Of a stretch of 64,000 nucleotides of DNA, positions 1 to 64,000 are shown one piece after another. Each line of letters opens with the position of its first letter. Position 1 is the first letter of the stretch. Location: positions 62,001 through 126,000 of the forward strand of contig NZ_CABVQC010000010.1 in assembly GCF_902499175.1 (NCBI RefSeq), given 5' to 3'. This DNA comes from Burkholderia aenigmatica. Lineage in GTDB: Bacteria > Pseudomonadota > Gammaproteobacteria > Burkholderiales > Burkholderiaceae. Below the pieces are notes generated by a model. The model was not told where the DNA came from, searched no databases, and saw nothing but the letters and a program-made list of their open reading frames with translations. A program made the position numbers and the translations under genes.

Positions 1-390
1 CGGCTGTTCCGCCCAACCGTGTCGCTGCTCAGCGGTGTCGCCGGTTCGCTCGAGATGGAGCTGCGGACGATCGCGAAGCAGAGCGTGACCGTGGTCGTCA
101 GCTTCGCGCCGTATTCGGCGGAAGCGACGCGCGTCGCGCAGGCCGCGAAGGCGCAGGGCAGCCGGATCGTCGCGATCACCGACAGCGCGGTGTCGCCGAT
201 CGCGCTGCACGCGGATGCACAGCTGATCTTCACGCACGACAGTCCGTCGTTCTTCCCGTCGCTGGTGGCCGCGCATGCGATGGCCGAAGCGCTGGTCGCG
301 CAGTTGCTGGCGCTCGAAGGCAGCGATGCGATCGCCGCGCTCGAACGCACGGAAGCGGAACTGCACGCGAAGGGCGCTTACGTCGTCTGA
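1..390 (+). CDS. RpiR/MurR-type transcriptional regulator, C-terminal part (cut by window edge)
   Basis: About 129 residues are visible, open at the left edge and ending at a TGA. They form a sugar-isomerase (SIS) fold: a strand with VVVSFAPYS, a helix, then RIVAITDS, the strand-loop pattern with which SIS domains hold a phosphosugar. In RpiR/MurR regulators this sensor domain follows an N-terminal helix-turn-helix, which would lie outside the window. Such proteins usually repress a neighbouring sugar or amino-sugar operon; nothing in the window shows which. A stand-alone SIS isomerase is possible, but the short C-terminal helix and the overall spacing fit the regulator better. Confidence 0.75.
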   Translation, partial: RLFRPTVSLLSGVAGSLEMELRTIAKQSVTVVVSFAPYSAEATRVAQAAKAQGSRIVAITDSAVSPIALHADAQLIFTHDSPSFFPSLVAAHAMAEALVAQLLALEGSDAIAALERTEAELHAKGAYVV

Positions 391-448
391 CGCGGTACGT
401 GCGGCTTTAACGCCTCGTTATCATTTTCGATTCAAGCGGATTCAACCG

Positions 449-877
449 ATGACGTTCACATACGAGGTGACGGACGCGGGCGACGCGAACGTTCGCAAGC
501 AGATCGTCGCGCCGCTCATCCGGTTCAACGAAAGCCAGGCGGGCCCGATCGATGCCCGTTCGCTGGCCGTGGTCGTGACCGATGGCGAAGGCGCGGTGGT
601 CGGTGGCCTGTGGGGCAGTACCGCGTACGGCTGGCTGCATGTCGACCTGCTCGTGGTGCCCGAGGCCGCGCGCGGCCAGGGCGCGGGCACGCGCATCATG
701 GACCTGGCCGAGGCGGAAGCCGTCGCGCGCGGCTGCCATAGCGCGTGGCTCGACACGTTCGACTTCCAGGCGCGGCCGTTCTACGAGAAACGCGGCTATG
801 TCCGCTTCGGCGAACTGCCGGATTATCCAGCCGGACACTCGCGCATTTTCCTGACCAAGAAGTTGGCCGCGGGCTGA
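449..877 (+). CDS. GNAT family N-acetyltransferase
   Basis: A 142-residue protein of normal length for a single GNAT domain. The acetyl-CoA binding stretch is VVPEAARGQGAGTRIMDLAE (V/I-x-P-x-x-R-G-x-G-x-G/A), followed by the late motif FYEKRGYVRFGELPDYPAGH that closes the fold. The substrate cannot be told; the family acetylates small amines, antibiotics or protein N-termini with acetyl-CoA in the cytoplasm. The ATG at 449 is chosen because the GNAT fold begins right after it; the reading frame runs further upstream but would overlap the preceding gene and adds no domain. No clear ribosome site is visible. It follows the regulator by 58 bases, on the same strand. Confidence 0.85.
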   Translation: MTFTYEVTDAGDANVRKQIVAPLIRFNESQAGPIDARSLAVVVTDGEGAVVGGLWGSTAYGWLHVDLLVVPEAARGQGAGTRIMDLAEAEAVARGCHSAWLDTFDFQARPFYEKRGYVRFGELPDYPAGHSRIFLTKKLAAG

Positions 878-1069
878 GTGCCGCCGCCGCATGGCGCGGC
901 GCGGTTGACGAGGTCGCCGGCCGTCGCCTAGGATACCGGTCAGCGATGCAGGTCGCTTCCGGGTCCGCGGAAAGGGTTGAACCCACCTGTCGCAGCAAAT
1001 TCAGCTTTCCACCTGTCCTTTGTGCTGGCGGTATTGCGGACCTTCGGCCAATACTGCACGAGGATTCGC

Positions 1070-2737
1070 ATGAAAAAGCTGCCCCCCAGGGCCAATCCCG
1101 AACATCTGAAAAAGCAGGCCAAGGCATTGTTGCGCCTGTACCGGCAGGGTGACGCCGATGCCGTCGCGCACTTCATCCGGTTTCTGCCTGCCGCCGCGCA
1201 CCGCACACACGACGAAACGCTCGCGCTCGGGCTCCGGCTGCACGACGCGCAATCCTGCATTGCGCGCGAGTACGGTTTTGCGTCATGGGCCGATCTCGGC
1301 GCGTTCGTCGAAACGCACGCGCTGGCGGGGCAACCGCGGTCGCAACTGATCCGGCGCTGGCTCGACCTGGCGTACGGCGGCGACGTGACCGGCGGCTACG
1401 ACGCCCCCCGGCCGCGTGTTGCCGTGCAACTGCTGCTCGACCATCCCGATCTCGTTGCGGGCGATCCGACCGTCGCATGCGCGGCCGGCGATCTCGACGC
1501 GGTGAAGGCGGCGCTGGCCGCCGGTTCCGGCTGGATCGCGCGCGCCGGTGGCGTGCTGAAGCTGCCGCCGCTGGTCGCCGTCACGCATTCGCGGCTCGGG
1601 CAGATTCCCGAGTTTGCCGCCAGGCTGCGCGCTTGCGCGCGTCTTCTGCTCGATGCCGGCGCCGATCCGAACCAGCGGATCGGCAACCGCTTTCCGCCGG
1701 CTTCGCTCGCCGCGCCCGACGAAGCGGAGCCGCTGTCGGCGCTGTACGGTGCGGCGGGCGTCAATCGCGATCCGCTGCTCACCGCCATGCTGCTGGAAGC
1801 CGGCGCCGATCCGAACGACGGCGAATCGCTGTATCACTCGGTGGAAAATCCGGCCTGTACGCGCCTGTTGCTCGAACACGGCGCGCGGGTGGGCGGCACG
1901 AATGCGTTGCGGCGCGCGTTCGACATGCGCGACGCGGACGCGCTCGAACTGCTGCTCGCGCATGGCGGCGACCCGAACGAGCCGCCCGGCGCGGGGCTGG
2001 CGCAGACCTGGGGCGCGCCGTTGTTGCGGGCGATCGGCGTGCGCTGCTCGGCACGCCATGTCGCCGCGCTGCTGGCGGCCGGCGCCGATCCGCGCGCGCG
2101 GACCCCGACCGGCGTCAGTGCGTACCGGCTGGCGATGCAGACCGGGCTGTCCGACGTCGCGGCGCTGTTGGGGGCGGCCGGCGCGGACGAGCCGCTCGAC
2201 GCGGCAGACGCGTTCGTGGCGGCCTGCGCGCGCGCCGATGCCGACGACGCACGGCGCATCCAGATGCGCCATCCCGAACTGCCCGGTGCGCTGCCCGGCG
2301 AGCGGCTGCGACTGCTGCCGGATGCGGCCGCGTGGGGGTCGGGCGACGCGGTGAAGGTCATGGTCGAACTGGGTTGGCCGATCGCGGCGCGGGGCGGCGA
2401 CTGGGATGCGAGCGCGCTGAATCATGCGGTGTTCCGCGGCGATGCGGGCTTGCTCGCGTTCCTGCTCGCGCACGGCGCGAACTGGCGCGACCTGCACGGG
2501 TTCGAGAGCGATGCGCTCGGCACCTTGTCCTGGGCATCCGTCAACGAACCGGAGCAGGTCGGCGCGTCCGACTGGGAGGCTTGCGCGCGGCTGCTGCTCG
2601 CGCACGGCGTGCCGCAAGCCGCGCGGGACCCGTCAAATCCGGACGGCGTGCTGATCGACGGTCGCGCGATGCGTTTCTCCGAGGCCGTCACCGACGTGTT
2701 GCTCGGTATCGACGGCGGGGTAGCCGCCGCGAAGTAA
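1070..2737 (+). CDS. Ankyrin-repeat protein
   Basis: A 555-residue cytoplasmic protein with no signal peptide or membrane segment. The first 80 residues are helical and charged (start MKKLPPRANPEHLKKQAKALL). From about residue 150 onward come degenerate ankyrin repeats, recognised by recurring units such as LLLDAGADPN, LLEAGADPNDG, LLLEHGARVGG, LLLAHGGDPNE and FLLAHGANW. Ankyrin arrays bind other proteins; the partner is unknown. The ATG at 1070 is preferred over an upstream start at 977 because the conserved N-terminus begins there. It stands alone, and is followed by two strong overlapping hairpins at 2750-2822. The family is common in Burkholderia and mostly uncharacterised. Confidence 0.85.
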   Translation: MKKLPPRANPEHLKKQAKALLRLYRQGDADAVAHFIRFLPAAAHRTHDETLALGLRLHDAQSCIAREYGFASWADLGAFVETHALAGQPRSQLIRRWLDLAYGGDVTGGYDAPRPRVAVQLLLDHPDLVAGDPTVACAAGDLDAVKAALAAGSGWIARAGGVLKLPPLVAVTHSRLGQIPEFAARLRACARLLLDAGADPNQRIGNRFPPASLAAPDEAEPLSALYGAAGVNRDPLLTAMLLEAGADPNDGESLYHSVENPACTRLLLEHGARVGGTNALRRAFDMRDADALELLLAHGGDPNEPPGAGLAQTWGAPLLRAIGVRCSARHVAALLAAGADPRARTPTGVSAYRLAMQTGLSDVAALLGAAGADEPLDAADAFVAACARADADDARRIQMRHPELPGALPGERLRLLPDAAAWGSGDAVKVMVELGWPIAARGGDWDASALNHAVFRGDAGLLAFLLAHGANWRDLHGFESDALGTLSWASVNEPEQVGASDWEACARLLLAHGVPQAARDPSNPDGVLIDGRAMRFSEAVTDVLLGIDGGVAAAK

Positions 2738-2749
2738 ACGACGGCGGGC

Positions 2750-2822
2750 CGGCAACGAGCGGGCGGCGGCGCCCGCCCGCTCGTTGCCGACTGCCGGCAC
2801 GCAGTCGGCGCACCGGTTTTTT
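2750..2822 (+). terminator. Overlapping double hairpin with T tract after the ankyrin gene
   Basis: Two stems compete for the same bases. The first has perfect 16-base arms at 2750-2765 and 2774-2789. The second has 9-base arms GCCGACTGC (2786-2794) and GCAGTCGGC (2801-2809), followed seven bases later by six T residues (2817-2822). The second looks like a rho-independent terminator for the ankyrin gene; the first shares its last four bases with it, so only one can form fully. Confidence 0.6.
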
Positions 2823-2912
2823 CCTGTCGCGCGACGACATTTCGATGAACGCTGAAACGTCGTGTGCACGACCGGCGTAAGCTCAGTCGTCAACTTCCTT
2901 CCGGAGTCCACG

Positions 2913-3773
2913 ATGACCCGTTCCGACCTGCAAGCCCGCCAAGCCGAAGCGTTCCGCGCCCTGCATGCACGCCCCGGCGCCTTCATCATCCCGAACCCGT
3001 GGGACGCCGGCACCGCGCGCCTGCTCGCGATGGCCGGCTTCGAGGCGCTCGCGACCACGAGTGCTGGCTACGCGTTTTCGAAAGGTCAGCCCGACAATGC
3101 GATCGACCGCGACGCGATGCTCGATCACATCGCCGAGATCGTTGCCGCGGGCGGCCTGCCCGTCAGCGCCGATCTCGAGAACGGCTTCGGCGACGCGCCC
3201 GACACGGTGGCCGAAACGATCCGGCTCGCGGCCGAGGCCGGCGCGGTCGGCGGCTCGATCGAGGACGCGACGGGCCGTGCCGACGCGCCGATCTACGCGC
3301 GCGATGCGGCGATCGACCGCGTCGCGGCGGCCGTCGACGCGGCGCGCGCGCTGCCGTTTCCGTTCACGCTGACCGCGCGCTGCGAAAACTACCTGCATGG
3401 CCGGCCCGACCTCGCCGATACGATCGCGCGGCTCGTTGCGTATCGCGACGCGGGCGCCGACGTGCTGTATGCGCCGGGCATCACCGATGCGGACGAAATC
3501 GCGGCGGTGACGCAGGCGGTCGGTGCGCCCGTGAACGTCGTGATGGGGTTGCGGGGCGGGTTGCTGAGCCTCGACGCACTGGCGGCGCTCGGCGTGAAGC
3601 GCGTGAGCGTCGGCGGCGCGCTGGCGCGGGCCGCGCTCGGCGCGTTCCTGCGCGCCGCGAAGGAGATGGCGCAGGACGGCACGTTCACGTTTACGCAAGC
3701 GGCCGTGCCCGGGCGCGATATCAACCGCTGGTTTGCGTCGCCCGATAATTCACCGGTTTTGTTCGGGGAATGA
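2913..3773 (+). CDS. Isocitrate lyase/PEP mutase family protein
   Basis: A 286-residue TIM-barrel enzyme of the PEP mutase/isocitrate lyase superfamily, single-domain type. Visible family motifs are FIIPNPWDAGTARLL near the N-terminus, ADLENGFGD (metal-binding acidic loop, around residue 90), GSIEDAT and TARCENYL. The subfamily cleaves or forms C-C or P-C bonds in 2-methylisocitrate-, oxaloacetate- or phosphonopyruvate-like substrates; the usual KKCGH lyase signature is absent, so the exact reaction is open. The start at 2913 follows a TTCCGGAG ribosome site; the longer frame from 2862 has no such site. It stands alone between the terminator region and an AT-richer gap. Confidence 0.85.
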   Translation: MTRSDLQARQAEAFRALHARPGAFIIPNPWDAGTARLLAMAGFEALATTSAGYAFSKGQPDNAIDRDAMLDHIAEIVAAGGLPVSADLENGFGDAPDTVAETIRLAAEAGAVGGSIEDATGRADAPIYARDAAIDRVAAAVDAARALPFPFTLTARCENYLHGRPDLADTIARLVAYRDAGADVLYAPGITDADEIAAVTQAVGAPVNVVMGLRGGLLSLDALAALGVKRVSVGGALARAALGAFLRAAKEMAQDGTFTFTQAAVPGRDINRWFASPDNSPVLFGE

Positions 3774-4108
3774 GCGCAAATAAATCGTGGGATCGTTTCC
3801 AGCCGATATATTGATTGACAATAATCAACCGATTTCGCGTCTGAATTAAACGTCGGTGACGACGCAAAATTCATCGTCTATTCTCCGCATTCCGCCCGTT
3901 CGACCGGGGCCGGCGCGCAAGCCGCGCCGGATCGGCCGAGTGGGCGCCCGCCGTGCGCATCGATGCCGCGCATTGTTGCATTTTCCCCGCCGTGAGTTTT
4001 TTACGCGGGAGTTGCCGGCCGGTTTTTTGATTGATAATCTGCGGCACCTTCGCAAGAACGGTCGGTGAGCCGCCGAGAATATCGATATATAAAAATGCTG
4101 AGAGAGCG
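3774..4108. other. 335-base gene-free stretch, AT-richer than the surroundings
   Basis: No supportable gene. Both ends are clearly richer in A/T than the neighbouring genes. It holds an inverted repeat TTGATT (3811-3816) / AATCAA (3823-3828) overlapping a TTGACA-like hexamer, and close to the next gene an ATCGATATATAAAA stretch (4081-4094). The right end probably carries the promoter of the DUF2158 gene, but no good -35/-10 pair can be fixed. Confidence 0.5.
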
Positions 4109-4375
4109 ATGACGATCCGAGAAAATCAACGCGTCCGGTTTCGCGTCGGCGATGTCGTGACGCTGAAGACGGGCGGGCCGCGCATGACCGTCACCTATGC
4201 CGGGCCGGTCGTGTTCGACGACGGCGACTGGCTGATCTGCCAGTGGTTCGACGAAAACGGCGAATTCCGGCAGGAAATGTTCCATCACGACACGGTGGTG
4301 CCCGAGCCGCGCGCGATTTCGGCCGGGCGCGTCCGCATGCGCATGCAGTCGCATCGCTACCGGTCGGCTGCCTGA
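4109..4375 (+). CDS. YodC-like DUF2158 family small protein
   Basis: An 88-residue protein. The first 60 residues carry the DUF2158/YodC pattern: F-x-V-G-D-V-V-x-L-K-T-G-G-P-x-M-T-V, then WLICQWFDENGE. This small beta-rich family (YodC in E. coli, about 60 residues) has no established function. Here there is an extra tail ending in an Arg-rich stretch (RVRMRMQSHRYR), which may bind nucleic acid. The ATG at 4109 follows GAGAGAG; a start at 4031 is possible but the conserved domain begins at 4109. It stands downstream of an AT-rich promoter-like region and 101 bases before the P450 gene on the same strand. Confidence 0.75.
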   Translation: MTIRENQRVRFRVGDVVTLKTGGPRMTVTYAGPVVFDDGDWLICQWFDENGEFRQEMFHHDTVVPEPRAISAGRVRMRMQSHRYRSAA

Positions 4376-4476
4376 CGTTCCCCTGTCGTCGCGATGCGGC
4401 CATGCGCGATGCCCGCGCCGCGACATTTCACGCCAGCCCGAAACTTGCGGCGGCGCGCTACGCCGATACTGTCCGC

Positions 4477-5652
4477 ATGAACCCGACCGATCCCATCGCA
4501 GCGGTCACGCACCGCGATCCCTATCCCTACTATGCGGCGCTCGTCGACGGGCCGCCGCTCGCGTTCGACGCCACGCTCGGCCTGTGGGTCGCGAGCCGCG
4601 CGGCCGCCGTGACGGCCGTGCTCGGCCATCCGGCCTGCCGCGTGCGCCCGCTGGACGCGCCGGTGCCGCCCGCGTTGCGCGGTACGACGGCCGGCGCGCT
4701 GTTCGGCGAGCTGGTGCGGATGAACGACGGCACGTTGCGGCACGACGTGCCGAAGCAGGCGCTGCGCACCGCATTCGCGCCGATCGACACGGCTGCGCTG
4801 CACGCCCGAGCCGCGCAGCTTGCCGCGCGGCGCTTGCCGGCGCCGGGCGATGCCGGCGCGCTGAATGCGTGGTGCATGACGGTGCCCGTCTGCGCGGTTG
4901 CCGATCTGCTCGGCTTCGACGAGACGCAGCTCGACGATATCGCGGCGCGGGTCGTCGATTTCGTCGCCGCGCTGTCACCGTTGTCGGATACCGTCGCCCT
5001 GGCCCGCGCGAGCGACGCCGCGCGGCAGCTGCTCGACCGGATGACGGAGCGCGTCGCGCAGACGCATGCGCACGACGGCACGCTCGTCGCCGCCGTCCAG
5101 CAGGCGGCCCGCGCGTCGGGCTGGCAGGGCAGCGGCGCAATGATTGCGAATCTCGTCGGACTGCTGTCGCAGACTTGCGAGGCGACCGCCGCGTGGCTCG
5201 GCAATGCGCTGGTGGCGTGGAACGGTGAGGCGGGAGCGGGCGCCGCGCACGCCGTGCTGGACGATGCCGCGCTCGACGCATTCGTTGCCGAAGTCGGGCG
5301 CTTCGATTCACCCGTACAGAACACGCGCCGCTTCGTCGCATCGCGCACGACGATCGAAGGCGTGACCGTCGAAGCCGGCGACGCGATCCTCGTCGTGCTC
5401 GCCGCGGCGAACCGCGACCCGGCCGTACATCGCGATCCGCACCGGTTCATGCCCGTCCGCACGGCCGGGCCGAATTTCGGCTTCGGCACGGGGCCGCATG
5501 GCTGCCCGGGCGAGCGGATCGCGCGGGCGGTAACGGCGGGGTCGTTCGGGGCGTGGCTGCGTGCGGGCGGCGGGCTGCCGCACGACGGGCTTGCTTGGGA
5601 TTACCGCGCGTCGACCAATGTCAGGATGCCGAAGTTCGACGCGGTACGGTAA
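4477..5652 (+). CDS. Cytochrome P450
   Basis: A soluble bacterial P450 of 391 residues. The haem-binding loop is FGFGTGPHGCPGE, with the haem-ligating cysteine at about residue 343. The K-helix ExxR motif is EVGR, followed by FDSPVQNTRR. The I-helix, which in most P450s reads A/G-G-x-D/E-T for oxygen activation, here reads LLSQTCEATAAW, so the usual Ala/Gly-Gly pair is missing and the acid and threonine are separated by one residue. Substrate unknown; no ferredoxin or reductase gene is adjacent, so electrons must come from elsewhere. The start at 4477 fits the family N-terminus (DPYPYYAAL); an open frame continues upstream to 4243. Confidence 0.9.
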   Translation: MNPTDPIAAVTHRDPYPYYAALVDGPPLAFDATLGLWVASRAAAVTAVLGHPACRVRPLDAPVPPALRGTTAGALFGELVRMNDGTLRHDVPKQALRTAFAPIDTAALHARAAQLAARRLPAPGDAGALNAWCMTVPVCAVADLLGFDETQLDDIAARVVDFVAALSPLSDTVALARASDAARQLLDRMTERVAQTHAHDGTLVAAVQQAARASGWQGSGAMIANLVGLLSQTCEATAAWLGNALVAWNGEAGAGAAHAVLDDAALDAFVAEVGRFDSPVQNTRRFVASRTTIEGVTVEAGDAILVVLAAANRDPAVHRDPHRFMPVRTAGPNFGFGTGPHGCPGERIARAVTAGSFGAWLRAGGGLPHDGLAWDYRASTNVRMPKFDAVR

Positions 5653-5667
5653 CGGGGAAAGAGGGAC

Positions 5668-5994
5668 TTAACGGCAGCCTTGCTTTTCCGCCCATTGCTC
5701 CTGGGCGGCGACACGGCGCTGCACGCGCTCGACGAGACCGGTGGAAAAGGTCCGCATGCTGATGCCGCGGCGCTTGGCGAGGATCGTCTGCGCGACATCG
5801 GTGCGCGGGTTCGGCTGGCAGGCCCAGTACAGCGTCATCAGCCAGCCGATGCCGGTCCACCCGAACAGCGCGTTGAACATCGCGACCGTCAGCTTGTCGT
5901 GCCGGCCGCGCCGGTCGGCAATGACCGCCGGCAGAAAATAGATCGCGATCGCGGCCACCGAACCGGCCACTTGAATCAGGACTGCGTTCTGCAT
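5668..5994 (-). CDS. Superinfection-immunity-family small membrane protein
   Basis: A 108-residue inner-membrane protein. The first 60 residues match the pattern of the superinfection immunity family (Imm_superinfect, named after phage T4 Imm): a first hydrophobic helix ending IYFLPAVIADRRGRH, a short polar turn, then MFNALFGWTGIGWLMTLYWAC. T4 Imm stops DNA injection by a second phage; most bacterial members are untested and may have another role. The C-terminal 45 residues are basic and amphipathic. The ATG at 5994 is the only start placing the first helix at the N-terminus. It converges on the P450 gene and is not near any phage gene. Confidence 0.7.
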   Translation of the reverse strand: MQNAVLIQVAGSVAAIAIYFLPAVIADRRGRHDKLTVAMFNALFGWTGIGWLMTLYWACQPNPRTDVAQTILAKRRGISMRTFSTGLVERVQRRVAAQEQWAEKQGCR

Positions 5995-6095
5995 GTTGCT
6001 GCTCCATCCGAACTGCAATGGGACCGATTGTCGCGCTTTTTTCGTTCGCGTGCAGGCCGCGCACAGGCAATTGATTGTTGCGCTTTTAATGACGA

Positions 6096-6515
6096 TCAGC
6101 CGGCTTCGGCGTCCGCCGGCTGCACTTCGTTGCTCAGCGCGAAACCTTCGTCGCGCCAGCCCGTCACGCCGCCGATCATCAGCTTGACCGGCCGGCCGAG
6201 GCGCGCGAGCTGGATTGCCGCGCGCGCGGCGCCGTTGCAGTGCGGGCCTGCGCAGTAGACGACGAACAGCGTGCTGGTCGGATAGCCGGCGAGCTTGCTC
6301 TCGATGATCTTGCGGTGCGGCAGGTTGCGCGCGCCGGGCACGTGGCCGGCGGCGAACAGGTCGGGGCCGCGCACGTCGAGCAGCACGAAATCGGGTGCAC
6401 CCGATGCGAGCGCGTCGTGCACGTCCCAGCAATCGGTCTCGAAGCGCAGCGTCGCCTCGAAGTGCGCGAGGGCGGCGGGGCTGTCGGCGGCGGGCACGTC
6501 GGTGACGTAGGACAT
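6096..6515 (-). CDS. Rhodanese-like domain protein
   Basis: A 139-residue single rhodanese domain, cytoplasmic. Family motifs are FVLLDVRGPDLFAAGHVPGA, the CDC25-like acidic/His pair, and an active-site loop starting at Cys88 in VVYCAGPHCNGAARAA, with a second cysteine at 93. Rhodaneses carry sulfur as a persulfide on the loop cysteine; here the loop lacks the usual basic residue of thiosulfate sulfurtransferases, so the sulfur donor is uncertain. It is divergent from the FtrA-type regulator at 6627, an arrangement seen in other proteobacteria, so that regulator probably controls it from the 111-base gap between them. Confidence 0.85.
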   Translation of the reverse strand: MSYVTDVPAADSPAALAHFEATLRFETDCWDVHDALASGAPDFVLLDVRGPDLFAAGHVPGARNLPHRKIIESKLAGYPTSTLFVVYCAGPHCNGAARAAIQLARLGRPVKLMIGGVTGWRDEGFALSNEVQPADAEAG

Positions 6516-6626
6516 GAGCAGGTTCTCCAGAAGGTTGCGCGGAACGCGGTGGAATGAGGGGCAGTATCGCGGTTCCGCACGTTTCGCGGCAGTGGCGCGA
6601 TCGACAAGTTCCGGTAACATCGCGCC

Positions 6627-7601
6627 ATGCTCAATCATCTCGTCGTCGCGCTCGCCTACGATCGCCTCTGCACGTTCGAATTCGGCTGCGTGGTCGAACT
6701 GTTCGCCCTCGAACGCCCCGAGCTCGGGGTCGACTGGTATCGCTTCGCGGTCTGCGCGAGCGAGCCGGGGCCCGTGCGCGCGGCGGGCGGCATCACGGTC
6801 GCCGCGCCGTACCGGCTCGCGACGCTCGATCGCGCCGATACCATCGTGATTCCCGGCTGGCGCGATCCGGAAGAACTGCCGCCGGAGCCGTTGCTGAAGA
6901 AACTGCGGGCCGCGCATCGCCGCGGCGCGCGGCTCTGCTCGATCTGCTCGGGCGTGTTCGTGCTGGCCGCGGCCGGCGTGCTCGACGGCCTCACGGTGAC
7001 GACCCACTGGCGCTATGCGGAGAAATTGCAGGCGCGCTATCCGGCGCTGCGCGTGAATCCCGATGCGCTTTACGTCGACGAAGGGCAGGTGATCACATCG
7101 GCCGGATCGGCGGCGGGGCTCGACATGCTGCTGCATCTCGTGCGCCGCGATCACGGCGGCGCAATTGCGAACCGGGTCGCGCAGCGCCTCGTGCTGCCGC
7201 CGCATCGCGACGGCGGCCAGGCGCAGTTCGTGCCGCGCCCGGTCGCGCCGGGCGGCACCGACCGGCTCGCGAAGCTGATCGACTGGATGCGCGCGCACGC
7301 GGCCGAGCCGCACACGCTCGCATCGCTCGCCGCGCAGGCCGCGATGAGCACGCGCACGCTGCAACGTCAGTTCGCGGATGCGACGGGAATGTCGCCGCTC
7401 GCGTGGCTGATCCGCGAACGCGTGAACGTCGCGAAGGACATGCTCGAAGCGCACCCTGCGCTGTCGCTCGCGCAGGTCGCGGCGCGCGCCGGGTTCGGTT
7501 CCGAGGAATCGCTGCGCCGGCATTTCCGGCGCGTCGCGGCGACGAGTCCGGCCGCGTACCGGCGCGGGATGGATCGTGGCGTAAGATCGCAGGACGCGTG
7601 A
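6627..7601 (+). CDS. ftrA: GlxA/FtrA-type AraC-family regulator with DJ-1/PfpI domain
   Basis: A 324-residue transcription factor. Residues 1-185 form a DJ-1/PfpI (class I amidotransferase-like) fold with Cys107 in the nucleophile-elbow motif SICSGVFVLAAAG; in these regulators the domain senses a ligand and is not known to be catalytic. Residues 215-320 are an AraC-type pair of helix-turn-helices (SLAAQAAMSTRTLQRQF; LAQVAARAGFGSEESLRRHF). The FtrA name rests on the overall pattern and on the divergent rhodanese gene that often accompanies it. The likely target is that rhodanese gene; the inducer is unknown. The ATG at 6627 follows GGTAACATC. Confidence 0.85.
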   Translation: MLNHLVVALAYDRLCTFEFGCVVELFALERPELGVDWYRFAVCASEPGPVRAAGGITVAAPYRLATLDRADTIVIPGWRDPEELPPEPLLKKLRAAHRRGARLCSICSGVFVLAAAGVLDGLTVTTHWRYAEKLQARYPALRVNPDALYVDEGQVITSAGSAAGLDMLLHLVRRDHGGAIANRVAQRLVLPPHRDGGQAQFVPRPVAPGGTDRLAKLIDWMRAHAAEPHTLASLAAQAAMSTRTLQRQFADATGMSPLAWLIRERVNVAKDMLEAHPALSLAQVAARAGFGSEESLRRHFRRVAATSPAAYRRGMDRGVRSQDA

Positions 7602-7695
7602 GCGCCGCGCATCCGCGCGGCGGCGACGGCTTTCGTACCCGGCGGCGCATCGTCTGACCGGGGCATTCCGGACGAAAGCGGAATCAAACAACAAC

Positions 7696-10122
7696 ATGAC
7701 ACTCAGAGAGAACCTCGGCTTCGGCTTCATGCGCGATGACGCGCACGTGTATTGCCATGACGACCCGTTGCGGGACCGCGCGGGCAACCTCATCGAAGGC
7801 ATCGTGATCGACGGCTTCCGGCCGTTGTCCCAGTACCTGGCGACGGACGGCGTGCGCGCCTACGCGCGCACGTTCACGTGGTTGCGCTTCACCGTGCTCG
7901 ACGTCGACGCCGCGACGTTTCGACCGCTGGACGAATCGCATGCCGTCGACGCGAACCATGTCTACTTCCAGAACCGCAAGCTGGCTGGCGCGTCGCCCGC
8001 GCGCTTCCGGTTGCTGACCGATGCCTGGGGGCACGACGATCGCTACCTGTATCACTACGGCAAGCGCATGCGCGGTGCGGATCCCGCGACGCTGCGGTGG
8101 GTCGGCGCGTATCTGGTCGATGCGCAGCGGGTCTGGTATGACGGGCGAGAGGTCGAAGGCGCCGAAGCGGCAAGCTTCGTCAGCGCGGACGAGGTGGCGC
8201 AGGATCACGCGACCGACCGGGCGCGGCCGTACCGTTACGGGCACGCGGCCGATCCCGGCTCGCGCGAGAAATGGGAGCGCGACTGGTCGCCGTTTTTTGC
8301 CGCGCACCCCGAGCTGCAAGGCTACTGGTGGCATACCATCGTCGGGCAGACTGCGGTGGATATACCGGCGCAGGAACTCGGCGGCGGGTTCCGGGTAGTC
8401 GGCAACCAAGTGTATCTGCACGACCTGCCGCTGCTCGAACCGGATGCGGCGACGGTCCGGTGGCTCGGCGACTCGTTCATCGCCGACCGGTCGCGACTCT
8501 ACTCATACGCGACGTACCACAAGGGTTTTCTCGACGGCGGCCCGCTTCCCGGCGATCCTGCCCGGTGGCGACATCTGGCCGGGCCGTGGTATCAGGCCGG
8601 TGACCATTGCTATCTGAAGCAGTGGCGCGGTCATTCGGAAGCCGCGAAGGTCGACGGCGAGACATTCGAAGTCCTGAACGACACCTACGCGAAGGATCGC
8701 AATGGCGTGCTGTGCATGCTGGTCCGCAAGCGCGGTATCGATCCGGCACGGATCGAAGCCGTCGGCGACTATTACCTGCGCGATGGCGACCGGTTGTTCT
8801 ATTTCGGCAAGGAAGTGAAGGCCCGGTTCGATGGCGCGACCGCCGAAGTCGTCGGGCCCGGCTTCCTGCGCGACGGGCAGGGGCGGTTGCTGCACGACAA
8901 CCAGCCATATCGGCGCGGTGTCGATGGCGCGACGCTCGCGTTCCTCTCGGAATATTTCGCACGGGACCGTGCGCGAGTCTACGTCTATTGCAACGGTGCC
9001 GAACTCGTGCCGCTGCCGGGCGTCGATCCGGCCGGCTTTCGCCTCGAGCAGCCGGATACCGGCACGGACGGTAGCCGCCGCTATGTGTATCAGGCGTGGC
9101 TTGCCGCATGGCGCGCGCGGCACCGGGCGCCGATGCCCGACTACGTGCCGCCGGATTACGTGGCGCCCGAAGCGGGCGCGCAGGCCGCTGCCGCTCCGGC
9201 GCTCGAATCGGTATCGGCGCATGCGTCGTCGCAAGTAGCGCTCGCCGGGACGGTTGCGGCCCGTCGTGCGTGCGTGCTCGAATGGACGCGCGACGCAAAG
9301 GGGGATCCGCGCCTCGTCGTGGCTGGCGAAGGATTCTGCGACATCTGGGATCTTGCGCAGCGACGGGTGGTCGCGTCGTTCGAACTGCCGCGTCCGTTCG
9401 TGCCGGACGAAGCGGATGCGACGGCCACGGACCGGCTGCGCAACCTGCCGGTGAGCGCATCGGCCGATGCGGCGCTGTCGACGCTGATCGTCGCGTACTG
9501 GGACAACACGGCGCTTTACCGGGTCGACGCCGCGAGCGGTGCGGCGCACCTGTGCTGGCGCGCCGAAAGCCGGTACGACTATCTGGAGCGGATCCACCTG
9601 TCATCCGACGCGCGCGAAGCGTGGGTGCGCGTCCGCAACCGGCTCTACCGTGTGCCGCTCACCGACGGCGGCACGCTCGACGTGCTCGATTACGACCTGG
9701 CCGACCAGCGCTTCCACGATGCGCCATTCGCGGTGAGCGCCGGCCGGCGTCGCCGTGCGTTCGCACGGGACGAGGCGTTGACGGTGCGTACGGAGGGCGA
9801 GGCCGATTGCGAATTGCCGGGGGCGGACAACGGCTTCCCCTGCGCGTTTTCCGACGACGGCGCCAGCGTGCTGGCGCGCGATGCGAAATGCGTGTTGCGC
9901 GAGTTCGATGTCGGCAGCGGCAAGCGGCTCGCGTTGCATCGCGGCGGCTGGTGCGAGCGGAAGTGGTTCAAGAGCCAGGCCGGCTGGATCGACGGGCGTC
10001 CGGTGTTTGCCGGCCTGCCGAAGAGCGGGCGCGGCGAGGTCGATATCTGGGATGCACTCGACGACCGGCTGCTGTTTCGCATCGAGGCCGCCACGTGCGT
10101 ACCCGAACCGGACGCGGGCTGA
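7696..10122 (+). CDS. Large DKNYY-repeat protein with C-terminal propeller-like region
   Basis: An 808-residue protein without signal peptide or membrane helix. Residues 10-470 are built of DKNYY-family repeats: units of about 35-50 residues such as HVYFQNRKLAGASPARFRLL, YLYHYGKRMRGADPATLRWV and LFYFGKEVKARFDGATAEVV, each holding Tyr-x-x-x-G/N-K/R plus Ala-Asp-x-x-T/S. After an Ala-rich linker (about residues 480-520) the second half has WD40/beta-propeller-like strands (GFCDIWDLAQRRVVASFELP; DIWDALDDRLLFRIEA). Function of the family is unknown; the repeats probably make a beta-rich binding surface. It stands alone with no clear ribosome site. The two-part architecture is what makes it notable. 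Confidence 0.75.
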   Translation: MTLRENLGFGFMRDDAHVYCHDDPLRDRAGNLIEGIVIDGFRPLSQYLATDGVRAYARTFTWLRFTVLDVDAATFRPLDESHAVDANHVYFQNRKLAGASPARFRLLTDAWGHDDRYLYHYGKRMRGADPATLRWVGAYLVDAQRVWYDGREVEGAEAASFVSADEVAQDHATDRARPYRYGHAADPGSREKWERDWSPFFAAHPELQGYWWHTIVGQTAVDIPAQELGGGFRVVGNQVYLHDLPLLEPDAATVRWLGDSFIADRSRLYSYATYHKGFLDGGPLPGDPARWRHLAGPWYQAGDHCYLKQWRGHSEAAKVDGETFEVLNDTYAKDRNGVLCMLVRKRGIDPARIEAVGDYYLRDGDRLFYFGKEVKARFDGATAEVVGPGFLRDGQGRLLHDNQPYRRGVDGATLAFLSEYFARDRARVYVYCNGAELVPLPGVDPAGFRLEQPDTGTDGSRRYVYQAWLAAWRARHRAPMPDYVPPDYVAPEAGAQAAAAPALESVSAHASSQVALAGTVAARRACVLEWTRDAKGDPRLVVAGEGFCDIWDLAQRRVVASFELPRPFVPDEADATATDRLRNLPVSASADAALSTLIVAYWDNTALYRVDAASGAAHLCWRAESRYDYLERIHLSSDAREAWVRVRNRLYRVPLTDGGTLDVLDYDLADQRFHDAPFAVSAGRRRRAFARDEALTVRTEGEADCELPGADNGFPCAFSDDGASVLARDAKCVLREFDVGSGKRLALHRGGWCERKWFKSQAGWIDGRPVFAGLPKSGRGEVDIWDALDDRLLFRIEAATCVPEPDAG

Positions 10123-10172
10123 CGCGGTCGCGGCGACGTTTTTCCGGCGTTCGTGGAATGAATGTCGGGAGA

Positions 10173-10198
10173 GTCTGCAGGCCGCGCAGCCTGCAGAC
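10173..10198. promoter_or_regulatory. Perfect 10-bp inverted repeat upstream of the nitronate monooxygenase-like gene
   Basis: Arms GTCTGCAGGC (10173-10182) and GCCTGCAGAC (10189-10198) are perfectly complementary around a 6-base loop. No T tract follows, so a classical terminator is unlikely; it may be a weak terminator for the DKNYY gene, 50 bases upstream, or an operator. Confidence 0.4.
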
Positions 10199-10264
10199 GC
10201 GATCGCACCGTGGTGCAACCAACGCAATGGCAAGCCCGATGATGCGATCAGGGGCGTCCTTGAC

Positions 10265-10294
10265 CGAAGAGGCGAGACGCACTCGGCCTCTTCG
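10265..10294. promoter_or_regulatory. Second perfect inverted repeat upstream of the nitronate monooxygenase-like gene
   Basis: Arms CGAAGAGGC (10265-10273) and GCCTCTTCG (10286-10294), 9 bases each, 12-base spacer. It ends 60 bases before the start at 10355, where an operator would be expected. No regulator gene is next to it. Confidence 0.4.
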
Positions 10295-10354
10295 CAAGAC
10301 TGCCTTGTAACATGCTCTTTTGCGACATTCACATCTTCCCCAAGGACGATTCCG

Positions 10355-11425
10355 ATGACGATGCTGCCTTCCCGTTTGCCGCTGATCCAGGCCCCGATGG
10401 TGGGCTCGCTGAGTCCGCTTGCGATTGCGGTATGCGAAGCCGGCGGGCTCGGCTCGCTCGCGTGCGCGGCGCTCGGCCCGCAGCAACTGCGCGACGAGAT
10501 CGCGGCGATCCGCGCCCGCACGCCCGCACCGTTCAACGTGAACTTCTTCTGCCATACGCCGCCGGCGCCCGACGCCGAGGTCGACGCGCGCTGGCGTGCT
10601 GCGCTCGCCGGCTACTACGCGGAAGCCGGGCTCGATCCGGCCGGCGTGAAGGGCGGCCCCGGCCGCGCGCCGTTCGACGATGCGATGTGCGCGGTCGTCG
10701 AGGAATGGCGGCCGGCTGTCGTGAGCTTCCACTTCGGGTTGCCGGACGACCCGCTGCTCGATCGCGTGCGGCGCACGGGTGCGCTGGTCGTGTCGTCCGC
10801 GACGACCGTCGAGGAAGCGCGCTGGCTGGATGCGCGCGGCGTCGACGCGATCGTCGCGCAGGGCGCGGAGGCCGGCGGTCATCGCGGAATGTTCCTGACC
10901 GACGACATCCACGCGCAACCGGGCCTGTTCGCGTTGCTGCCGCAGATCGTCGACGCGGTGCGCGCGCCGGTGATCGCGGCCGGCGCGATCGCCGACGGGC
11001 GGGGCATCGCGGCCGCGTTCGCGCTCGGCGCGCGCGCGGTGCAGATCGGCACCGGCTATCTGCTGACGCCGCAGGCCGGCCGCTCGGCGCAGCATCGCGC
11101 GGCGGTGCGTGCCGCGCGCGACGACGGCACGCGCATGACCAACCTGTACACGGGCCGCCCCGCGCGCGGGCTGCTGACGCGCTTCATGCGCGAGCAGGGG
11201 CCGATGAGCGCGCTCGCGCCGGCGTTCCCGCTCGCGACGGCCGCGGTCGATCCGCTGCGCGGCGCGTTCGAGCGGCAAGGCCGCGACGACTTCTCGCTGC
11301 TGTGGTCGGGCGAGGCTGCGGCGCTCGCGCGTGAAGAGGAGGCGGGCGAACTGACGCGACGCCTGTGGCGCGACGCGCTGGCGTGCGCGGCAGGGCTGCG
11401 CGACGCGTTCCCGCAGGCGGTCTGA
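10355..11425 (+). CDS. Nitronate monooxygenase-family FMN oxidoreductase
   Basis: A 356-residue TIM-barrel flavoprotein of the 2-nitropropane dioxygenase/nitronate monooxygenase family. Motifs: LPLIQAPMVG at the N-terminus, VSFHFGLP, the FMN phosphate and substrate loop VAQGAEAGGHRG with the class I histidine, then GAIADGRG and ARAVQIGTGYL. Such enzymes oxidise alkyl nitronates, including the toxin propionate-3-nitronate, with oxygen and FMN; some members are quinone reductases instead, and the exact substrate is not shown. The start at 10355 is followed two codons later by another ATG (10361), so the N-terminus could be two residues shorter. Two perfect inverted repeats lie upstream. Confidence 0.85.
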   Translation: MTMLPSRLPLIQAPMVGSLSPLAIAVCEAGGLGSLACAALGPQQLRDEIAAIRARTPAPFNVNFFCHTPPAPDAEVDARWRAALAGYYAEAGLDPAGVKGGPGRAPFDDAMCAVVEEWRPAVVSFHFGLPDDPLLDRVRRTGALVVSSATTVEEARWLDARGVDAIVAQGAEAGGHRGMFLTDDIHAQPGLFALLPQIVDAVRAPVIAAGAIADGRGIAAAFALGARAVQIGTGYLLTPQAGRSAQHRAAVRAARDDGTRMTNLYTGRPARGLLTRFMREQGPMSALAPAFPLATAAVDPLRGAFERQGRDDFSLLWSGEAAALAREEEAGELTRRLWRDALACAAGLRDAFPQAV

Positions 11426-11504
11426 ACGACCGGGAAGGGGCGCCGGCGCGGGTGCATCGGCGTATGATCTGGGTTTTCGTCAGCCCGATCCAGGCACCCC
11501 CACC

Positions 11505-12959
11505 ATGACCTCCGTCGACACTACCCCCGTCCTCGACCATGACAAGCTCGTTACCTTCATCGAGCGCAAGTGGAACGATGAAATCCTCCACGCGTTGACC
11601 GACTACATCGCGATCCCCGCGAAGAGCCCCGCATTCGACCCCGACTGGGCGAAGCGCGGCTATCTCGAGCGGGTGGTCACCGATGCCGCGCAGTGGGCCG
11701 AGCGGCAGCCCGTGAAGGGACTGAAGCTCGAAATCGTGCGCCTGCCGGGCCGCACGCCGGTGATCTTCTTCGAATCTCCCGCCACGCGTTCGGGCAGCAC
11801 CGACACGATCCTGCTGTACGGCCACCTCGACAAGCAGCCCGAATTCGACGGCTGGCGCGCGGACCTCGGCCCGTGGACGCCGAAGTACGAGAACGGCAAG
11901 CTGTACGGCCGCGGCGGCGCGGACGACGGCTATGCGATCTACGCGAGCCTCGCCGCGCTCGGCGCGCTCGACGAGCAGGGCATCGAGCGGCCGCGCTGCG
12001 TCGGCCTGATCGAGACCTGCGAGGAGTCGGGCAGCTACGACCTGCTGCCGTACGTCGACGCGCTGCGCGACCGGCTCGGCCAGGTGTCGCTCGTCGTGTG
12101 CCTCGATTCGGGCGCCGGCAACTACGACCAGATGTGGCTCACCACGTCGCTGCGCGGGCTCGTGTCCGGCGACCTGCAGGTCGAGGTGCTCGAGGAAGGC
12201 GTGCACTCGGGCGTCTTCGGCGGCATCGCGCCGTCGAGCTTCCGCGTGATGCGCCAGTTGTTCGAGCGCCTCGAAGACGCGAAGAACGGCAACTTGCTGC
12301 CGGGCGTGTTCCATTGCGAGATTCCCGACAGCCGCGTGCGCGAAGCCGACGCGGCCGCGTCGATCCTCGGCGACGCCGTGTGGAAGGGGCTGCCGTGGGC
12401 GTGCGGCGCGGACGGCAAGCCGGTGCTGCCGACCACGACCGATCCGCGCGAGGCGCTGTTGAATTCGACGTGGCGTCCGTCGCTGTCGGTGACGGGCGCG
12501 GCCGGCATGCCGGCGCTGGCGGATGCGGGCAACGTGCTGCGTCCGCGCACCGCGTTCAAGCTGTCGCTGCGTCTGCCGCCGCTCGTCGACGCCGCGCAGG
12601 CCGTGCAGCAGCTGAAGGAACTGCTCGAACTCGATCCGCCGTACAACGCGAAGGTCACGTTCAAGCCGGACGCGGGCGCCGCGACCGGCTGGAGCGCACC
12701 GGATCTCGCGCCGTGGCTCGCGTCGTCGCTCGATGCCGCGTCGCGCCGCCACTTCGGCGCCGATTGCGCGTACATGGGCCTCGGCGGCACGATCCCGCTG
12801 ATGAATGTGCTGCAGGAAGGATTCCCGTCCGCGCAGTTCATGGTGTGCGGCGTGCTCGGGCCGAAGTCGAACGCGCACGGTCCGAACGAATTCCTGCACG
12901 TGCCGTACGCGAAGAAGCTGACGGCGGCGGTCGCGGACGTGATCGCGACCGCGCGCTGA
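11505..12959 (+). CDS. M20 family metallopeptidase (dipeptidase-like)
   Basis: A 484-residue cytoplasmic zinc peptidase. The M20 metal ligands are readable: His107 and catalytic Asp109 in LLYGHLDKQPEFDGW, the bridging Asp140 in GRGGADDGY, and the Glu pair in ETCEESGSYDL (about 173-174). The segment around residues 225-245 (LEEGVHSGVFGG) is the start of the dimerisation (lid) domain, and GPKSNAHGPNEFLHVPYAKK near the end carries the last His ligand. Length and motifs fit the non-specific dipeptidase/CNDP branch rather than ArgE or DapE. It stands 40 bases before the dehydrogenase gene on the same strand and may share its transcript. Confidence 0.9.
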   Translation: MTSVDTTPVLDHDKLVTFIERKWNDEILHALTDYIAIPAKSPAFDPDWAKRGYLERVVTDAAQWAERQPVKGLKLEIVRLPGRTPVIFFESPATRSGSTDTILLYGHLDKQPEFDGWRADLGPWTPKYENGKLYGRGGADDGYAIYASLAALGALDEQGIERPRCVGLIETCEESGSYDLLPYVDALRDRLGQVSLVVCLDSGAGNYDQMWLTTSLRGLVSGDLQVEVLEEGVHSGVFGGIAPSSFRVMRQLFERLEDAKNGNLLPGVFHCEIPDSRVREADAAASILGDAVWKGLPWACGADGKPVLPTTTDPREALLNSTWRPSLSVTGAAGMPALADAGNVLRPRTAFKLSLRLPPLVDAAQAVQQLKELLELDPPYNAKVTFKPDAGAATGWSAPDLAPWLASSLDAASRRHFGADCAYMGLGGTIPLMNVLQEGFPSAQFMVCGVLGPKSNAHGPNEFLHVPYAKKLTAAVADVIATAR

Positions 12960-12999
12960 GCGTGACAACTGCCCGACCCGACTTGACGGAGCCTTGCCG

Positions 13000-14109
13000 A
13001 TGACCGCACTGCCGACGCCCGATACCGAACCGCTGCGCATGCGCGCCGAACCGCTGCATGCATTCGTCGCGGCACTCTGGGAACGGGCGGGCAGCAGCGA
13101 GCGCGAAGCAACGCTCGTCGCCGATCATCTGGTCGGCGCGAATCTCGCGGGCCACGATTCGCACGGGATCGGGATGATTCCGAACTACGTCGCGTCGTGG
13201 CGGGAAGGGCAGTTGCAGTTGAACGGGCATGCGTCGATCGTCCGCGACGGCGGTGCGGTGCTGACGATCGACGGCGGGCGCGGCTTCGGCCAGGTGATCG
13301 CGTTCGAGGCGATGGTCGAGGGGATCGAGCGCGCGCGACGCATGGGCATCTGCGCGATCGGGCTGCGTGACGTGCATCACCTTGGCCGCATCGGGCACTG
13401 GGCCGAGCAGTGCGCGCGCTCGGGGCTCGTGTCGTTCCACTTCGTCAACGTGCCGGGCGACCTGCTGGTCGCGCCGCTGCACGGCACCGATCCGCGCTTC
13501 GGCACGAATCCGTTCTGCGCCGCGTATCCGCGTGCGGGCAGGCCGCCGCTGCTGCTCGATTTCGCGACGAGCGCGATCGCGTACGGCAAGACGCGCGTCG
13601 CGTACAACCAGGGCAAGCGCGTGCCGGCCGGGTCGCTGATCGATCATCGCGGCCAGCCGACCGACGATCCGGCCGTGATGCACGAGCAGCCGTTCGGCGC
13701 GCTGCTGCCGTTCGGGCTGCACAAGGGCTATGCGCTGGCGGCGATGTGCGAGATTTTCGGCGGCGCGCTCGTCGGCGGGCATACGACCTACGGCGACACG
13801 CTGCAGAAGACGAGCGCGATCGTCAACGGGATGCTGTCGGTGCTGATCGATCCGAACGCATTCGATGCGGCCGATGCCGAGCGCGAAGCCGATGCGTTCG
13901 TCGCCTGGGCGAAGGCGTCGCCGCAGGCCGGTGATGCGCCGGTGCAGGTACCCGGCGAACCGGAAGAGGCCAGCCGCGCGGCGCGCGGTGTCGGCGGCAT
14001 CCCGGTCGACCGCGCGACGTGGCGGCAGATTCGCGAGAGCGCGGCGGCAGTCGGCTTCGACGACGCGGCGCTCGACACGTGGACGCGGCGCTGCACGGGG
14101 CGCGCATGA
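13000..14109 (+). CDS. Ldh family malate/L-lactate/hydroxycarboxylate dehydrogenase
   Basis: A 369-residue NAD(P)H-dependent oxidoreductase of the Ldh2/MDH2/YlbC family, unrelated in fold to classical lactate dehydrogenases. Family motifs are AGHDSHGIGMIPNYV (around residue 45), DVHHLGRIGHWAEQ (catalytic His region, about 125), FGTNPFCAAYPR and LLDFATSAIAYGK (NAD-binding), and LLPFGLHKGYALA. It resembles the hydroxycarboxylate dehydrogenase B (YbiC) type, but substrate cannot be assigned from sequence. The ATG at 13000 has GGAG just upstream, which decides it over a TTG at 12994. Its stop overlaps the next start (ATGA), so the two are translationally coupled. Confidence 0.85.
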   Translation: MTALPTPDTEPLRMRAEPLHAFVAALWERAGSSEREATLVADHLVGANLAGHDSHGIGMIPNYVASWREGQLQLNGHASIVRDGGAVLTIDGGRGFGQVIAFEAMVEGIERARRMGICAIGLRDVHHLGRIGHWAEQCARSGLVSFHFVNVPGDLLVAPLHGTDPRFGTNPFCAAYPRAGRPPLLLDFATSAIAYGKTRVAYNQGKRVPAGSLIDHRGQPTDDPAVMHEQPFGALLPFGLHKGYALAAMCEIFGGALVGGHTTYGDTLQKTSAIVNGMLSVLIDPNAFDAADAEREADAFVAWAKASPQAGDAPVQVPGEPEEASRAARGVGGIPVDRATWRQIRESAAAVGFDDAALDTWTRRCTGRA

Positions 14110-14747
14110 GCTGGCAGTCGGAGAAGGCGCACGGCGAGGAGATCGCGTATCAGCTCGCGCCGCTCGGCAACGTCACGGTTGTGCGGTTCTTCAGCGGTGC
14201 GGCGATGCGGCTCGATGGCGTGATGTTCGGCTTCATGTCGCGCGGGTCGCTGTTCCTGCGTGTGGATGACGTGAACCGTCCGGCGTTCGTCGCGGCGGGG
14301 ATGGGGCCGTTCTCGTACGAGCGGCCGACGCGCACGGTTTCGCTCGACGGCTATTACGAAACGCCGGCCGACGTGCTCGAGGACGCCGGCGCGCTGTTCG
14401 ACTGGTGCCGCAGCGCGTATCGCGCGGCGTTGCTGGCGGGGCCGCCGAAGCGCAAGGCGAGGGCGGTGGCGAAACCTGTGGCCGAAGGGAAGGCGGCGGG
14501 GGCACGGACTAAGAAGCCGGTGGCGAAATCGGTGGGGAGGCCGGTAGCGAAACCGGCGACGAAACCGACAGCGAAACCGGCGGCAAAACCAGCAGCGCAA
14601 CCGACAGCGAAACCGACGGCGAAACCGGTGGCAAAGCCGACAGCGAAACCACCAGCAAAACCGGTAGTGAAACCAGCAGCAAAGTCGACAGCGAAACCGA
14701 TAGCAAAGCCGGCACCGAAACCACCGGCGAAACGCAAGCAAACTTAA
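14106..14747 (+). CDS. TfoX/Sxy N-terminal domain protein with Lys-Pro-Ala repeat tail
   Basis: A 213-residue protein with two unlike parts. Residues 1-105 are a TfoX N-terminal domain (VRFFSGAAMRLDGVMFGFMSR; FLRVDDVNRPAF; GMGPFSYERP), the domain of the competence regulator Sxy; in most Burkholderia members it stands alone and its role is unknown. Residues 115-213 are a low-complexity basic tail of repeated A-K-P-x units with many Lys and Pro, like the C-terminal tails of histone H1-like and other DNA-binding bacterial proteins. The start overlaps the dehydrogenase stop by four bases. A DNA-binding role is inferred from the tail only. Confidence 0.85.
   Translation: MSWQSEKAHGEEIAYQLAPLGNVTVVRFFSGAAMRLDGVMFGFMSRGSLFLRVDDVNRPAFVAAGMGPFSYERPTRTVSLDGYYETPADVLEDAGALFDWCRSAYRAALLAGPPKRKARAVAKPVAEGKAAGARTKKPVAKSVGRPVAKPATKPTAKPAAKPAAQPTAKPTAKPVAKPTAKPPAKPVVKPAAKSTAKPIAKPAPKPPAKRKQT
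14505..14745 (+). repeat. Tandem short repeats coding for the Lys-Pro-Ala tail
   Basis: About twenty imperfect copies of a 12-base unit close to GCGAAACCGACA (variants GCAAAGCCGGCA, GTGAAACCAGCA). Because the unit is a multiple of three, gain or loss of copies would change only tail length. It uses more A and less G/C at third positions than the surrounding genes, as is typical for repeat expansions. Confidence 0.8.
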
Positions 14748-15056
14748 TACCGATCGAGCGAAGCGACAGCTTCGCGCATTTCGTTTTCCTTTCTTTCGAT
14801 CTCGAACGCCGGCCGATACGCATGGTGCGCGGCGCGTGATGCCCGGCGGCGCGCACCGCACAGGTGCGCAAAAACCTCCGGCTTGCCGCACCGCACATCC
14901 CCATGCTTCACAACGGCGGCCTCGGCGTTTATGATCGGCGCGGATCGCACCCGTGCCTGGCGCAACCCGTGCCGGCCTCGCCGCCGGCCCCGCGAACGGC
15001 GCATCGTACGCCGTGCGGGACGCTTCCCCACTCATCATTCCAGACGGAGACAGCCG
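14748..15056. other. 309-base gene-free stretch with a terminator at its left end
   Basis: The left end holds the terminator hairpin described separately. The remainder, up to the NnrU start, shows no supportable gene or clear promoter; it presumably carries the NnrU promoter. Confidence 0.5.
14758..14795 (+). terminator. Probable intrinsic terminator after the TfoX-domain gene
   Basis: Hairpin GCGAAGC (14758-14764), tetraloop GACA, GCTTCGC (14769-14775), followed by a T-rich stretch with TTTCGTTTTCCTTTCTTTC. It begins 11 bases after the stop and would end the M20-dehydrogenase-TfoX transcript. Confidence 0.6.
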
Positions 15057-15635
15057 ATGCTCGTCCTGATTCTCGGTTTAGCGATCTTCCTCGGTGTGCA
15101 CTCGATCCGGATCGTCGCGGACGGCTGGCGGTCGGCGACGATCGCGCGGATCGGCGAGAAACGCTGGAAGGGCCCCTATGCGATCGCGTCGATCGTCGGT
15201 TTCGTGCTGATCATCTGGGGGTACGGCATGGCGCGCCAGGGCGCGACGCTGCTGTGGGTGTCGCCGGTCGGTGTGCGCCACCTCACCGGCATGCTGACCG
15301 CGATCGCCTTCGTGCTGATCGCCGCCTCCTACGTGCCCGGCAACCGCATCAAGACGCTGGTCGGTCATCCGATGGTGGCCGGCGTGGCGGTGTGGGCGAT
15401 CGCGCACCTGCTCGCGAACGGCACGCTGCACGCCGTCGTGCTGTTCGGTGCCTTCTTCGTGTGGTCGCTCGTCGATTTCGTCGTGTGGCGCGCGCGTGAC
15501 CGCCGCGATGGCGTCCGCTATCCGGCGGGCAAGCTGTCGGGCGACGCCGTGGCGATCGTGGCCGGGCTCGTCGTGTGGGCCGTCTTCGCGCTGTTCCTGC
15601 ACGGCTGGCTGATCGGCGTGCGGCCGTTCGGCTGA
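15057..15635 (+). CDS. NnrU family membrane protein
   Basis: A 192-residue inner-membrane protein with about six hydrophobic helices, starting MLVLILGLAIFLGVHSIRIV. The family patterns HSIRI, GPYAIASIVGFVLIIWGYG, RHLTGMLTAIAFVLIAASYVPGN and HPMVAGVAVWAIAHLLANG are all present and contain the conserved His and Asn residues. NnrU was named for its location in denitrification clusters; it resembles the isoprenoid/haem-related methyltransferase-like membrane folds, but its biochemical job is not established. There are no denitrification genes here. The ATG at 15057 has GACGGAGACAG upstream. It converges with the amino-acid permease gene. Confidence 0.85.
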   Translation: MLVLILGLAIFLGVHSIRIVADGWRSATIARIGEKRWKGPYAIASIVGFVLIIWGYGMARQGATLLWVSPVGVRHLTGMLTAIAFVLIAASYVPGNRIKTLVGHPMVAGVAVWAIAHLLANGTLHAVVLFGAFFVWSLVDFVVWRARDRRDGVRYPAGKLSGDAVAIVAGLVVWAVFALFLHGWLIGVRPFG

Positions 15636-15663
15636 GCGGCCGAGAGGTTGGGCGATTGAGCGG

Positions 15664-15681
15664 CGGCACGCCGGCGTGCCG
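15664..15681. terminator. Perfect 18-bp palindrome between convergent nnrU-like and permease genes
   Basis: CGGCACGCC (15664-15672) directly followed by GGCGTGCCG (15673-15681); with a small bulge the pairing extends outwards to GAG/CTC. There is no T tract on either side. Its place between two convergent stops suggests a two-way transcription barrier. Confidence 0.4.
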
Positions 15682-15702
15682 CTCGCTCGCCGAGGGTAAC
15701 GG

Positions 15703-17082
15703 TCAGCGCAGCTTCGCGCTGGCCGTGTCGCCGAGTTGTGCCGGTTTGCGGCGCAGGAAGTACGCCGCGACGATCGCAAGCGCCGTCAATACCGTGAACC
15801 AGAACTGGAAGCGCGAATCCGGGTTGAACGCCTGCGAGCCGAGCACGGCGACCAGCGCCAGCAGTGCGATCCAGTTCGACACCGGATAAAACCACGCGCG
15901 GAACGCCTGCGGATCGCGTGGTGCGTGCTTCTCCTGCCGGCGCATCGCGAAGTGCGCGACGATGATGAAGATCCACACGATCATCACGAACGCGCCGCTG
16001 CTCTTCGCGAGCATCAGGAACAGGTCGCTGCCGCTCACGAAGTGAATGCCGAGGATCGACACGCAGATCGCCAGGCACAGCACGAGCGCGTTCATCGGCA
16101 CGCCTTTCGCGTTGGTCCGGCCGAACATCGCGGGCGCGTGGCCGCGCTGGCTGAGCGAGAACAGCATGCGCGAGTTCGAGAACAGGAACGAATTCATCAC
16201 CGACATGAACGACACGAACAGCACGATCTTCATCGCGACGGCCGCGCTCGTGAAGCCGGCCAAGCTGAACAGCGATACATACGGCGATTTCAGGTTGGCC
16301 TTGTCCGTCCACGACATGCACAGGATCAGGATCGACACCGAGCCGACGTAGAACACCATCACGCGCACGATCACGCTCTTGATCGCGCGGATCACGTTCT
16401 TGCTCGGGTTCTCGGATTCGCCCGCCGCGACGGCTGCGATTTCGCTGCCGCCGAGCGAGAAGATCACGACCATCACACCGGCGAGTACGGGCGAAATGCC
16501 GTTCGGCATGAAGCCGCCGTGATCCGTGAGATTCACGAGTCCGGGCGCGGGAATGCGCGGCTGGAAGCCGAGCAGGATCGATGCGCCGAGCGCCATGAAC
16601 ACGATGATCGTCGCGACCTTCGCAAACGACAGCCAGTATTCGGCCTCGCCGAACGAGCGGACCGAGTACGCGTTGCTCGCGATCAGCGTGACGAGCATGA
16701 ACAGCGCGCCGGCCCACACGGGCAGCCACGGCAGGAAATCGTGGAGGATCGCGCCGAGCAGGATCGCCTCGACGGTGATCGTCATCATCGACTTGAACCA
16801 GTACAGCCAGCCGACCGCGAAGCCGGCCCATTCGCCGAGATAGCTGCTCGCGTAGGTGGAGAACGACCCGCTGTCGGGATTGCGGGATGCCATTTCGCCG
16901 AGCATGAACATGACCAGCGTCACGATCACGCCGCCGATCAGGTACGACAGGATCGCGGCGGGGCCGGCGGTCGCGATGATGGCGCCGGAGCCGACGAACA
17001 GGCCCGCGCCGATCACGCCGCCAAGCGCGATCATCGTGATGTGCCGTTGCTTGAGGCTCTGCCTCAACGAGTTGTCCTGCAT
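15703..17082 (-). CDS. Amino-acid permease (APC superfamily)
   Basis: A 459-residue inner-membrane transporter with twelve predicted helices. The substrate-binding TM1 motif is IALGGVIGAGLFVGSG, followed by FMLGEMASRNPDSGSFSTYA and GFAVGWLYWFKSMM, the pattern of the AAT/GABA permease branch. TM6 holds VIFSLGGSEIAAVAAGESENPSKNV. Such carriers import an amino acid with protons; candidates include GABA, aromatic amino acids or proline, and the choice is not possible from sequence alone. The GAGGTAGGAG ribosome site just before the ATG at 17082 supports the start. It stands alone on the minus strand. Confidence 0.9.
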   Translation of the reverse strand: MQDNSLRQSLKQRHITMIALGGVIGAGLFVGSGAIIATAGPAAILSYLIGGVIVTLVMFMLGEMASRNPDSGSFSTYASSYLGEWAGFAVGWLYWFKSMMTITVEAILLGAILHDFLPWLPVWAGALFMLVTLIASNAYSVRSFGEAEYWLSFAKVATIIVFMALGASILLGFQPRIPAPGLVNLTDHGGFMPNGISPVLAGVMVVIFSLGGSEIAAVAAGESENPSKNVIRAIKSVIVRVMVFYVGSVSILILCMSWTDKANLKSPYVSLFSLAGFTSAAVAMKIVLFVSFMSVMNSFLFSNSRMLFSLSQRGHAPAMFGRTNAKGVPMNALVLCLAICVSILGIHFVSGSDLFLMLAKSSGAFVMIVWIFIIVAHFAMRRQEKHAPRDPQAFRAWFYPVSNWIALLALVAVLGSQAFNPDSRFQFWFTVLTALAIVAAYFLRRKPAQLGDTASAKLR

Positions 17083-17382
17083 CTCCTACCTCTTTTTATT
17101 GTTGGCCTGTCGGCCGGGAACGCATCGGGCGGTGCGTCGGCAGGCGTTCTGCCGCCGCACCGGGCGCCGATGGCGAGGGAGCGTGTGTGACGCGATGGGC
17201 GGGGCCGCCGGCGGTGAATCGGAATGGCGGCCGCGAAGTGCCGGTCGGTGCCCGCGAGCGGGCGATGACGACGGCAATCCCCGATTGTGGGCGGACACCG
17301 CCGTCACGGCAAACGAGATATGCGAAAGACGTCTTGCGGTTTGCTCATCAATTGCCGCTGCGGCGGCGGCAAGGGGCGTGCG
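17083..17382. other. 300-base gene-free stretch
   Basis: Between the permease start and the end of the TauE/SafE gene, both on the minus strand. I see no supportable gene. Its right part must hold the 3' end of the TauE/SafE transcript and its left part the permease promoter, but neither a terminator with a T tract nor a convincing promoter can be fixed. Confidence 0.4.
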
Positions 17383-18120
17383 TCAGATCGGCTTGACGAA
17401 CAGCCCGACGGTCAGCACCGCGCCGATGCAGACGATCCCGATCCGCAGGATGCGTTCGTTCACGCGTTGCAGCGCCCACGTGCCGAGCAGCCCGCCGACG
17501 ATCGCGCCGCCGCCGAGCGCAAGTGCCGAGCCCCAGTGCAGGTGCGGCGACGTCAGGAACAGCACGACGGCCGATGCGTTCATCACGCCCGCGAGCGCGT
17601 TCTTCGTCGACATCGCGTGACGCGGCGACAGGCCGGCCATCGTCAGCACGGCCATCATCAGGAAGCCGAGCCCGCCGCCGAAGTAGCCGCCGTAGATCGC
17701 GATCATGAACTGCGAGAGCGCCGCGGGGACGGTGCCGAGGTGGCCCGTGCCTTCGCTGGGCTTGCGGAAAAAGCTGCCCCACGCGAACACGATCGTTGCG
17801 AACAGCACGAGCCACGGCACGAGGCGCGAGAAGATCGACGACGGGGTTTTCAGCAACAGCAGCCCGCCGAGCGCACCGCCGACCACGCTGATGAAGAACA
17901 GCGTGCGAAACGACAGCTTGCCTACGCCGCGCACCATGTTGCGGCTCGCCCAGCCGGTCGTGACCTGCGCGGGAAACAGCGCGACCGTCGACGTGATGTT
18001 CGCCGCGAGCGGCGACATGCCCGACACGATCAGGGCGGGCAGCGTGACGAACGAGCCGCCGCCCGCGAGGGCGTTCTGCAGTCCGGCCCACAAGCCGGCG
18101 ACGATGACGAGAGTGAGCAT
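17383..18120 (-). CDS. TSUP (TauE/SafE) family transporter
   Basis: A 245-residue inner-membrane protein with about eight helices in two related halves. The family signature LQNALAGGGSFVTLPALIVSGMSP sits at the first helix pair, with the second-half counterpart GYFGGGLGFLMMAVLTMAGLSPRHAM. TSUP members export sulfite, sulfoacetate or other anionic sulfur compounds, or take up thiosulfate; no sulfur genes are adjacent to narrow this down. The start is taken as the ATG at 18120; a TTG at 18129 would add three residues. Confidence 0.85.
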   Translation of the reverse strand: MLTLVIVAGLWAGLQNALAGGGSFVTLPALIVSGMSPLAANITSTVALFPAQVTTGWASRNMVRGVGKLSFRTLFFISVVGGALGGLLLLKTPSSIFSRLVPWLVLFATIVFAWGSFFRKPSEGTGHLGTVPAALSQFMIAIYGGYFGGGLGFLMMAVLTMAGLSPRHAMSTKNALAGVMNASAVVLFLTSPHLHWGSALALGGGAIVGGLLGTWALQRVNERILRIGIVCIGAVLTVGLFVKPI

Positions 18121-18244
18121 GGGGTGCAACGGGCGAGGTGGCGGGGCCCGCTTGCCGGAAGCGGGCAGGCGCGGTGGAGGCCCGATGATAATGCAGATCG
18201 CGATGGTCGGAAGCCGGCGCGGGTGCGCGGCCGTGCGGGCGACG

Positions 18245-18823
18245 TCACGCGTGCGGTGGCGTGCCGGCTTCCGGTGTGGCGGGGTCGTTTTCGACGTCCG
18301 GATAGACGATCGAGCCGTCGGGCCGGATGACCGCGCCGGCCGTGAGGCGCGCGGGTTCCACGCGGTTGCGGCCCATGATGTGCAGCACCGTTTCGCCGCG
18401 CGCGATCAGGTAGTCGGACACGATGCGCCGGTGGCAGCGCCACCACACCGCTTCCGAGCACATGATCGCGCAGCGCTGCCGATGCCCGTCTGCGATCAGC
18501 CGGTCGAGGCCGTCGCGAAACCCGGGTGATAGCGCGTAGTCGGCGTAGCGGTGAAAGCTCTGGTTGGTCCAGAAGTCGTTGACGTCGTCGGGCACGTCGT
18601 GCGACTTGCCGCGCAGGCCGCCGAGCTCGGCGATGTGTTCGTAGGCGATGCCGGTTGCAGCCAGCGCGTCCGGCAGCGTCGCTTCGTTGAATTGCGGATG
18701 GGTACGCGAACGCGTCATTTTGCGGATATCCGCGAGCAGCGCGATATCGACCGCGCCGAGCATGTCGACGAATTCGTCGAGCGTGCGGTTCGAATGGCCG
18801 ATCGTATAGAACGGGAGCGTCAT
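18245..18823 (-). CDS. DUF488 family protein
   Basis: A 192-residue cytoplasmic protein of the DUF488 family. The recognisable motifs are FYTIGHSNRTLDEF at the N-terminus, LADIRKMTRSRTHPQFN, GGLRGKS, and the cysteine motif IMCSEAVWWRCHRRIVSDYL. The last resembles the C-x-E-x5-C-H-R pattern conserved through the family, which suggests a metal site or reactive cysteine; the biochemical role is not known. Its ATG overlaps the last four bases of the DUF2945 gene (ATGA at 18820-18823), so the two are translated as a unit. Confidence 0.85.
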   Translation of the reverse strand: MTLPFYTIGHSNRTLDEFVDMLGAVDIALLADIRKMTRSRTHPQFNEATLPDALAATGIAYEHIAELGGLRGKSHDVPDDVNDFWTNQSFHRYADYALSPGFRDGLDRLIADGHRQRCAIMCSEAVWWRCHRRIVSDYLIARGETVLHIMGRNRVEPARLTAGAVIRPDGSIVYPDVENDPATPEAGTPPHA

Positions 18824-19047
18824 GCGTCGCCCTTGCCCGCGATGCGCTCGAGCACGCGGCCACGGTGCGCGGCGATGTGGTCGGTGCGGTCGCTCTTGAT
18901 CTCGTACTGCGGATCGTCGGGCGATGCGCGATGGCGGTGGCCCTTGTAGTCGAAGTCCGTGGTGTGGATCGCGATGATCGTGCCGGTCACGTAGCCGGCC
19001 TCCGAATTCCACCGGACGTGGTCGCCCAACCTGAATGGTGTGGTCAT
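18820..19047 (-). CDS. DUF2945 (HVA_TUDOR) small protein
   Basis: A 75-residue protein, all of it one small beta-barrel: FRLGDHVRWNSEAGYVTGTI, then PQYEIKSDRTDHIAAHRG. This is the DUF2945/hypervirulence-associated tudor-like family. Tudor-type barrels bind nucleic acids or modified proteins; the bacterial members are uncharacterised. It precedes and is coupled to the DUF488 gene on the minus strand. The ATG at 19047 lies just after GAGGGCCTCC on the coding strand. Confidence 0.8.
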   Translation of the reverse strand: MTTPFRLGDHVRWNSEAGYVTGTIIAIHTTDFDYKGHRHRASPDDPQYEIKSDRTDHIAAHRGRVLERIAGKGDA

Positions 19048-19240
19048 GCAGGAGGCCCTCCTTGCGCGGTTGCGGTGTGCGTCGATCCTCGCGGCGCGTG
19101 TTGTCGTGCCGCGAGGATTGGCGTGTCCATTATCGGCCGCGACCGCCCATGGAAAAAGACACAGACGGTGGCGCGGCGCTGTGCTGCCGGCGCAATGGGC
19201 GTGCCGGCACACGGTCAACCTTTCATTTTGACGACGGCAG

Positions 19241-19577
19241 GGATTCGCTCGGCCGCGACGGCGCGCGCCTGTTGTGGGACAGCATGCGCTGGGCCGCGGC
19301 CGAGGTGCGCAAACTGCCGGCGCGTCACGGTTTCGACATCGGCTACCGGCCCGGCAGCCTGTGGGCGGCGGGGCGGCCGCGGCGCGTCGCGATGTGCGCG
19401 CAGGCCCGCGACGAAGCGGCCGAGCGCCGGGGCTACGACCGGCTGCGCGTGATCGGGCGTCACGAGAGGTCCGAATGGCCGGGCGGCACGCGCTACCTCA
19501 CGCGGTTCCACGATCCGGAATCCGGCCACCTGAATCCGCAAAAGCTTGCGCTCCGGCCAGGGCAATGCCTGATTTAA
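19241..19577 (+). pseudogene. Broken internal copy of the puuB-type oxidoreductase
   Basis: Bases 19241-19553 align without a gap to 24291-24603, inside the intact oxidoreductase gene, at a constant offset of 5050 bases. A hand count gives about 36 differences in 313 bases, roughly 88% identity. The reading frame is kept (SLGRDGARLLWDSMRWAAAE, GFDIGYRPGSLWAAGRPRR, ESGHLNP) up to a TGA at 19575. The FAD-binding N-terminus (GAGFSGLH) and the whole C-terminal half are missing, and upstream sequence has no similarity, so a working enzyme is impossible. Several changes are non-conservative (for example Leu-Glu to Cys-Ala), consistent with decay. Confidence 0.85.
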
Positions 19578-19653
19578 CGCTTCATTACGATGGACCTTCC
19601 GGAAAGGTGCTAGATTCGCCCATCGATATCTCGCAATCGGAGAGGGCAGACAG

Positions 19654-20082
19654 ATGCTGAAGAAATTGGCAGGGATGGCCGTGGTGGTCGGTGCGGCGGC
19701 GGTGGCGTCGGTGCCGGCCGTGGCAGGCGACACGAACAACGCACTGGGCGGCGCGCTGGGTGGCGTTGCCGGCGCGGCGGTCGGCAACGCGGTTGGCGGC
19801 AGCACGGGCACCGTGATCGGCGGGGCAGTGGGTGGTGGCGCGGGCGGTGCGGTGACGTCGAACAAACGCGAACGCACGGGCGCGATCGTCGGCGGCGCAC
19901 TGGGCGGCGGCGCAGGCGCCGCTGCGGGCAACGCGATGGGCGGCACGGCCGGCGGGCTCGTCGGCGCCGCCGTGGGCGGCGGTGCGGGCGCGGCGCTGGG
20001 CGGCCACGTGTCGCGCAACAACTCGCGTTCCAACGATCACCACCACGGCAACAAGCACAAGAAGCGCTACAAGCACGACTGA
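19654..20082 (+). CDS. Secreted glycine-zipper protein
   Basis: A 142-residue envelope protein. Residues 1-25 are a signal peptide (MLKKLAGMAVVVGAAAVASV, cleavage after PAVAG or nearby). Residues 30-115 are a run of Gly-rich zipper repeats of the form GGALGGVAGAAVGNAVGG, GGAVGGGAGGAV, GGALGGGAGAAAGNAMGG, the GxxxGxxxG packing pattern of membrane-inserting glycine zippers. The tail is His/Lys/Asn-rich (NDHHHGNKHKKRYKHD). Related short proteins are outer-membrane or periplasmic and of uncertain function. A good ribosome site GGAGAGG precedes the ATG. It begins 76 bases after the puuB fragment. Confidence 0.8.
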   Translation: MLKKLAGMAVVVGAAAVASVPAVAGDTNNALGGALGGVAGAAVGNAVGGSTGTVIGGAVGGGAGGAVTSNKRERTGAIVGGALGGGAGAAAGNAMGGTAGGLVGAAVGGGAGAALGGHVSRNNSRSNDHHHGNKHKKRYKHD

Positions 20083-20154
20083 CCGGCGGTTCCCCGGTGA
20101 GTGTCGACGGCGCCGGGGTGCCGTGCATGAATGGCGACGGAGGCGGTCAAGCGG

Positions 20155-20832
20155 TCAACCCGTCTTTCCGTCCCCGGTGATCAGCGAGTTGAGTACCAGA
20201 TTCGAGATCGTGCGGTAAGCCGCGTCGAAATCGTCGTTTCCCAGCGCACGCTTGCCGAGCACCAGCAGCATCTGGGGGGCGAAATCCGCATACGCCTGCG
20301 TGGCCGCCCAGATCAGGAAGAACAGGTGCTCGGCATCGACCTGTCTGACCTTGCCTTCCTCGATCCAGCGTTCGAGCACCCTGATGTCGTCACGCAACAC
20401 CGGAATCAGTTGTTTGCGGATTTCCTTTCCGTAGGTCCTGGCCCCGCCGATGATCTCCAGCGCAAACACCCGCGATCCATGCGGGCGATTTCTGGAGAAT
20501 TCGAGTTTGGCCCGGATATAGGCCGACATGGCTTCCGCGGGCTCGCGATCGGGCGCCGCAAACTCCCGCATCCTGCCGAGCCAGTCCCGCAATACGTCGT
20601 CCAGCACGCGTTGGTAGAGCGCCAGCTTCGTGGGGAAGTAGTACATCAGGTTCTGCTTCGACAGGCCGGCGGCCGCTGCGATAGTCGCAACGGAACTCCC
20701 CTCGAATCCGTCAATGGCAAACGATTCTTCGGCAGCGGCGAGAATGGTCGCCTCGAGCGTGTCGCGCAGCGCTTCGCGCCGGCCGTGAGGCCGGCCGGGC
20801 GTTCCTGCAGTCGGCTCGGACGGGTGCCTCAC
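20155..20832 (-). CDS. TetR-family regulator of the cytosine operon (RutR-like)
   Basis: A 225-residue repressor-type protein. The helix-turn-helix is at about residues 45-65 (VATIAAAAGLSKQNLMYYF). The C-terminal domain resembles that of RutR, the pyrimidine-sensing regulator (LEFSRNRPHGSRVFALEIIGGA; WAATQAYADF). The start is a GTG at 20832, decided by a strong CTGGAGGAAACATC ribosome site; an upstream ATG frame lacks one. It is the last gene of codB-codA-tetR, 40 bases after codA, so it probably regulates its own operon in response to a pyrimidine. A candidate operator is the palindrome at 23567-23590. Confidence 0.85.
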   Translation of the reverse strand: MRHPSEPTAGTPGRPHGRREALRDTLEATILAAAEESFAIDGFEGSSVATIAAAAGLSKQNLMYYFPTKLALYQRVLDDVLRDWLGRMREFAAPDREPAEAMSAYIRAKLEFSRNRPHGSRVFALEIIGGARTYGKEIRKQLIPVLRDDIRVLERWIEEGKVRQVDAEHLFFLIWAATQAYADFAPQMLLVLGKRALGNDDFDAAYRTISNLVLNSLITGDGKTG

Positions 20833-20872
20833 GATGTTTCCTCCAGCATGTCGGACCAGCGTCGTCGCCCGC

Positions 20873-22126
20873 TCAACGCGTGCCTGCTTCAGGATAGGTG
20901 ATGCGTTCGGGCGCGCGCTGCATGATGACCTTCCCGGCACGGAGCGACAGGCGAACCTTGGCCTGTGTGCGAACCACTTCATAGTCGCAATCCGCGTCGA
21001 GGATCAGCAGATTGGCCGGCCGCCCGACCGCGATGCCATAGCGATCGCCCAGGGACATCGCATCGGCGCTGTGCTCCGTCACGAAGTCGAGGCATCGCTG
21101 CAGGTCTTCGTAGCCGAGCATGTGGCACACGTGCAGGCCGACGTCGAGGATACGCAGGATATTGCCGTTGCCGATGGGATACCACGGATCCTTGATCGAA
21201 TCCTGTCCGAAGCACACGTTGATGCCGGCGCGATCGAGTTCCGCGACACGCGTAATGCCGCGCCGTTTCGGGAAGGTGTCGAAACGCCCCTGCAGGTGGA
21301 TGCTTTCGGTCGGACACGAAACAAAATGGATTTCCGACCGCTTCAGCAATCGGAAAAGCTTCGAGCAGTAGGCGTTGTCGTAGGAACCCATCGCGGTCGT
21401 GTGGCTGGCCGTGACGCGCGTGCCCATCCCGCGAACCCGCGCTTCCTCGGCAAGCACCTCCAGGAAGCGCGATTGCGGATCGTCGGTTTCGTCGCAATGA
21501 ACGTCGACCAGGCAGTCCTTGCGCTCCGCGAGCTCCATCAGGAACTTGATGGAGCTCACGCCCTGGTCGCGCGTGTTCTCGAAATGCGGAATGCCGCCGA
21601 CGACGTCGGCCCCCATGTCGATCGCGCGCTCCATCAGCGCACGTCCGTTCTCGAACGACTCGATGCCTTCCTGAGGGAAGGCGACGATCTGCAGATCGAT
21701 GAGATCGCGCGCTTCGTCCCTGACCTCGAGCATCGCCTGCAACGCGGCAAGCGTGTGATCGGTGACGTCCACGTGCGTGCGCACGTGCTGGATGCCGTTG
21801 TCGCGCAACATCCCGATCGTGGTGTGGGCGCGGGCTTTCGTATCCTCATGGGTAATGGTGGCCTTGCGCTGGCCCCACCGCTCGATACCTTCGAACAGCG
21901 TGCCGCTCATGTTCCACTCGGGTTCGCCCGCGGTCAGTGTCGCATCCAGGTGGATATGCGGCTCGACCAGCGGCGGGATGACGAGATTGCTGCCCGCATC
22001 GATGACGTCGTCCCCTTGTGACGTCAGCGGCGACGGCTGGAGGTCGATGCCGCGAATCGTGCCCGCATCGATGTCGATCGTGAAGAGGCCGCTACGGCCG
22101 CGCAATCTGGCGTTGATGATTTTCAT
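20873..22126 (-). CDS. codA: Cytosine deaminase
   Basis: A 417-residue amidohydrolase-fold enzyme that turns cytosine into uracil and ammonia for pyrimidine salvage. Metal ligands and active-site motifs are those of CodA: HIHLD (His57, His59), VHCDETDD, ASHTTAMGSY and CFGQDSIKDPWYPIGNGN, where the Asp is the last metal ligand. E. coli CodA is 427 residues. The ATG at 22126 begins MKIINARLRG; an upstream frame adds a non-conserved stretch. It follows the permease gene by 44 bases in the same operon. Related deaminases acting on isocytosine or creatinine are less likely given the motif set. Confidence 0.92.
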   Translation of the reverse strand: MKIINARLRGRSGLFTIDIDAGTIRGIDLQPSPLTSQGDDVIDAGSNLVIPPLVEPHIHLDATLTAGEPEWNMSGTLFEGIERWGQRKATITHEDTKARAHTTIGMLRDNGIQHVRTHVDVTDHTLAALQAMLEVRDEARDLIDLQIVAFPQEGIESFENGRALMERAIDMGADVVGGIPHFENTRDQGVSSIKFLMELAERKDCLVDVHCDETDDPQSRFLEVLAEEARVRGMGTRVTASHTTAMGSYDNAYCSKLFRLLKRSEIHFVSCPTESIHLQGRFDTFPKRRGITRVAELDRAGINVCFGQDSIKDPWYPIGNGNILRILDVGLHVCHMLGYEDLQRCLDFVTEHSADAMSLGDRYGIAVGRPANLLILDADCDYEVVRTQAKVRLSLRAGKVIMQRAPERITYPEAGTR

Positions 22127-22170
22127 GAGTATTCCTGTGGTTCGGGGGAGCGGGAGGGCGCGCAGCGGAA

Positions 22171-23466
22171 TCAATCACCCTGAACGGACGGCTCGCGCGC
22201 GAACGCGCGGGCAATCTGCAGCAGCACGACGTAGGCGGCCGCGGACGCCGCGATGCCGACGATCGGCGCGATCCACGGCGAGGTATAGGCGAGTCCGGCG
22301 CCGATTGCATACGCGGCCAGGCCGACCAGGTTGAAGCGCGGAAGGCGGGCGGTGGCAAGCGACGGGTATTGCCCTCGATGGCGGTACCAGTAGTCCGCCA
22401 TGATCACGCCGCCGACCGGCGGAATGATCGAGCCCAGCAGCACCAGGAACGGAATCAGCAACTCGTACATCCCGCCGACCGCGAGCACGATGCCGATCGC
22501 CGCGCCCACGAGTACGAGCGTGCGGCGCCGTTCGGTGCGCAGCAGATGGCATCCGGCGGCCGCCACGTTGTACATCGTCGGCCCCTGGATGGTCCAGAGA
22601 TTGAGGCACAGCATCACGACCGCCGCGATCGACAGGCCCTGCAGCATCATCACCTCGACGATGTCGGCTTGCTGATAGACGATCGCGCAGTATGCGCCCG
22701 CGATGATCATCAGGCCGTTGCCCGCGAAGAATCCGATCATGCTGGCCGAGACGGCGCTGCGCGCGCTGCGTGCGAGGCGGGTCCAGTTGGTTGCCTGGGT
22801 CGCGCCGCTGGCGAAGGTACCGATGACCATGGTCACGGCGGCCGAGAACTGCATCGGATGAGACGGCGCGATATGCGTGAGGCCGGCCCACCCGCCGATA
22901 TCGCGGGTGGCGATCCACATCGACGTCATCAGGAGCACGAACATCAACGGCACGGAGACGCGCGACAGCACATCCATGCCGCGATAGCCGATGATGGCCG
23001 TGATGGAAAATCCGAAGCCGAAGAGGATCATCAGCGGCGTGGTCACGGAGGCCGGCCAACCCAACAGCTTGACCAAGACGATCGCCACCGTCGCGGTTCC
23101 CCATGCGTACCAGCCGAGTTCGGCGAAGCCCAGCAGGAAATCGGACAGCTTGCTGCCGACTTCCCCGAAGCAGAATCGCCCCATCAGTACCGCATTCAGG
23201 CCGCTGCGGGCGGCAATCAGCGCAAGCGATGCCGCATAGGCGGCGAGCAACAGGTTTCCGATGACGGCGATCTGGATCATGCTGACGACGTCGAAGGCGA
23301 CACCGATCTTGCCGCCGGCAAACATCGTTCCCGTGAAGAACGTGAAACTCAACAACACCATCGTGATGGACAGGAATCCGGTGCGTTTCTCGAGCGGGAC
23401 TTCGCTCAGCGAGAATTCTCCGTGATCCGATTCGTCCATCGGGCTTGCATCCCGGTTCGTAGGCAT
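22171..23466 (-). CDS. codB: Cytosine permease (NCS1 family)
   Basis: A 431-residue inner-membrane transporter with twelve predicted helices. NCS1/CodB motifs are present: SFTFFTGTMFAGGKIGVAF in TM1, NLLLAAYAASLALIAARSG, GFAELGWYAWGTATVA, and GTFASGATQATNWTRLARSAR. It would import cytosine with a cation for the deaminase next to it. The ribosome site TGACGGGAGACAAG lies just before the ATG at 23466. It is the first gene of codB-codA-tetR, and a perfect 10-base-arm inverted repeat lies about 100 bases upstream. Confidence 0.92.
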   Translation of the reverse strand: MPTNRDASPMDESDHGEFSLSEVPLEKRTGFLSITMVLLSFTFFTGTMFAGGKIGVAFDVVSMIQIAVIGNLLLAAYAASLALIAARSGLNAVLMGRFCFGEVGSKLSDFLLGFAELGWYAWGTATVAIVLVKLLGWPASVTTPLMILFGFGFSITAIIGYRGMDVLSRVSVPLMFVLLMTSMWIATRDIGGWAGLTHIAPSHPMQFSAAVTMVIGTFASGATQATNWTRLARSARSAVSASMIGFFAGNGLMIIAGAYCAIVYQQADIVEVMMLQGLSIAAVVMLCLNLWTIQGPTMYNVAAAGCHLLRTERRRTLVLVGAAIGIVLAVGGMYELLIPFLVLLGSIIPPVGGVIMADYWYRHRGQYPSLATARLPRFNLVGLAAYAIGAGLAYTSPWIAPIVGIAASAAAYVVLLQIARAFAREPSVQGD

Positions 23467-23566
23467 CTTGTCTCCCGTCAGCGATTGGGTTGGGTCTGAA
23501 AGGGGTTACGGGGGCCGTGCTTGGATGGGTGACGCGCTGTTTCAGCGGGTCATTCTCTCAGTTCAA

Positions 23567-23590
23567 AATTTTTACAAGGGTAAAAATTTC
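23567..23590. promoter_or_regulatory. Palindromic operator candidate upstream of codB
   Basis: AAATTTTTAC (23567-23576), spacer AAGG, GTAAAAATTT (23581-23590): ten-base arms, perfect. It sits about 100 bases before codB in an AT-rich island. The RutR-like TetR protein encoded at the end of the operon is the obvious candidate to bind it, although the sequence is not the E. coli RutR box. Confidence 0.6.
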
Positions 23591-23986
23591 GTCCGAGTGG
23601 ATGGCAGGAACATTCACCGGGCCCGTGCGGTTCACGCGCGCGGCGTTTCGGGTATCGGCCGGTCCGGCGCGCGTCATGCCGCGGGCGGGCCGCATGTCGA
23701 GCCGATGTTTCCGGTTTCTGCACCATGGGCAACGCAGGTACGTGCGGCTGGCGGCAGGCCGGCCGACCCGTCCGACAACGGCGATCGAGGATGGAAGCAC
23801 GAACCCGCCAGACCTGGACGCCATCGATCTTCGCGGTTTTCACGGACGTCGAATTCGGCGCTGGCTGAGTCTGCCTAGGCTGCGAATCTTCAGCTAACCA
23901 GACTAACGGCGCAGCGTTGATTCGTCAGACCGATACGCCGTTTTTTTGCTCGCTTGCTTCCGTGAAATTGCCGTGCTAATTTTTCA

Positions 23987-24010
23987 TGAAATTTCTCGGC
24001 GAAAATTTCA
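23987..24010. promoter_or_regulatory. Inverted repeat in the puuB leader, operator candidate
   Basis: TGAAATTT (23987-23994) and AAATTTCA (24003-24010), perfect 8-base arms with an 8-base spacer, immediately before the ribosome site CGGGAG of the puuB start at 24022. A related imperfect pair, TGAAATTG (23963-23970) and AATTTTTCA (23979-23987), lies just upstream, so this may be a double site. The PuuR-like protein encoded next is the natural candidate to bind it. Confidence 0.55.
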
Positions 24011-24021
24011 CGGGAGTCCGC

Positions 24022-25311
24022 ATGTTCGCGCAGTCCGACCGCCACGTCGCAAGCTACTACGCCGGCACCTATCCGGCGCCGATCCCGCATCGTCCGGAAC
24101 TGGACGAACGCATCGACGCTGACGTGCTCGTCGTCGGCGCGGGTTTCAGCGGGCTGCATACGGCGTTGCGTCTCGCGCTTGCCGGCAAGCGCGTCGTCGT
24201 GCTCGAAGCGAGTCGCGTCGCGTGGGCCGCGTCGGGCCGCAACGGCGGACAGGCGCTGCTCGGCTGGTCGTGCGACATGCAGCCGCTCGAGGATTCGCTC
24301 GGCCGCGACGGCGCGCGCCTGCTGTGGGACAGCATGCGCTGGGCCGCGGCCGAGGTGCGAGAACTGCCCGTTCGGCATGGTTTCGACATCGACTACCGGC
24401 CCGGCAGCCTGTGGGCGGCGGTGCGGCCGCGGCGCATCGCGATGCTCGAACAGGCCCGCGACGAGGCAGCCGAGCGCTGGGGCTACGATCGGCTGCGCGT
24501 GATCGGCCGTGACGAGATGCCCGAATGGATCGGCGGCACGCGCTATCTCGCGGCGCTGCACGATCCGGAAGCCGGCCACCTGAATCCGCTGAAGCTCGCG
24601 CTCGGCCTCGCGCAGACGATCGAGCGCGCGGGCGGCCGCATCTTCGAGCAGAGCCGCGTGCTCGACTGCCGCGAGGCGGCCGGCGGTCACATTGCCCGCA
24701 CGGCGCGCGGCGAAGTGCGCGCGGACGTGCTTGTGCTGGCCTGCAACGCGTACGTCGACCGGCTCGATCGCGATCTCGCGCGCCGGTTGCTGCCGGTCGG
24801 CACGTACCAGGTCGCGACCGCGCCGCTCGCGCCCGACGTCGCCCGTGCGCTGCTGCCGCAGAACAGTTGCGTGATCGACAACCAGTTCGTGCCCGACTAC
24901 TTCCGCTTGAGCCCCGACCACCGGCTGCTGTTCGGCGGCGGCTGCACGTATCTCGGCGGCATCCCGGCCGATATCGCGGCAGCGACGCGCCCGCACCTCG
25001 AACGCGTGTTCCCGCAACTGGCCGGCGTGCCGCTCGACTACGCGTGGGGCGGCCATATCGATATCAGCATGCGCCGCACGCCGGACATTGGCCGCCACGG
25101 GCAGCGCTTCTGGCTGCAGGGTTTCTCGGGGCACGGCGTGCTGCCGACGCTCGCCGGTGCGCGCGCGGTGGCCGACGCGGTGCTCGGCGACGAACGCCTG
25201 CTCGCGCAGTACCAGCGCATCCGCAACCCGCGCTTCCCCGGCGGCGACCGGCTCGCCGCGCCGCTGGAAGCGATCGGCAAGGCCTGGTACCGTCTGCGCG
25301 ATACCGTCTGA
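24022..25311 (+). CDS. puuB: Gamma-glutamylputrescine oxidoreductase-type FAD enzyme
   Basis: A 429-residue FAD-dependent amine oxidoreductase of the DAO/PuuB family (PuuB is 426 residues). The dinucleotide-binding motif is DVLVVGAGFSGLHTALRLA (about residues 33-51), followed by ASGRNGGQALLGWS; near the C-terminus is QGFSGHGVLPTLAGARAVAD, the second flavin-contact motif. It would oxidise gamma-glutamylputrescine in the putrescine breakdown route. The start at 24022 is chosen because CGGGAG precedes it; a longer frame from 23986 would translate through the inverted repeat. It is followed closely by the PuuR-like gene. A broken copy of its middle lies at 19241-19577. Confidence 0.88.
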   Translation: MFAQSDRHVASYYAGTYPAPIPHRPELDERIDADVLVVGAGFSGLHTALRLALAGKRVVVLEASRVAWAASGRNGGQALLGWSCDMQPLEDSLGRDGARLLWDSMRWAAAEVRELPVRHGFDIDYRPGSLWAAVRPRRIAMLEQARDEAAERWGYDRLRVIGRDEMPEWIGGTRYLAALHDPEAGHLNPLKLALGLAQTIERAGGRIFEQSRVLDCREAAGGHIARTARGEVRADVLVLACNAYVDRLDRDLARRLLPVGTYQVATAPLAPDVARALLPQNSCVIDNQFVPDYFRLSPDHRLLFGGGCTYLGGIPADIAAATRPHLERVFPQLAGVPLDYAWGGHIDISMRRTPDIGRHGQRFWLQGFSGHGVLPTLAGARAVADAVLGDERLLAQYQRIRNPRFPGGDRLAAPLEAIGKAWYRLRDTV

Positions 25312-25328
25312 CTGCACCGGAACCCACC

Positions 25329-25886
25329 ATGAACGAACAGGAAGAGATAGAAAGCCTGGCCATCCTGATCCGCGACCTGCGCAAGCATCGCAAGGTCACG
25401 CTCAACGATCTCGCGGAACGGATCGGCCGCTCGGTCGGCTTTCTGTCGCAGGTCGAGCGCGGGCTGTCGCGCCCGACGGTGGCGGATCTCACCGCGATCG
25501 GCGAGGCGCTCGGCGTGCCGACCACCTATTTCTACAGCCTGAGCAAGCCGCGCAGCGTGCCGTGGGTCACGCGGCCCGACGAGCGGCGCACCGTGTATTA
25601 CGCGGCCGGCATTACCGACATCCTCGTGTCGCCGAACATGCGCTCGCGCTTCTCGATTCTCGAAAGCCATCTCGCGCCGGGCGCGAGCAGCGGCGAGCGG
25701 CCCGTCGACGATAGCGACGAGCAGGGCGGCTTCGTGCTCGAAGGCGAACTGACGATCTGGATCGACGGCGACGATATGCCCATCACGCTCGGCCCGAACG
25801 ACGCGTTCCAGCTTCCCGCGCACAAGCGCTTTCGCTATGCCAACCTGACCGACGCGCCGACGCGCGTGATCTGGGTATTCACCTGA
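25329..25886 (+). CDS. puuR: PuuR-like XRE/cupin transcriptional regulator
   Basis: A 185-residue regulator, the same length as E. coli PuuR. Residues 10-65 are an XRE-type helix-turn-helix (IRDLRKHRKVTLNDLAERIG, SVGFLSQVERGLSRPTVADL); residues 105-185 are a cupin barrel (SSGERPVDDSDEQGGFVLEG, ELTIWIDGDD, FQLPAHKRFRYANL) that would bind the inducer, in PuuR putrescine. It follows the oxidoreductase stop by 17 bases and precedes the glutamine-synthetase-like gene, so it most likely represses this putrescine cluster; the candidate site is at 23963-24010. Confidence 0.88.
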   Translation: MNEQEEIESLAILIRDLRKHRKVTLNDLAERIGRSVGFLSQVERGLSRPTVADLTAIGEALGVPTTYFYSLSKPRSVPWVTRPDERRTVYYAAGITDILVSPNMRSRFSILESHLAPGASSGERPVDDSDEQGGFVLEGELTIWIDGDDMPITLGPNDAFQLPAHKRFRYANLTDAPTRVIWVFT

Positions 25887-26038
25887 GTAGTCGGCGGGGC
25901 GGGCGGTGATGCAGGCCGCCGCGCCACGCAGCCTGTTTGCAGTACTGATTTAAATGCGGCGCTCGCGGTCCGGCGTGCCGCGTGAATCCGGTTCGCCGCG
26001 CTGCGGCACCGCCATACAAGACATGGAAAGGATGAGAC

Positions 26039-27385
26039 ATGGCTGACGTCGTTCCCGCGCTGGTCGATGAAGTCCGCGCATTCCGGCAGGCGTACCCCGA
26101 GATCCGTTATGTCGACCTGATCTGCCTCGACCTGCCCGGACATTTCTACGGCAAGCGCTACCCGATCGATGCGCTCGAAAAGGTGGCGGCCGGCTCGCTG
26201 CTGAAGCTGCCGCAGAACTGCATCCTGCTCGGCACGCAGGGCGGGCTCTACAAGATCGGCGACTACTGTTTCAACGACGGCGACCCGGATGCCGTGCGCC
26301 GGCTGATCCCCGGCACGCTGAAGCCGGTGACCTGGGAGAAGCAGCCGCTCGGGCAGATGCTGATCACGACGGACGGCACCGACGCGCCGGTCGAGTTCGA
26401 GCCGCGCGAGGTGCTCGCGCGCGTGCTGAAGCGGCTCGCGCGGCGCGGCATCCGGCCGGTCGTCGCGTTCGAGCTCGAGTTCTACCTGTTCGACGCACAG
26501 CTCGAGGAGGGGATGCCGAAGTATCCGCGCGACCGCCTGTCCGACGATCGCGACGATCAGCCGAACATGCATATCGAGCGGCTGTCGCGCTTCTCCGACG
26601 TGCTGCACGAGATGGTCGACGTCGCCTGCAAGCAGGGGGTCGACGCGACCGTGATCACCGCCGAGCTCGGGCCGGGCCAGTTCGAGATCAACTTCGGCCA
26701 TTGCGACGACGGGCTGCGCGCGGCCGACTGGTCGGCGATGTTCTGCCGCAGCACGCGCGGCGTTGCGTTGCAGCACGGCTATCGCGCGAGCTTCATGGGC
26801 AAGCCGTACCTGCATGCGCCGGGCAGCGGGATGCACGTGCACGTGAGCCTCTACGACGATGCAGGGCGCAACCTGCTTGCGGCGGACGGGCAGCGGCCGC
26901 TGCGGCACGCGGTGGCCGGATGCCTCGCGCTGCTGCCGCATTGCATGCCCGTGTTCGCGCCGAATCACAACGCGTTCCGGCGTTACGGTTCGATGGTGAA
27001 CGCGGCGAGCCGCGCGAGCTGGGGCTTCGAGGATCGCGATGCGTGCATCCGGATTCCCGAGTCGGATGCGCGCAACCTGCGGATCGAGCACCGGCTCGCG
27101 AGTGCGGACGCGAACCCGTATCTGGTGCTCGCGGCGATTCTCACCGGGATGGAGCACGGGCTCGATGCGAGGATCGAGCCGATCGCGCCGCTCAACGAGG
27201 ATCGCGGCAGCGGGATCGATTTTCCGAAGGAGATGCTGTCGGCCGTCGCGGCGATGCAGGACCATGCGGCCGTGCGCGAAGGGCTCGGCAGCGAGTTCGT
27301 GATGGTGTATTGCGAGAACAAGCGGCAGGAGGAGCTGGATTTCCGCAATGAGATTGGCGCGCGGGAGTATCGGTGGTTTTTGTGA
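26039..27385 (+). CDS. puuA: Glutamine synthetase family, gamma-glutamylputrescine synthetase-type
   Basis: A 448-residue enzyme of the glutamine-synthetase superfamily. Family motifs: FELEFYLFD (metal-binding Glu pair), ITAELGPGQFEINFGHCD, the catalytic GSGMHVHVSLYDDAG, and NHNAFRRYG, followed by RIEHRLASADANPYLVLAAIL. With puuB and puuR beside it, the likely reaction is ATP-dependent joining of glutamate to putrescine, the first step of the Puu pathway; other gamma-glutamylamide synthetases have the same fold. The rest of the pathway (puuC, puuD, puuE) is not in the window. Ribosome site GAAAGGATGAGAC precedes the ATG. Confidence 0.85.
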   Translation: MADVVPALVDEVRAFRQAYPEIRYVDLICLDLPGHFYGKRYPIDALEKVAAGSLLKLPQNCILLGTQGGLYKIGDYCFNDGDPDAVRRLIPGTLKPVTWEKQPLGQMLITTDGTDAPVEFEPREVLARVLKRLARRGIRPVVAFELEFYLFDAQLEEGMPKYPRDRLSDDRDDQPNMHIERLSRFSDVLHEMVDVACKQGVDATVITAELGPGQFEINFGHCDDGLRAADWSAMFCRSTRGVALQHGYRASFMGKPYLHAPGSGMHVHVSLYDDAGRNLLAADGQRPLRHAVAGCLALLPHCMPVFAPNHNAFRRYGSMVNAASRASWGFEDRDACIRIPESDARNLRIEHRLASADANPYLVLAAILTGMEHGLDARIEPIAPLNEDRGSGIDFPKEMLSAVAAMQDHAAVREGLGSEFVMVYCENKRQEELDFRNEIGAREYRWFL

Positions 27386-27548
27386 TCGGTGACGGGGCGG
27401 CGGTTCCTGTGCGGTTGCGTGTTTGATAAGCTGCGGCGTACACGGCGGCCGGTTCCGGTTCCGCCGCGGGCGACCGGCTGCCCCGACGCGCAGCGGATGG
27501 GCAGATTCGGATCCCGGCTTCGCTCGATAATCAAAAAGAGAGGGCCCC

Positions 27549-28829
27549 GTGACGACCGATCACCGAGATACCGAACCGCCGTCCACGCGCGTCGATGAAG
27601 TCGTGAGTGAGCATGCCGGGCCACCGGCCGGCACGCCGCGTCTCCCGGCCGTGTTGCTGTGGGTGTCCGGCATTCCGCTCTGGGGGCTGCTGGCAGCCGC
27701 CGTGATATGCGTGTCGCGGATCGATCGCGACCTGTCGGTCATTGTGTTCATGGGTGCGCTGATCTTCCTCAGCGAGGTCGGCATCGCGCTGTATGCCGTG
27801 GTCGCCGTCGTGCTGCTGGCCTACGCAGTGAGTCGCAAGCCATGGCGTGCCCCGCGATTTGCGTGGGCGTTCTGGCTACAGGTGCTGCTGTTGGTTCTGG
27901 CCATAGCGCTGATTGCCACGTTCAAGATCGACGATTACCAACGCAATCACCCGGACCCTCGGGAGGCGGCCCGCGGTCAGCAGATCAATGACGACTATGC
28001 CCGCATGGCAGCCGCATTGCGCACCGACGATGCAGTCGCGTTTCGGCAGGCGTTTGCCGACTGTGCGGACGATTGCGATCGCGCGACATGGGTGAGCGAG
28101 GCGGTCCGCAAGACGGCGCCGCGCAGCCTCGCGGTCACGCTCGAAGGCGTCAGGCATGCGAGCGAGGTACGCCTGGGCGGGAGCGAACTGCAGACGTTCT
28201 GCAAGGACGGGGTGGCTTATGTGATGCCGCCCGACATCGCGCTGCGCGTCGGCTTTCGAAACGTGCCGGCGATCACGGCCCAGTTCCTGCCGTTGTGGGG
28301 CCCCGACGAGCGGAGCGCCGCGCTGCAAGGCGCTGTCATGAGCGGGTCGATCGCACTGATGAACCAGCTCGTTGCGCTGGGTGTCGATCCGCAGCATCTG
28401 CAAGGCGACAGCCGCTTCGAGAGTCTGTATGCGAGCGCGGCCGCGGGCGCGGCAATCGCATCGGTCGACTGGCTGGCCAATGCAGGCGTCACGCTCCATG
28501 CCGCGGAAGATGTGGACGAGGTCTGGGCTTGGTTCGCGGAGTGGACCGACGCGAATCTGCCGGAAATCGCTCGCAAGGGCGCGGAAGCGTGGCTCGTCGC
28601 ATCCGCGAAGATACCGATGGATGGCGCGGCGGCGCAGAATCGTATCGCACCGCTCGAGCGGGCGGTGTATGTCGGTACACCGGTACTCGTGCAGGTGTTG
28701 TTGCAACACGGATATCGCGTTGCCGATCTGGCGCCGGAATATCGGGCGCGTTTCGATGCGATGCAGGACCCGATCCATCATCCTCACAAGCCAGTACCGG
28801 ATTCCGTGTGCGACGACGACGCGAACTGA
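27549..28829 (+). CDS. Unrecognised membrane protein with ankyrin-like C-terminal part
   Basis: A 426-residue protein I cannot assign. Residues 1-35 are polar; about residues 36-135 hold three hydrophobic helices (LLWVSGIPLWGLLAAAVICV; VIVFMGALIFLSEVGIALYA; WAFWLQVLLLVLAIALIATF), so the rest lies on one side of the inner membrane. The C-terminal 270 residues are soluble and contain weak ankyrin-like helix pairs (ALMNQLVALGVDP; SVDWLANAGVTLHA; VLVQVLLQHGYRVADL). A role in protein binding at the membrane is a guess. It stands alone and converges with the flavin monooxygenase gene. Confidence 0.7.
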   Translation: MTTDHRDTEPPSTRVDEVVSEHAGPPAGTPRLPAVLLWVSGIPLWGLLAAAVICVSRIDRDLSVIVFMGALIFLSEVGIALYAVVAVVLLAYAVSRKPWRAPRFAWAFWLQVLLLVLAIALIATFKIDDYQRNHPDPREAARGQQINDDYARMAAALRTDDAVAFRQAFADCADDCDRATWVSEAVRKTAPRSLAVTLEGVRHASEVRLGGSELQTFCKDGVAYVMPPDIALRVGFRNVPAITAQFLPLWGPDERSAALQGAVMSGSIALMNQLVALGVDPQHLQGDSRFESLYASAAAGAAIASVDWLANAGVTLHAAEDVDEVWAWFAEWTDANLPEIARKGAEAWLVASAKIPMDGAAAQNRIAPLERAVYVGTPVLVQVLLQHGYRVADLAPEYRARFDAMQDPIHHPHKPVPDSVCDDDAN

Positions 28830-28858
28830 TCGCCGCCGTCGAGTGACCCCTCGGGTGC

Positions 28859-30055
28859 TTATCGGTCCCGCGCGGGCGTCATCGGCAGGCCCGCTCCCCA
28901 CGCGCTCGCGAGCGCTTCGATTTCGGCGACCGGATCGGCCTGCCGGGCGGGTTCGTGCGTGTCGTTGCCGAACAACCGCTGCGCGAAGTCGCGTGCGCGC
29001 AGCGTGATTGCCGCGGTTTTCGGGCTGCGCCGCAGCGTGAACGCTGCGAGCGCAGCGTCGAGGTCGCGGACGTTGCCGTTTCCGTTCCCGTGTTCATCGA
29101 GGCAGCGCGCGAGATGCCACGCGTCCTCGAGCGCCTGGCATGCGCCCTGTCCGGAGGTGGGGAGCGGTGCGTGCGCGGCATCGCCGATCAACAGCACATT
29201 GCCGCGGTGCCACACGTCCACCGGGTCGAGATCGTGCACGCGGATCTTCGCGATCGTGCCCGGTGGCGTCGCGCGCATCACGTCCGCGATGGGCGCCGGC
29301 CAGCCGTCGAAGAGCCGTTCCAGCAGCGGGCCCGGATCGTCCGGCGCCGCGTCGTCGTGGTCGCTATCGTCGAATTCGGCCTCGGCCCGGGCCGCCGCCC
29401 AGTACATGCGATGCGGGTCCAGCGCGACGATGCCGAATCGTTCGCGCCGGCTCCAGTAGTCGAATATCGATACGTCGTCGACGAGCGGCACATCGCTCTG
29501 CGCGACGCCGATCCAGTTGACGAAGCCCTGGTAGACGGGTGTGGCGTTGCCGACCACATGGCGTCGCGCGATGGAGTTCATGCGGCCGTCCGCGCCGATC
29601 ACGAGGTCGGGGGCGATCGTCGCGCCGTTGTCGAAGCGAACGACCGCGCGACCGTCGGTGCCGGTGTCGATGGCCGTCGCGCAGTGGCCGAAGCAGACTT
29701 CGATGTCGTGCGCGGCGACGTGCCGGGCCAGCACGGCCTGCAGGTCGCGCCGCAGGATCGAGCGCGTCGGGAAACCCATGCGGCGGTCGAGCGTGCCGAT
29801 GTCGACGCGCTTGAACGGGGCGCCGTCACGGTCCATGCACCGCATCGCGCGCAGGTGGCCGCTGACCGCGACGATGTCCGGCAGGAGGCCGAGTTGCTCG
29901 AGCACGAAGCCGGCATTCGGCCAGAGCACGACGCCCGCGCCCATCGTCGTCTCGGACGGCCTGCGTTCGTAGAGCCGTATCCGGTGCCCCTGCCCGGCAA
30001 GCGCAAGCGCGGTGCTCATGCCGGCCACGCCGGCGCCGAGAATGGCGATATCCAT
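28859..30055 (-). CDS. FAD-dependent monooxygenase (aromatic hydroxylase type)
   Basis: A 398-residue group A flavoprotein monooxygenase. Motifs are the N-terminal MDIAILGAGVAGMSTALALA (FAD, GxGxxG), the DG motif in PDLVIGADGRMNS, and the GD motif NVLLIGDAAHAPLPTSGQGACQALED. Such enzymes hydroxylate aromatic substrates (salicylate, 6-hydroxynicotinate, 3-hydroxybenzoate types) with NAD(P)H and oxygen; substrate not deducible. No signal peptide. It is divergent from the LysR gene at 30205, which probably controls it. A GGGAG ribosome site precedes the ATG at 30055. Confidence 0.88.
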   Translation of the reverse strand: MDIAILGAGVAGMSTALALAGQGHRIRLYERRPSETTMGAGVVLWPNAGFVLEQLGLLPDIVAVSGHLRAMRCMDRDGAPFKRVDIGTLDRRMGFPTRSILRRDLQAVLARHVAAHDIEVCFGHCATAIDTGTDGRAVVRFDNGATIAPDLVIGADGRMNSIARRHVVGNATPVYQGFVNWIGVAQSDVPLVDDVSIFDYWSRRERFGIVALDPHRMYWAAARAEAEFDDSDHDDAAPDDPGPLLERLFDGWPAPIADVMRATPPGTIAKIRVHDLDPVDVWHRGNVLLIGDAAHAPLPTSGQGACQALEDAWHLARCLDEHGNGNGNVRDLDAALAAFTLRRSPKTAAITLRARDFAQRLFGNDTHEPARQADPVAEIEALASAWGAGLPMTPARDR

Positions 30056-30154
30056 GTTGATGCTCCCGTAGGTTCGTGCGTGCGCTCGCGTCGGCGCGGG
30101 TTCGTGCGTCGGCGGCCACGCTTGACTGGATCCGCATCGTAAATTACGGTCTCG

Positions 30155-30205
30155 AACGGGATAAGCCGTGAAAAACGGCGAGCTTTGATACCTGAAACGG
30201 GATAA
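30155..30205. promoter_or_regulatory. Direct repeat AACGGGATAA in the monooxygenase-LysR divergent gap
   Basis: Two exact 10-base copies, 30155-30164 and 30196-30205, 41 bases apart, i.e. about four helical turns, so they face the same side of DNA. The second touches the LysR start codon. This spacing and place would suit a LysR-type regulator that controls both genes. Confidence 0.4.
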
Positions 30206-31128
30206 TGATGCGCAGCAAGCTGGATCTGAACGCGGTGCGCGTGTTCGTGTCGGTCGTCGACGAAGGCAGCTTCGCCGGTGCCGCGCGCGTGCTGTCGATA
30301 CCCGGTTCCAACGTGAGCCGCCATGTGGCGCAACTGGAGTCGCGGCTCGGCGTGCGTCTGCTGGAGCGCAGCACGCGGCACCTGCGCATGACGGAGGCCG
30401 GGCGCCTGCTGCACGAGCGAGCGAAGCCGATGCTCGACGCGCTGACGCTCGCCGAGTTCGAACTGACCTCGCAGCAGACGGAGCTGCGCGGCCTGCTGAA
30501 GCTCTGCGTGCCCGGTGAAATCGGGCCGCGCATGCTCGGGCCGATCGTCGCGGAATTCGCCAGCCGGCATCCGCGTGTCGAAATCGATTGCGATACGAGC
30601 CTCGCAGGCGTATCGACGCTGCGCGACGAGTTCGACCTGTCGATCATCGTCAATCGCGGCAAGCTCGACGACAGCACGTTCGTCGTCAGGCCGCTCGTGA
30701 ACTTGCCGAGCGTCGTCGTGGCCGCGCCGTCGCTGATCGAACGCACGGGCATGCCGACCCGGACGGAGCAGCTCAGGCAACTGCCGTGCATCACGACGTT
30801 GAGCACGCTGAAAGGGCAGCCGTGGCAGTTCGCCGACGGCGACGGGCGGGTTCACAAGATTCCGGTCGCGAGCCGGTATCGCGTCAACAGCGGCGAGATG
30901 GCGGGGCTGGCGGCGGTGAACGGGATCGGCTTCGCGATTCTCGTCGAACGCGGGTGCGCGGCCGAGCTGGCCGCCGGGCGGCTGGTGCGCGTGCCGCTGG
31001 AGATGGCGCCGGCGCCGCTCGAACTGCTGGCCGCTTATTCGAGCCGCAATTCCGTCAACGCGAAGATCCGCGAGCTGCTGCAGTTGATGCAGGCGCGTTT
31101 GGCGGCGGCAGGGGCGATGCCGTCATGA
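30205..31128 (+). CDS. LysR-family regulator divergent from the monooxygenase
   Basis: A 307-residue LysR-type regulator. Residues 5-65 are the winged helix-turn-helix (LNAVRVFVSVVDEGSFAGAA, VSRHVAQLESRLGVRLLERS); the rest is a two-lobed substrate-binding domain starting about residue 95. Two adjacent ATGs (30205 and 30208) exist; either may start. The subgroup, with RHLRMTEAG, includes many regulators of aromatic and drug-detoxification genes. Its divergent neighbour, the flavin monooxygenase, is the most likely target. Confidence 0.9.
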   Translation: MMRSKLDLNAVRVFVSVVDEGSFAGAARVLSIPGSNVSRHVAQLESRLGVRLLERSTRHLRMTEAGRLLHERAKPMLDALTLAEFELTSQQTELRGLLKLCVPGEIGPRMLGPIVAEFASRHPRVEIDCDTSLAGVSTLRDEFDLSIIVNRGKLDDSTFVVRPLVNLPSVVVAAPSLIERTGMPTRTEQLRQLPCITTLSTLKGQPWQFADGDGRVHKIPVASRYRVNSGEMAGLAAVNGIGFAILVERGCAAELAAGRLVRVPLEMAPAPLELLAAYSSRNSVNAKIRELLQLMQARLAAAGAMPS

Positions 31129-31131
31129 CGA

Positions 31132-31647
31132 TCATTTCGGCAATGCGCGCCAGTAGCGCACTTCGTCGATGGGCGCACCGTCGATCTCGAACGTCTTGAT
31201 GTCGTCTTCGGCGACGAAACCTTCGCGTTCGTAGAACGCCCGTGCGCGGCGGTTCTTGACGAGTACCCAGAGCGACACCCACGCATGGCCCGCGTCATGC
31301 AGCGCATCGCAGGCATGGTCGACCAGTGCCGCGCCGACGCCTTGCCCGCAATGCGTCGGATGCAGATAGATCGCTTCGATTTCGCCCCAGGTGCGGTCCT
31401 TGTCGGTGTCGCGCGTCGGGCCGTAGGCGATCCAGCCTGTCGGCCCGCTTTCCGAGAACGCGAGTGCGACATGCGGCCGTCCTGCGTCGAGCGCGTGACG
31501 CCACGAAGCGGTGCGCTTCTCGACCGACAGGCCGGCGAGGAACGGGGCCGGCATGATACCCGGATAGGTGGCCTGCCACGACGCGACGTGGATCGCGGCG
31601 ATGGCCGGGGCATCGGCGGGCGTAGCAGGGCGGATGTCGATTTTCAT
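31132..31647 (-). CDS. GNAT family N-acetyltransferase
   Basis: A 171-residue single-domain GNAT protein. The early part (IRPATPADAPAIAAIHVASW) is the usual strand-helix start; the acetyl-CoA pocket is IYLHPTHCGQGVGAALVDHA, and the end motif is NRRARAFYEREGFVAEDD. Substrate unknown. The start ATG overlaps the stop of the upstream gene by one base (TGATG at 31645-31649), so it is translated together with the unrecognised 320-residue protein. A longer frame to 31746 has no support. Confidence 0.85.
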   Translation of the reverse strand: MKIDIRPATPADAPAIAAIHVASWQATYPGIMPAPFLAGLSVEKRTASWRHALDAGRPHVALAFSESGPTGWIAYGPTRDTDKDRTWGEIEAIYLHPTHCGQGVGAALVDHACDALHDAGHAWVSLWVLVKNRRARAFYEREGFVAEDDIKTFEIDGAPIDEVRYWRALPK

Positions 31648-32609
31648 CAGGTTCGCTGGTCGGCGCCGTAAAGAGAATAGAACCGATACGGCAGGTCGCC
31701 CAGTTCGCTTTCGACGCGCTCGTACTGGCCAAGCGACTGGAGCCACGTGAGAAAGGTGGCCTCGGTCATGAACGATTGCAACGTGTCGACGACTGCTTCG
31801 CGCTGCGCGGGATGAATGAAGTCAAACGTTGCGGTGTTGCGGCCGGGCGAGCCGGTCAGGCAGCGGGATCCCTGCCAGTCGATCCGCGGGTAGTCGGTGG
31901 GGCTGAATGCCGACGGATGCCGGATACGGCCGGAGAGCAGGTCGTTCGCACCGACACACCAGAGCATGAGCTGCGCGCGCCAGAGCGGATCGTCGATGCC
32001 CAGCACCGAGGTCAGCCACGCGTGGATGTCCGATGCTTCCAGGTATTTGATGCACAGGAACATCGACGACGAAAATTGTCCGCTCGCATGGAACCAGTCT
32101 CCGCTACCGGATGAGGGTTCGTGAGCGTGATTGAAGCATGCGGCCGTATCGAGTGCGCCCGATGGCCAGCATCGGGCCTCCATCAGGCATTGCCCGAGCG
32201 TGTCGAGCACATCGCGGCGGAACCCCGGGTACGGTTCGGGCGAGATGCGATCGGGGTGCTGCGAAACGAACCCGGTGATCAACCACTCCAGCAATGCGTG
32301 GTGCTGCCCATCGTGGCTGCGCGCGGTCAGGTGCGCCAGCAAGTAGTGGTACCACCGCTGCCATTCGTCGCTCAGGCCGAACGACATCGTGCCGACGACG
32401 ATTTCTTCGAGCGGCGTGTCGAGTTCTGCGATGTCGATCGATTGCAGATCGCCTTGCAACACGGCGAATAGCCGTCGCGGTTCTCCCATGAACCACGCTT
32501 CGCCCATCGGCTTGTCCGGGCGCGGAAATGCCGATCGCAGTCTGGCCAACGCGAAAGGGGAACACCCGCTTTCGGGGATCCATCGAAACGGGGCGGACTG
32601 AGTACGCAT
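31647..32609 (-). CDS. Unrecognised protein, 320 residues
   Basis: I do not recognise a family. No signal peptide and no membrane helix; the composition is rich in Trp (for example EWQRWYHYLLAHLTARSHDG and LEWLITGFVSQHPDRI) and Ser. The middle holds several short helices and a CWPSGALDTAACFNHAHEP segment. It is coupled to the acetyltransferase by a TGATG overlap and preceded on the same strand by another unrecognised gene. It may be a scaffold or substrate protein of the acetyltransferase, which is a guess from the coupling only. Start set at the ATG at 32609; a TTG one codon earlier is possible. Confidence 0.6.
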   Translation of the reverse strand: MRTQSAPFRWIPESGCSPFALARLRSAFPRPDKPMGEAWFMGEPRRLFAVLQGDLQSIDIAELDTPLEEIVVGTMSFGLSDEWQRWYHYLLAHLTARSHDGQHHALLEWLITGFVSQHPDRISPEPYPGFRRDVLDTLGQCLMEARCWPSGALDTAACFNHAHEPSSGSGDWFHASGQFSSSMFLCIKYLEASDIHAWLTSVLGIDDPLWRAQLMLWCVGANDLLSGRIRHPSAFSPTDYPRIDWQGSRCLTGSPGRNTATFDFIHPAQREAVVDTLQSFMTEATFLTWLQSLGQYERVESELGDLPYRFYSLYGADQRT

Positions 32610-32646
32610 CAAGAAGCCATGAAGTCGTCACGCGTTGCTGCCGGAT

Positions 32647-33225
32647 TCATTTCGCCGGATCCAGGCTGCCGTCGATCGAAAAACGGTAGTTGATGTCCAC
32701 CTGCGATGCATCGCCCGGTGCGGCGGTTTTCTTCAGCACGAATTCGAACGCAGGCTCGAACCAGCCGTTGCGCGGGACTTCTCCGCCGAGGATGTCGACC
32801 TGATACCAGCCGTTGTCGATCTCGATCACGGGCCTGCCCGGTTCGCGGTAACGCGCAAGCAGTGCGTTGACCGTTGCGTCGTTGAAGCGTTCGAGAATCC
32901 GCCACGTGTAGAGCATGATCGAACGATGTTCGACGCGCAGCACGTACCCGCCACGCCGATGCTGCAGGCGGCTTCCCGTCTTCAGCAGTTCGGGTGTTGC
33001 GTCATCGAGCGTGAAGATCACCGTGTACGGATGGTTCTCGATGCCGGCCAGCGGAATGACGACGCCTTCCAGCACGGCGCGGTCGCCGCTGTCGCTCGTC
33101 GTGAACGCCGTCGCGACGTCGTTCGACAGTCCGTGCTGCTCCTGGTAGCGCTTCAGCAGCAGGAGATCGCCGACGAGAAAATAGTCGACCAGATCGTTGA
33201 GGACTTCCGGGAATTCATGTCGCAT
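32647..33225 (-). CDS. Unrecognised protein, 192 residues
   Basis: Family not recognised. Cytoplasmic, no signal peptide. It starts MRHEFPEVLNDLVDYFLVGD and ends with a beta-rich segment (WYQVDILGGEVPRNGWFEPA; VDINYRFSIDGSLDP). The pattern recalls small Burkholderia proteins of the conserved hypothetical type. The start at 33225 is decided by GAAAGGAGCGGCA; an upstream frame to 33270 lacks a ribosome site. It is 37 bases upstream of the 320-residue gene on the same strand and probably co-transcribed with it. Confidence 0.6.
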   Translation of the reverse strand: MRHEFPEVLNDLVDYFLVGDLLLLKRYQEQHGLSNDVATAFTTSDSGDRAVLEGVVIPLAGIENHPYTVIFTLDDATPELLKTGSRLQHRRGGYVLRVEHRSIMLYTWRILERFNDATVNALLARYREPGRPVIEIDNGWYQVDILGGEVPRNGWFEPAFEFVLKKTAAPGDASQVDINYRFSIDGSLDPAK

Positions 33226-33318
33226 TGCCGCTCCTTTCGCGGTGCCGACGCGCGGGGATCGCAAGGGCATGAAGCGCCGCGTCGCGAAACGCTTCGCGGC
33301 GCGGCACGCGCGAAGCCC

Positions 33319-33708
33319 TTAGTCGCCGAGCTTCGACGCCACGCAACCGGTGCTCGTGCACTCGCGCTCCCGCTCGCGCAGGAACGACAGCCGCGACTGC
33401 GTCATGTCGGTCGCGCACTGGAGATCGACGAGGTAGCCGTTGTTGCGCGTCTCGCTGCACTGCGCGTCGCGCTGCCTCAGCCACGCGAGCTGGCCGGCCT
33501 TCAGCGTCGCCTGCTGGTCGCTGCTCAGTTGCTTGCGCAGGCGGCCGTACTCGTCGTTGAGGTCGCGGTCGGATTGCGAGAATTGCGTGCTGCTGCAGTA
33601 CACCTGGTCGAACGCGCTGTGCGGCTTCGCACAGCCGGCCGCGTGCGCGGCGAACGGAACGGCAAGCGCGAGCAGGGCGCAGGATGCGAGCAGATTCTTC
33701 ATTTTCAT
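33319..33708 (-). CDS. LprI-like secreted small protein
   Basis: A 129-residue exported protein with a Sec signal peptide (MKMKNLLASCALLALAVPFA, cleavage near AHA-A) and an LprI-type domain: GCAKPHSAFDQVYCSS, DLNDEYGRLRKQLSSDQQAT, LKAGQLAWLRQRDAQC. LprI of Mycobacterium inhibits lysozyme; in proteobacteria the domain is of unknown target. The four cysteines at conserved places would form disulfides in the periplasm. Start decided by CAGGAGCATCACC before the ATG at 33708. Downstream of the amidase gene in the same direction, 54 bases away. Confidence 0.75.
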   Translation of the reverse strand: MKMKNLLASCALLALAVPFAAHAAGCAKPHSAFDQVYCSSTQFSQSDRDLNDEYGRLRKQLSSDQQATLKAGQLAWLRQRDAQCSETRNNGYLVDLQCATDMTQSRLSFLRERERECTSTGCVASKLGD

Positions 33709-33762
33709 GGTGATGCTCCTGACTGGGTGAAAACCGTTGGGCCCGACGGGCGTCATCGTCGT

Positions 33763-34527
33763 TTATTTCGGCGCGGTGCACGCGTCGATGCCGCCGGCGA
33801 TCGCGGTGGACAGCTTCTGGATCGTCTCGCGACGCGCAAGCCGCGCTTCCTCGTCCGGATTGACGATCACGCCGGCCTCGACGAGCACGGCCGGAATCGG
33901 CGCGGTGCGCAGCACGACGAGATCGTCGAAGCGGTGGATGCCGAGTTGCGGGTCGATCAACGGGCGATTCTCGCCGCGGATCGGCTGCGCGTGATACAGC
34001 GACGGCCGTTCGCCGGCCGCCACCAGCCGCTCGGCGATCGCCTTTGCGCAACGCAGGCTTTCCGCATAGTGCGGATTGCGTTCCGACACGAACACCGAGA
34101 AGCCGCGGAATTCGCGCTGCCGGCCCGCGTCGATGAACTGCTGCTGCATCGAGTCGTGATGGATCGACACGAACAGGTTCGCGTCGGGTGCCTGCGTCGA
34201 ACGCTGGTCGAGTGCGATCTCGCGGCCGTCGGCCGACGTGCGCAGCACGCGGTCGCCATGCGCGGCGAGTTTTTCGGCGACCGCCGCGGACAGATCGAGG
34301 TTGTACAGGTATTCGACGCGGCCGCTCGCGCCGGTGGAGCCCGGGTGCGCCGGCGTATGGCCGGTGTCGACGACGATGTAGCGCCCGGCGGCGGGCGTGG
34401 TGCCGGCGGGGGCTGCGGTGTCGGCCGCATGCAGTGCCAGCGGCGCGCCGAGCAGCGGGGCGCAGGCGAGCATGCGCGCGGCGGCGCGCGCGAACGGGCG
34501 AAGGCGTCGGATGGTTCGGTTCGTCAT
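33763..34527 (-). CDS. N-acetylmuramoyl-L-alanine amidase (Amidase_3)
   Basis: A 254-residue exported zinc amidase that cuts the bond between MurNAc and the L-alanine of peptidoglycan stems. The N-terminus is a signal peptide (RAAARMLACAPLLGAPLALHA); the catalytic domain has VVDTGHTPAHPGS (His ligand), ASGRVEYLYNLDLS (Glu ligand), FVSIHHDS (His ligand) and AVLVEAGVIVN near the end (catalytic Glu). It is of the AmiC-like catalytic-domain-only type, with no AMIN domain. The ATG at 34527 places the signal peptide normally; the frame runs on to 34587. It precedes the LprI-like gene on the same strand. Confidence 0.88.
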   Translation of the reverse strand: MTNRTIRRLRPFARAAARMLACAPLLGAPLALHAADTAAPAGTTPAAGRYIVVDTGHTPAHPGSTGASGRVEYLYNLDLSAAVAEKLAAHGDRVLRTSADGREIALDQRSTQAPDANLFVSIHHDSMQQQFIDAGRQREFRGFSVFVSERNPHYAESLRCAKAIAERLVAAGERPSLYHAQPIRGENRPLIDPQLGIHRFDDLVVLRTAPIPAVLVEAGVIVNPDEEARLARRETIQKLSTAIAGGIDACTAPK

Positions 34528-34651
34528 TGTTGTTGTCGAGGCGGGCATACGGCGCGTCGGACGGCGCGGCACCATCGGCCTGCTCAATGCAGTCGGAATG
34601 TCGCGCGATTATAGCGGGTGGCGGTGCCGCCGCAATGACGGATGACGGCCG

Positions 34652-36271
34652 TCAGGCCAGCACGCGTCGGGCGGCGAGCATGCCCCAGTACGACGCTTCC
34701 TCGAACAGCGACAGCCCGGACAGGTCCGCATGCGCAAACACGACGGGGCCATCGGCATCGCGCAGCGCGAGCAGCCCCGGCCGGCTCAGGAAGCCGACGT
34801 CGGGCGTCGCCATCGCGTGGCCGCGCACGGTGATCTCGAGCGCCGTCGCGTGTTTCCACAGGTCGCGCCCGTAGACGGCCTGCAGGTCGATCGCCGCCTG
34901 TTCGCGCAACGCATCGGGCTTCGCCTGCGCGAGCCAGCGGCGCGTGTCGTCCGGCGCTTGCGTGCTCAACGCCTGGTACGCGGAGAACACCGAGCGCGTC
35001 GGCGGCGACATGCGGATCAACTGGTGCGTCGACACGACATAGCCGAGCCCCGCGCCGTCGTAGACGACGTTGTCCCACGCGAGCGGCACGCCCGCTGCTT
35101 CGGCCGGCATGCCGTCGAGCAGGAAGTTGGACACGAGCCACGGCGCGCGTGGCGGCAGGTCGCGCGCGGGGTCGAAGCCATACGCGCCGAGCTGCGGAAA
35201 CACGCGCGCCGCGACGAACAGCGGCATCGCGCAGACGACGCGTCGCGCCTTCAGCGTGAACGTCGACAGCGCGCCGTCGTCGCCGATGCGCGCGCACAGC
35301 ACGTCGACGCCGCTCGCGCGCTCGGTCGCGCGCACCGCGAAGCCGTCGCGCGACCACGCGTTCGAACCGGTACGCGCGGTGATCGAATCGGTGAGCTTGG
35401 TCACCATCGTGTGCAGCCCGTCGGGCCAGGTCAGCACCGCGCCGTCGCTCGCGTCGCCCGCGTGGCCGCCGCGCGACGAGAAATAGTGCAGGCCGGCCCA
35501 CGCGGACACGTGCTCGTATCCGGCGCCGTAGTCGTCGCGGCAGCAGTAGTTCAGATACCAGTGCAGGGCCTTCGCGGTGTAGCCCTCGTCGAGCAGCCAC
35601 TGACGGAGCGAGCGCCGGTCGAGCGCGCGCCAGCGCGGGTCGTGCGACGATTCCGCGATCGGGATGCAGAACACCTTGCGGCCATCGGCGCCGCGCGCGG
35701 TGCGCAGCGTGTCCGTGTACGCGAAGAAGCGTGCCTGTTGCGCGAGCGCGTCGGCGCCGAGGCCGGCCGTCGGCACGATGCCGTCCCGCCACTGCCCGGC
35801 GATGAAGAGCCGTTCGTCGGGCGCATGGACGAGCACGCGCTCGTCGTACACCGGGCGCGCCGAGAACGGCGCCGATTCGATCACGCCGAGATCGGCGAGC
35901 ATGTCGCGCAGATGCGTGGATTCGAGCGACGGCAGCGGCAGGTAGTGCGCGCCTTTCGGATAACCGAGATCACCGAAGCGGCCGCCGGCCGCGTTGCCGC
36001 CGAATTCGGGGCCCGCGAGCACCGTGAAGTGCCGGTGCCCGGCGCGCGCGAGCTGCCATGCGCACGACAGCCCGGCGGCGCCCGCGCCGAGGATCGCGAC
36101 GTCGGTCTCGAGCGTGCCGGACGGCGGCGGCAGTGTCGCATGGTCGCGCAGCGCATGGCCTTCGCGCATGCCGGGGTAGCCGACCTGCGGCGTCGTCTCG
36201 ATCCAGCCGGTGCGCCCGCAGGCGGCGAGCGACGCGGCCGCCGACGCGACGAGGAACGTGCGGCGGTCCAT
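34652..36271 (-). CDS. FAD-dependent amine oxidase-like protein with Tat lipoprotein signal
   Basis: A 539-residue flavoprotein. The N-terminus is a Tat signal with a lipobox: MDRRTFLVASAAASLAACG (twin Arg at 3-4, Leu-Ala-Ala-Cys), so it should be folded with FAD, exported and lipid-anchored. The FAD motif VAILGAGAAGLSCAWQLARAG follows at about residue 58, and the C-terminal PVVFAHADLSGLSLFEEASY closes the flavin domain. The fold is the monoamine/polyamine oxidase type. Its ATG overlaps the stop of the spermidine-synthase-like gene by one base (TGATG at 36269-36273), which ties the oxidase to polyamine production. Confidence 0.85.
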   Translation of the reverse strand: MDRRTFLVASAAASLAACGRTGWIETTPQVGYPGMREGHALRDHATLPPPSGTLETDVAILGAGAAGLSCAWQLARAGHRHFTVLAGPEFGGNAAGGRFGDLGYPKGAHYLPLPSLESTHLRDMLADLGVIESAPFSARPVYDERVLVHAPDERLFIAGQWRDGIVPTAGLGADALAQQARFFAYTDTLRTARGADGRKVFCIPIAESSHDPRWRALDRRSLRQWLLDEGYTAKALHWYLNYCCRDDYGAGYEHVSAWAGLHYFSSRGGHAGDASDGAVLTWPDGLHTMVTKLTDSITARTGSNAWSRDGFAVRATERASGVDVLCARIGDDGALSTFTLKARRVVCAMPLFVAARVFPQLGAYGFDPARDLPPRAPWLVSNFLLDGMPAEAAGVPLAWDNVVYDGAGLGYVVSTHQLIRMSPPTRSVFSAYQALSTQAPDDTRRWLAQAKPDALREQAAIDLQAVYGRDLWKHATALEITVRGHAMATPDVGFLSRPGLLALRDADGPVVFAHADLSGLSLFEEASYWGMLAARRVLA

Positions 36272-37785
36272 CAGCGCAGCACGTGCTTCCAGTCGTCGTC
36301 GAAACGGCGCACGAGCGGCTGGTCGTTGAGTTCGTTCGGCGACATCGGCAGCGCCGGCATGTCGGCCGGGAAGTGGAACATCTCGGCGGCCGTCTGCGCG
36401 TCGAGCCAGCGCGTGGGCACCGAGTAGTGCGTCGGCACCGTGAAGTCGCGGCGCTTGCCGGCGATCACGAAACCCCAGTCGCCGAACGACGGCACGTAGC
36501 AGTGGTACGGCCACGTGTTGAGCCCGGCTTCGTGCAGCGTCGCGATGATGGTCCAGTACGCGTGCGGCGCGAAGTACGGCGAGGTCGACTGGATCACCGC
36601 GTAGCCGTTCTCCGACAGGTGGCGCGCGAGCAGCCGGAACACCGGCACGGAATACAGCCGGCCGAGCCCGAAGTTGGTCGGGTCGGGGAAGTCGACGACG
36701 ATCGCGTCGTACACGTCGGCGTTCGATTCGAGCCAGCGCACCGCATCGTCGTTGATCACGTGCACGCGCGGGTCCTTCAACGAGCCCTGGTTCAGCTTGA
36801 CGAGCGGCGCGGACGTGGAAAACAGCTTCGTCATCGCGGGATCGAGATCGACGAGCGTGATCTGTTCGAGGTTGCGGTGCTTGAGCAGCTCGCGCACCGC
36901 GAGGCCATCGCCGCCGCCGAGCACGAGCACGCGCTTCGCCCACGGCAGCGCCTCGATCGTCGGGTGGATCAGCGCCTCGTGATAGCGGTGCTCGTCGCGC
37001 GACGAGAACTGCAGGTTGCCGTTCAGGTACAGCCGCATGTCGTCGTGCCACTGCGTGAGCACGATGCGCTGGTACGGCGTCGTTTCCGAATAGATCGTCT
37101 CGTCGCCGTACACGCCGTGTTCGGCCCAGTGCGTGATGCGATCCGACAGCGCGAAGCCGGCGATGAGCAGCCCGATCACGAGCGACGCGCGCATCAGCTT
37201 GCCGCGCACGTTGCGGATCTCGTCGCGGAACAGGTGCGTCGTCCACAGCGCGACGAACGCGTTCAGGAGCCCGAACAGGAAGCTGGTGCGCAGCAGGCCG
37301 AGGCGCGGCGCGAGCACGAGCGGGAAGATCAGCGATACGGCGAGCGAGCCGAGATAGTCGAAGGTCAGCACTTCGCTGACGGTATGGCGGAACGCCTGGC
37401 GACGCTGCTGGAACGCGCGCATCACGAGCGGGATCTCCATCCCGATCAGCATGCCGAGCGCCAGCACGAGCGCATAGAGCGCCGCGCGGAACGGCGCGGC
37501 GAGCCAGGCGAACACCGCGAACAGCAGCGCGGCCGACACGCCGCCGAGCAGGCCGACCAGCAGCTCGATGTCGACGAAGCGGTCGAGCACGTCGTCGTCC
37601 TCGACGAACTTCGCGAGCCACGAACCGATCCCCATCGCGAACAGGTAGCAGCCGATCACCGACGAGAACTGCAGGATCGAATCGCCGAGCAGGTAGCTGG
37701 ACAGCGCGCTGCTGATCAGTTCGTAGCCCAGCCCGCACGACGCGAGCACGAGAATCGACAGGACGAGCGCGCGCTTATGCAGCAT
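36271..37785 (-). CDS. Membrane-anchored spermidine synthase-like aminopropyltransferase
   Basis: A 504-residue fusion. The first 210 residues are about seven membrane helices (starting MLHKRALVLSILVLASCGLG, then LGDSILQFSSVIGCYLFAMG, FRAALYALVLALGMLIGMEIP). The rest is a class I methyltransferase-like spermidine synthase domain: VLVLGGGDGLAVRELLKH, ITLVDLDPAM, DDAVRWL and YDAIVVDFPDPTNFGLGRLY. The soluble SpeE enzymes have DxxDPxGPA at this last site; here it is DFPDPTNFGL, so the amine acceptor may differ. It would use decarboxylated SAM, made by the SAM decarboxylase at 41043. First gene of the minus-strand pair, divergent from the DUF350 operon. Confidence 0.85.
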   Translation of the reverse strand: MLHKRALVLSILVLASCGLGYELISSALSSYLLGDSILQFSSVIGCYLFAMGIGSWLAKFVEDDDVLDRFVDIELLVGLLGGVSAALLFAVFAWLAAPFRAALYALVLALGMLIGMEIPLVMRAFQQRRQAFRHTVSEVLTFDYLGSLAVSLIFPLVLAPRLGLLRTSFLFGLLNAFVALWTTHLFRDEIRNVRGKLMRASLVIGLLIAGFALSDRITHWAEHGVYGDETIYSETTPYQRIVLTQWHDDMRLYLNGNLQFSSRDEHRYHEALIHPTIEALPWAKRVLVLGGGDGLAVRELLKHRNLEQITLVDLDPAMTKLFSTSAPLVKLNQGSLKDPRVHVINDDAVRWLESNADVYDAIVVDFPDPTNFGLGRLYSVPVFRLLARHLSENGYAVIQSTSPYFAPHAYWTIIATLHEAGLNTWPYHCYVPSFGDWGFVIAGKRRDFTVPTHYSVPTRWLDAQTAAEMFHFPADMPALPMSPNELNDQPLVRRFDDDWKHVLR

Positions 37786-37795
37786 GGTGCGTCCG

Positions 37796-37825
37796 TTGTG
37801 CAGCGGTCGGCAATGTGGATATACT
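37796..37825 (+). promoter_or_regulatory. Probable sigma-70 promoter of the DUF350-SPFH-SpeD operon
   Basis: TTGTGC (37796-37801), 18-base spacer, TATACT (37820-37825); transcription would start about 75 bases before the DUF350 ATG at 37907, which has GAGGGAAAGA as ribosome site. The gap to the divergent spermidine-synthase-like gene is only 121 bases, so both promoters are close together and can be regulated jointly. Confidence 0.5.
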
Positions 37826-37906
37826 GGCGCGGAATTTTGACTGCTGGCCCTGCGCGGGCCGGCCGGCGACGGGGCGGCGAACCGAGCACAAAATCCGAGG
37901 GAAAGA

Positions 37907-38293
37907 ATGAATAGTGCCTATCTCTATGCGGTTCATTTACTGTCGGCGTTCGTGCTGCTTCTTGTGTTCGCGGCAGTGTACCTGAAGGTCACCCCGTTCG
38001 ACGAACTGGCGCTGATCCGCGACGGCAACGCGGCCGCGACGCTGTCGTTCGGCGGCGCGCTGATCGGCTTCTGCCTGACGCTCGCGTCCAGCATCGCGCA
38101 CAATTCCACGCTCGGCGAAGTCGTGATCTGGGCCGTCGGTGCGATGGTCGTGCAACTGATCACCTATGCGGCGCTGACGCGCCTGATGCCCGGCATGAAT
38201 CATGCGATCGAGGATCGCAACGTCGCGATGGGCGGCCTGATGGGCACCGCGTCGCTCGTCGTCGGCATCATCAATGCCGCCTGCCTGACCTGA
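37907..38293 (+). CDS. DUF350 family membrane protein
   Basis: A 128-residue inner-membrane protein with four helices, all of it one DUF350 domain: YLYAVHLLSAFVLLLVFAAV, then FDELALIRDGNAAATLSFGG, SSIAHNS, and GTASLVVGIINAACLT. DUF350 (YjfL in E. coli) is often found with polyamine or glutathionylspermidine-type genes and SPFH/PspA-type membrane proteins; no biochemical function is established. It leads the plus-strand operon and lies divergent from the spermidine-synthase-like gene. Confidence 0.85.
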   Translation: MNSAYLYAVHLLSAFVLLLVFAAVYLKVTPFDELALIRDGNAAATLSFGGALIGFCLTLASSIAHNSTLGEVVIWAVGAMVVQLITYAALTRLMPGMNHAIEDRNVAMGGLMGTASLVVGIINAACLT

Positions 38294-38320
38294 CACGCCA
38301 CGCGTTTCGAGGAGACCGAC

Positions 38321-39373
38321 ATGAGTCTGGGATCGTTTATCCGCAAGCAGTTCGTCGACGTCCTGCAATGGACGGAAGACACCGATGGCGTGCTGGCCTG
38401 GCGCTATCCGATGGAAGACATGGAAATCCGGTACGGCGGCAAGCTGACCGTGCGCGAAACGCAGGTCGCGATCTTCGTGAACGAAGGCAAGGTCGCCGAC
38501 ATCTTCCAGGCGGGGTTGTACACGCTGGAGACGAACACGCTGCCGGTGCTCACGTACCTGAAGAACTGGGACAAGCTCTTTCAGTCGCCTTTCAAGTCGG
38601 ACGTCTACTTCTTCAGCACGCGGCTGCAGCTCGGCCGGCGCTGGGGCACCGCGCAGCCGCTGACGATCCGCGACCGCGAATTCGGCTTCGTGCAGGTGCG
38701 CGCGTTCGGCATCTACTCGTACCGGATCGTCGACGCGGGCGCGTTCTATCGCGAGGTCAGCGGTACGCGCGCGCAGTACACGGTCGACGATCTCGAACAG
38801 CAGCTGCGTAATCTGGTCGTCACTGCGATGAGTACAACGTTCGGCTCGGCCGACGTGCCGTTCGTCGACATGGCCGCGAACCAGTCGCTGCTGTCGCAGC
38901 GCGTCGCCGACGCGCTGGTGCCGGTGTTTACGCGCTATGGCCTCGCGCTCGACGCGTTCGCGGTCGAGAGCGTGTCGCTGCCGGCCGAATTGCAGAAGGC
39001 GCTCGATCTGCGGATCGGCGCGGGGATGGCCGGCGATCTCGCCCGCGCCACGCAATACCAGACCGCGCAGGCGATTCCGCTCGCCGCGCAGAATCCGGGC
39101 GGCATCGCGGGTGTGGGTGCGGGGCTTGCCGCGGGCGCGGTGATCGGGCAGGCGATGGCTGGCCAGATGGCGGGTGCCGCGCAACCGGCGCCGGCTGCAC
39201 CGCCTGCGCCCGCCGCGGCACCGGCCGCCGCCGCGCAGCCTGCCGCGCCGGCGGAAGGCACCGATTACGTGCAGCGCCTCGAACAGTTGAAGGCGCTGTT
39301 CGACAAGGGCCTCGTGACCGAAGACGAATATTCGCGCGCGAAGGCCGAGATCCTCGCGAAGCTCACCCGGTAA
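38321..39373 (+). CDS. SPFH-domain protein with SHOCT tail
   Basis: A 350-residue protein. Residues 1-200 are an SPFH (band 7) domain of the Svf2/virion-core-like subtype: FVDVLQWTEDTDGVLAWRYP, YGGKLTVRETQVAIFVNEG, VQVRAFGIYSYRI. A helix-rich and Ala/Pro-rich linker with Gly-Ala repeats (about residues 245-310) follows, and the last 35 residues are a SHOCT motif (LEQLKALFDKGLVTEDEYSR, AEILAKL), a short oligomerisation helix pair. SPFH proteins form membrane microdomain rings. No signal peptide; membrane attachment probably peripheral. Lies between DUF350 and the DUF4178 gene. Confidence 0.85.
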   Translation: MSLGSFIRKQFVDVLQWTEDTDGVLAWRYPMEDMEIRYGGKLTVRETQVAIFVNEGKVADIFQAGLYTLETNTLPVLTYLKNWDKLFQSPFKSDVYFFSTRLQLGRRWGTAQPLTIRDREFGFVQVRAFGIYSYRIVDAGAFYREVSGTRAQYTVDDLEQQLRNLVVTAMSTTFGSADVPFVDMAANQSLLSQRVADALVPVFTRYGLALDAFAVESVSLPAELQKALDLRIGAGMAGDLARATQYQTAQAIPLAAQNPGGIAGVGAGLAAGAVIGQAMAGQMAGAAQPAPAAPPAPAAAPAAAAQPAAPAEGTDYVQRLEQLKALFDKGLVTEDEYSRAKAEILAKLTR

Positions 39374-39382
39374 GCGTCGCGC

Positions 39383-40900
39383 ATGTTCAGTACCTCGTGC
39401 CCCCAGTGCGGCGCGCCGGTCGAGTTTCGCTCGGCGGCGGCGGTGATGGCCGTCTGCGCGTTCTGCCGCAGCACGCTGCTCAAGCGCGGCACCGACGTCG
39501 AACGTATTGGCGAACTGGCCGCGGTACTCGACGATGCGTCGCCGATCCAGATCGGCACGGCCGGGCGCTACGGCAAGCGCACGTTCACGGTGCTCGGGCG
39601 CATCCAGATGACCTACGACGCCGGCGCATGGAGCGAGTGGTATGTCGTGTTCGACGACGGCGCGTTCGGCTGGCTGTCGGATGCGTCGGGTCAGTATGCA
39701 GTCACGGTGCGCGAGCCCGACGATGCGTCCGGCGGCGCGTGGCCGGCGTTCGGCACGCTGGAACCGGGCATGCGGATCGACCACGGCGGCCGCGCGTTTC
39801 TCGTGTCCGACGTGCGCACCGCGCGCTGCACGGGCGGCGACGGCGAGCTGCCGTTCCGCGTCGATGCCGGCTGGGAGGCGCGCGTCGTCGACCTGCGCAC
39901 CGGCAACGCATTCGCGACCTACGACTATTCCGACGCCGATTCGAACGGCGGGAGCCCGGCAGTCTATACGGGCGAAGCACTCGAATTCGATGCGCTCGCG
40001 TTCACCGGGCTGCGCGATACCGAACACGATACGCGCGAGAAGCGCGGGGCGGAGATGGTGCCGTTCGCGTGCCCGAGCTGCGGCGCGCCGCTGTCGTATG
40101 CGCCGAACGTCGCCGACTACGTGGTGTGCGGCAGTTGCCACGCGGGCGTGCAGTGCACGGCCGAGCAGCAGACGGTGTTCTCGGCGCAGCGCAAGCTCGA
40201 AGCGGTGAAGGGTGCGCTGGAGCTCGGCGCGATCGGCACGTTCGACGGCGTGAAGTACACGGTGATCGGGATGATGCGTTGCCGCGTGCCGGACGACGAC
40301 GAGACGTGGGACGAATACCTGCTGCTGAACCCGAAGCGCGGCTTCCTGTGGCTCGTGCAGAGCGAAGGGCGCTGGGAGCGCGTGCAGGTGCTCGATCAAT
40401 GGCCGACGATCGGCAGCAATGCCGACGTGACCGACGGCGACAAGACCTACCGCTTGCGCGAGGAATACGACTCGGAGGTCGTCTACGTGGTCGGTGCGTT
40501 CAACTGGCGCGTGCAGGTCGGCGATCGCACGTCGATCATCGACTACGGCTGGCAGAAGGACAAGCTGACGCGCGAGCGCAGCGACGCGGAGATCGTCTGG
40601 TCGCGCGCGCGGCCGCTGTCGGGCCGCACACTCGCCGAACGCTTCGGCACACCGGCGCTCGCGACGGCCGCGGCGGCAGCGGCAACGGGCGCCACCGAGT
40701 CGACGGGTCTGTTCGGCCGGAAAGGCCCGCACAGTTTCGCGCCGCTGCCGCTGGTGTTCAGCGCGCTGTTCGTGATCCTGAACATGAGCTCGCTGTTTTC
40801 GTTCAGCGGCCGCTCCGTCTACGTGCTGGTCGGCCTGCTGGTGCTGTGGCTGCCTGAATGGCTGTGGAAGAGTTTTGCGTCGGACGGAGGCAACGCGTGA
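39383..40900 (+). CDS. Double zinc-ribbon/DUF4178 protein with C-terminal membrane helices
   Basis: A 505-residue protein of two repeated halves. The first zinc ribbon is CPQCGAP...CAFC (about residues 6-29), followed by a DUF4178 domain with GRYGKRTFTVLGRIQMTYDA and WSEWYVVFDDGAFGWLSDASGQ. The second ribbon is CPSCGAP...CGSC (about 231-253), with a second DUF4178 domain (FDGVKYTVIGMMRCRVPDDD; WDEYLLLNPKRGFLWLVQSE). Two membrane helices near the end (LVFSALFVILNMSSLF; VYVLVGLLVLWLPEWLW) fix it to the membrane. DUF4178 occurs in polyamine-linked clusters but has no known activity. Starts 9 bases after the SPFH stop. Confidence 0.85.
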   Translation: MFSTSCPQCGAPVEFRSAAAVMAVCAFCRSTLLKRGTDVERIGELAAVLDDASPIQIGTAGRYGKRTFTVLGRIQMTYDAGAWSEWYVVFDDGAFGWLSDASGQYAVTVREPDDASGGAWPAFGTLEPGMRIDHGGRAFLVSDVRTARCTGGDGELPFRVDAGWEARVVDLRTGNAFATYDYSDADSNGGSPAVYTGEALEFDALAFTGLRDTEHDTREKRGAEMVPFACPSCGAPLSYAPNVADYVVCGSCHAGVQCTAEQQTVFSAQRKLEAVKGALELGAIGTFDGVKYTVIGMMRCRVPDDDETWDEYLLLNPKRGFLWLVQSEGRWERVQVLDQWPTIGSNADVTDGDKTYRLREEYDSEVVYVVGAFNWRVQVGDRTSIIDYGWQKDKLTRERSDAEIVWSRARPLSGRTLAERFGTPALATAAAAAATGATESTGLFGRKGPHSFAPLPLVFSALFVILNMSSLFSFSGRSVYVLVGLLVLWLPEWLWKSFASDGGNA

Positions 40901-41046
40901 TCCGGTACATCCTCTACGGCATCTATGGCCTGATCGTCGTCACGCTGTTCAGCTGCGCGTCGATCGGCGGCAGCGGGTCGGGCGGCAGCGGCTGGGGCAG
41001 TTCGTCGGCTCGCAGCGGCTACTCGTCGTACGGATCGCACAAGTGA
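40897..41046 (+). CDS. Tiny membrane protein or lipoprotein, 49 residues
   Basis: A GTG start at 40897 overlaps the DUF4178 stop (GTGA), with a good CGGAGG ribosome site seven bases before. The protein begins VIRYILYGIYGLIVVTLFSC, one hydrophobic helix ending in a Cys (FSCAS) that may be lipidated; the remaining 28 residues are a Ser/Gly-rich tail (GGSGSGGSGWGSSSARSGYS). It matches the small accessory proteins that accompany DUF4178 genes. Function unknown; a membrane-anchored flexible peptide is all that can be said. Confidence 0.65.
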   Translation: MIRYILYGIYGLIVVTLFSCASIGGSGSGGSGWGSSSARSGYSSYGSHK

Positions 41047-41426
41047 CCGCACGCGACGGGATCGCATCACCGCGCGCGACGTTCGGCTCGCACGTGCTGG
41101 CCGACCTGGCCGGCATCGATGCCGCGTTGCTGCGCGACGCCACGCGGCTCGAGGCGCTTCTCACCGAAGCGGCGCGGCAGGCGGGGGCGCGCGTGATCGG
41201 CGCGCATTTCCATCATTTCGGCGGCGAGCATGGCGTGACGGGTGTCGTGCTGCTCGCCGAGTCGCACATCACGATCCACACGTGGCCCGAGCATCGCTTC
41301 GCGGCCGTCGACGCGTTCATGTGCGGTGCGGCGCGTGCAGCCGATGCGGTCGATGCGATCGCCGCTGCGCTCGGTGCGCAGGCACAAGTCAGGCAGCAGG
41401 TTGCGCGCGGCGGTGCGCCGACGTGA
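41043..41426 (+). CDS. speD: S-adenosylmethionine decarboxylase proenzyme
   Basis: A 127-residue class 1 (bacterial short-type) proenzyme. The self-cleavage site is Glu73-Ser74 in LLAESHITIHTWPEHRF; Ser74 becomes the pyruvoyl cofactor, with His79 and Cys94 at the same offsets as in the Thermotoga enzyme (Ser63, His68, Cys83). It makes decarboxylated SAM, the aminopropyl donor for the spermidine-synthase-like protein at 36271. The GTG at 41043 overlaps the previous stop (GTGA), the second such overlap in this operon. The N-terminal 15 residues are longer than in minimal members. Confidence 0.92.
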   Translation: MTARDGIASPRATFGSHVLADLAGIDAALLRDATRLEALLTEAARQAGARVIGAHFHHFGGEHGVTGVVLLAESHITIHTWPEHRFAAVDAFMCGAARAADAVDAIAAALGAQAQVRQQVARGGAPT

Positions 41427-41452
41427 GCGGGCGATTCACTCCCTTTATCGAT

Positions 41453-41839
41453 ATGCGTAACAGAATCCGGTTTGCTGCGTGGCTCGGCTGGGGGCTGCTC
41501 GCCGGCAACGCCGCTGCCGATGTGCCGCCGAAGCCGCCCGGGCCGGTCGTGATGGTTCACTTCGATTACTACGAGAAGGACAAGGCGCGTCTTTACGCGC
41601 TGGAGCAACGGCTGGATCGCGCAGTGAGGCGGGCAGGCGCCGGCGAACTGGGCGAGACCGAACTGCATCGCGACGGCAACGACGGTTATCTGTACCTGTA
41701 TGGCGCCAGCCCTGACCGGCTGTATGCGGTGGCGCGACCGATCCTGAAATCGTCAGGATGGCTGACCGGTGCGGAGGTCACGTTGCGCCGCGATACGGGG
41801 GCGGAAACGTTCCCGTTGCGCGGGGACGGCGCACGTTAG
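41453..41839 (+). CDS. Unrecognised small exported protein at the operon end
   Basis: A 128-residue protein with a signal peptide (MRNRIRFAAWLGWGLLAGNA, cleavage near AAA-DV) and a small alpha/beta domain: VMVHFDYYEKDKARLYALEQ, DGYLYLYGASPDRLYAVARP, GAEVTLRRDTGA. The family is present in Burkholderia and related genera but I cannot name it. The ATG at 41453 fits the signal peptide; an alternative GTG at 41423 overlaps the speD stop as GTGA, the same pattern as the two preceding genes, and would add ten residues. The choice between them is open. Confidence 0.6.
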   Translation: MRNRIRFAAWLGWGLLAGNAAADVPPKPPGPVVMVHFDYYEKDKARLYALEQRLDRAVRRAGAGELGETELHRDGNDGYLYLYGASPDRLYAVARPILKSSGWLTGAEVTLRRDTGAETFPLRGDGAR

Positions 41840-42007
41840 CGCGGATGCGGTTCGAATGGCGCGGCTGATTGAGTGAGCGTTGCGGATCGGGCCAGACAGT
41901 GCGCTTTTACCCTTGCGGATGTTGGCGACAGGCTGCCGAGGCTTCGTTGCGATGACGCATCGCACGCCGATTCAGGCGCCGGGCGATCGACCGTCGCGAC
42001 GTTCCCG

Positions 42008-42796
42008 CTAACGGTCGAACCGGAACGACGATACGCTGTGCAACGTCGCGTCGTCGGTGCCGACGTAGCCCTGCGTCGTCGCGACGACCGCACGCTTGCC
42101 GTTGCTCAGCACGGCCCAATAGCACTCGCCGGCCGCCGAGTAGAAGCCGGTTTTCGGATCGTTGATGCGACACATGATCGTCGCTTGCATGCCGCGCCAG
42201 CCGGCACCGGAGAAACGCTCGACTTCCTGTGCGATGCCGGAGCCGTATGACGTCACCCACTTGCCGTCGTCCTGCTTCTCGAATCCCGCTTCTTTCTCCG
42301 CGACCGGCTCCAGCGCGCCGTCGACGATCTGGAACGCGATGAGGTAGCTGCTATAGGTCATGTTGCGGCCGACGATCGCGATGCAGCGGTTGCCGCCGAT
42401 TTCGGGGCAGGGCTTCTTTACCTGCCGGTTCGCGAGGTATTCGAACGAGACGCCGAGCGCTGGGTCGCGATAGGTTTTCCAGCCCGCGTGTTTCACCTGC
42501 TTCAGCGCCACGGTACGGTCGCGGTAGGCCGTGGCGATGCAGGCGGCGTCGGTGCAGGCGTCGCGCTGCGCGAGCCACGCGCGTTGCGACCGGATCACGG
42601 CCTGCTGGTCGGCGGCGATGCCGACGGCGTCGTCGTACGCGCTCGACAATGCGCTGTCGGCCGACAGGAGCGCCTCGTCGGCGCAGATCAGGCGATCGGT
42701 GCGCGTCTTCGAATGCGCGCAGTCGATGCTGTCGGCATGGGCCGACAACGAGAGGCCGATGGCGGCCAACGTGAGACCCAGGCGAATACCGAACAC
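42008..42796 (-). CDS. LprI-domain secreted protein
   Basis: A 262-residue exported protein. The start is a GTG at 42796 with GAGGAA upstream, giving a signal peptide VFGIRLGLTLAAIGLSLSAHA. Residues 22-95 are an LprI/DUF1311-type domain (DCAHSKTRTDRLICADEALL; AVIRSQRAWLAQRDACTDAA). The remaining 165 residues are a separate beta-rich domain (ALGVSFEYLANRQVKKPCPE; GSGIAQEVERFSGAGWRGMQ; GECYWAVLSNGKRAVVATTQ). Role unknown; extracytoplasmic. It converges with the polyamine operon. Confidence 0.7.
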   Translation of the reverse strand: MFGIRLGLTLAAIGLSLSAHADSIDCAHSKTRTDRLICADEALLSADSALSSAYDDAVGIAADQQAVIRSQRAWLAQRDACTDAACIATAYRDRTVALKQVKHAGWKTYRDPALGVSFEYLANRQVKKPCPEIGGNRCIAIVGRNMTYSSYLIAFQIVDGALEPVAEKEAGFEKQDDGKWVTSYGSGIAQEVERFSGAGWRGMQATIMCRINDPKTGFYSAAGECYWAVLSNGKRAVVATTQGYVGTDDATLHSVSSFRFDR

Positions 42797-42925
42797 GGGC
42801 GGTTCCTCAGCGGGTTCGAGCGGGGCGGTCACGCCGCCGTCAGGTGATGCCGCGGCGCACGCGGTTCGCGAAGCATCGAACCTGGCGCCGCGCATCACGG
42901 TGCGAAGCGGTGTGACGGGGCCCGC

Positions 42926-43813
42926 TCAGCGATTGATCTGGTCCGCCGAGATCAGCTCGGCCACCAGCACCGGGGCCGGCCCCTGCAGGTAGTACTCGTG
43001 CTCGAGCGGTTCGCGCAGCTTCATGAACGTTTCCGCGCCGATCTGCATCGTTTCGCCCGCATGCATCTGCGCGCCGCTTTCCAGCAGGTAGTGCATCACG
43101 TTGTTGAAGATGCCCGAATAACGTTCGCCTTCGTGATGACCTTCCGCAAGCGCGGCGAAATCGGGCAGGCCGAACACGTCGGCGCCATAGGTGCGCATCC
43201 ACACGCCGTCGACGCCTTCGACGTCGTATTTCACGAAGCCGCAGAAGAACAGGTTCAGCGGGATATCCCGCAGCACTTCGAGGCTTTCCTCGCCGAGTTC
43301 CTTCGCATTGAAGACGCCGGCCGGCAGCGACGTGTGTGCGTGCTCGTTCAGCACCGCGAGGCCGTTCTGTTCGGCCAGCGCGCCGGCGACGGCTGCCAGC
43401 GCGACATACTGTTCGAGCGGATCCGCTTCGTGCCCGGCGTAGTAGAGGATCACATGGCTGCGGCTCGCGCGGACCTGCTGCTTCAGGTCCTGCCCGTAGT
43501 GGGCCGGCGCGACGCACGCTTCCAGTGCTTCGGACGGATAGGGCGCGTCGAAGCCGACAAGCTGGACGACGTGGTTGCCCCAGCCGGCGAGCCCGAATAC
43601 CTGCTCGAGGGTCGGCTCGGTCTCGACGCGCGCCTGCTTCATGCTCGGGTGGTACGCGCGCAGCGCGGCGGTCAGCGCGGCGATATCGACCTGCAGCGGG
43701 CCGTCGAAGACGACCGTCACGTTCGGCGGATTCTCGATGTCGGTTGCCGCGACCAGCGCGACGGTGTGTTCGGGTTCTTCCTTGCGGCCAAAGAATCGGG
43801 ATATCAGGCTCAT
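42926..43813 (-). CDS. DUF4261 family protein
   Basis: A 295-residue cytoplasmic protein. The DUF4261 pattern covers about residues 15-290: TVALVAATDIENPPNVTVVF at the start, SHVILYYAGHEADPLEQYVA, DIPLNLFFCGFVKYDVEGVD, VWMRTYGADVFGLPDFAALA. The family is often found near secretion- or stress-related genes; no function is known. The ATG at 43813 begins MSLISRFFGRKEEPE, a short basic amphipathic start. It stands alone, 130 bases after the LprI-domain gene start. Confidence 0.8.
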   Translation of the reverse strand: MSLISRFFGRKEEPEHTVALVAATDIENPPNVTVVFDGPLQVDIAALTAALRAYHPSMKQARVETEPTLEQVFGLAGWGNHVVQLVGFDAPYPSEALEACVAPAHYGQDLKQQVRASRSHVILYYAGHEADPLEQYVALAAVAGALAEQNGLAVLNEHAHTSLPAGVFNAKELGEESLEVLRDIPLNLFFCGFVKYDVEGVDGVWMRTYGADVFGLPDFAALAEGHHEGERYSGIFNNVMHYLLESGAQMHAGETMQIGAETFMKLREPLEHEYYLQGPAPVLVAELISADQINR

Positions 43814-44026
43814 TGGATTATGGTCGTGTCGAAGCCGTTTCAGGGAGGGGGCCCCGTTCTCTCGGTCGGGGTGCGCCGTCGGAATGGCGGCCGCCCGTAG
43901 TTTCCCCGGGTTCGGCGAATCTGGCAAATGCGCGGGGCATGCCCGATGGCGCGGCGGTGGCGCGTTCGAACCCGTTCGGGAGGCGATGGCGCGGACACGC
44001 CGGGCCGTGCGGCCGGTGGCCGCCGG

Positions 44027-44479
44027 TCAGTGCGGCAGTGCTTCGGCTTCGGCCCAGCGCTTGAACGAATCGAGCCGCCGGCGTGTCTGCACGAGATAGA
44101 ACGCGCCGATCAGCGGTTCGAGCAGCCAGCGCAGCCAGGCCGGCTGTGCGCGGAAGTGGTACGTGAATTTCACCTCGGTCGTGCCGGGTGTGTGCTCGGT
44201 GAAGTTCCAGCTGCCGCTGAAACGTTCGAGCACTTTCGGCCCGTCGACCATTTCGACGGCGGCGACTTGCGGCGGACGGTACGAGATGTAGCGCGACACC
44301 ATCGTCGCGCCCGACTGGCTGCGGCAGAACGCGTCGACGCCGACGTCGGCCGTCATGCCGTCGAGCAGATAGGCGTCGGTGAGGAAGCTGTCCCACACGA
44401 GCCGCCGCGCGTAATCCTGCGACCACGTGAAGAGGCGTCTGCGATCGACGCCGACGGTTCGGCTGACTGAGATCCTCAT
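44027..44479 (-). CDS. SRPBCC (START-like) family protein
   Basis: A 150-residue protein with the SRPBCC fold: ISVSRTVGVDRRRLFTWSQD (beta strand then helix), VWDSFLTDAYLLDG, LERFSGSWNFTEHTPGTTEV, KFTYHFRAQPAWLRWLLEPL, ending in a long C-terminal helix over the ligand cavity. Family members bind hydrophobic ligands or act as cyclases; no function can be fixed. The ATG is at 44479. It lies divergent from the nadM-type gene at 44661. Confidence 0.75.
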   Translation of the reverse strand: MRISVSRTVGVDRRRLFTWSQDYARRLVWDSFLTDAYLLDGMTADVGVDAFCRSQSGATMVSRYISYRPPQVAAVEMVDGPKVLERFSGSWNFTEHTPGTTEVKFTYHFRAQPAWLRWLLEPLIGAFYLVQTRRRLDSFKRWAEAEALPH

Positions 44480-44576
44480 GATGGCGGGCGCACTGGCTCG
44501 GATTGGGATGAAATCGAGTGTAACCCGCCCATGCCGCGCATTTCTTCAGACTTCGTCAAGTCGAGGATGGGCTCGA

Positions 44577-44605
44577 TTGACGCCCTCCGGGATTTCCCCT
44601 AGGAT
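44577..44605 (+). promoter_or_regulatory. Sigma-70 promoter of the NAD salvage genes
   Basis: TTGACG (44577-44582), 17-base spacer, TAGGAT (44600-44605), close to the consensus. Transcription would begin near 44612; the leader holds a hairpin CTTCGGG/CCCGAAG (44617-44635). The ribosome site GAGGGAG precedes the ATG at 44661. Confidence 0.6.
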
Positions 44606-44616
44606 TCATTCCAACC

Positions 44617-44635
44617 CTTCGGGAAAGACCCGAAG
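44617..44635 (+). promoter_or_regulatory. Leader hairpin before the nadM-type gene
   Basis: CTTCGGG (44617-44623), AAAGA, CCCGAAG (44629-44635), perfect 7-base stem in the likely 5' untranslated region. No T tract follows, so it is not an obvious terminator; it may stabilise the message or be a binding site. Confidence 0.4.
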
Positions 44636-44660
44636 CGTTTCAATCTCTTGAGGGAGCCTC

Positions 44661-45701
44661 ATGAGTACGCAACAGAACCGGCGCTTCGACGCGCTCGTTT
44701 TCATTGGTCGTTTCCAGCCTCCGCATCGTGGTCACCTGAACGTGCTGAAGTCGGCACTGAGTCGGGCCGAGCGCGTGTGCGTGCTGATCGGGTCGACCGA
44801 CAAGCCCCGCACCGTCAAGGATCCGTTTTCGTTCGACGAGCGCCGCCAGATGCTGGCTTCGCTGTTCGACGCGTCCGAGCGCGACCGCGTCACGATCGCG
44901 CCGTTGCAGGATTCGACCTACAACGACGGCGACTGGGTGCGCTGGGTACAGGACGCTGTCGCGTCCGCGCTCGGCGACATCGCGCAGCGCAAGGTCGGGC
45001 TGATCGGCCACGAGAAGGACGCCACGTCGTATTACCTGCGGATGTTCCCGCAATGGGAGCTCGTTGACGTCGACGCGACGGAAGACATTTCCGCCACCGA
45101 GATCCGCGACCAGTATTTCGCCGAACGCACCAACAGCTTCGTGCAGTGGGCCGTGCCGGAACCCGTGTTCGGCTGGCTCGAGCGTTTCCGCACGCAGCCG
45201 GAATTCGCGCAGCTGAAGTCGGAAGCCGAATTCATCGCCGCGTATCGCAAGGCGTGGGCGGCCGCCCCGTATCCCGTCACGTTCGTGACGGTCGACGCGG
45301 TGGTCGTGCACTCGGGCCATATCCTGCTCGTGCGCCGCCGCAGCGAACCGGGCCGCGGCCTGTGGGCGTTGCCGGGCGGGTTCGTGAACCAGGACGAGCG
45401 GCTCGACGCAGCCTGTATCCGCGAGCTGCGCGAAGAAACCGGCCTGAAGCTGCCGGAGCCCGTGCTGCGCGGTTCGATCAAGGATCGCCAGGTGTTCGAT
45501 CACCCGACGCGTTCGCTGCGCGGCCGCACGATCACGCACGCGTGCCTGTTCAACTTCCCGACCGGCGAGCTGCCGCGCGTGAAGGGCAGCGACGACGCCG
45601 ACAAGGCGCGCTGGGTGCCGCTCAACGAATTCGCGCAGATGCGCAACGTGATGTTCGAGGATCACTTCGACATCGCCTATCACTTCCTGGGGAAGCTGTG
45701 A
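44661..45701 (+). CDS. nadM: Bifunctional NMN adenylyltransferase/Nudix hydrolase
   Basis: A 346-residue fusion. Residues 8-175 are a nucleotidyltransferase fold (FIGRFQPPHRGH at 15-26, the ATP-phosphate HxGH motif; ISATEIRDQYF, the second ATP motif), the NadM type that adenylates nicotinamide mononucleotide to NAD. Residues 205-345 are a Nudix domain with a complete box from Gly240 to Leu262 (matching GX5EX7REUXEEXGU), which in such fusions cleaves ADP-ribose or related NAD breakdown products. The next gene, nadV, makes the NMN substrate. A strong promoter lies upstream. Confidence 0.92.
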   Translation: MSTQQNRRFDALVFIGRFQPPHRGHLNVLKSALSRAERVCVLIGSTDKPRTVKDPFSFDERRQMLASLFDASERDRVTIAPLQDSTYNDGDWVRWVQDAVASALGDIAQRKVGLIGHEKDATSYYLRMFPQWELVDVDATEDISATEIRDQYFAERTNSFVQWAVPEPVFGWLERFRTQPEFAQLKSEAEFIAAYRKAWAAAPYPVTFVTVDAVVVHSGHILLVRRRSEPGRGLWALPGGFVNQDERLDAACIRELREETGLKLPEPVLRGSIKDRQVFDHPTRSLRGRTITHACLFNFPTGELPRVKGSDDADKARWVPLNEFAQMRNVMFEDHFDIAYHFLGKL

Positions 45702-45775
45702 TTCGCTGATTCCCCGCACGACGGTCCGCCGCGACAGACGCGGCGGCACTTCAACGGCCTAGAGGAGCTCTAGCC

Positions 45776-47209
45776 ATGCAAAACGATCTCGGCGGCTTTG
45801 CCGCGGTTCTCGCCAATCCGATTCTCAACACGGATTCGTACAAGGCTTCCCACTTCCTGCAATATCCGCCCGACGCGTCGGCGATGTTCTCGTACGTCGA
45901 ATCGCGCGGCGGCCGCTACGACCGGACGGTGTTCTTCGGCCTGCAGATGCTGCTGAAGGAATATCTGTGCAAGCCCGTCACGCACGCGATGATCGACGAA
46001 GCGCGCGATTTCTTCACGGTGCACGGCGAGCCGTTCAACGAAGCGGGGTGGCGCACCATCGTCGAACGCTACGACGGCTACCTGCCGGTGAAGATCCGCG
46101 CGGTGCCCGAGGGCTCGGTCGTGCCGGTGCACAACGTGCTGATGACGGTCGAATGCGACGACCCGCAGGTGTTCTGGCTCGCGTCGTATCTCGAGACGAT
46201 GCTGCTGCGCGTGTGGTATCCGGTGACGGTCGCGACGCGTAGCTGGCACCTGCGTCAGACGATCCGCCACTACCTCGAAAAGACCGACGACGATCTCGCG
46301 CAACTGCCGTTCAAGCTGCACGACTTCGGCGCGCGCGGCGTGTCGAGCGCGGAGTCGGCCGCGATCGGCGGTGCCGCGCACCTCGTGAACTTCATGGGTT
46401 CGGACACGGTGCTCGGCGTACTGGCCGCGAACCGCTTCTATCGTGAGCCGATGGCTGCATATTCGGTGCCCGCGGCCGAGCACAGCACGATCACGTCGTG
46501 GGGGCGTGAGCACGAAGCCGATGCGTACCGGAACATGATTCGCCGCTTTGGCCTGCCCGGTGCGATCGTATCGGTCGTATCGGACTCCTACGATCTGTTT
46601 GCCGCGCTCGATCTGTGGGGCGGCGAGCTTCGGCAGGCCGTGCTCGATTCAGGTGCGACGCTGGTCGTGCGCCCCGATTCGGGCGACCCCGTGACGATCG
46701 TGCTGCAGACCGTTCGTGCGCTCGACGCATCGTTCGGCTCGACCCTGAACGGCAAGGGGCGGCGCGTGCTGAATCGCGTGCGCGTGATCCAGGGCGACGG
46801 CGTCGACGAGCTGTCGATCGAAGCGATTCTTTCGGCGCTCGACGACGCGGGCTATGCGGCCGGCAACGTCGTGTTCGGCATGGGCGGCGGGCTGCTGCAG
46901 CAGGTGAATCGCGATACGCAGCGCTTCGCGATGAAGTGCTCGGCGATCCGGCGCGGCGGCGTGTGGCACGACGTCTGCAAGGATCCGGTCACCGATCAGG
47001 GCAAGCGCTCGAAAAAGGGGCGGCTTACGCTGCTGCGCAGTTTCCGCACCGGTGAGTATCGGACGACGACGCTGCCTGCTGCGTGGGACGACCGGATGCT
47101 GGAAAGCGAGTGGGAGGAAGCGCTGGAAACGGTGTTCGATACGGGGCGGTTGCTCGTCGATACGTCGTTTGCGGAAGTGCGGGCGAGGGCGCACGCGGGA
47201 GAGGTGTGA
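45776..47209 (+). CDS. nadV: Nicotinamide phosphoribosyltransferase
   Basis: A 477-residue enzyme of the NAMPT/NadV type, joining nicotinamide and PRPP into nicotinamide mononucleotide. Motifs: NPILNTDSYKASHFLQYP, YLPVKIRAVPEGSVVPVHNV, LHDFGARGVSSAESAAIGGA, SVVSDSYDLFAALDLWGG and VRPDSGDP, all close to eukaryotic NAMPT and phage NadV. Its product feeds the adenylyltransferase upstream, 74 bases away on the same strand, so the pair forms the two-step NMN route that avoids deamidation to nicotinate. A ribosome site AGAGGAGCTCTAGCC is visible. Confidence 0.93.
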   Translation: MQNDLGGFAAVLANPILNTDSYKASHFLQYPPDASAMFSYVESRGGRYDRTVFFGLQMLLKEYLCKPVTHAMIDEARDFFTVHGEPFNEAGWRTIVERYDGYLPVKIRAVPEGSVVPVHNVLMTVECDDPQVFWLASYLETMLLRVWYPVTVATRSWHLRQTIRHYLEKTDDDLAQLPFKLHDFGARGVSSAESAAIGGAAHLVNFMGSDTVLGVLAANRFYREPMAAYSVPAAEHSTITSWGREHEADAYRNMIRRFGLPGAIVSVVSDSYDLFAALDLWGGELRQAVLDSGATLVVRPDSGDPVTIVLQTVRALDASFGSTLNGKGRRVLNRVRVIQGDGVDELSIEAILSALDDAGYAAGNVVFGMGGGLLQQVNRDTQRFAMKCSAIRRGGVWHDVCKDPVTDQGKRSKKGRLTLLRSFRTGEYRTTTLPAAWDDRMLESEWEEALETVFDTGRLLVDTSFAEVRARAHAGEV

Positions 47210-47218
47210 GGTAGACGG

Positions 47219-47251
47219 GCGGGGGGGCACGCGGTGTGTGTGCCGCCCCGC
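47219..47251. terminator. GC-rich hairpin between convergent nadV and secreted-protein genes
   Basis: Arms 47219-47230 (GCGGGGGGGCAC) and 47240-47251 (GTGCCGCCCCGC), one mismatch. There is no T tract on either strand; it begins ten bases after the nadV stop. Confidence 0.4.
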
Positions 47252-47260
47252 GCCGACCGG

Positions 47261-47935
47261 TCAGCCGCCCGGCAGGCCGCAACTGCCTTTGCACATCATC
47301 AGCCCAAACGGTGCGATTGCATGTCCGATGAATTCACCCGCCTTCTTGAACGGCGCCTTGACGACTTTGGCCGCTTTTCCCATGGTCGTATCCGGTACAT
47401 GAACAGTCAGGCTGTCACGGGCCGGTTCGCCGATCGAGAACGACTCCATGTCGTTCTGTTTCGCCAGCGCGCCAAGCGCGGCGTCGCTCAGGAACGGCGC
47501 TCTCGTGCCGACCATCGGTGAGTTCTTGCAGAGGATGTATTCACCGTCAGGCTTGAATCCTGCGTTCAGCAACGTCAGGCGCTCGGCGGGCGACGGCCTG
47601 CCATTGTCATGTCCGAAGCAAATGACGAGGTTCGTCGTAAACGAGGCCTGATTCGCGTCGGCGTAGATGTCCGACAGATAGGGCCGCCAGACTGCGTCCG
47701 GATTGTGGATGGCATTCAGGTCTTCGGTGATGTCGCGCTTGCTTTTGAATGTATACGTGTACGCATAAGTGGCGACAAGCAAGGTTTTGCCGTCGTGACC
47801 GAGATAGGACGATGCCCTGGTTGCCTCGACATACTCGTTGTGGTTCGCGTACTCGTAGACCGCATCGGCGTTCGCATGCGCGGTCGGTAGCAACGCCACG
47901 ACGAGCCAGAGTGCTTTCCCGGAAATGGATCTCAT
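47261..47935 (-). CDS. Unrecognised exported protein
   Basis: A 224-residue protein with a signal peptide (MRSISGKALWLVVALLPTAH, cleavage near ANA-DA). The mature part is soluble, rich in Tyr and Asn at first (AVYEYANHNEYVEATRASSY; ATYAYTYTFKSKRDITEDL), then beta and Lys-rich, and ends with Cys residues (LMMCKGSCGLPGG). I do not recognise the family. The ATG at 47935 fits the signal peptide; an upstream ATG at 47965 would add ten residues. It converges with nadV. Confidence 0.6.
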   Translation of the reverse strand: MRSISGKALWLVVALLPTAHANADAVYEYANHNEYVEATRASSYLGHDGKTLLVATYAYTYTFKSKRDITEDLNAIHNPDAVWRPYLSDIYADANQASFTTNLVICFGHDNGRPSPAERLTLLNAGFKPDGEYILCKNSPMVGTRAPFLSDAALGALAKQNDMESFSIGEPARDSLTVHVPDTTMGKAAKVVKAPFKKAGEFIGHAIAPFGLMMCKGSCGLPGG

Positions 47936-48017
47936 GATTTTTGTTCGGAACGGGGATTTCGGCATTGTGTGATCCGCGATCGAGTTCGGCAAGCTTTGTC
48001 GGCATTGCCGAACTCGA

Positions 48018-49475
48018 TCATTGGCAACTCGTCGGATGCGATTCCGGGGCGTGTGCCGCCCGCGCCGCGTCCATCGCCCGTGCCAGCGCATCGAACACCG
48101 CCGGCCCCTTGCATCGCGACACATTGAAGCGCAGGTACGACGTCGCGCTGTGCGACGCGCTGAACACATTGCCGGGCGCGAGCACCACATCGTGATCGAG
48201 CGCATGGCGCGCGACGCGCGCGGCGTCGAGACCGTCGGGCAATGCCGCCCACACGAACAGGCCGCCGCGTGGCTCCGTCCAGATCCGGAGCCCGGCACGC
48301 GTGACGCGTCGGAGCGTTTCGCCCATCGCATCCGCGAGGCGTGCGCGCAGACTGTCGACGTGGCGTCGATACGTGCCGTCGATGAGCAGCCGGTGGACGA
48401 CGTTCGCGCCGATCTGCGCATGGCCGAACGACGTCGCGAGCTTCAGGTCGACGAGCGCCTCGATCCATTCCGGGCGCGCGGCGACATAGCCACAGCGGAT
48501 CGCGGCCGACAGCGTCTTCGAGAAGCTGCCGATCGACACGACCCGCGACAGCCCGTCGAAGGCCGCAAGGCGCGGGGCCGGCGTACTCTCGAAATCCGCG
48601 AAGATGTCGTCCTCGACGATCAGCAGGTCATGCTCGGCCGCGAGCGTCAGCAGCCGGTGCGCGACGGGCGCCGCGAGCGTCGCGCCGGTCGGGTTGTGCA
48701 GTGCCGAGTTGGTGATATACATGCGCGGCCGGTGCTCGGCGAGTACCTGCTCGAAGCGCGCGAGATCGGGGCCGTTCGGCGTGTACGGGACGCTGACGAT
48801 CCGCGCACGGTGCGCACGCAGCAGCGCCTGGAAGTTGAAGTAGCACGGATCGTCGAGCACGACCGTGTCGCCCGGCTCCAGCAGCAGGCGGCAGACGAGA
48901 TCGAGCGCGTGCGAGCCGCCGTCGGTCAGCATGATCTGCGTGGGTTCGGCCTGGACGCCGTGCTGCGCGAGCCGCCAGGCGAGCTGCTGGCGCATCGCGG
49001 GCAGGCCGAGCGGCGTCGCGTAGTCGGTCAGCGCGTCGGATTCGTCGCGCGACGCGGCGCGCAGCGCGCGGCGCAGGCTCTCGTCCGGCAGCCACGACGG
49101 CGGCAGCCAACCGCAACCGGGCTTCACGGAAGTCGGCGCCGCCTCGAGCGACTGGCGCGACAGCCACAGCGGATCGAGCCCGCGATCGAGCTGCGGGCCG
49201 AGATCGGCGAGCGCGAGCGGTGGCGCGTGCCCCGACACATAGAAACCCGAGCCGCGGCGCGCGACGAGCACGCCTTCGCTCGCGAGCCGTTCGTATGCAT
49301 CGACGACGGTCGATTTCGACACACCGAGCGCGTCCGCCATCATCCGGATCGACGGCGCGCGCGCGCCGGGCACCAGTGCGCGGCTCGCGATTCGTGCGCG
49401 CAACGTATCCATCACGGTTTCCACGCGTGTGCGCGACGGGGTGGGCGGAACGGGAAGCGGGGTGGCCTGGCTCAT
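48018..49475 (-). CDS. MocR-type GntR/aminotransferase regulator
   Basis: A 485-residue regulator. Residues 15-85 are a GntR-type winged helix-turn-helix (DTLRARIASRALVPGARAPS; LGVSKSTVVDAYERLASEGV). Residues 110-480 are a type I aminotransferase fold with a PLP lysine in VVSIGSFSKTLSAAIRCGYV. MocR proteins sense a metabolite through PLP chemistry and control amino-acid, vitamin B6 or transporter genes. It is divergent from the EamA exporter at 49602, and the 126-base gap holds inverted and direct repeats, so the exporter is the likely target. Confidence 0.9.
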   Translation of the reverse strand: MSQATPLPVPPTPSRTRVETVMDTLRARIASRALVPGARAPSIRMMADALGVSKSTVVDAYERLASEGVLVARRGSGFYVSGHAPPLALADLGPQLDRGLDPLWLSRQSLEAAPTSVKPGCGWLPPSWLPDESLRRALRAASRDESDALTDYATPLGLPAMRQQLAWRLAQHGVQAEPTQIMLTDGGSHALDLVCRLLLEPGDTVVLDDPCYFNFQALLRAHRARIVSVPYTPNGPDLARFEQVLAEHRPRMYITNSALHNPTGATLAAPVAHRLLTLAAEHDLLIVEDDIFADFESTPAPRLAAFDGLSRVVSIGSFSKTLSAAIRCGYVAARPEWIEALVDLKLATSFGHAQIGANVVHRLLIDGTYRRHVDSLRARLADAMGETLRRVTRAGLRIWTEPRGGLFVWAALPDGLDAARVARHALDHDVVLAPGNVFSASHSATSYLRFNVSRCKGPAVFDALARAMDAARAAHAPESHPTSCQ

Positions 49476-49486
49476 GGCGAAGAATG

Positions 49487-49520
49487 AACTGTACGGCCGG
49501 TTGTCCAGTACAGTTTGTCC
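49487..49520. promoter_or_regulatory. Operator candidate between MocR and the EamA exporter
   Basis: Inverted repeat AACTGTAC (49487-49494) and GTACAGTT (49508-49515), perfect 8-base arms with 13-base spacer, overlapping a direct repeat TTGTCC (49501-49506 and 49515-49520). MocR-type regulators commonly bind direct repeats. It is 12 bases from the MocR start codon, a position suited to autorepression. Confidence 0.55.
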
Positions 49521-49601
49521 GAATTGTATTGGGCTGTAGCTTACGCGCTTTTCGCGGGCGGCGGATCATCGGTCATCCACTTATCCCATTCAGGATTTCC
49601 C

Positions 49602-50489
49602 GTGCAAAAGACGACCGACGGATGGCTCAGCGGCTTGCTGGGCGTGATCATCTTCAGTGGCTCGCTGCCCGCGACGCGTATCGCGGTGCAGGGGCTCGAC
49701 CCGCTGTTCCTCACGTTCGCGCGCGCGACGATCGCGGGCGCGCTCGGCCTGCTGCTGCTCGTCGTGCTGAAGCAGCGGCGGCCGACGCGTGCCGAGGCCG
49801 TGTCGCTGGCCATCGTCGCGCTCGGGGTCGTGATCGGCTTTCCGTTGCTGACGGCGCTTGCGTTGAAGCACGTGACCTCCGCGCACGCGATCGTGTTCGT
49901 CGGGTTGCTGCCGCTCGCGACCGCACTGTTCGGCGTATGGCGCGGCGGCGAACGGCCGCGGCTGCCGTTCTGGATCTTCTCGATCATCGGCAGCGGCGCG
50001 GTGGCCGCGTTTGCGTTGCGCAACGGCGGCCAGGCGTCGGTGGTCGGCGACGCGCTGATGCTGGCCTCGATCGTCGCGTGCGGGCTGGGCTATGCGGAAG
50101 GCGCACGCCTGTCGCGCGAGCTCGGCGGGTGGCAGGTGATCTCGTGGGCGCTCGTGCTGTCGCTGCCGCTGATGCTGCCGCTCACGTGGCTCACCTGGCC
50201 CGTGTCGTTCGACGGCGTCGATGCCGCTGCGCTGTGGGGGCTTGCGTACGTGTCGCTGTTCAGCATGCTGATCGGCTTCGTGTTCTGGTATCGCGGGCTC
50301 GCGCTCGGCGGAATCGCGGGCGTCGGCCAGTTGCAGCTGCTGCAGCCGTTCTTCGGCTTGCTGCTCGCGGCCGGGCTGCTGCACGAGACGGTGCCGCCAT
50401 CGATGGTCGTGGTGACGGTCGTCGTGGTCGGCTGCGTGGCGGGTGCGAAATACTTCTCGAAAATAGCACCCGTGCGGCGTACGAGCTGA
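49602..50489 (+). CDS. EamA family (DMT) transporter
   Basis: A 295-residue inner-membrane carrier with ten predicted helices in two EamA halves. GTG start at 49602 with CAGGATTT upstream; the first helix is WLSGLLGVIIFSGSLPATRI, and the second half starts near ALMLASIVACGLGYAEGARL. The family exports amino acids, drugs or nucleotides. Divergent from the MocR gene, it is its likely target; neighbouring genes do not fix the substrate. Confidence 0.85.
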   Translation: MQKTTDGWLSGLLGVIIFSGSLPATRIAVQGLDPLFLTFARATIAGALGLLLLVVLKQRRPTRAEAVSLAIVALGVVIGFPLLTALALKHVTSAHAIVFVGLLPLATALFGVWRGGERPRLPFWIFSIIGSGAVAAFALRNGGQASVVGDALMLASIVACGLGYAEGARLSRELGGWQVISWALVLSLPLMLPLTWLTWPVSFDGVDAAALWGLAYVSLFSMLIGFVFWYRGLALGGIAGVGQLQLLQPFFGLLLAAGLLHETVPPSMVVVTVVVVGCVAGAKYFSKIAPVRRTS

Positions 50490-50510
50490 CGTGCGAGCCT
50501 GAGCCAATGC

Positions 50511-50541
50511 GCGGGCGCGACCGGTCGAAGGTCGCGCCCGC
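50511..50541. terminator. Perfect 12-bp hairpin between convergent EamA and VOC genes
   Basis: GCGGGCGCGACC (50511-50522), 7-base loop, GGTCGCGCCCGC (50530-50541). It ends six bases before the VOC stop. No T tract; its place between convergent stops suggests a two-way terminator. Confidence 0.5.
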
Positions 50542-50547
50542 TCGCGC

Positions 50548-50916
50548 TCAGTCGTCCGGCGTGCACACGCGCAAGCGGTGGCCGTCCGGGTCGAGCGCGA
50601 CGAACGTCAGGCCGAATACCGCCACCATCGGCGCCTGCTCGAACGGCACGCCGAGTGCCTTCCACGCGTCGTACAGGCGCCGGACTTCGCGATCGTCGTC
50701 GACCATGAAGGCCAGCTCCGAGCGGTGGCCGGCGCCGCCCGATACGAAATCGCGTGCGCTGGTCGACCACAGGCCCAGATGCAGCCCGTTGTCGAACGTG
50801 AATGCCGCATAGGTGGGAAACACGGCGACCGGCGGTCGCCCGAACAGGCGCTCGTAGAATTGCGCGCTTTGCGCCGGGTCCTCGACATACAGAAGAACGA
50901 GATTCGGGGAAGTCAT
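50548..50916 (-). CDS. VOC family (glyoxalase/bleomycin-resistance type) protein
   Basis: A 122-residue protein of one vicinal-oxygen-chelate domain: LVLLYVEDPAQSAQFYERLF, then AAFTFDNGLHLGLWSTSA, ELAFMVDD, FVALDPDGHRLRVCTPDD. The fold dimerises to form a metal site; members include glyoxalase I, antibiotic-binding proteins and others. The metal-binding residues of true glyoxalases are incomplete, so the activity is unknown. Divergent from the WYL regulator at 50994. Confidence 0.85.
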   Translation of the reverse strand: MTSPNLVLLYVEDPAQSAQFYERLFGRPPVAVFPTYAAFTFDNGLHLGLWSTSARDFVSGGAGHRSELAFMVDDDREVRRLYDAWKALGVPFEQAPMVAVFGLTFVALDPDGHRLRVCTPDD

Positions 50917-50949
50917 GCGGAGCCGTCCTGGGATCGATTAAGATGCGTT

Positions 50950-50964
50950 CCATTCTATGAATGG
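50950..50964. promoter_or_regulatory. Palindrome in the VOC-WYL divergent gap
   Basis: CCATTC (50950-50955), TAT, GAATGG (50959-50964), perfect 6-base arms. Only 77 bases separate the two start codons, so it can affect both promoters. The WYL regulator is the likely binder. Confidence 0.45.
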
Positions 50965-50993
50965 ATGCTGTCAGAAAGTGGCAGCATGGAACG

Positions 50994-51695
50994 ATGACGC
51001 GTGCCGAACGATTGCTCTCGCTGCTGCAGGTGCTGCGGCGCCACCGCCGCCCGGTGAGCGGCCGCGTGCTGGCCGGGGAACTCGGCGTCAGCCTCCGGAC
51101 GGTCTATCGCGATATCGCGTCGCTGCAGGCGCAGGGGGCCGACATCGACGGCGAGCCGGGAGTCGGCTATGTGCTGCGCGCCGGGTTCATGCTGCCGCCG
51201 CTGATGTTTTCGCAAACGGAACTGGAAGCGCTGATGCTCGGTTTTCGCTGGGTCGGGAAGTTTGCGGATGCGCAGCTCACGACGGCTGCCGCCGATGCAC
51301 TCGCCAAGATCTCCGCCGTGCTGCCTGCCGAGTTGCGTCGCGAGATGGAGTGCACGACGCTGCTCGTCGGCCCGCGCACGATCGTGGATCGGGAAACCAT
51401 CGACATGGGTGTCGTGCGCGCGGCGATCCGTACCGAAAGCAAGCTCAGGATCCGCTACACGGGCGAGGGCCGGAAAACGATCGACGAACGGATCGTGTGG
51501 CCGTTCGCGCTCGGCTATTTCAATGACGTGCGGATCGTGGCGGCGTGGTGTGAAGGCCGGAACGATTTCCGGCATTTCCGGACGGATCGCATCGTCGGGC
51601 TCGAACCGCTGGAGGTGCGCTATCCGCGGCGGCGTGCGGCGTTGCTGAAGGCGTGGCGCGCGGCGGGCGCCGACGTGCGCGTGGCGGTGAAGTAG
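50994..51695 (+). CDS. WYL-domain HTH regulator (YafY type)
   Basis: A 233-residue regulator. Residues 1-60 are a winged helix-turn-helix (LLSLLQVLRRHRRPVSGRVL, ELGVSLRTVYRDIASLQAQG). Residues 135-210 are the WYL domain (AIRTESKLRIRYTGEGRKTI; RIVWPFALGYFNDVRIVAAW; FRTDRI), here with the WYL triplet replaced by WPF/YFN. These proteins control stress and defence genes by ligand binding. The ATG at 50994 is chosen because the HTH begins there; the frame extends to 50961. It is divergent from the VOC gene. Confidence 0.85.
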   Translation: MTRAERLLSLLQVLRRHRRPVSGRVLAGELGVSLRTVYRDIASLQAQGADIDGEPGVGYVLRAGFMLPPLMFSQTELEALMLGFRWVGKFADAQLTTAAADALAKISAVLPAELRREMECTTLLVGPRTIVDRETIDMGVVRAAIRTESKLRIRYTGEGRKTIDERIVWPFALGYFNDVRIVAAWCEGRNDFRHFRTDRIVGLEPLEVRYPRRRAALLKAWRAAGADVRVAVK

Positions 51696-51716
51696 CGCGG
51701 CCGGCGGCGGGGCGGA

Positions 51717-51745
51717 GAACGGGCCGCGCATCGCGCGCCCCGTTC
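51717..51745. terminator. GC-rich hairpin between convergent WYL and DUF3088 genes
   Basis: GAACGGGCCGCGC (51717-51729), loop ATC, GCGCGCCCCGTTC (51733-51745), 13-base arms with one mismatch. No T tract; between two convergent stops. Confidence 0.45.
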
Positions 51746-51778
51746 CGTGCGGCCGCTCGACCGCACGCGCCGGTGCGC

Positions 51779-52123
51779 TTAGGCGACGTGCGCCACGCCG
51801 TATTGCGCCGACAGGTACCGCCGGATATCGGCAGGCGAATCGATGAAGCGCCTGCCGTTGTGCTCCCGAATCGCAAGGGTGTCGTCGTCCGGCGCCCGTC
51901 CGTCGCCGAGCACGAGCACCGGTGCCGACTGGTTGTCCGCACCTAGCAGTGTGACGATCGGCTGGCGCGGACGCGGGGCGTCGATGTATTCGACGTCGAC
52001 GGCGTCGCGCAACTGCGGATAGAAACTCAGCAGCCCTTCGACGGAAACCGAATCGCCGCAGTAGAACGGACCTTCGGAGTCCTTGAAGAAACCAGGGCGG
52101 AGAATGAACAGTGTGTCTTTCAT
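51779..52123 (-). CDS. DUF3088 family protein
   Basis: A 114-residue protein. The family pattern is MKDTLFILRPGFFKDSEGPF at the N-terminus, YCGDSVSVEGLLSFYPQL, VEYIDAPRPRQPIVTLLGADNQ and APVLVLGDG, ending in IDSPADIRRYLSAQYG. This resembles the thioredoxin-like first strand and helix of glutathione-transferase folds, with a Cys at about 22, but the function is unestablished. The ATG is at 52123, 73 bases after the cystathionine beta-lyase stop on the same strand. Confidence 0.8.
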   Translation of the reverse strand: MKDTLFILRPGFFKDSEGPFYCGDSVSVEGLLSFYPQLRDAVDVEYIDAPRPRQPIVTLLGADNQSAPVLVLGDGRAPDDDTLAIREHNGRRFIDSPADIRRYLSAQYGVAHVA

Positions 52124-52196
52124 GATGGTCTCGCTATGACAGAGGGAAAAACGTCGAAGAAATCGTGATGTGGGGGGCGCGTGACGTCGCCGAATG

Positions 52197-53378
52197 TCAC
52201 GCTTCCGCGAGCGCGGCGGCGCGCATTCTCGCGAAGCCGGCGGCGAGGTCGGCAATCATGTCGTCGGGATGCTCGAGCCCTGCATGAATCCGCAGCAGCG
52301 GGCCGGTCGCCGCCCATTGGGTGGCGGTGCGGTTACGAGCCGGATTGGACGGGATGATCAGGCTCTCGAAGCCGCCCCAGCTATACCCCATGCCAAAGCA
52401 CGTCATGCCGTCGAGCAGGGCGCGCACGGCTTCGTCGGCCTGCGGATGCAGCACCACGCCGAACAGCCCGCACGCGCCCGTGAAATCGCGCTGCCACAGC
52501 GCATGGCCGGCGTCGCCGGGGCGCGCCGGATACAGGATCCGCGCGACTTCCGGCTGCCGCGACAGCCAGTCGGTCAACACCTGCGCGTTGCGCTGATGCC
52601 GCTCGAGCCGGACCGACAGCGTACGCAGGCCGCGCAGCGCGAGATACGCGTCGTCACCGCTGACGGTCATGCCGAGTTGCCGATAAAAGCGCGTGACCTT
52701 CGGCGCGAGCGCCTCGGTCGTCAGAATCGCCCCCATCAGCACGTCCGAGTGCCCGGCGATGTATTTGGTCGCGGCATGAATCGACACGTCGACGCCATGC
52801 GAAAACGAGCGGAAATTCAGCGGTGTGCCCCATGTGTTGTCGAGCAGCACAACCGCGTCGTGCCGGTGCGCGACGCTGCAGATGGCCGGAATGTCCTGCA
52901 CTTCGAAGGTCAGCGAGCCCGGCGATTCGGCGAATACCGCGCGCGTGTTCGGCCGCATCAGCGATGCGATGTCCGCGCCGATCGTCGGATCGTAGTACGT
53001 CGTCGCGATGCCGAGGCGCGCCAGCGTTTCGTCGCAGAACGACCGGGTCGGGTCGTACACCGAGTCGGCCATCAGCAGATGGTCTCCCGGATTCAGCACC
53101 GCGAGCAATGCGGTCGTGATCGCACTCAGGCCGCTGGGTGTCAGCAACGCGGCGTGTGCGCCTTCGAGCCGCGCGAGCGCTTTCTCGAGCGCGCGCGTGG
53201 TCGGGCTGCCATGACGCCCGTACGCGAGCGGCGTGCCGCGTACGGCGTCGAGTGCGTCGGTGCCGTGAAAGAGCAGCGTCGACTGGCGATAGACCGGCGG
53301 GTTGACCGGCGAGCCGGGCTGGCCGTGCGAGCGGCCTTCATGGGCGAGAACGGTGTCGGGCGAATGCAGGTGGTTCAA
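52197..53378 (-). CDS. metC: Cystathionine beta-lyase (PLP)
   Basis: A 393-residue PLP enzyme of the Cys/Met-metabolism family, cutting cystathionine to homocysteine, pyruvate and ammonia, or cystine and cysteine by beta-elimination. The PLP lysine is Lys205 in SIHAATKYIAGHSDVLMG; VVLLDNTWGTPLNFR holds the ring-stacking aspartate, and MSPSGLSAI-type phosphate contacts read LTPSGLSAITTALLA. It sits directly downstream of an ATP-binding, permease and binding-protein set for cystine-type uptake, so a role in releasing sulfur from imported cystine is likely. Start ATG at 53378. Confidence 0.88.
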   Translation of the reverse strand: MNHLHSPDTVLAHEGRSHGQPGSPVNPPVYRQSTLLFHGTDALDAVRGTPLAYGRHGSPTTRALEKALARLEGAHAALLTPSGLSAITTALLAVLNPGDHLLMADSVYDPTRSFCDETLARLGIATTYYDPTIGADIASLMRPNTRAVFAESPGSLTFEVQDIPAICSVAHRHDAVVLLDNTWGTPLNFRSFSHGVDVSIHAATKYIAGHSDVLMGAILTTEALAPKVTRFYRQLGMTVSGDDAYLALRGLRTLSVRLERHQRNAQVLTDWLSRQPEVARILYPARPGDAGHALWQRDFTGACGLFGVVLHPQADEAVRALLDGMTCFGMGYSWGGFESLIIPSNPARNRTATQWAATGPLLRIHAGLEHPDDMIADLAAGFARMRAAALAEA

Positions 53379-53428
53379 GATGTCTCCTTTGGGTGTCGAT
53401 CAATCGAAGCGGGGCAGCCGTTGCGCGG

Positions 53429-54178
53429 TCAATGCAGGATCTTGTCGAGGAAGTCGCGCGCGCGTTCGGAATGCGGCGCCGCGAAGAACCGGTCGCTGGC
53501 CGCGTCCTCGACCACCGCGCCCTGGTCCATGAAGATCACGCGATGCGCGACCTTCCGCGCAAAGCCCATTTCATGCGTCACGCATACCATCGTCATGCCG
53601 TCACGCGCGAGCTCGACCATCACGTCGAGCACTTCGGTGATCATCTCGGGATCGAGCGCGGAGGTCGGCTCATCGAACAGCATCGCGACCGGGTTCATCG
53701 ACAGCGCGCGCGCAATCGCGACGCGCTGCTGCTGCCCGCCGGACAACTGCCCCGGATATTTGTGCGCGTGCGCCTTCAGGCCGACGCGGTCGAGCAGCTT
53801 CATGCCGTTTTCGACGGCCTCGTCCTTGCGGCGGCCGAGTACCTTGATCTGCGCAAGCGTCAGGTTGTCGGTGATCGACAGGTGCGGGAACAGCTCGAAA
53901 TGCTGGAACACCATGCCGACGCGGGCGCGCAATTGCGCAAGCTTCACGGCGGGATCGCCGAGCCGCGTGCCGTCGACGGTGATGCTGCCTTTCTGGAACG
54001 GTTCGAGACCGTTGATCGTCTTGATCAGCGTTGATTTTCCGGACCCGGACGGCCCGCACACGACGACCACTTCGCCCTTCGAGACGGCCGCGCTGCATGC
54101 CGAGAGCACCTGGTGCTTGCCATACCATTTCGATACGTTGTCGAGCGTAATCATGTTCTGTCCGTCGATGGAGTTCAT
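53429..54178 (-). CDS. Polar amino-acid ABC transporter, ATP-binding subunit
   Basis: A 249-residue ABC ATPase: Walker A GPSGSGKST (residues 42-50), signature LSGGQQQR (145-152), Walker B LFDEPTSALDPE (167-178), followed by CVTHEMGFARKVA. It resembles the GltL/GlnQ branch more than TcyN. The start at 54178 gives MNSIDGQNMITLDNVSKWYG; the second ATG at 54154 (MITLDNV) matches where E. coli GltL begins and may be the real one. It drives the permease whose gene ends 17 bases upstream. Confidence 0.9.
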   Translation of the reverse strand: MNSIDGQNMITLDNVSKWYGKHQVLSACSAAVSKGEVVVVCGPSGSGKSTLIKTINGLEPFQKGSITVDGTRLGDPAVKLAQLRARVGMVFQHFELFPHLSITDNLTLAQIKVLGRRKDEAVENGMKLLDRVGLKAHAHKYPGQLSGGQQQRVAIARALSMNPVAMLFDEPTSALDPEMITEVLDVMVELARDGMTMVCVTHEMGFARKVAHRVIFMDQGAVVEDAASDRFFAAPHSERARDFLDKILH

Positions 54179-54195
54179 GTGAAGGTCGGGCGCGT

Positions 54196-54855
54196 TCAAT
54201 GCGTGGACGGCAGTGCGAGGCGCGTCTCGACGCGACCCTGAAGCCGCGTGAGCAGCGTGCTGAGGACCCAGTAGATCGCGGCGGCGGCGAGATAGAGCGG
54301 CAGCGGCTGGAACGTCGCGGCGATCACCTCCTGCGTCGAGCGCAGCAATTCGGTGACGGTGATCACCGAGACCAGCGACGTGTCCTTGATCAGGCTGATC
54401 AGCGTGTTGCCGAGACTCGGCACCGCGAGGCGCAGCGCTTGCGGGCAGACGATGTAGCGCAGCGTCTGCACGTGCGTGAGACCGAGACTGTGGGCGGCTG
54501 CCCATTGCCCGCGGCCGATGCCGAGAATTGCGCCGCGCATGCTCTCGGACAGATAGGCGCCTGCGTTGAGGGTCAGCGTGAAGATGCCGGCCGTCGTGGG
54601 GTCGAGCGTGATGCCGAGATCGGGCAGCCCGTAGTAGACGACGAACATCTGCACGAGCAGCGGCGTGCCGCGCATCAGGCTGACGTAGCCTTGCGCGAGG
54701 CTGGCGGCAAGCCGGTTGCTGCCGATGCGCATGATCGCGATCACGAGCCCGACGACGAGACCCAGCGCCATCGACGCGACGGCAAACTTCAGCGTGAGCA
54801 TGGCGCCCTTGACCATCACGGGCAGCGTATGTACGACCAGTTGGAGTGCTTCCAT
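54196..54855 (-). CDS. Polar amino-acid ABC transporter, permease subunit
   Basis: A 219-residue inner-membrane protein with about five helices and the family's EAA loop SLGLTHVQTLRYIVCPQALR, which couples to the ATPase. Pattern MRGTPLLVQMFVVYYGLPDL and LNAGAYLSESMRGAI are those of His/Glu/cystine-type permeases. A single permease gene would form a homodimer. Ribosome site CAGGAGACACGC precedes the ATG at 54855. It lies between the binding-protein gene and the ATPase gene. Confidence 0.9.
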   Translation of the reverse strand: MEALQLVVHTLPVMVKGAMLTLKFAVASMALGLVVGLVIAIMRIGSNRLAASLAQGYVSLMRGTPLLVQMFVVYYGLPDLGITLDPTTAGIFTLTLNAGAYLSESMRGAILGIGRGQWAAAHSLGLTHVQTLRYIVCPQALRLAVPSLGNTLISLIKDTSLVSVITVTELLRSTQEVIAATFQPLPLYLAAAAIYWVLSTLLTRLQGRVETRLALPSTH

Positions 54856-54922
54856 TGCGTGTCTCCTGATTGTGTGCCGGACGCCCCGCGCGTTCATGCG
54901 TTCGTGCGCGGGGCGGGCTGCG

Positions 54923-55723
54923 TTATTGCGTCACCGGCTTGGTCGTGTCCGCGCCGAACCACTGCATCGAGATCTTCTTCAGCGTGCCGTCCTGCTGCAG
55001 CGACGCCACGGCGTCGTCGATCGCCTTCGCGAATTTCGGATTGCCCTTGCGGAACGGAATGCCCATCCGGTCTTCGCCGCCCGCGAGCACGGAGCCCGGG
55101 CGCAGCGGCAGGTGCGAGTTCTTGATCAGGTAGCTGAGCATCAGGCGATCGTTGACCGCCGCGTCGATCCGCCCGGCCGCCAGGTCACGCAGGTTTTCCG
55201 GCGTACCGGGGTAGACCTGCAGGTCGATCGCGGGCACGGTCTTGACCAGATCGACATAGTTGCTGCCCATCGTCACGCCGACCTTCTTGCCCTTCAGTTC
55301 GTCGAGCGACTTGAATGCGCGCGCATCGTTTTGCCGTTGCAGCAGCTGCGCGGACGAATACACGTACGGCGCGCTGAAATCGAGCGCCTGCTGGCGCGAC
55401 GGGGTGATCGCGACCTGGTTGACGATCACGTCGAACTTGCCGGCCTGCAGGCCGGCGAGAATCCCGCTCCATTCGGTCGTCACGAACTGCGGCTTCACGC
55501 CGAGGCGAGCGGCAACCGCCTTCGCGACGTCGACGTCGAAGCCTTCGAGCTGGCCGTCGGCATTGCGATAGTCGAACGGCGGATAGGTGCCTTCCAGCGC
55601 GATCTTCAGCACACCGGCCTGCTTGACGGTGTCGAGCAGGTCAGCCGCATGCGATGTCGCGGTCGCGATGCAGAGGAGGGCGGCCGCGATGCCTTGCTTG
55701 AACGTCGGGGTGAAGTGCTTCAT
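54923..55723 (-). CDS. tcyJ: Cystine-type ABC transporter, substrate-binding protein
   Basis: A 266-residue periplasmic binding protein with a signal peptide (MKHFTPTFKQGIAAALLCIA, cleavage near SHA-AD). The sequence resembles E. coli FliY/TcyJ: GVLKIALEGTYPPFDYRNAD, VIVNQVAITPSRQQALDFSA, GKKVGVTMGSNYVDLVKTVP, and the end QWFGADTTKPV. That suggests L-cystine or related sulfur amino acids as ligand. It leads an operon with permease, ATPase and cystathionine beta-lyase. The gene symbol is by resemblance only; another polar amino acid is not excluded. Confidence 0.8.
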   Translation of the reverse strand: MKHFTPTFKQGIAAALLCIATATSHAADLLDTVKQAGVLKIALEGTYPPFDYRNADGQLEGFDVDVAKAVAARLGVKPQFVTTEWSGILAGLQAGKFDVIVNQVAITPSRQQALDFSAPYVYSSAQLLQRQNDARAFKSLDELKGKKVGVTMGSNYVDLVKTVPAIDLQVYPGTPENLRDLAAGRIDAAVNDRLMLSYLIKNSHLPLRPGSVLAGGEDRMGIPFRKGNPKFAKAIDDAVASLQQDGTLKKISMQWFGADTTKPVTQ

Positions 55724-56313
55724 GGTTGTCTCCGGGGTTGTTGTCGAAAATTCAGGGTGTGCGACGCCGCGGCGACGGGCGGCGTCGCCGTGAGCGGGAA
55801 GTCGATGAAGCGTGAGGCGGCGGGCGTGGCTGTCCGCCGTGCGCGATGCCGTGCGTTACGGCATGCGCTCGTGGGCGATGAAGGACGGGTGCGCGTACGG
55901 ATGGATGACGCAGGCGCGTGAGCAGCGGCGAAGGCCGGCGTGCGCGGCGAAGCGTTCAAGCGTGCGATTCATGATTGCCCGTGCAGCATTGCGAGTGTGG
56001 TGGACCGGATGCATCGTCGATGCGTATCCGGCGACAGGAATGCGGTGCGACTGAGGGCAATCTTAGTTTTGTCAAAAGGGAATGTGTTTCCAAAGATGCG
56101 TGCACTTTTCACGCGACGTGGAATGTTTTTCTCTGCGCGCGAAAGGTGGCGCATGCGATCTGCTGCGGTTGCGCACGATGAGAGGGATCAGGTGCTACGG
56201 TGCGGGCGGACGGTTGCTCCAGGCCGCGATCCGGCCGGACGTCGCAAAGCAAAACGGCCAGGCTGCCGTGAGTGGCAAGCCTGGCCGTTGGCCTTCGTGA
56301 CGCGGGGTGCGCG
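55724..56313. other. 590-base gene-free stretch between the cystine-type operon and lysA
   Basis: No supportable gene. The right end holds the lysA terminator (56253-56289). A segment of lower GC (about 56050-56160) contains a TTGACA read on the minus strand (56075 down to 56070), with no good -10 at the usual distance; it may be the activator-dependent promoter of the operon that begins at 55723. A CysB-type control would fit the genes but no site is proven. Confidence 0.5.
56253..56289 (-). terminator. Intrinsic terminator of lysA
   Basis: Perfect 12-base arms at 56253-56264 (AACGGCCAGGCT) and 56278-56289 (AGCCTGGCCGTT), with further pairing inside. Reading along the minus strand, a U-rich run (complement of GCAAAGCAAAA at 56244-56254) follows directly, as expected for a rho-independent terminator of lysA. 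Confidence 0.75.
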
Positions 56314-57552
56314 TTACTCGAACGTTTCGAGCGCGAGCAGTTCGTCGATCGTCTGCCGGCGGCGGATCAGCCGCGGCGTGCCGCGATCGACGAGCACTTC
56401 CGGCGCGAGCGGCCGGCTGTTGTAGTTCGAGGACATCGACGCGCCGTACGCGCCCGCGTCGTGCAGGAACAGCAGGTCGCCGATCTGCGGCTGCGCCAGC
56501 TTGCGGTGCGTGACCACACCGCCCGCGTCCTGCGTGAACACGTCGCCCGATTCGCACAGCGGACCCGCGATCGCGAGATCGACGAGCGGCCGGCCGGCCG
56601 GCAGCGCGCCATCGTGCGTGTGCACCGACACCGCGTGGTAGCTGCCGTACATCGACGGGCGCATCAGGTCGTTGAAGCCCGCGTCGATCAGCACGAAGTC
56701 GTGCTTCGGCCGGCGGTTGACGGCCTGCACTTCGGTGACGAGCGTGCCGGCCTCGGCGACGAGGAAGCGGCCCGGTTCGATCTCGATGCGCACCGGGTGG
56801 CCGAGATGCCGTTCGATCCGCTTGCGCGCGGCGTCCCACTGGCTGAAGTAGTGGCCGACGTCGACACGCGGCTCGCCGTCGCGATACGGGATCGACAGGC
56901 CACCGCCGGCCGAGATCGCGTCGATGTCATGGCCGAGCGACGAGACGAGATCGACCATCGCATCGCACACCTGCGACAGGTGGCCGTAGTCGACGCCCGA
57001 GCCGATGTGCATGTGGATGCCGACGAGCTTCAGCCCGTACTGGCGCACGATCTCGATCGCGCGCGGTACGTCGTCGATCCAGATGCCGTGCTTGCTTTGC
57101 GGGCCGCCGGTATTGGTCTTGTTGCTGTGGCCGTGGCCGAAACCGGGGTTGACGCGCAGCCACACGCGGTGGCCGGGCGCGTGCTCGCCGATACGCGCGA
57201 GCATGTCGAGCGAACCGGCGTTCACGGTCACGCCGTGCTTCAGCACGGCCGCGAGCGTCGGGCGGTCGATCAGGTCGGCCGTGAACACGACGCCTTCCGG
57301 CTCGCCGGCGGGGCTGAACCCGGCCGCGAGGCTGCGCTCGATCTCGCCGAGCGATACGGCGTCGACGCACGCGCCTTCTTCGCGCATCAGCTTCAGGATA
57401 TGGACGTTCGAGTTCGCCTTCTGCGCATAGCGGATCACGTCGAACTGACGCAGTTGGGCGATGCGGTCGCGGATGACGTCGGCGTCGTACACCCACAGCG
57501 GGGTGCCGTATTGCTGCGCGAGCGTCGCGAGCTGGCGGGAATCGAGAGACAT
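56314..57552 (-). CDS. lysA: Diaminopimelate decarboxylase
   Basis: A 412-residue PLP enzyme of the alanine-racemase-like fold, making L-lysine from meso-diaminopimelate, the last step of lysine synthesis. The PLP lysine is Lys45 in IRYAQKANSNVHIL; other motifs are GHSNKTNTG, HMHIGSGVDYGHLSQVC, SAGGGLSIPY and GPLCESGDVF (the catalytic cysteine of the partner subunit), plus GAYGASMSSNYNSRPLAPEV. Length and end agree with LysA. Divergent from a LysR-type gene at 57662, the usual arrangement for lysine-controlled lysA. A strong terminator follows. Confidence 0.93.
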   Translation of the reverse strand: MSLDSRQLATLAQQYGTPLWVYDADVIRDRIAQLRQFDVIRYAQKANSNVHILKLMREEGACVDAVSLGEIERSLAAGFSPAGEPEGVVFTADLIDRPTLAAVLKHGVTVNAGSLDMLARIGEHAPGHRVWLRVNPGFGHGHSNKTNTGGPQSKHGIWIDDVPRAIEIVRQYGLKLVGIHMHIGSGVDYGHLSQVCDAMVDLVSSLGHDIDAISAGGGLSIPYRDGEPRVDVGHYFSQWDAARKRIERHLGHPVRIEIEPGRFLVAEAGTLVTEVQAVNRRPKHDFVLIDAGFNDLMRPSMYGSYHAVSVHTHDGALPAGRPLVDLAIAGPLCESGDVFTQDAGGVVTHRKLAQPQIGDLLFLHDAGAYGASMSSNYNSRPLAPEVLVDRGTPRLIRRRQTIDELLALETFE

Positions 57553-57642
57553 GGCGGATCAATCGGGTCGAATGAATGGATAGCGTGAATGATGCGCCCG
57601 ATCAGCTATACAGTAAAATGCCTGTTTATCGAGATTCGATTC

Positions 57643-57653
57643 ATATCTGATAT
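57643..57653. promoter_or_regulatory. Palindrome in the lysA-LysR divergent gap
   Basis: ATATC, T, GATAT (57643-57653), 5-base arms, ending nine bases before the LysR start. It lies in an AT-rich patch with a TACAGTAAAAT tract nearby. A LysR-type operator for lysA control is expected here. Confidence 0.45.
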
Positions 57654-57661
57654 AGAAGATC

Positions 57662-58576
57662 ATGCTCACGCACCGCCATATCGAGGTCTTCCGCGCGCTG
57701 ATGGTCACCGGCAGCACGACGCGCGCCGCGGAGATGCTCTATACGTCGCAACCGACGATCAGCCGCGAGCTTGCGCGCATGGAGCAGGTCGTCGGCTTCG
57801 CGCTGTTCGAGCGTGCGCACGGCCGGCTGCGGCCGACGATGGCCGCGCTCACGCTGTTCGACGACGTGCGGCTTGCGTATGTGGGGCTTGAACGCGTCGC
57901 GGCGACGGCCGCGCGGTTGCGTGAATTTCGTGACGGTCAGTTGTCGGTGATCGCGCTGCCGGCGTTCTCGCACGCGATCCTGCCTGGCGCGTGCCGGCGT
58001 TTTCACGAGGCCCACGCGGGCGTCAGCGTGTCGGTGGCGACGCAGGAATCGCCGGTGCTCGAAGAATGGCTGACCGCGCAGCGTTACGACCTCGGGCTGA
58101 CCGAGCATGACGTCGCGCCGGCCGGCACCGTGCTCACGCCGCTGCTTGAAGTCGACGAAGTGTGTGTGTTGCCCGACGGCCATCCGCTGCTCGCGCAGGA
58201 TGCGATCGATCTGCTGGATCTCGCCGATCGCCCGTTCGTGAGCCTGTCGCTGAACGATCCGTACCGCATCCTGATCGACGAGGCGTTCGCGCAGCTCGGC
58301 GTCGCGCCGCGCTCGGTGGTCGAAACGCCGTCGGCGGTGTCGGTGTGCGCGTTCGTGCGGCAGGGGCTCGGTGCCGCGATCGTCAATCCGTTGACCGCGC
58401 TCGATTTCGTCGGGCGCGACCTGCACGTGCGGCCGCTCACGCGATCGTTTCCGTACCGGGTCAGCGTGATCGTGCCCGAGCACCGCCCCAAGAGCCTGCT
58501 CGTCGATGCGTTTGCCGATGCGCTGCGCGGCGAAGCGAAGGCGATCCGCCGCCGATTGGCAACGCTGCTCGGCTGA
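57662..58576 (+). CDS. LysR-type regulator, probable activator of lysA
   Basis: A 304-residue LysR-family regulator. Residues 4-62 are the winged helix-turn-helix (HRHIEVFRALMVTGSTTRAA, TSQPTISRELARMEQVVGFA); the effector domain starts about residue 95 (QLSVIALPAFSHAILPGACR). Its divergent place beside lysA matches E. coli LysR, which activates lysA when lysine is low and responds to diaminopimelate. The DNA-binding part is close to that type, but I do not claim strict orthology. Confidence 0.88.
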   Translation: MLTHRHIEVFRALMVTGSTTRAAEMLYTSQPTISRELARMEQVVGFALFERAHGRLRPTMAALTLFDDVRLAYVGLERVAATAARLREFRDGQLSVIALPAFSHAILPGACRRFHEAHAGVSVSVATQESPVLEEWLTAQRYDLGLTEHDVAPAGTVLTPLLEVDEVCVLPDGHPLLAQDAIDLLDLADRPFVSLSLNDPYRILIDEAFAQLGVAPRSVVETPSAVSVCAFVRQGLGAAIVNPLTALDFVGRDLHVRPLTRSFPYRVSVIVPEHRPKSLLVDAFADALRGEAKAIRRRLATLLG

Positions 58577-58631
58577 CGCGGCCGTATGATGGGCGTTTCG
58601 CCGCCATCGTCGCCTCTTTCCGGAACCCTTC

Positions 58632-59231
58632 ATGACCGACGCTTCCGCTTCCGTCGAACCACCGATCCTCACCGGCGAACGCGTCGAACTGAGGCCGCTC
58701 GATCCATCCGACCGGCAGGCGCTGCTGGACGCGGCTGCCGATGGACAGTTGTGGAACCTGAAGGTCACGGTCGTGCCGGGCCCGGAGACGATCGACGCGT
58801 ATATCGCGACCGCATTGCAGGGCCGCGCCACCGGCACCGTGATGCCGTTTGCGATCGTCGATCGCGCATCGGGCCGCGTGATCGGCAGCACGCGCTTCTG
58901 GAAGATCGATCGCAAGAACCGCAAGCTCGAGATCGGCCATACGTGGCTGAGCGAATCGGCGCAGCGCACGCGTGCGAATACCGAAGCGAAATGGTTGCTG
59001 CTGGGCTATGCGTTCGACGTGCTGCAATGTGTGCGCGTGCAGTTCACGACCGACGAGCTGAACGAGAAATCGCGCGCGGCGATCCTGCGGCTCGGTGCGA
59101 AGCAGGAAGGCATCGTGCGGCATGAACGGATCATGCCGGATGGCCGCAAGCGCAATTCGGTGCGCTTCAGCATCATCGACGACGAATGGCCGGAAGTGCG
59201 TGCGCGGCTGTTGGCGAAGCTCGCGACGTAA
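58632..59231 (+). CDS. GNAT family N-acetyltransferase (RimJ/RimL type)
   Basis: A 199-residue protein. RimL-type layout: ERVELRPLDPSDRQALLDAA, VMPFAIVDRASGRVIGSTRF, KLEIGHTWLSESAQRTRANT, CVRVQFTTDELNEKSRAAIL. The acetyl-CoA loop resembles the ribosomal-protein acetyltransferases; the substrate is unknown. It follows the LysR gene by 55 bases on the same strand. The ATG at 58632 is the first in the frame and matches the family start. Confidence 0.85.
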   Translation: MTDASASVEPPILTGERVELRPLDPSDRQALLDAAADGQLWNLKVTVVPGPETIDAYIATALQGRATGTVMPFAIVDRASGRVIGSTRFWKIDRKNRKLEIGHTWLSESAQRTRANTEAKWLLLGYAFDVLQCVRVQFTTDELNEKSRAAILRLGAKQEGIVRHERIMPDGRKRNSVRFSIIDDEWPEVRARLLAKLAT

Positions 59232-59337
59232 CGCGTGAAGCGTGACGTCGGACGTGCGTCGCGCCGCCGGAAGGGGAGCGGCGACGCGACGGCAGGGGAA
59301 GCAGCGCGCCGCACATGATGCGCGGCGCTGCGGCGCG

Positions 59338-59907
59338 TTACTGCGCCGAGGCGAGGTGGTGGCGTTCCGCGAGCTTCTGCGCGTCGGCGTAGTGCTTCTG
59401 CAGGATCGGCAGCGACTGGCGGGCGACTTCCTTCAGCTTCGTGTCGCGGCCCGACGCGATTTCGGCCTGGAATGCCGAGATGGCCTTCTGCTGGCCGGCA
59501 AGCGCGACCTGCTCGATGTACGCCTTGTCGAACTCGGCGCCGCGCAGGCTCTTGATGCTGTTCAGCACCGACGTGTCGGGGTCGTTGGCCGGCACGTCGA
59601 CGCCGCGCGGGCTGGCTGCGCGCATCGCCTGGATGATCTTTTCATCGTCGGTCGATACGCGTTGCGCGAACGCCTTGACCTGGCTGTCCGACGTGCGCGA
59701 ATCGGCGATACGCGCCGCGTCGTGCTGCGTCGACACGGTCTTCGTGCCGTCCGTGATGAAGGCCTGGTCGGCTTCGTGGATGCGCGTCGCGGCGGCGGCC
59801 GGTGCGTTCGGTGCCGGTTGTGCGGTTTGTGCAGTCGCCGTCACGGCGACGAGAAGCAGGCCAGCGGCAGACAAAGCAAGGCGCGAGACTTGGGGAAAGC
59901 GGTTCAT
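59338..59907 (-). CDS. DUF4142 family exported protein
   Basis: A 189-residue protein with a signal peptide (RLALSAAGLLLVAVTATAQT). The mature part is a four-helix ferritin-like DUF4142 domain: DQAFITDGTKTVSTQHDAAR, SQVKAFAQRVSTDDEKI, DKAYIEQVALAGQQKAIS, SLPILQKHYADAQKLAERHH. Such proteins are periplasmic and linked to envelope stress; metal ligands are mostly lacking, so iron binding is not expected. A perfect 18-bp palindrome lies 35 bases upstream. Confidence 0.85.
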   Translation of the reverse strand: MNRFPQVSRLALSAAGLLLVAVTATAQTAQPAPNAPAAAATRIHEADQAFITDGTKTVSTQHDAARIADSRTSDSQVKAFAQRVSTDDEKIIQAMRAASPRGVDVPANDPDTSVLNSIKSLRGAEFDKAYIEQVALAGQQKAISAFQAEIASGRDTKLKEVARQSLPILQKHYADAQKLAERHHLASAQ

Positions 59908-59941
59908 GGGACCTCCTTTCGATCGGGGCTCTGGTTGAAAA

Positions 59942-59959
59942 ACGGATCACGTGATCCGT
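59942..59959. promoter_or_regulatory. Perfect 18-bp palindrome upstream of the DUF4142 gene
   Basis: ACGGATCAC directly followed by GTGATCCGT. Perfect with no spacer, typical for a dimeric regulator rather than a terminator. Its centre is 43 bases before the DUF4142 start on the minus strand. Confidence 0.6.
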
Positions 59960-60129
59960 CGCTGTGCGAGAGACCGGGCGCGCCCGGGCCGGATTCGACC
60001 GCCGCTCTGCCGCGGCGCCGGTCGACGTGTTTCCCGACCCGACCGATTCTAGGAGAGCGATCCGGTAGCAGGTGCAACCGCGCTGTGGTTTGTGTAACGG
60101 TTGGTAAGACGAATCGATGAGCACGCGCG

Positions 60130-60154
60130 CCGACAGGTATTGCGTACCTGTCGG
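60130..60154. terminator. Perfect 10-bp hairpin downstream of the HAD gene
   Basis: CCGACAGGTA (60130-60139), 5-base loop, TACCTGTCGG (60145-60154). It lies 148 bases after the HAD stop on its minus strand; no U tract is seen in that direction, so it may be a structured 3' end or an operator. Confidence 0.4.
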
Positions 60155-60301
60155 GTGTGCGATGGTGGCAATTTTTGCGTGCAGGCGACGTGCGAAAGGC
60201 ACGTGCGTGTCATCGGCTTTTCATCATCGTGCTGCCGTGTCATGCGAGGTCGCTTGCATCGAGCGATGGGTCGAAGCGGATGCGCGCCGCGCTCGAATGC
60301 G

Positions 60302-60925
60302 TCACACGCGATCGAGCAATGCGTCGAGACGCGGCAGCAACGGTGTCGCGCAATGCGCCTGCAACGCGTCCGGCGCGGTGTAGCCCCACGCGACGCCCTG
60401 GAATGCAATGCGTGCGCGTCGTGCCGCGTCGGCGTCGCGGATTTCATCGCCGACATACAGCACTTCATCGTTGCGCACGCCGGCCTCGTGAACGAGTGCG
60501 CGCAGGCGACGTGCCTTGCCGAACAGCGGAATGCCGCACGCGAAATGCTCGACACGGCTGCTGGCGTGCGGGCCGAGCCGGTCGCGTACGATCGCCTCGG
60601 TATTCGACGTGGCGATCGCGATGCGGATGCCGCGCGCGGCGAGCGCGTCGAACGTTTCGTCGACGCCAGGGAACAGCGTCACTTGTGCGACGCGCGGCTG
60701 CATCAGGCGACGCATGTCGATCGTCACGCGCGGTACTTTCCACATCGGCACCTCGAGTGCACGGATGATGTCGCGGGCCGACATGCCGCGCAGCGCCGGG
60801 CGCAGCTCGGGCGTGGCGTCGCGAAAGCCGTGCAGGCGCGACGCTTCCGACAGCGCCGCAAGAAAGCTGTCGAGCGAATCGGCGAGCGTGCCGTCGAAGT
60901 CGAATGCGATGATACGGTAGGGCAT
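60302..60925 (-). CDS. HAD-superfamily phosphatase
   Basis: A 207-residue haloacid-dehalogenase-type hydrolase of the phosphoglycolate-phosphatase-like group. Nucleophile motif IIAFDFDGTLADS at residues 5-17 (Asp9, Asp11), motif II Thr/Ser in IAIATSNTEAIV, motif III Lys in FGKARRLRAL, and motif IV VLYVGDEIRDADAA. The cap is the small alpha type. The substrate is a phosphate ester; phosphoglycolate or a nucleotide are possible. The start at 60925 is the only one in front of the nucleophile motif; the frame continues upstream without support. Confidence 0.88.
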   Translation of the reverse strand: MPYRIIAFDFDGTLADSLDSFLAALSEASRLHGFRDATPELRPALRGMSARDIIRALEVPMWKVPRVTIDMRRLMQPRVAQVTLFPGVDETFDALAARGIRIAIATSNTEAIVRDRLGPHASSRVEHFACGIPLFGKARRLRALVHEAGVRNDEVLYVGDEIRDADAARRARIAFQGVAWGYTAPDALQAHCATPLLPRLDALLDRV

Positions 60926-61229
60926 GAAGCGGCGTGGCAGGTTTATCGGGCAGGCGACATTGTCACCGAATCGAGTCCCGTCGTCCGCACGGTTGGTTGC
61001 GCCCGCCTCGACCTCGACCTCGAAATCGACCCGCGCACGCGCGGATCGTCTCGGCCCGGCTGCTGCCGTTGAAGCGTTGCAAGGCAGATCGGACGTTGCG
61101 GGCGCCGTGAGCCGGGCAAGTGGATGCCTGTTCGCTGGGTGGGAGCCGATAGGTGTCGCCGCTTGTCGCCCCTCGCGCCGCGCGGTATCGTCAACGTTTC
61201 GCCTGCCACCACACCAACCGGAGACCGAC
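60926..61229. other. 304-base gene-free stretch between divergent HAD and GNAT genes
   Basis: No supportable gene. The flanking genes read away from each other. The right end has the GNAT ribosome site CCGGAG; promoters for both should lie here but no clear hexamer pair is visible. Confidence 0.4.
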
Positions 61230-61673
61230 GTGCCCGCTGCCACCCCTGCCACGCTGAGATTTTCCACCGACAAGCGCGAACTCGACATCGACGCGATCTT
61301 CGACTTCCTGCATCGCGACGCATACTGGTCGCAGGGCATTCCGCGCGACGTGGTCGAGCGTGCGATCGAAGGCTCGCTGTGCTTCGGCGCCTACGTGGGC
61401 GACCGGCTCGTCGGCTTTGCGCGGCTCGTCACCGATCACGCGACGTTCGCGTACCTGTGCGACGTGTTCGTGCTGCCGGCCGAGCGCGGCAACGGCTACG
61501 GCCGCGCGCTGATCGATCACGTGTTCGCGCAGGAGATGGTGCAGGGCCTGCGCCGCATCATGCTCGTGACGTCCGATGCGCACGAGCTGTACCGGCCGGT
61601 CGGCTTCGGGCCGTCGGCGAATCCCGAGCGGGTGATGGAGATCCGTCGCGCGGACATCTACGCGAAACGCTGA
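61230..61673 (+). CDS. GNAT family N-acetyltransferase
   Basis: A 147-residue protein beginning at GTG 61230, decided by CCGGAGACCGAC. The acetyl-CoA motif is VFVLPAERGNGYGRALIDHV (L-P-x-x-R-G-N/x-G-Y/x-G), and the early part is YWSQGIPRDVVERAIEGSLC, FGAYVGDRLVGFARLVTDHA, as in many small Burkholderia/Pseudomonas acetyltransferases; the end motif is ELYRPVGFGPSANPERVMEI. The substrate is unknown. Confidence 0.85.
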   Translation: MPAATPATLRFSTDKRELDIDAIFDFLHRDAYWSQGIPRDVVERAIEGSLCFGAYVGDRLVGFARLVTDHATFAYLCDVFVLPAERGNGYGRALIDHVFAQEMVQGLRRIMLVTSDAHELYRPVGFGPSANPERVMEIRRADIYAKR

Positions 61674-61730
61674 CGCGCGGCGCAGCGCATACAATACGCG
61701 CTTTCCGTTTTTGCCGAAGAGAAGCCCATC

Positions 61731-61949
61731 ATGACCGAACAGGAAGCCGAACAGCTCGCGACGCATCGCCATTACAAGGGCGGGCTGTATCGCTACATCG
61801 GCGTTGCCCGCCATTCCGAAACCGAGGAATCGGTGGTCGTGTACGAACATCTGTGGCCGCATGCGCGCGGGCTGTGGGTGCGGCCGGAAGCGATGTTCAA
61901 CGGGAACCTCGAAGACGGCACGCCGCGTTTCCGCAAGCTGCGCGACTGA
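61731..61949 (+). CDS. DUF1653 small protein
   Basis: A 72-residue protein that is entirely one DUF1653 domain: YKGGLYRYIGVARHSETEES, VVVYEHLWPHARGLWVRPEA, MFNGNLEDGTPRFRKL. The family is widespread, short and beta-rich; its function is unknown. The ATG at 61731 is preceded by GAAGAGAAGCCCATC. It lies 57 bases after the GNAT gene on the same strand and may share its transcript. Confidence 0.85.
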   Translation: MTEQEAEQLATHRHYKGGLYRYIGVARHSETEESVVVYEHLWPHARGLWVRPEAMFNGNLEDGTPRFRKLRD

Positions 61950-62000
61950 TTGACGGCCGGCGGCGCGCGGCGCCGCCATGCCAGCCGGCTGCGTGACCGT

Positions 62001-63212
62001 CTACGCGCCGGCCAGCGCCTTCACCAGCTCCGGCGGGGCCTGCCCGACCGTGACTTCCGGCGTGCCGTGCCACGCCGCGAGCTTCTTCACCGCTTTCGCG
62101 ACATCCGCTGCGAGCCCCGTGCCGAACCGCACGCCCGGCTCGACATGCACGACCTTCAGTTCGAACGTCCCGAGCGTGCGATGCGCCTTCGCGTCGATGC
62201 GCCCGACCAGCCGGCCGCGATGCAGCACCGGCAGGCAGAAGTAGCCGTAACGCCGCTTGTGCCCGGGCGTATAGCATTCGATCGTGTAATCGAAACCGAA
62301 TAGCGTCGACGCACGCCGCCGGTCCCAGACGACCGGGTCGAACGGCGACAGCAGCGTCGTGACTGTCGAGCGCAGCGTGTCGGCCTGCGCGGCCGGCAGC
62401 AACGCTTCGAGCGAGCGATGCACGTAGGCCGGCTCCTTCCAGTCGTCGATCGCCACCGGGATCAGGTCGCCCGCGTCCGCGAGCTGCTCGAGCTCCGCGC
62501 GGTACGAACGGCGCGGCAGTCGGTAGTAGTCGGCCACCCAGTCCGCGCGCACGACGCCGAGCGCGCGGCACGTGTAGTCGAGCAGCGCGGGCAGCACGGC
62601 GTGGCGGGGCGGCAGGTCGCGCGCATCGTCCCAGTCGGGCAGCACGCGCTCGCGCACGTCGTACACGCGCTGGAAATTGCGGCGTTCCGACACCATCAGG
62701 TCGCCCGTCGTGAACAGCACTTCCAGGTGCTGCTTCTCGGGCTTGCGATCCCACCAGCCGTTGCCTTTCACGCCATCCTCGCGGGCGAAATCGGCCGAGC
62801 GTACGGGGCCCCCGTCGCGAATCCGCGCGAGCAGCCGTTCGATGTCCGGACGATTTTGCTCATGCCACTCGGCTGCGTACTTCCAGCCCATCCCTGACGG
62901 ATCGAGCATCTTGTAGCGCATCAGGCCGAACTGCTCGACCGGCAGGAAGCACGCTTCGTGCGACCAGTATTCGAACAGGCGTGCCTCGGCGAGATGTTCG
63001 TCGAGCCACTGCGGCGAGAAATCGCCGAGCCGGCTGAACAGCACGAGATACGGGCTGCGCGCGACGACGTGGATGGTGTCGATCTGCAACTGCGCCATCC
63101 GGCGGATCGTGTCGAGCACGTCGGACTTGGTCGCCTTGCGGCGGGGCGGGGTCAGCAGGCCCTGCGCGGCGAGATGCAGCGCGCGGGCGGCGGCGGGCGA
63201 GAGCGTAAGCAT
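62001..63212 (-). CDS. ycaQ: YcaQ/AlkZ-like DNA crosslink glycosylase (winged-helix family)
   Basis: A 403-residue protein of the HTH_42 family. The catalytic Q-x-Q motif of these crosslink glycosylases is Gln41-Leu42-Gln43 in MAQLQIDTIHVVARSPYLVL, followed by the winged-helix modules (RYKMLDPSGMGWKYAAEWHE; PALLDYTCRALGVVRADWVA; VIECYTPGHKRRYGYFCLP-like end segment). E. coli YcaQ excises alkylated bases and unhooks DNA interstrand crosslinks. Whether this copy acts on crosslinks or mono-adducts is not shown. The start ATG is at 63212. Confidence 0.85.
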   Translation of the reverse strand: MLTLSPAAARALHLAAQGLLTPPRRKATKSDVLDTIRRMAQLQIDTIHVVARSPYLVLFSRLGDFSPQWLDEHLAEARLFEYWSHEACFLPVEQFGLMRYKMLDPSGMGWKYAAEWHEQNRPDIERLLARIRDGGPVRSADFAREDGVKGNGWWDRKPEKQHLEVLFTTGDLMVSERRNFQRVYDVRERVLPDWDDARDLPPRHAVLPALLDYTCRALGVVRADWVADYYRLPRRSYRAELEQLADAGDLIPVAIDDWKEPAYVHRSLEALLPAAQADTLRSTVTTLLSPFDPVVWDRRRASTLFGFDYTIECYTPGHKRRYGYFCLPVLHRGRLVGRIDAKAHRTLGTFELKVVHVEPGVRFGTGLAADVAKAVKKLAAWHGTPEVTVGQAPPELVKALAGA

Positions 63213-63304
63213 CGGAAGGGCGGCCGGGAGTGATGGTCGGGAACCACTTTAGCGCGAAAGCGGCGCGCGCGTGCGACGTGCCGATGCGTCGTGTCTGACA
63301 ATGG

Positions 63305-63337
63305 TTGACAGATGCGTTTCGCAAGTTTCCCTATAGT
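63305..63337 (+). promoter_or_regulatory. Weak promoter candidate of the small RNA
   Basis: TTGACA (63305-63310) and TATAGT (63332-63337). Each hexamer is near consensus, but the 21-base spacer is longer than the usual 16-18, so it may need an activator or the true pair may differ. Confidence 0.4.
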
Positions 63338-63343
63338 GCAGTT

Positions 63344-63514
63344 CATGGCGCGACGATAAAGACGCGCAACGATTTTGCTTCCGACGCACATATGTCCATG
63401 GCACGCAGGAAGCGAATCCGGGATTCTCAACCCCCATCGGGAGACCCGGAGCCCTGAGCGGACATCCATGCGGCTGTGCACCGGCCCCGTGTGGATGTCC
63501 GCTGATTTTTTTTT
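63344..63514 (+). ncRNA. Candidate small RNA, about 170 bases
   Basis: Inferred from a promoter-like pair (63305-63337), absence of any reading frame with family features, strong local structure and a classical terminator. Structure: hairpin GAATCC/GGATTC (63414-63426), an alternative TCCGGG (63417-63422) pairing with CCCGGA (63445-63450), and the 12-base terminator stem. The next gene on the right reads the other way, so no leader role for it is possible. I do not recognise a known Burkholderia RNA family. Ends are approximate. Confidence 0.55.
63457..63514 (+). terminator. Strong rho-independent terminator
   Basis: Perfect 12-base arms AGCGGACATCCA (63457-63468) and TGGATGTCCGCT (63492-63503), with further inner pairing, then GA and nine T residues (63506-63514). 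The T tract is only on the plus strand, so it ends a plus-strand transcript although no plus-strand gene precedes it for over 1.5 kb. Confidence 0.85.
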
Positions 63515-63583
63515 CCCCGGTTTGCTTCGCGGGCGGTTTTTCGTTCTGCCCCTTTCGTTATTTCCCGCTCGCCTGCCTGATCG

Positions 63584-64000
63584 CTATTGCCGCTTGCCGC
63601 GCGCGACTTCGTCGCCGGCGCCGGGCGGCAACCGCCGCGTGATCGGAATCGATGCGAACGAGCACAGCCCGACCACGAGAAACGCGGGCCAGAAATCCGA
63701 CCACACCATCTTTTGATGACCTTGCAGCCAGTGCGAGATGTGCAGCACGAGGCCGGCCACCGTCACGCCCAGGCCGAGCGACATTTGCTGCACGACGCTG
63801 CCGAGGCTCGTCGCGCGGCCCGCATCGCGCGGCGAGATGTCTGCGTAGATCATCGAGTTCAGGCTCGTGAACTGCAGCGCGGGGAAGATGCCGCCGACGA
63901 GCACGATCAGCCAGATCGCCCAGGTCGCCATGCCGGGATGGAACACGCCGTACGCGGCGATCGCGAGCCCCGCGAAGGCCGCGTTGTAGATCAGCACCGT
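63584..64000 (-). CDS. MFS transporter (DHA2/EmrB type), C-terminal part (cut by window edge)
   Basis: The last 138 residues of a major-facilitator exporter, with the last four helices visible: LIYNAAFAGLAIAAYGVFHP, TWAIWLIVLVGGIFPALQFT, QQMSLGLGVTVAGLVLHISH and FWPAFLVVGLCSFASIPITR. SLNSMIYADISPRDAGRATSLGS is the loop-plus-helix pattern of the 14-helix DHA2 multidrug exporters. The N-terminus lies outside the window. The T-run terminator to its right in plus-strand terms does not serve this gene. Confidence 0.85.
   Translation of the reverse strand, partial: TVLIYNAAFAGLAIAAYGVFHPGMATWAIWLIVLVGGIFPALQFTSLNSMIYADISPRDAGRATSLGSVVQQMSLGLGVTVAGLVLHISHWLQGHQKMVWSDFWPAFLVVGLCSFASIPITRRLPPGAGDEVARGKRQ

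Follow-up and report, generated by a model that had tools for sequence, protein, structure and literature searches.

Described systems and the layout of the locus

Fusions of an MFS membrane part to a spermidine-synthase-like (SpdSyn) domain, encoded with class 1b S-adenosylmethionine decarboxylase (AdoMetDC, SpeD) and DUF350, were reportedly described by Li et al. in 2019, who are said to have proposed an acceptor other than putrescine. The fusions reportedly failed to complement a speE deletion, with spermidine absent from the bacteria studied, and the membrane side of the domain is said not to have been argued from topology. SpeD, a membrane-fused SpdSyn-like protein and DUF350 are shared with the locus described here, which adds an amine oxidase, an SPFH protein and DUF4178. 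The locus lies in the window, the 64,000-nucleotide stretch of Burkholderia aenigmatica DNA that was analyzed.

Ravi et al. (2024, PMC11237479) described operons linked to PSP in which a 7TM-spermidine synthase fusion occurs together with DUF350 and DUF4178, and a variant that has band-7/SHOCT, AdoMet decarboxylase and polyamine oxidase. The gene content of the window agrees with that variant (7TM-SpdSyn, DUF350, DUF4178, band-7/SHOCT, AdoMetDC and polyamine oxidase), both in gene kinds and 7TM count and in the linkage of band-7/SHOCT, SpeD and amine oxidase. An acceptor other than putrescine for aminopropylation was also already proposed there (PMC11237479, citing Li et al. 2019), so both the gene association and this idea are published. 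Unlike the PSP-linked operons, the window locus has no PspA/CesT dyad. The passages of PMC11237479 on these operons describe two C-terminal helices for the band-7 protein and are silent on the side of the synthase domain, the export signal of the oxidase and changes in the acceptor site. In the window, a Gly/Ala-rich stretch lies between the band-7 and SHOCT domains of the SPFH/SHOCT protein.

In B. cenocepacia K56-2, deletion of both so-called spermidine synthase genes is described as lowering polymyxin resistance slightly and leaving growth unaltered (PMC3700957). The window synthase probably has its orthologue in BCAM2086 of B. cenocepacia, an assignment made purely by elimination.

All genes named in a preliminary description of this DNA were found within 34652..41839 (Table 1). 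The TGATG coupling it had noted was also seen, the synthase end overlapping the oxidase start. Pfam cut-offs were exceeded by PF01593, PF01564, PF03994, PF13421/PF01145/PF09851, PF13785 and PF02675. Of the double zinc ribbon and DUF4178 assigned to one protein, DUF4178 held (PF13785), whereas the zinc ribbon scored below its cut-off (DZR, 15.5 vs 27.3 bits).

Table 1. Features of the polyamine-related locus, in window coordinates.
Feature	Position	Strand	Family scores
Flavin amine oxidase-like protein, 539 aa	34652..36271	-	PF01593 38.2 bits (cut-off 19.8), NAD_binding_8 44.3 bits
Synthase: seven-helix membrane domain (~residues 6-216) and spermidine-synthase-like domain (~225-504)	36271..37785	-	PF01564 113.6 bits, PRK03612 706.3 bits
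Intergenic region, 121 bp, separating two divergent transcription units	37786..37906	.	
DUF350 membrane protein, 128 aa	37907..38293	+	PF03994 115.7 bits
SPFH/band-7 protein, C-terminal SHOCT domain, 350 aa	38321..39373	+	PF13421 248.2 bits, PF01145 53.5 bits, PF09851 33.0 bits
Two-DUF4178 protein, CxxC pairs, C-terminal hydrophobic segment, 505 aa	39383..40900	+	PF13785 104.8 bits, two stretches
49-aa membrane or lipoprotein-like protein, GTG start, GTGA overlap	40897..41046	+	
SpeD, class 1b S-adenosylmethionine decarboxylase, 127 aa, GTG start, GTGA overlap	41043..41426	+	PF02675 119 bits
128-aa protein, N-terminal signal-like sequence, without Pfam or NCBIfam family	41453..41839	+	

Conservation of the module

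The oxidase, the seven-helix SpdSyn fusion, DUF350, SPFH/SHOCT, double DUF4178 and SpeD recur jointly in Proteobacteria, Acidobacteria and Gemmatimonadetes, and these six genes form a real, conserved module. A gene-neighbor survey, which the preliminary description had called for, found that the genes co-occur elsewhere repeatedly and not rarely. In a sample of 249 genomes of the window's phylum, for which part of the scoring took at most six candidates per genome, 28 carry the synthase (19 of a close type, 9 of a sister type). All 18 genomes with DUF4178 and all eight with the oxidase fall within these 28, among which DUF350 occurs in 27 and SpeD in 23. Gene clustering was far above chance by hypergeometric P, genomes being taken as unrelated. 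SpeD accompanies the close-type synthase in 18 of 19 genomes, the exception (G169) being 71% complete; the other four of the five synthase genomes lacking SpeD are of the sister type (4/9) and all at least 99% complete.

Named loci were drawn from the best 80 of 583, picked by patterns that include conserved motifs. Among the 51 of these that were well flanked, with at least 5 kb on each side of the synthase, the oxidase was present in 40, DUF350 in 43, SPFH in 41, DUF4178 in 44 and SpeD in 40; all five partners were near in 35 and none in six. Over 107 loci, the best 80 of 583 included, relatives near the synthase numbered 84 for DUF350 (27 of them in a divergent arrangement), 73 for DUF4178, 66 for SpeD and 64 for SPFH. 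The two tiny proteins had been counted as members of the block; they are placed outside the conserved module because, across the same 107 loci, relatives of the 49-aa protein occur at four, all in Burkholderia, and of the 128-aa protein at one. The amidase, LprI-like and other flanking genes were likewise rejected as module parts, with relatives in at most 4/107 loci.

The oxidase carries the proposed export signal, a twin-arginine (Tat) signal with a lipobox (DRRTFLV...LAAC). In the 67 loci having an oxidase, including loci from the best 80 of 583, it lies on the synthase strand throughout and within -60 to +200 bp of the synthase stop in 64. RR followed by a hydrophobic stretch was found by rule in 63 of the 67 and, by eye, further upstream in the remaining four. 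A sequence search of the PDB returned no oxidase relatives at E≤0.001. The coupling suggests that the oxidase acts on the same membrane side as the SpdSyn-like domain; that it acts on the synthase product is predicted with about even odds.

Active site and topology of the synthase

The synthase is matched over its full length by NCBIfam PRK03612 (NF002956) at 706.3 bits against a cut-off of 472, and lies below the cut-offs of the TIGR00417 speE equivalog (123.9 vs 249.55 bits) and of NF037959 (31.8 vs 40 bits). The name of PRK03612, polyamine aminopropyltransferase with membrane domain, is an annotation and the activity a predicted one. The synthase has the SpdSyn fold and catalytic aspartates in common with soluble SpeE (TIGR00417) and P. 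aeruginosa SpeD2/SpeE2. SpeE differs in having no membrane domain, and its acceptor-site Tyr, Thr and Gly-Pro are altered in the synthase.

For comparison, 108 synthases, the best 80 of 583 included, were set against 26 soluble SpeE sequences above the TIGR00417 cut-off; L172-L174, below it, were left out, and L156 aligned poorly. Q259, D264, Y268, H269, D293, D315, D347, D365 and D368 are invariant in all 108 synthases, as are Pro367 and Phe434, although the selection patterns included conserved motifs and invariance at those motifs is thus partly built in. Part of the 80 named sequences was chosen by a pattern holding Phe434, whereas 27 phylum-sample sequences are free of that selection. Phe434 takes the place of the acceptor-site Tyr present in 24/26 soluble SpeE. 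Pro367, by which the synthases depart from the DxTDPxGP motif of SpeE, takes that of a Thr present in 25/26; at this motif the soluble enzymes have the second Asp in 24, the following Gly in 24 and the Pro of 'GP' in 21 of 26. The acceptor site therefore differs from that of soluble SpeE, with donor and catalytic residues kept.

The preliminary description had pointed to DFPDPTNFGL in the synthase. The motif is present and does differ from soluble SpeE; nevertheless, both Asp residues are kept and the motif alone is no evidence for a new reaction. Judged by its residues, the predicted synthase probably uses decarboxylated AdoMet (dcAdoMet). The changed acceptor site makes transfer to something other than putrescine a slightly stronger prediction. 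Two aminopropyltransferases of known structure, 1uir and 7xif, also have Phe at the acceptor-site position; we take both to be enzymes accepting longer amines. Particular similarity to the thermospermine synthase of plants was considered and rejected, as aligned 6bq2 has Tyr (PSYADIWG) and not Phe.

Family-averaged hydropathy gave seven hydrophobic segments ahead of the SpdSyn domain, in agreement with the seven helices described earlier. Loop boundaries, helix threshold and signal-peptide calls followed simple rules of our own in place of SignalP or a trained predictor of topology. By threshold, 78 of 107 sequences (best 80 of 583 included) have seven helices, 27 have six and two have five, helix 2 being the weak one. 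Helix 7 was found in 108/108 sequences and Lys/Arg counts were higher in loops 2-3, 4-5 and 6-7 in 108/108, again including the best 80 of 583; Lys/Arg density was 0.201 in these loops and 0.076 across the remaining loops taken together with the segment that follows helix 7. Hydropathy of the 108 sequences gave no candidate at ≥1.6 for an extra helix in the catalytic domain. The SpdSyn-like domain is thus predicted to be extracytoplasmic, with somewhat more confidence than attaches to donor or acceptor, and envelope chemistry becomes more likely. Among the matches listed in a search of openly licensed literature, no paper on a periplasmic or exported spermidine synthase was found, and within that literature the membrane side assigned here is apparently new. 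The Cys content of the domain is 0.196% compared with 1.747% in the 26 soluble SpeE; as proof of location it was rejected for its mixed controls (0.029% in the presumably cytosolic SPFH protein, 1.059% in the exported oxidase).

The fused MFS/spermidine synthase family NF037959 has a homologous six-helix part and the same domain order as the window synthase, and helices 1-6 can be aligned between the two families with 92.8% probability (E 4e-7). This membrane part resembles half an MFS transporter in relatives; MFS_1 (Pfam) matched one of 11 members of NF037959 (E 1.7e-6) and none of 15 members of the window synthase family. In split NF037959 versions, a separate membrane protein accompanies a SpdSyn-like protein with a signal-peptide-like start, seen by eye in 11/11 examined, about 8-9 residues ahead of the conserved domain start; all 11 SpdSyn-like halves carry two cysteines at the same spacing. 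The window synthase retains its catalytic residues, whereas the split relatives have LGGG(T/S/I) for GGGD and DAF for DxPDP; lacking the catalytic motif, they bear on topology only. Their membrane halves have six helices by threshold in 8/11 (L187 has four, L189, with masked bases, five, and L194 seven). Short fused NF037959 proteins have helix 7 at the usual place in 6/7, the seventh peak of L179 falling inside the SpdSyn-like domain. Of the long fused proteins, L191 and L197 were inspected (L198-L201 and L188/L202 were left out); both show 13 peaks, and in L197 the final one is isolated.

Proposed reading and alternatives

The locus had been proposed to make an unusual polyamine or aminopropylated product and to process it at the envelope, perhaps into a protective or stress-response coat. 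Of this, the module, the changed acceptor site and the Tat-type oxidase stand and envelope chemistry is now likelier, while neither the operon type nor the non-putrescine idea is new. In the preferred reading, cytosolic SpeD would make dcAdoMet, as its family membership suggests, and the SpdSyn-like domain, predicted on the periplasmic side of the seven-helix protein, would transfer aminopropyl to an acceptor other than putrescine, for example a longer amine, an envelope protein or the head group of a lipid. The homologous six-helix part is the best, if speculative, candidate for moving donor or product across. The Tat-exported flavin oxidase, coded right behind the synthase, would work on the same side, and DUF350, SPFH/SHOCT and DUF4178 may form a membrane scaffold, going by family names and published proposals. 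We give this reading, with the half-MFS-like part supplying the donor and the oxidase finishing the product, a probability of roughly 0.4. Leaving the transporter step aside, the rest of the chain, with aminopropyl-type transfer by the conserved module at the periplasmic surface of the inner membrane, is a shade more probable, still short of even. No transporter for dcAdoMet has been shown, which counts against the outward model, and we know of no precedent for dcAdoMet outside the cytoplasm. Further points against it are the lack of SpeD in five of the 28 synthase genomes, the six well-flanked loci with no partner near, the threshold counts below seven helices and the mild effect of the deletions in B. 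cenocepacia K56-2.

That difficulty would vanish if the SpdSyn-like domain were cytosolic, with helix 7 not crossing or the positive-inside rule broken; a membrane-bound acceptor would then be aminopropylated from inside, and the product exported and met by the oxidase. No signal peptide was seen in the SpeD sequence, and all dcAdoMet chemistry known to us is cytosolic. Nevertheless, helix 7 and the positive-side bias, each in 108/108 sequences (best 80 of 583 included), and the signal-peptide-bearing split relatives (11/11) make a cytosolic domain unlikely. Scarcely different in likelihood, and if anything lower, is a reading in which an ordinary polyamine, be it spermidine, thermospermine or norspermidine, is made and exported as a surface coat, the role put forward for P. 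aeruginosa SpeD2/SpeE2. The intact catalytic residues and the Phe shared with 1uir and 7xif fit such a product; the score of 123.9 bits against the speE cut-off of 249.55 does not, nor do the reported lack of complementation by the fusions and absence of spermidine. SpeE2 of the P. aeruginosa pair is described as a thermospermine synthase (PMC11107197). B. cenocepacia is described as releasing some spermidine, yet putrescine is dominant and spermidine minor in it (PMC3700957). Improbable is a periplasmic sensor without enzyme activity, binding polyamines or a nucleoside and signaling to an SPFH/DUF4178/DUF350 complex. Split and MFS_SpdSyn homologues do persist despite a lost catalytic motif, and 4/9 sister-type genomes have no SpeD at all; against this, every catalytic-site residue checked is invariant in the window synthase family (best 80 of 583 included) and SpeD occurs with the close-type synthase in 18/19 genomes.

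If the synthase domain does face outward, the search for the acceptor would turn to the periplasm, the outer leaflet or the cell wall, and dcAdoMet, or some equivalent donor, would have to pass through the inner membrane. Aminopropyl transfer would be unexpected at the outer face of this membrane and would imply AdoMet-derived periplasmic chemistry and envelope modification of a new class. It would also explain why the fusions of Li et al. reportedly failed to replace cytosolic spermidine synthase. An outward domain would make the long-standing question of what this widespread operon type does testable by a simple topology assay.

A second, ordinary SpeD/SpeE pair in the genome was considered and rejected. 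The other SpeE-like protein (C5) has DLTPP in place of DxxDP, and its 193.9 bits fall short of the TIGR00417 cut-off of 249.55; the other SpeD (C1) has MFS-like, P450-like and HemN-like ORFs, named by eye, as neighbors. SpeD of the window reaches the class 1b AdoMet decarboxylase score (TIGR03330, 123.3 vs 75.65 bits), with Ser74, His79 and Cys94 as self-cleavage residues by motif position; those of T. maritima are given as Ser63, His68 and Cys83 (PMC10407285). Its Pro82, within TWPE, is probably the Pro described as marking AdoMetDC as opposed to arginine decarboxylase, the comparison with SpeD-derived ornithine and arginine decarboxylases covering this position and not the four ornithine-type residues of PMC10407285 (Fig. 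8).

Composition and conservation of the gene cluster

The divergent block outlined in the preliminary description, with its TGATG coupling of synthase and oxidase, is present, the synthase stop overlapping the oxidase start. In the plus-strand unit, the starts of the 49-aa protein and SpeD each overlap the stop of the gene before as GTGA. The genome carrying the window comprises 8.9 Mb. At this locus its closest named relatives are Burkholderia: among the best 80 of 583 named loci, the synthases of B. cenocepacia, of B. anthina and of two further Burkholderia are 97–99% identical to that of the window; the B. arboris protein shows 98.8% identity.

Positions of the cluster, its neighbors and related loci
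Feature	Position	Strand	Size	Remarks
Gene cluster	34652-41839			Two divergent units
Membrane-fused SpdSyn-like protein (synthase)		minus	504 aa	First gene of its unit
Flavin amine oxidase-like protein		minus	539 aa	After synthase; twin-arginine signal and lipobox
Plus-strand unit, in order		plus		DUF350, SPFH/SHOCT, two-DUF4178-domain protein, 49-aa protein, SpeD, 128-aa protein
N-acetylmuramoyl-L-alanine amidase-like gene	33763-34587	minus		Begins 65 bases downstream of oxidase, same strand
Weakly A1S_1983-like gene	42008-42811	minus		Beside cluster
Two ORFs	44661-47209	plus
C5, Spermine_synth protein	L066:7579-8517			Adjoins transketolase ORF
C1, second SpeD gene	L067:6340-10759
Three weak Spermine_synth matches	G000:C6:168888-184963		279-296 aa	Open frames within about 16 kb
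Short DUF350 frame (example)	L113:8752-8967			Between DUF4178 and synthase

Co-occurrence of DUF350, DUF4178 and spermidine-synthase-like genes in other bacteria, noted in the preliminary description, was borne out in 249 genomes of the window's phylum, one common set for all counts (E ≤ 1e-40 for synthase and oxidase), since DUF4178, oxidase, DUF350 and SpeD concentrate in the 28 genomes with the synthase; their co-occurrence is not rare. All 18 genomes with DUF4178 fall among these 28 (expected 2.0; P = 1.2e-20, ignoring relatedness), as do all eight with the oxidase (P = 9.5e-9, likewise ignoring relatedness). DUF350, found in 68 genomes overall, is present in 27 of the 28 against an expected 7.7, and SpeD, found in 57, in 23 against 6.4. 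SpeD accompanies the close synthase type in 18/19 genomes, the lone exception being 71% complete, and the sister type in just 5/9.

Profiles were used to survey 107 loci surrounding relatives of the synthase, 27 from the phylum sample and the best 80 of 583 named. DUF350 relatives occur at 84 of these loci, DUF4178 relatives at 73, oxidase relatives at 67, SpeD relatives at 66 and SPFH relatives at 64; the 49-aa protein had relatives at four and the 128-aa protein at one. Partners within 6 kb were counted at well-flanked loci, where 5 kb or more is available on each side. All five were present at 35 of the 51 such named loci and none at six (L093 from Neisseria elongata, L094, L097, L105, L108 and L124). 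Of the well-flanked phylum-sample loci, 14 carry the close type (oxidase 7, DUF350 13, SPFH 3, DUF4178 8, SpeD 7; all five together at two) and eight the sister type (DUF350 6, SpeD 2, the other three 0; no partner at two). The commonest order, SpeD-DUF4178-SPFH-DUF350 divergent from synthase-oxidase, occurs at 24 loci. A unidirectional order, SPFH-SpeD-DUF4178-DUF350-synthase-oxidase, occurs at 13, mainly in records from Acidobacteria and Gemmatimonadetes. A single Fibrobacteres record, L132, combines the synthase with oxidase, SPFH and DUF4178. In Acidobacteria and Gemmatimonadetes clusters (L113-L148), the frames for DUF350, located between those for DUF4178 and synthase, reach only about 70–100 aa, as if half of the usual domain were in use.

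The cluster is real and conserved, and the gene association has already been described; its function is a prediction. Excerpts of PMC11237479 describe operons that combine a 7TM-SpdSyn fusion with DUF350, DUF4178 and a lipoprotein; a variant contains band-7/SHOCT, an AdoMet decarboxylase and a polyamine oxidase. The same excerpts propose that these operons monitor polyamines or aminopropylation at the membrane, and cite Li et al. 2019. Having the same gene kinds, the window's block is a member of this operon type as excerpted. Neither these excerpts nor the openly licensed literature searched contained the membrane side, a comparison of the acceptor site, or the oxidase's conserved Tat export and its tight coupling. 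What is added is a specific, testable claim, namely that the predicted aminopropyltransferase domain faces the periplasm.

Predicted membrane side of the SpdSyn-like domain

Family-averaged hydropathy showed seven hydrophobic segments in the synthase. Segment 7 was found in 108/108 sequences; segment 2 was the weakest (102/108 at 1.2). No stretch in the SpdSyn-like domain of the 108 sequences reached 1.6 as an extra helix. A plain threshold gave seven helices for 78 of 107 proteins, six for 27 and five for two. Loops 2-3, 4-5 and 6-7 have a Lys+Arg density of 0.201; the other loops plus the 16 residues past helix 7 have 0.076, and the first set is the richer in 108/108 sequences. By the positive-inside rule, this bias would place the SpdSyn-like domain outside, on the periplasmic face; the probability of an extracytoplasmic domain is put at roughly three in four. 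The weak helix 2 leaves the placement unaltered because only helix 7 and loop 6-7 determine it.

Cysteine content fits an outside location. It is 0.196% in the SpdSyn-like domain of the family (47/24,010 residues), 0.97% in its own membrane domain and 1.747% in soluble SpeE (97/5,552). Nevertheless, the measure is not clean, since SPFH is very low (0.029%) and the exported oxidase is not (1.059%).

Independent support for an outward-facing domain is suggested by NF037959, a family of fused MFS/spermidine synthases. Its match to the window's synthase spans residues 24-418, below the family cut-off, and a profile-to-profile alignment pairs helices 1-6 of one family with those of the other (92.8%, E = 4e-7). 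In 11 genomes (L185-L196, L203) two adjacent genes take the place of the NF037959 fusion. The SpdSyn-like half has a positively charged, hydrophobic, signal-peptide-like N-terminus in 11/11, ending about 8–9 residues ahead of the conserved domain start; helix 7 of the fused protein corresponds in position to this predicted signal peptide. The split SpdSyn-like proteins lack the GGGD and DxxDP motifs and, with these catalytic motifs gone, inform on topology only. At these loci a membrane-protein gene adjoins that of an apparently exported SpdSyn-like protein without catalytic motif and with two Cys at matching positions in 11/11, +16 and +29 (+30 in L185).

The oxidase is encoded on the synthase strand in all 67 loci that have it, from -60 to +200 bp from the synthase stop in 64. 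By rule, a twin Arg followed by a hydrophobic stretch was found at the start of 63/67 relatives; in the remaining four the motif lies slightly further upstream. Since this signal recurs across relatives, predicted export of the oxidase is conserved, in keeping with a SpdSyn-like domain on the same side. A lipobox-like Cys is present in 28/67. Searching PDB sequences with the oxidase gave no relative at E ≤ 0.001.

Donor and acceptor sites

The SpdSyn-like domain was compared with 26 soluble SpeE proteins above the cut-off of TIGR00417, the speE equivalog family. Gln259, Asp264, Tyr268, His269, Asp293, Asp315, Asp347, Asp365 and Asp368 are invariant in 108/108 synthase-family sequences; search patterns for the 80 named loci contained some active-site motifs, and the 27 pattern-free phylum-sample loci agree. 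Phe434 replaces a Tyr of 24/26 soluble SpeE, Pro367 a Thr of 25/26, and the Gly of 'GP' (24/26) is mostly Asn or Ser. Trp437 is invariant; 10/26 soluble SpeE have Trp there. In solved spermidine synthases, the Tyr is a lining residue of the putrescine site, as is the second Asp; the remaining residues hold the donor and catalyze. From these site roles and the residues kept or replaced, the donor side looks intact and the acceptor side altered. In the study of Li et al. 2019, the AdoMet decarboxylase was reportedly functional, spermidine was absent and the fusion did not complement.

Other polyamine-related and flanking genes

C5 is the only other Spermine_synth protein above 100 bits in the genome. 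It has DLTPP where SpeE has DxxDP, so that the second Asp is missing, and scores 193.9 bits, under the speE cut-off. The second SpeD gene, C1, is flanked by P450-, MFS transporter- and HemN-like radical SAM-like ORFs (by eye), possibly a small-molecule biosynthetic cluster using decarboxylated AdoMet. Given these features of C5 and C1, the window's SpeD and synthase are, as judged from sequence, the best-matched pair of the genome. The three weak Spermine_synth matches in C6 score 45, 36.9 and 26.5 bits.

According to excerpts of PMC3700957, deleting both so-called spermidine synthase genes (BCAL3390 and BCAM2086) in B. cenocepacia K56-2 made the strain slightly less resistant to polymyxin and left growth unchanged. 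BCAM2086 may be the orthologue of the window's synthase.

The amidase-like gene has relatives at the same place in 4/107 loci, all Burkholderia. The similarity to the A1S_1983 family (putative colistin resistance) is weak, 22.8 bits against a cut-off of 150. Judged only by eye, the two ORFs further along resemble an NAD salvage pair, consisting of a nucleotidyltransferase-Nudix fusion and a nicotinamide phosphoribosyltransferase.
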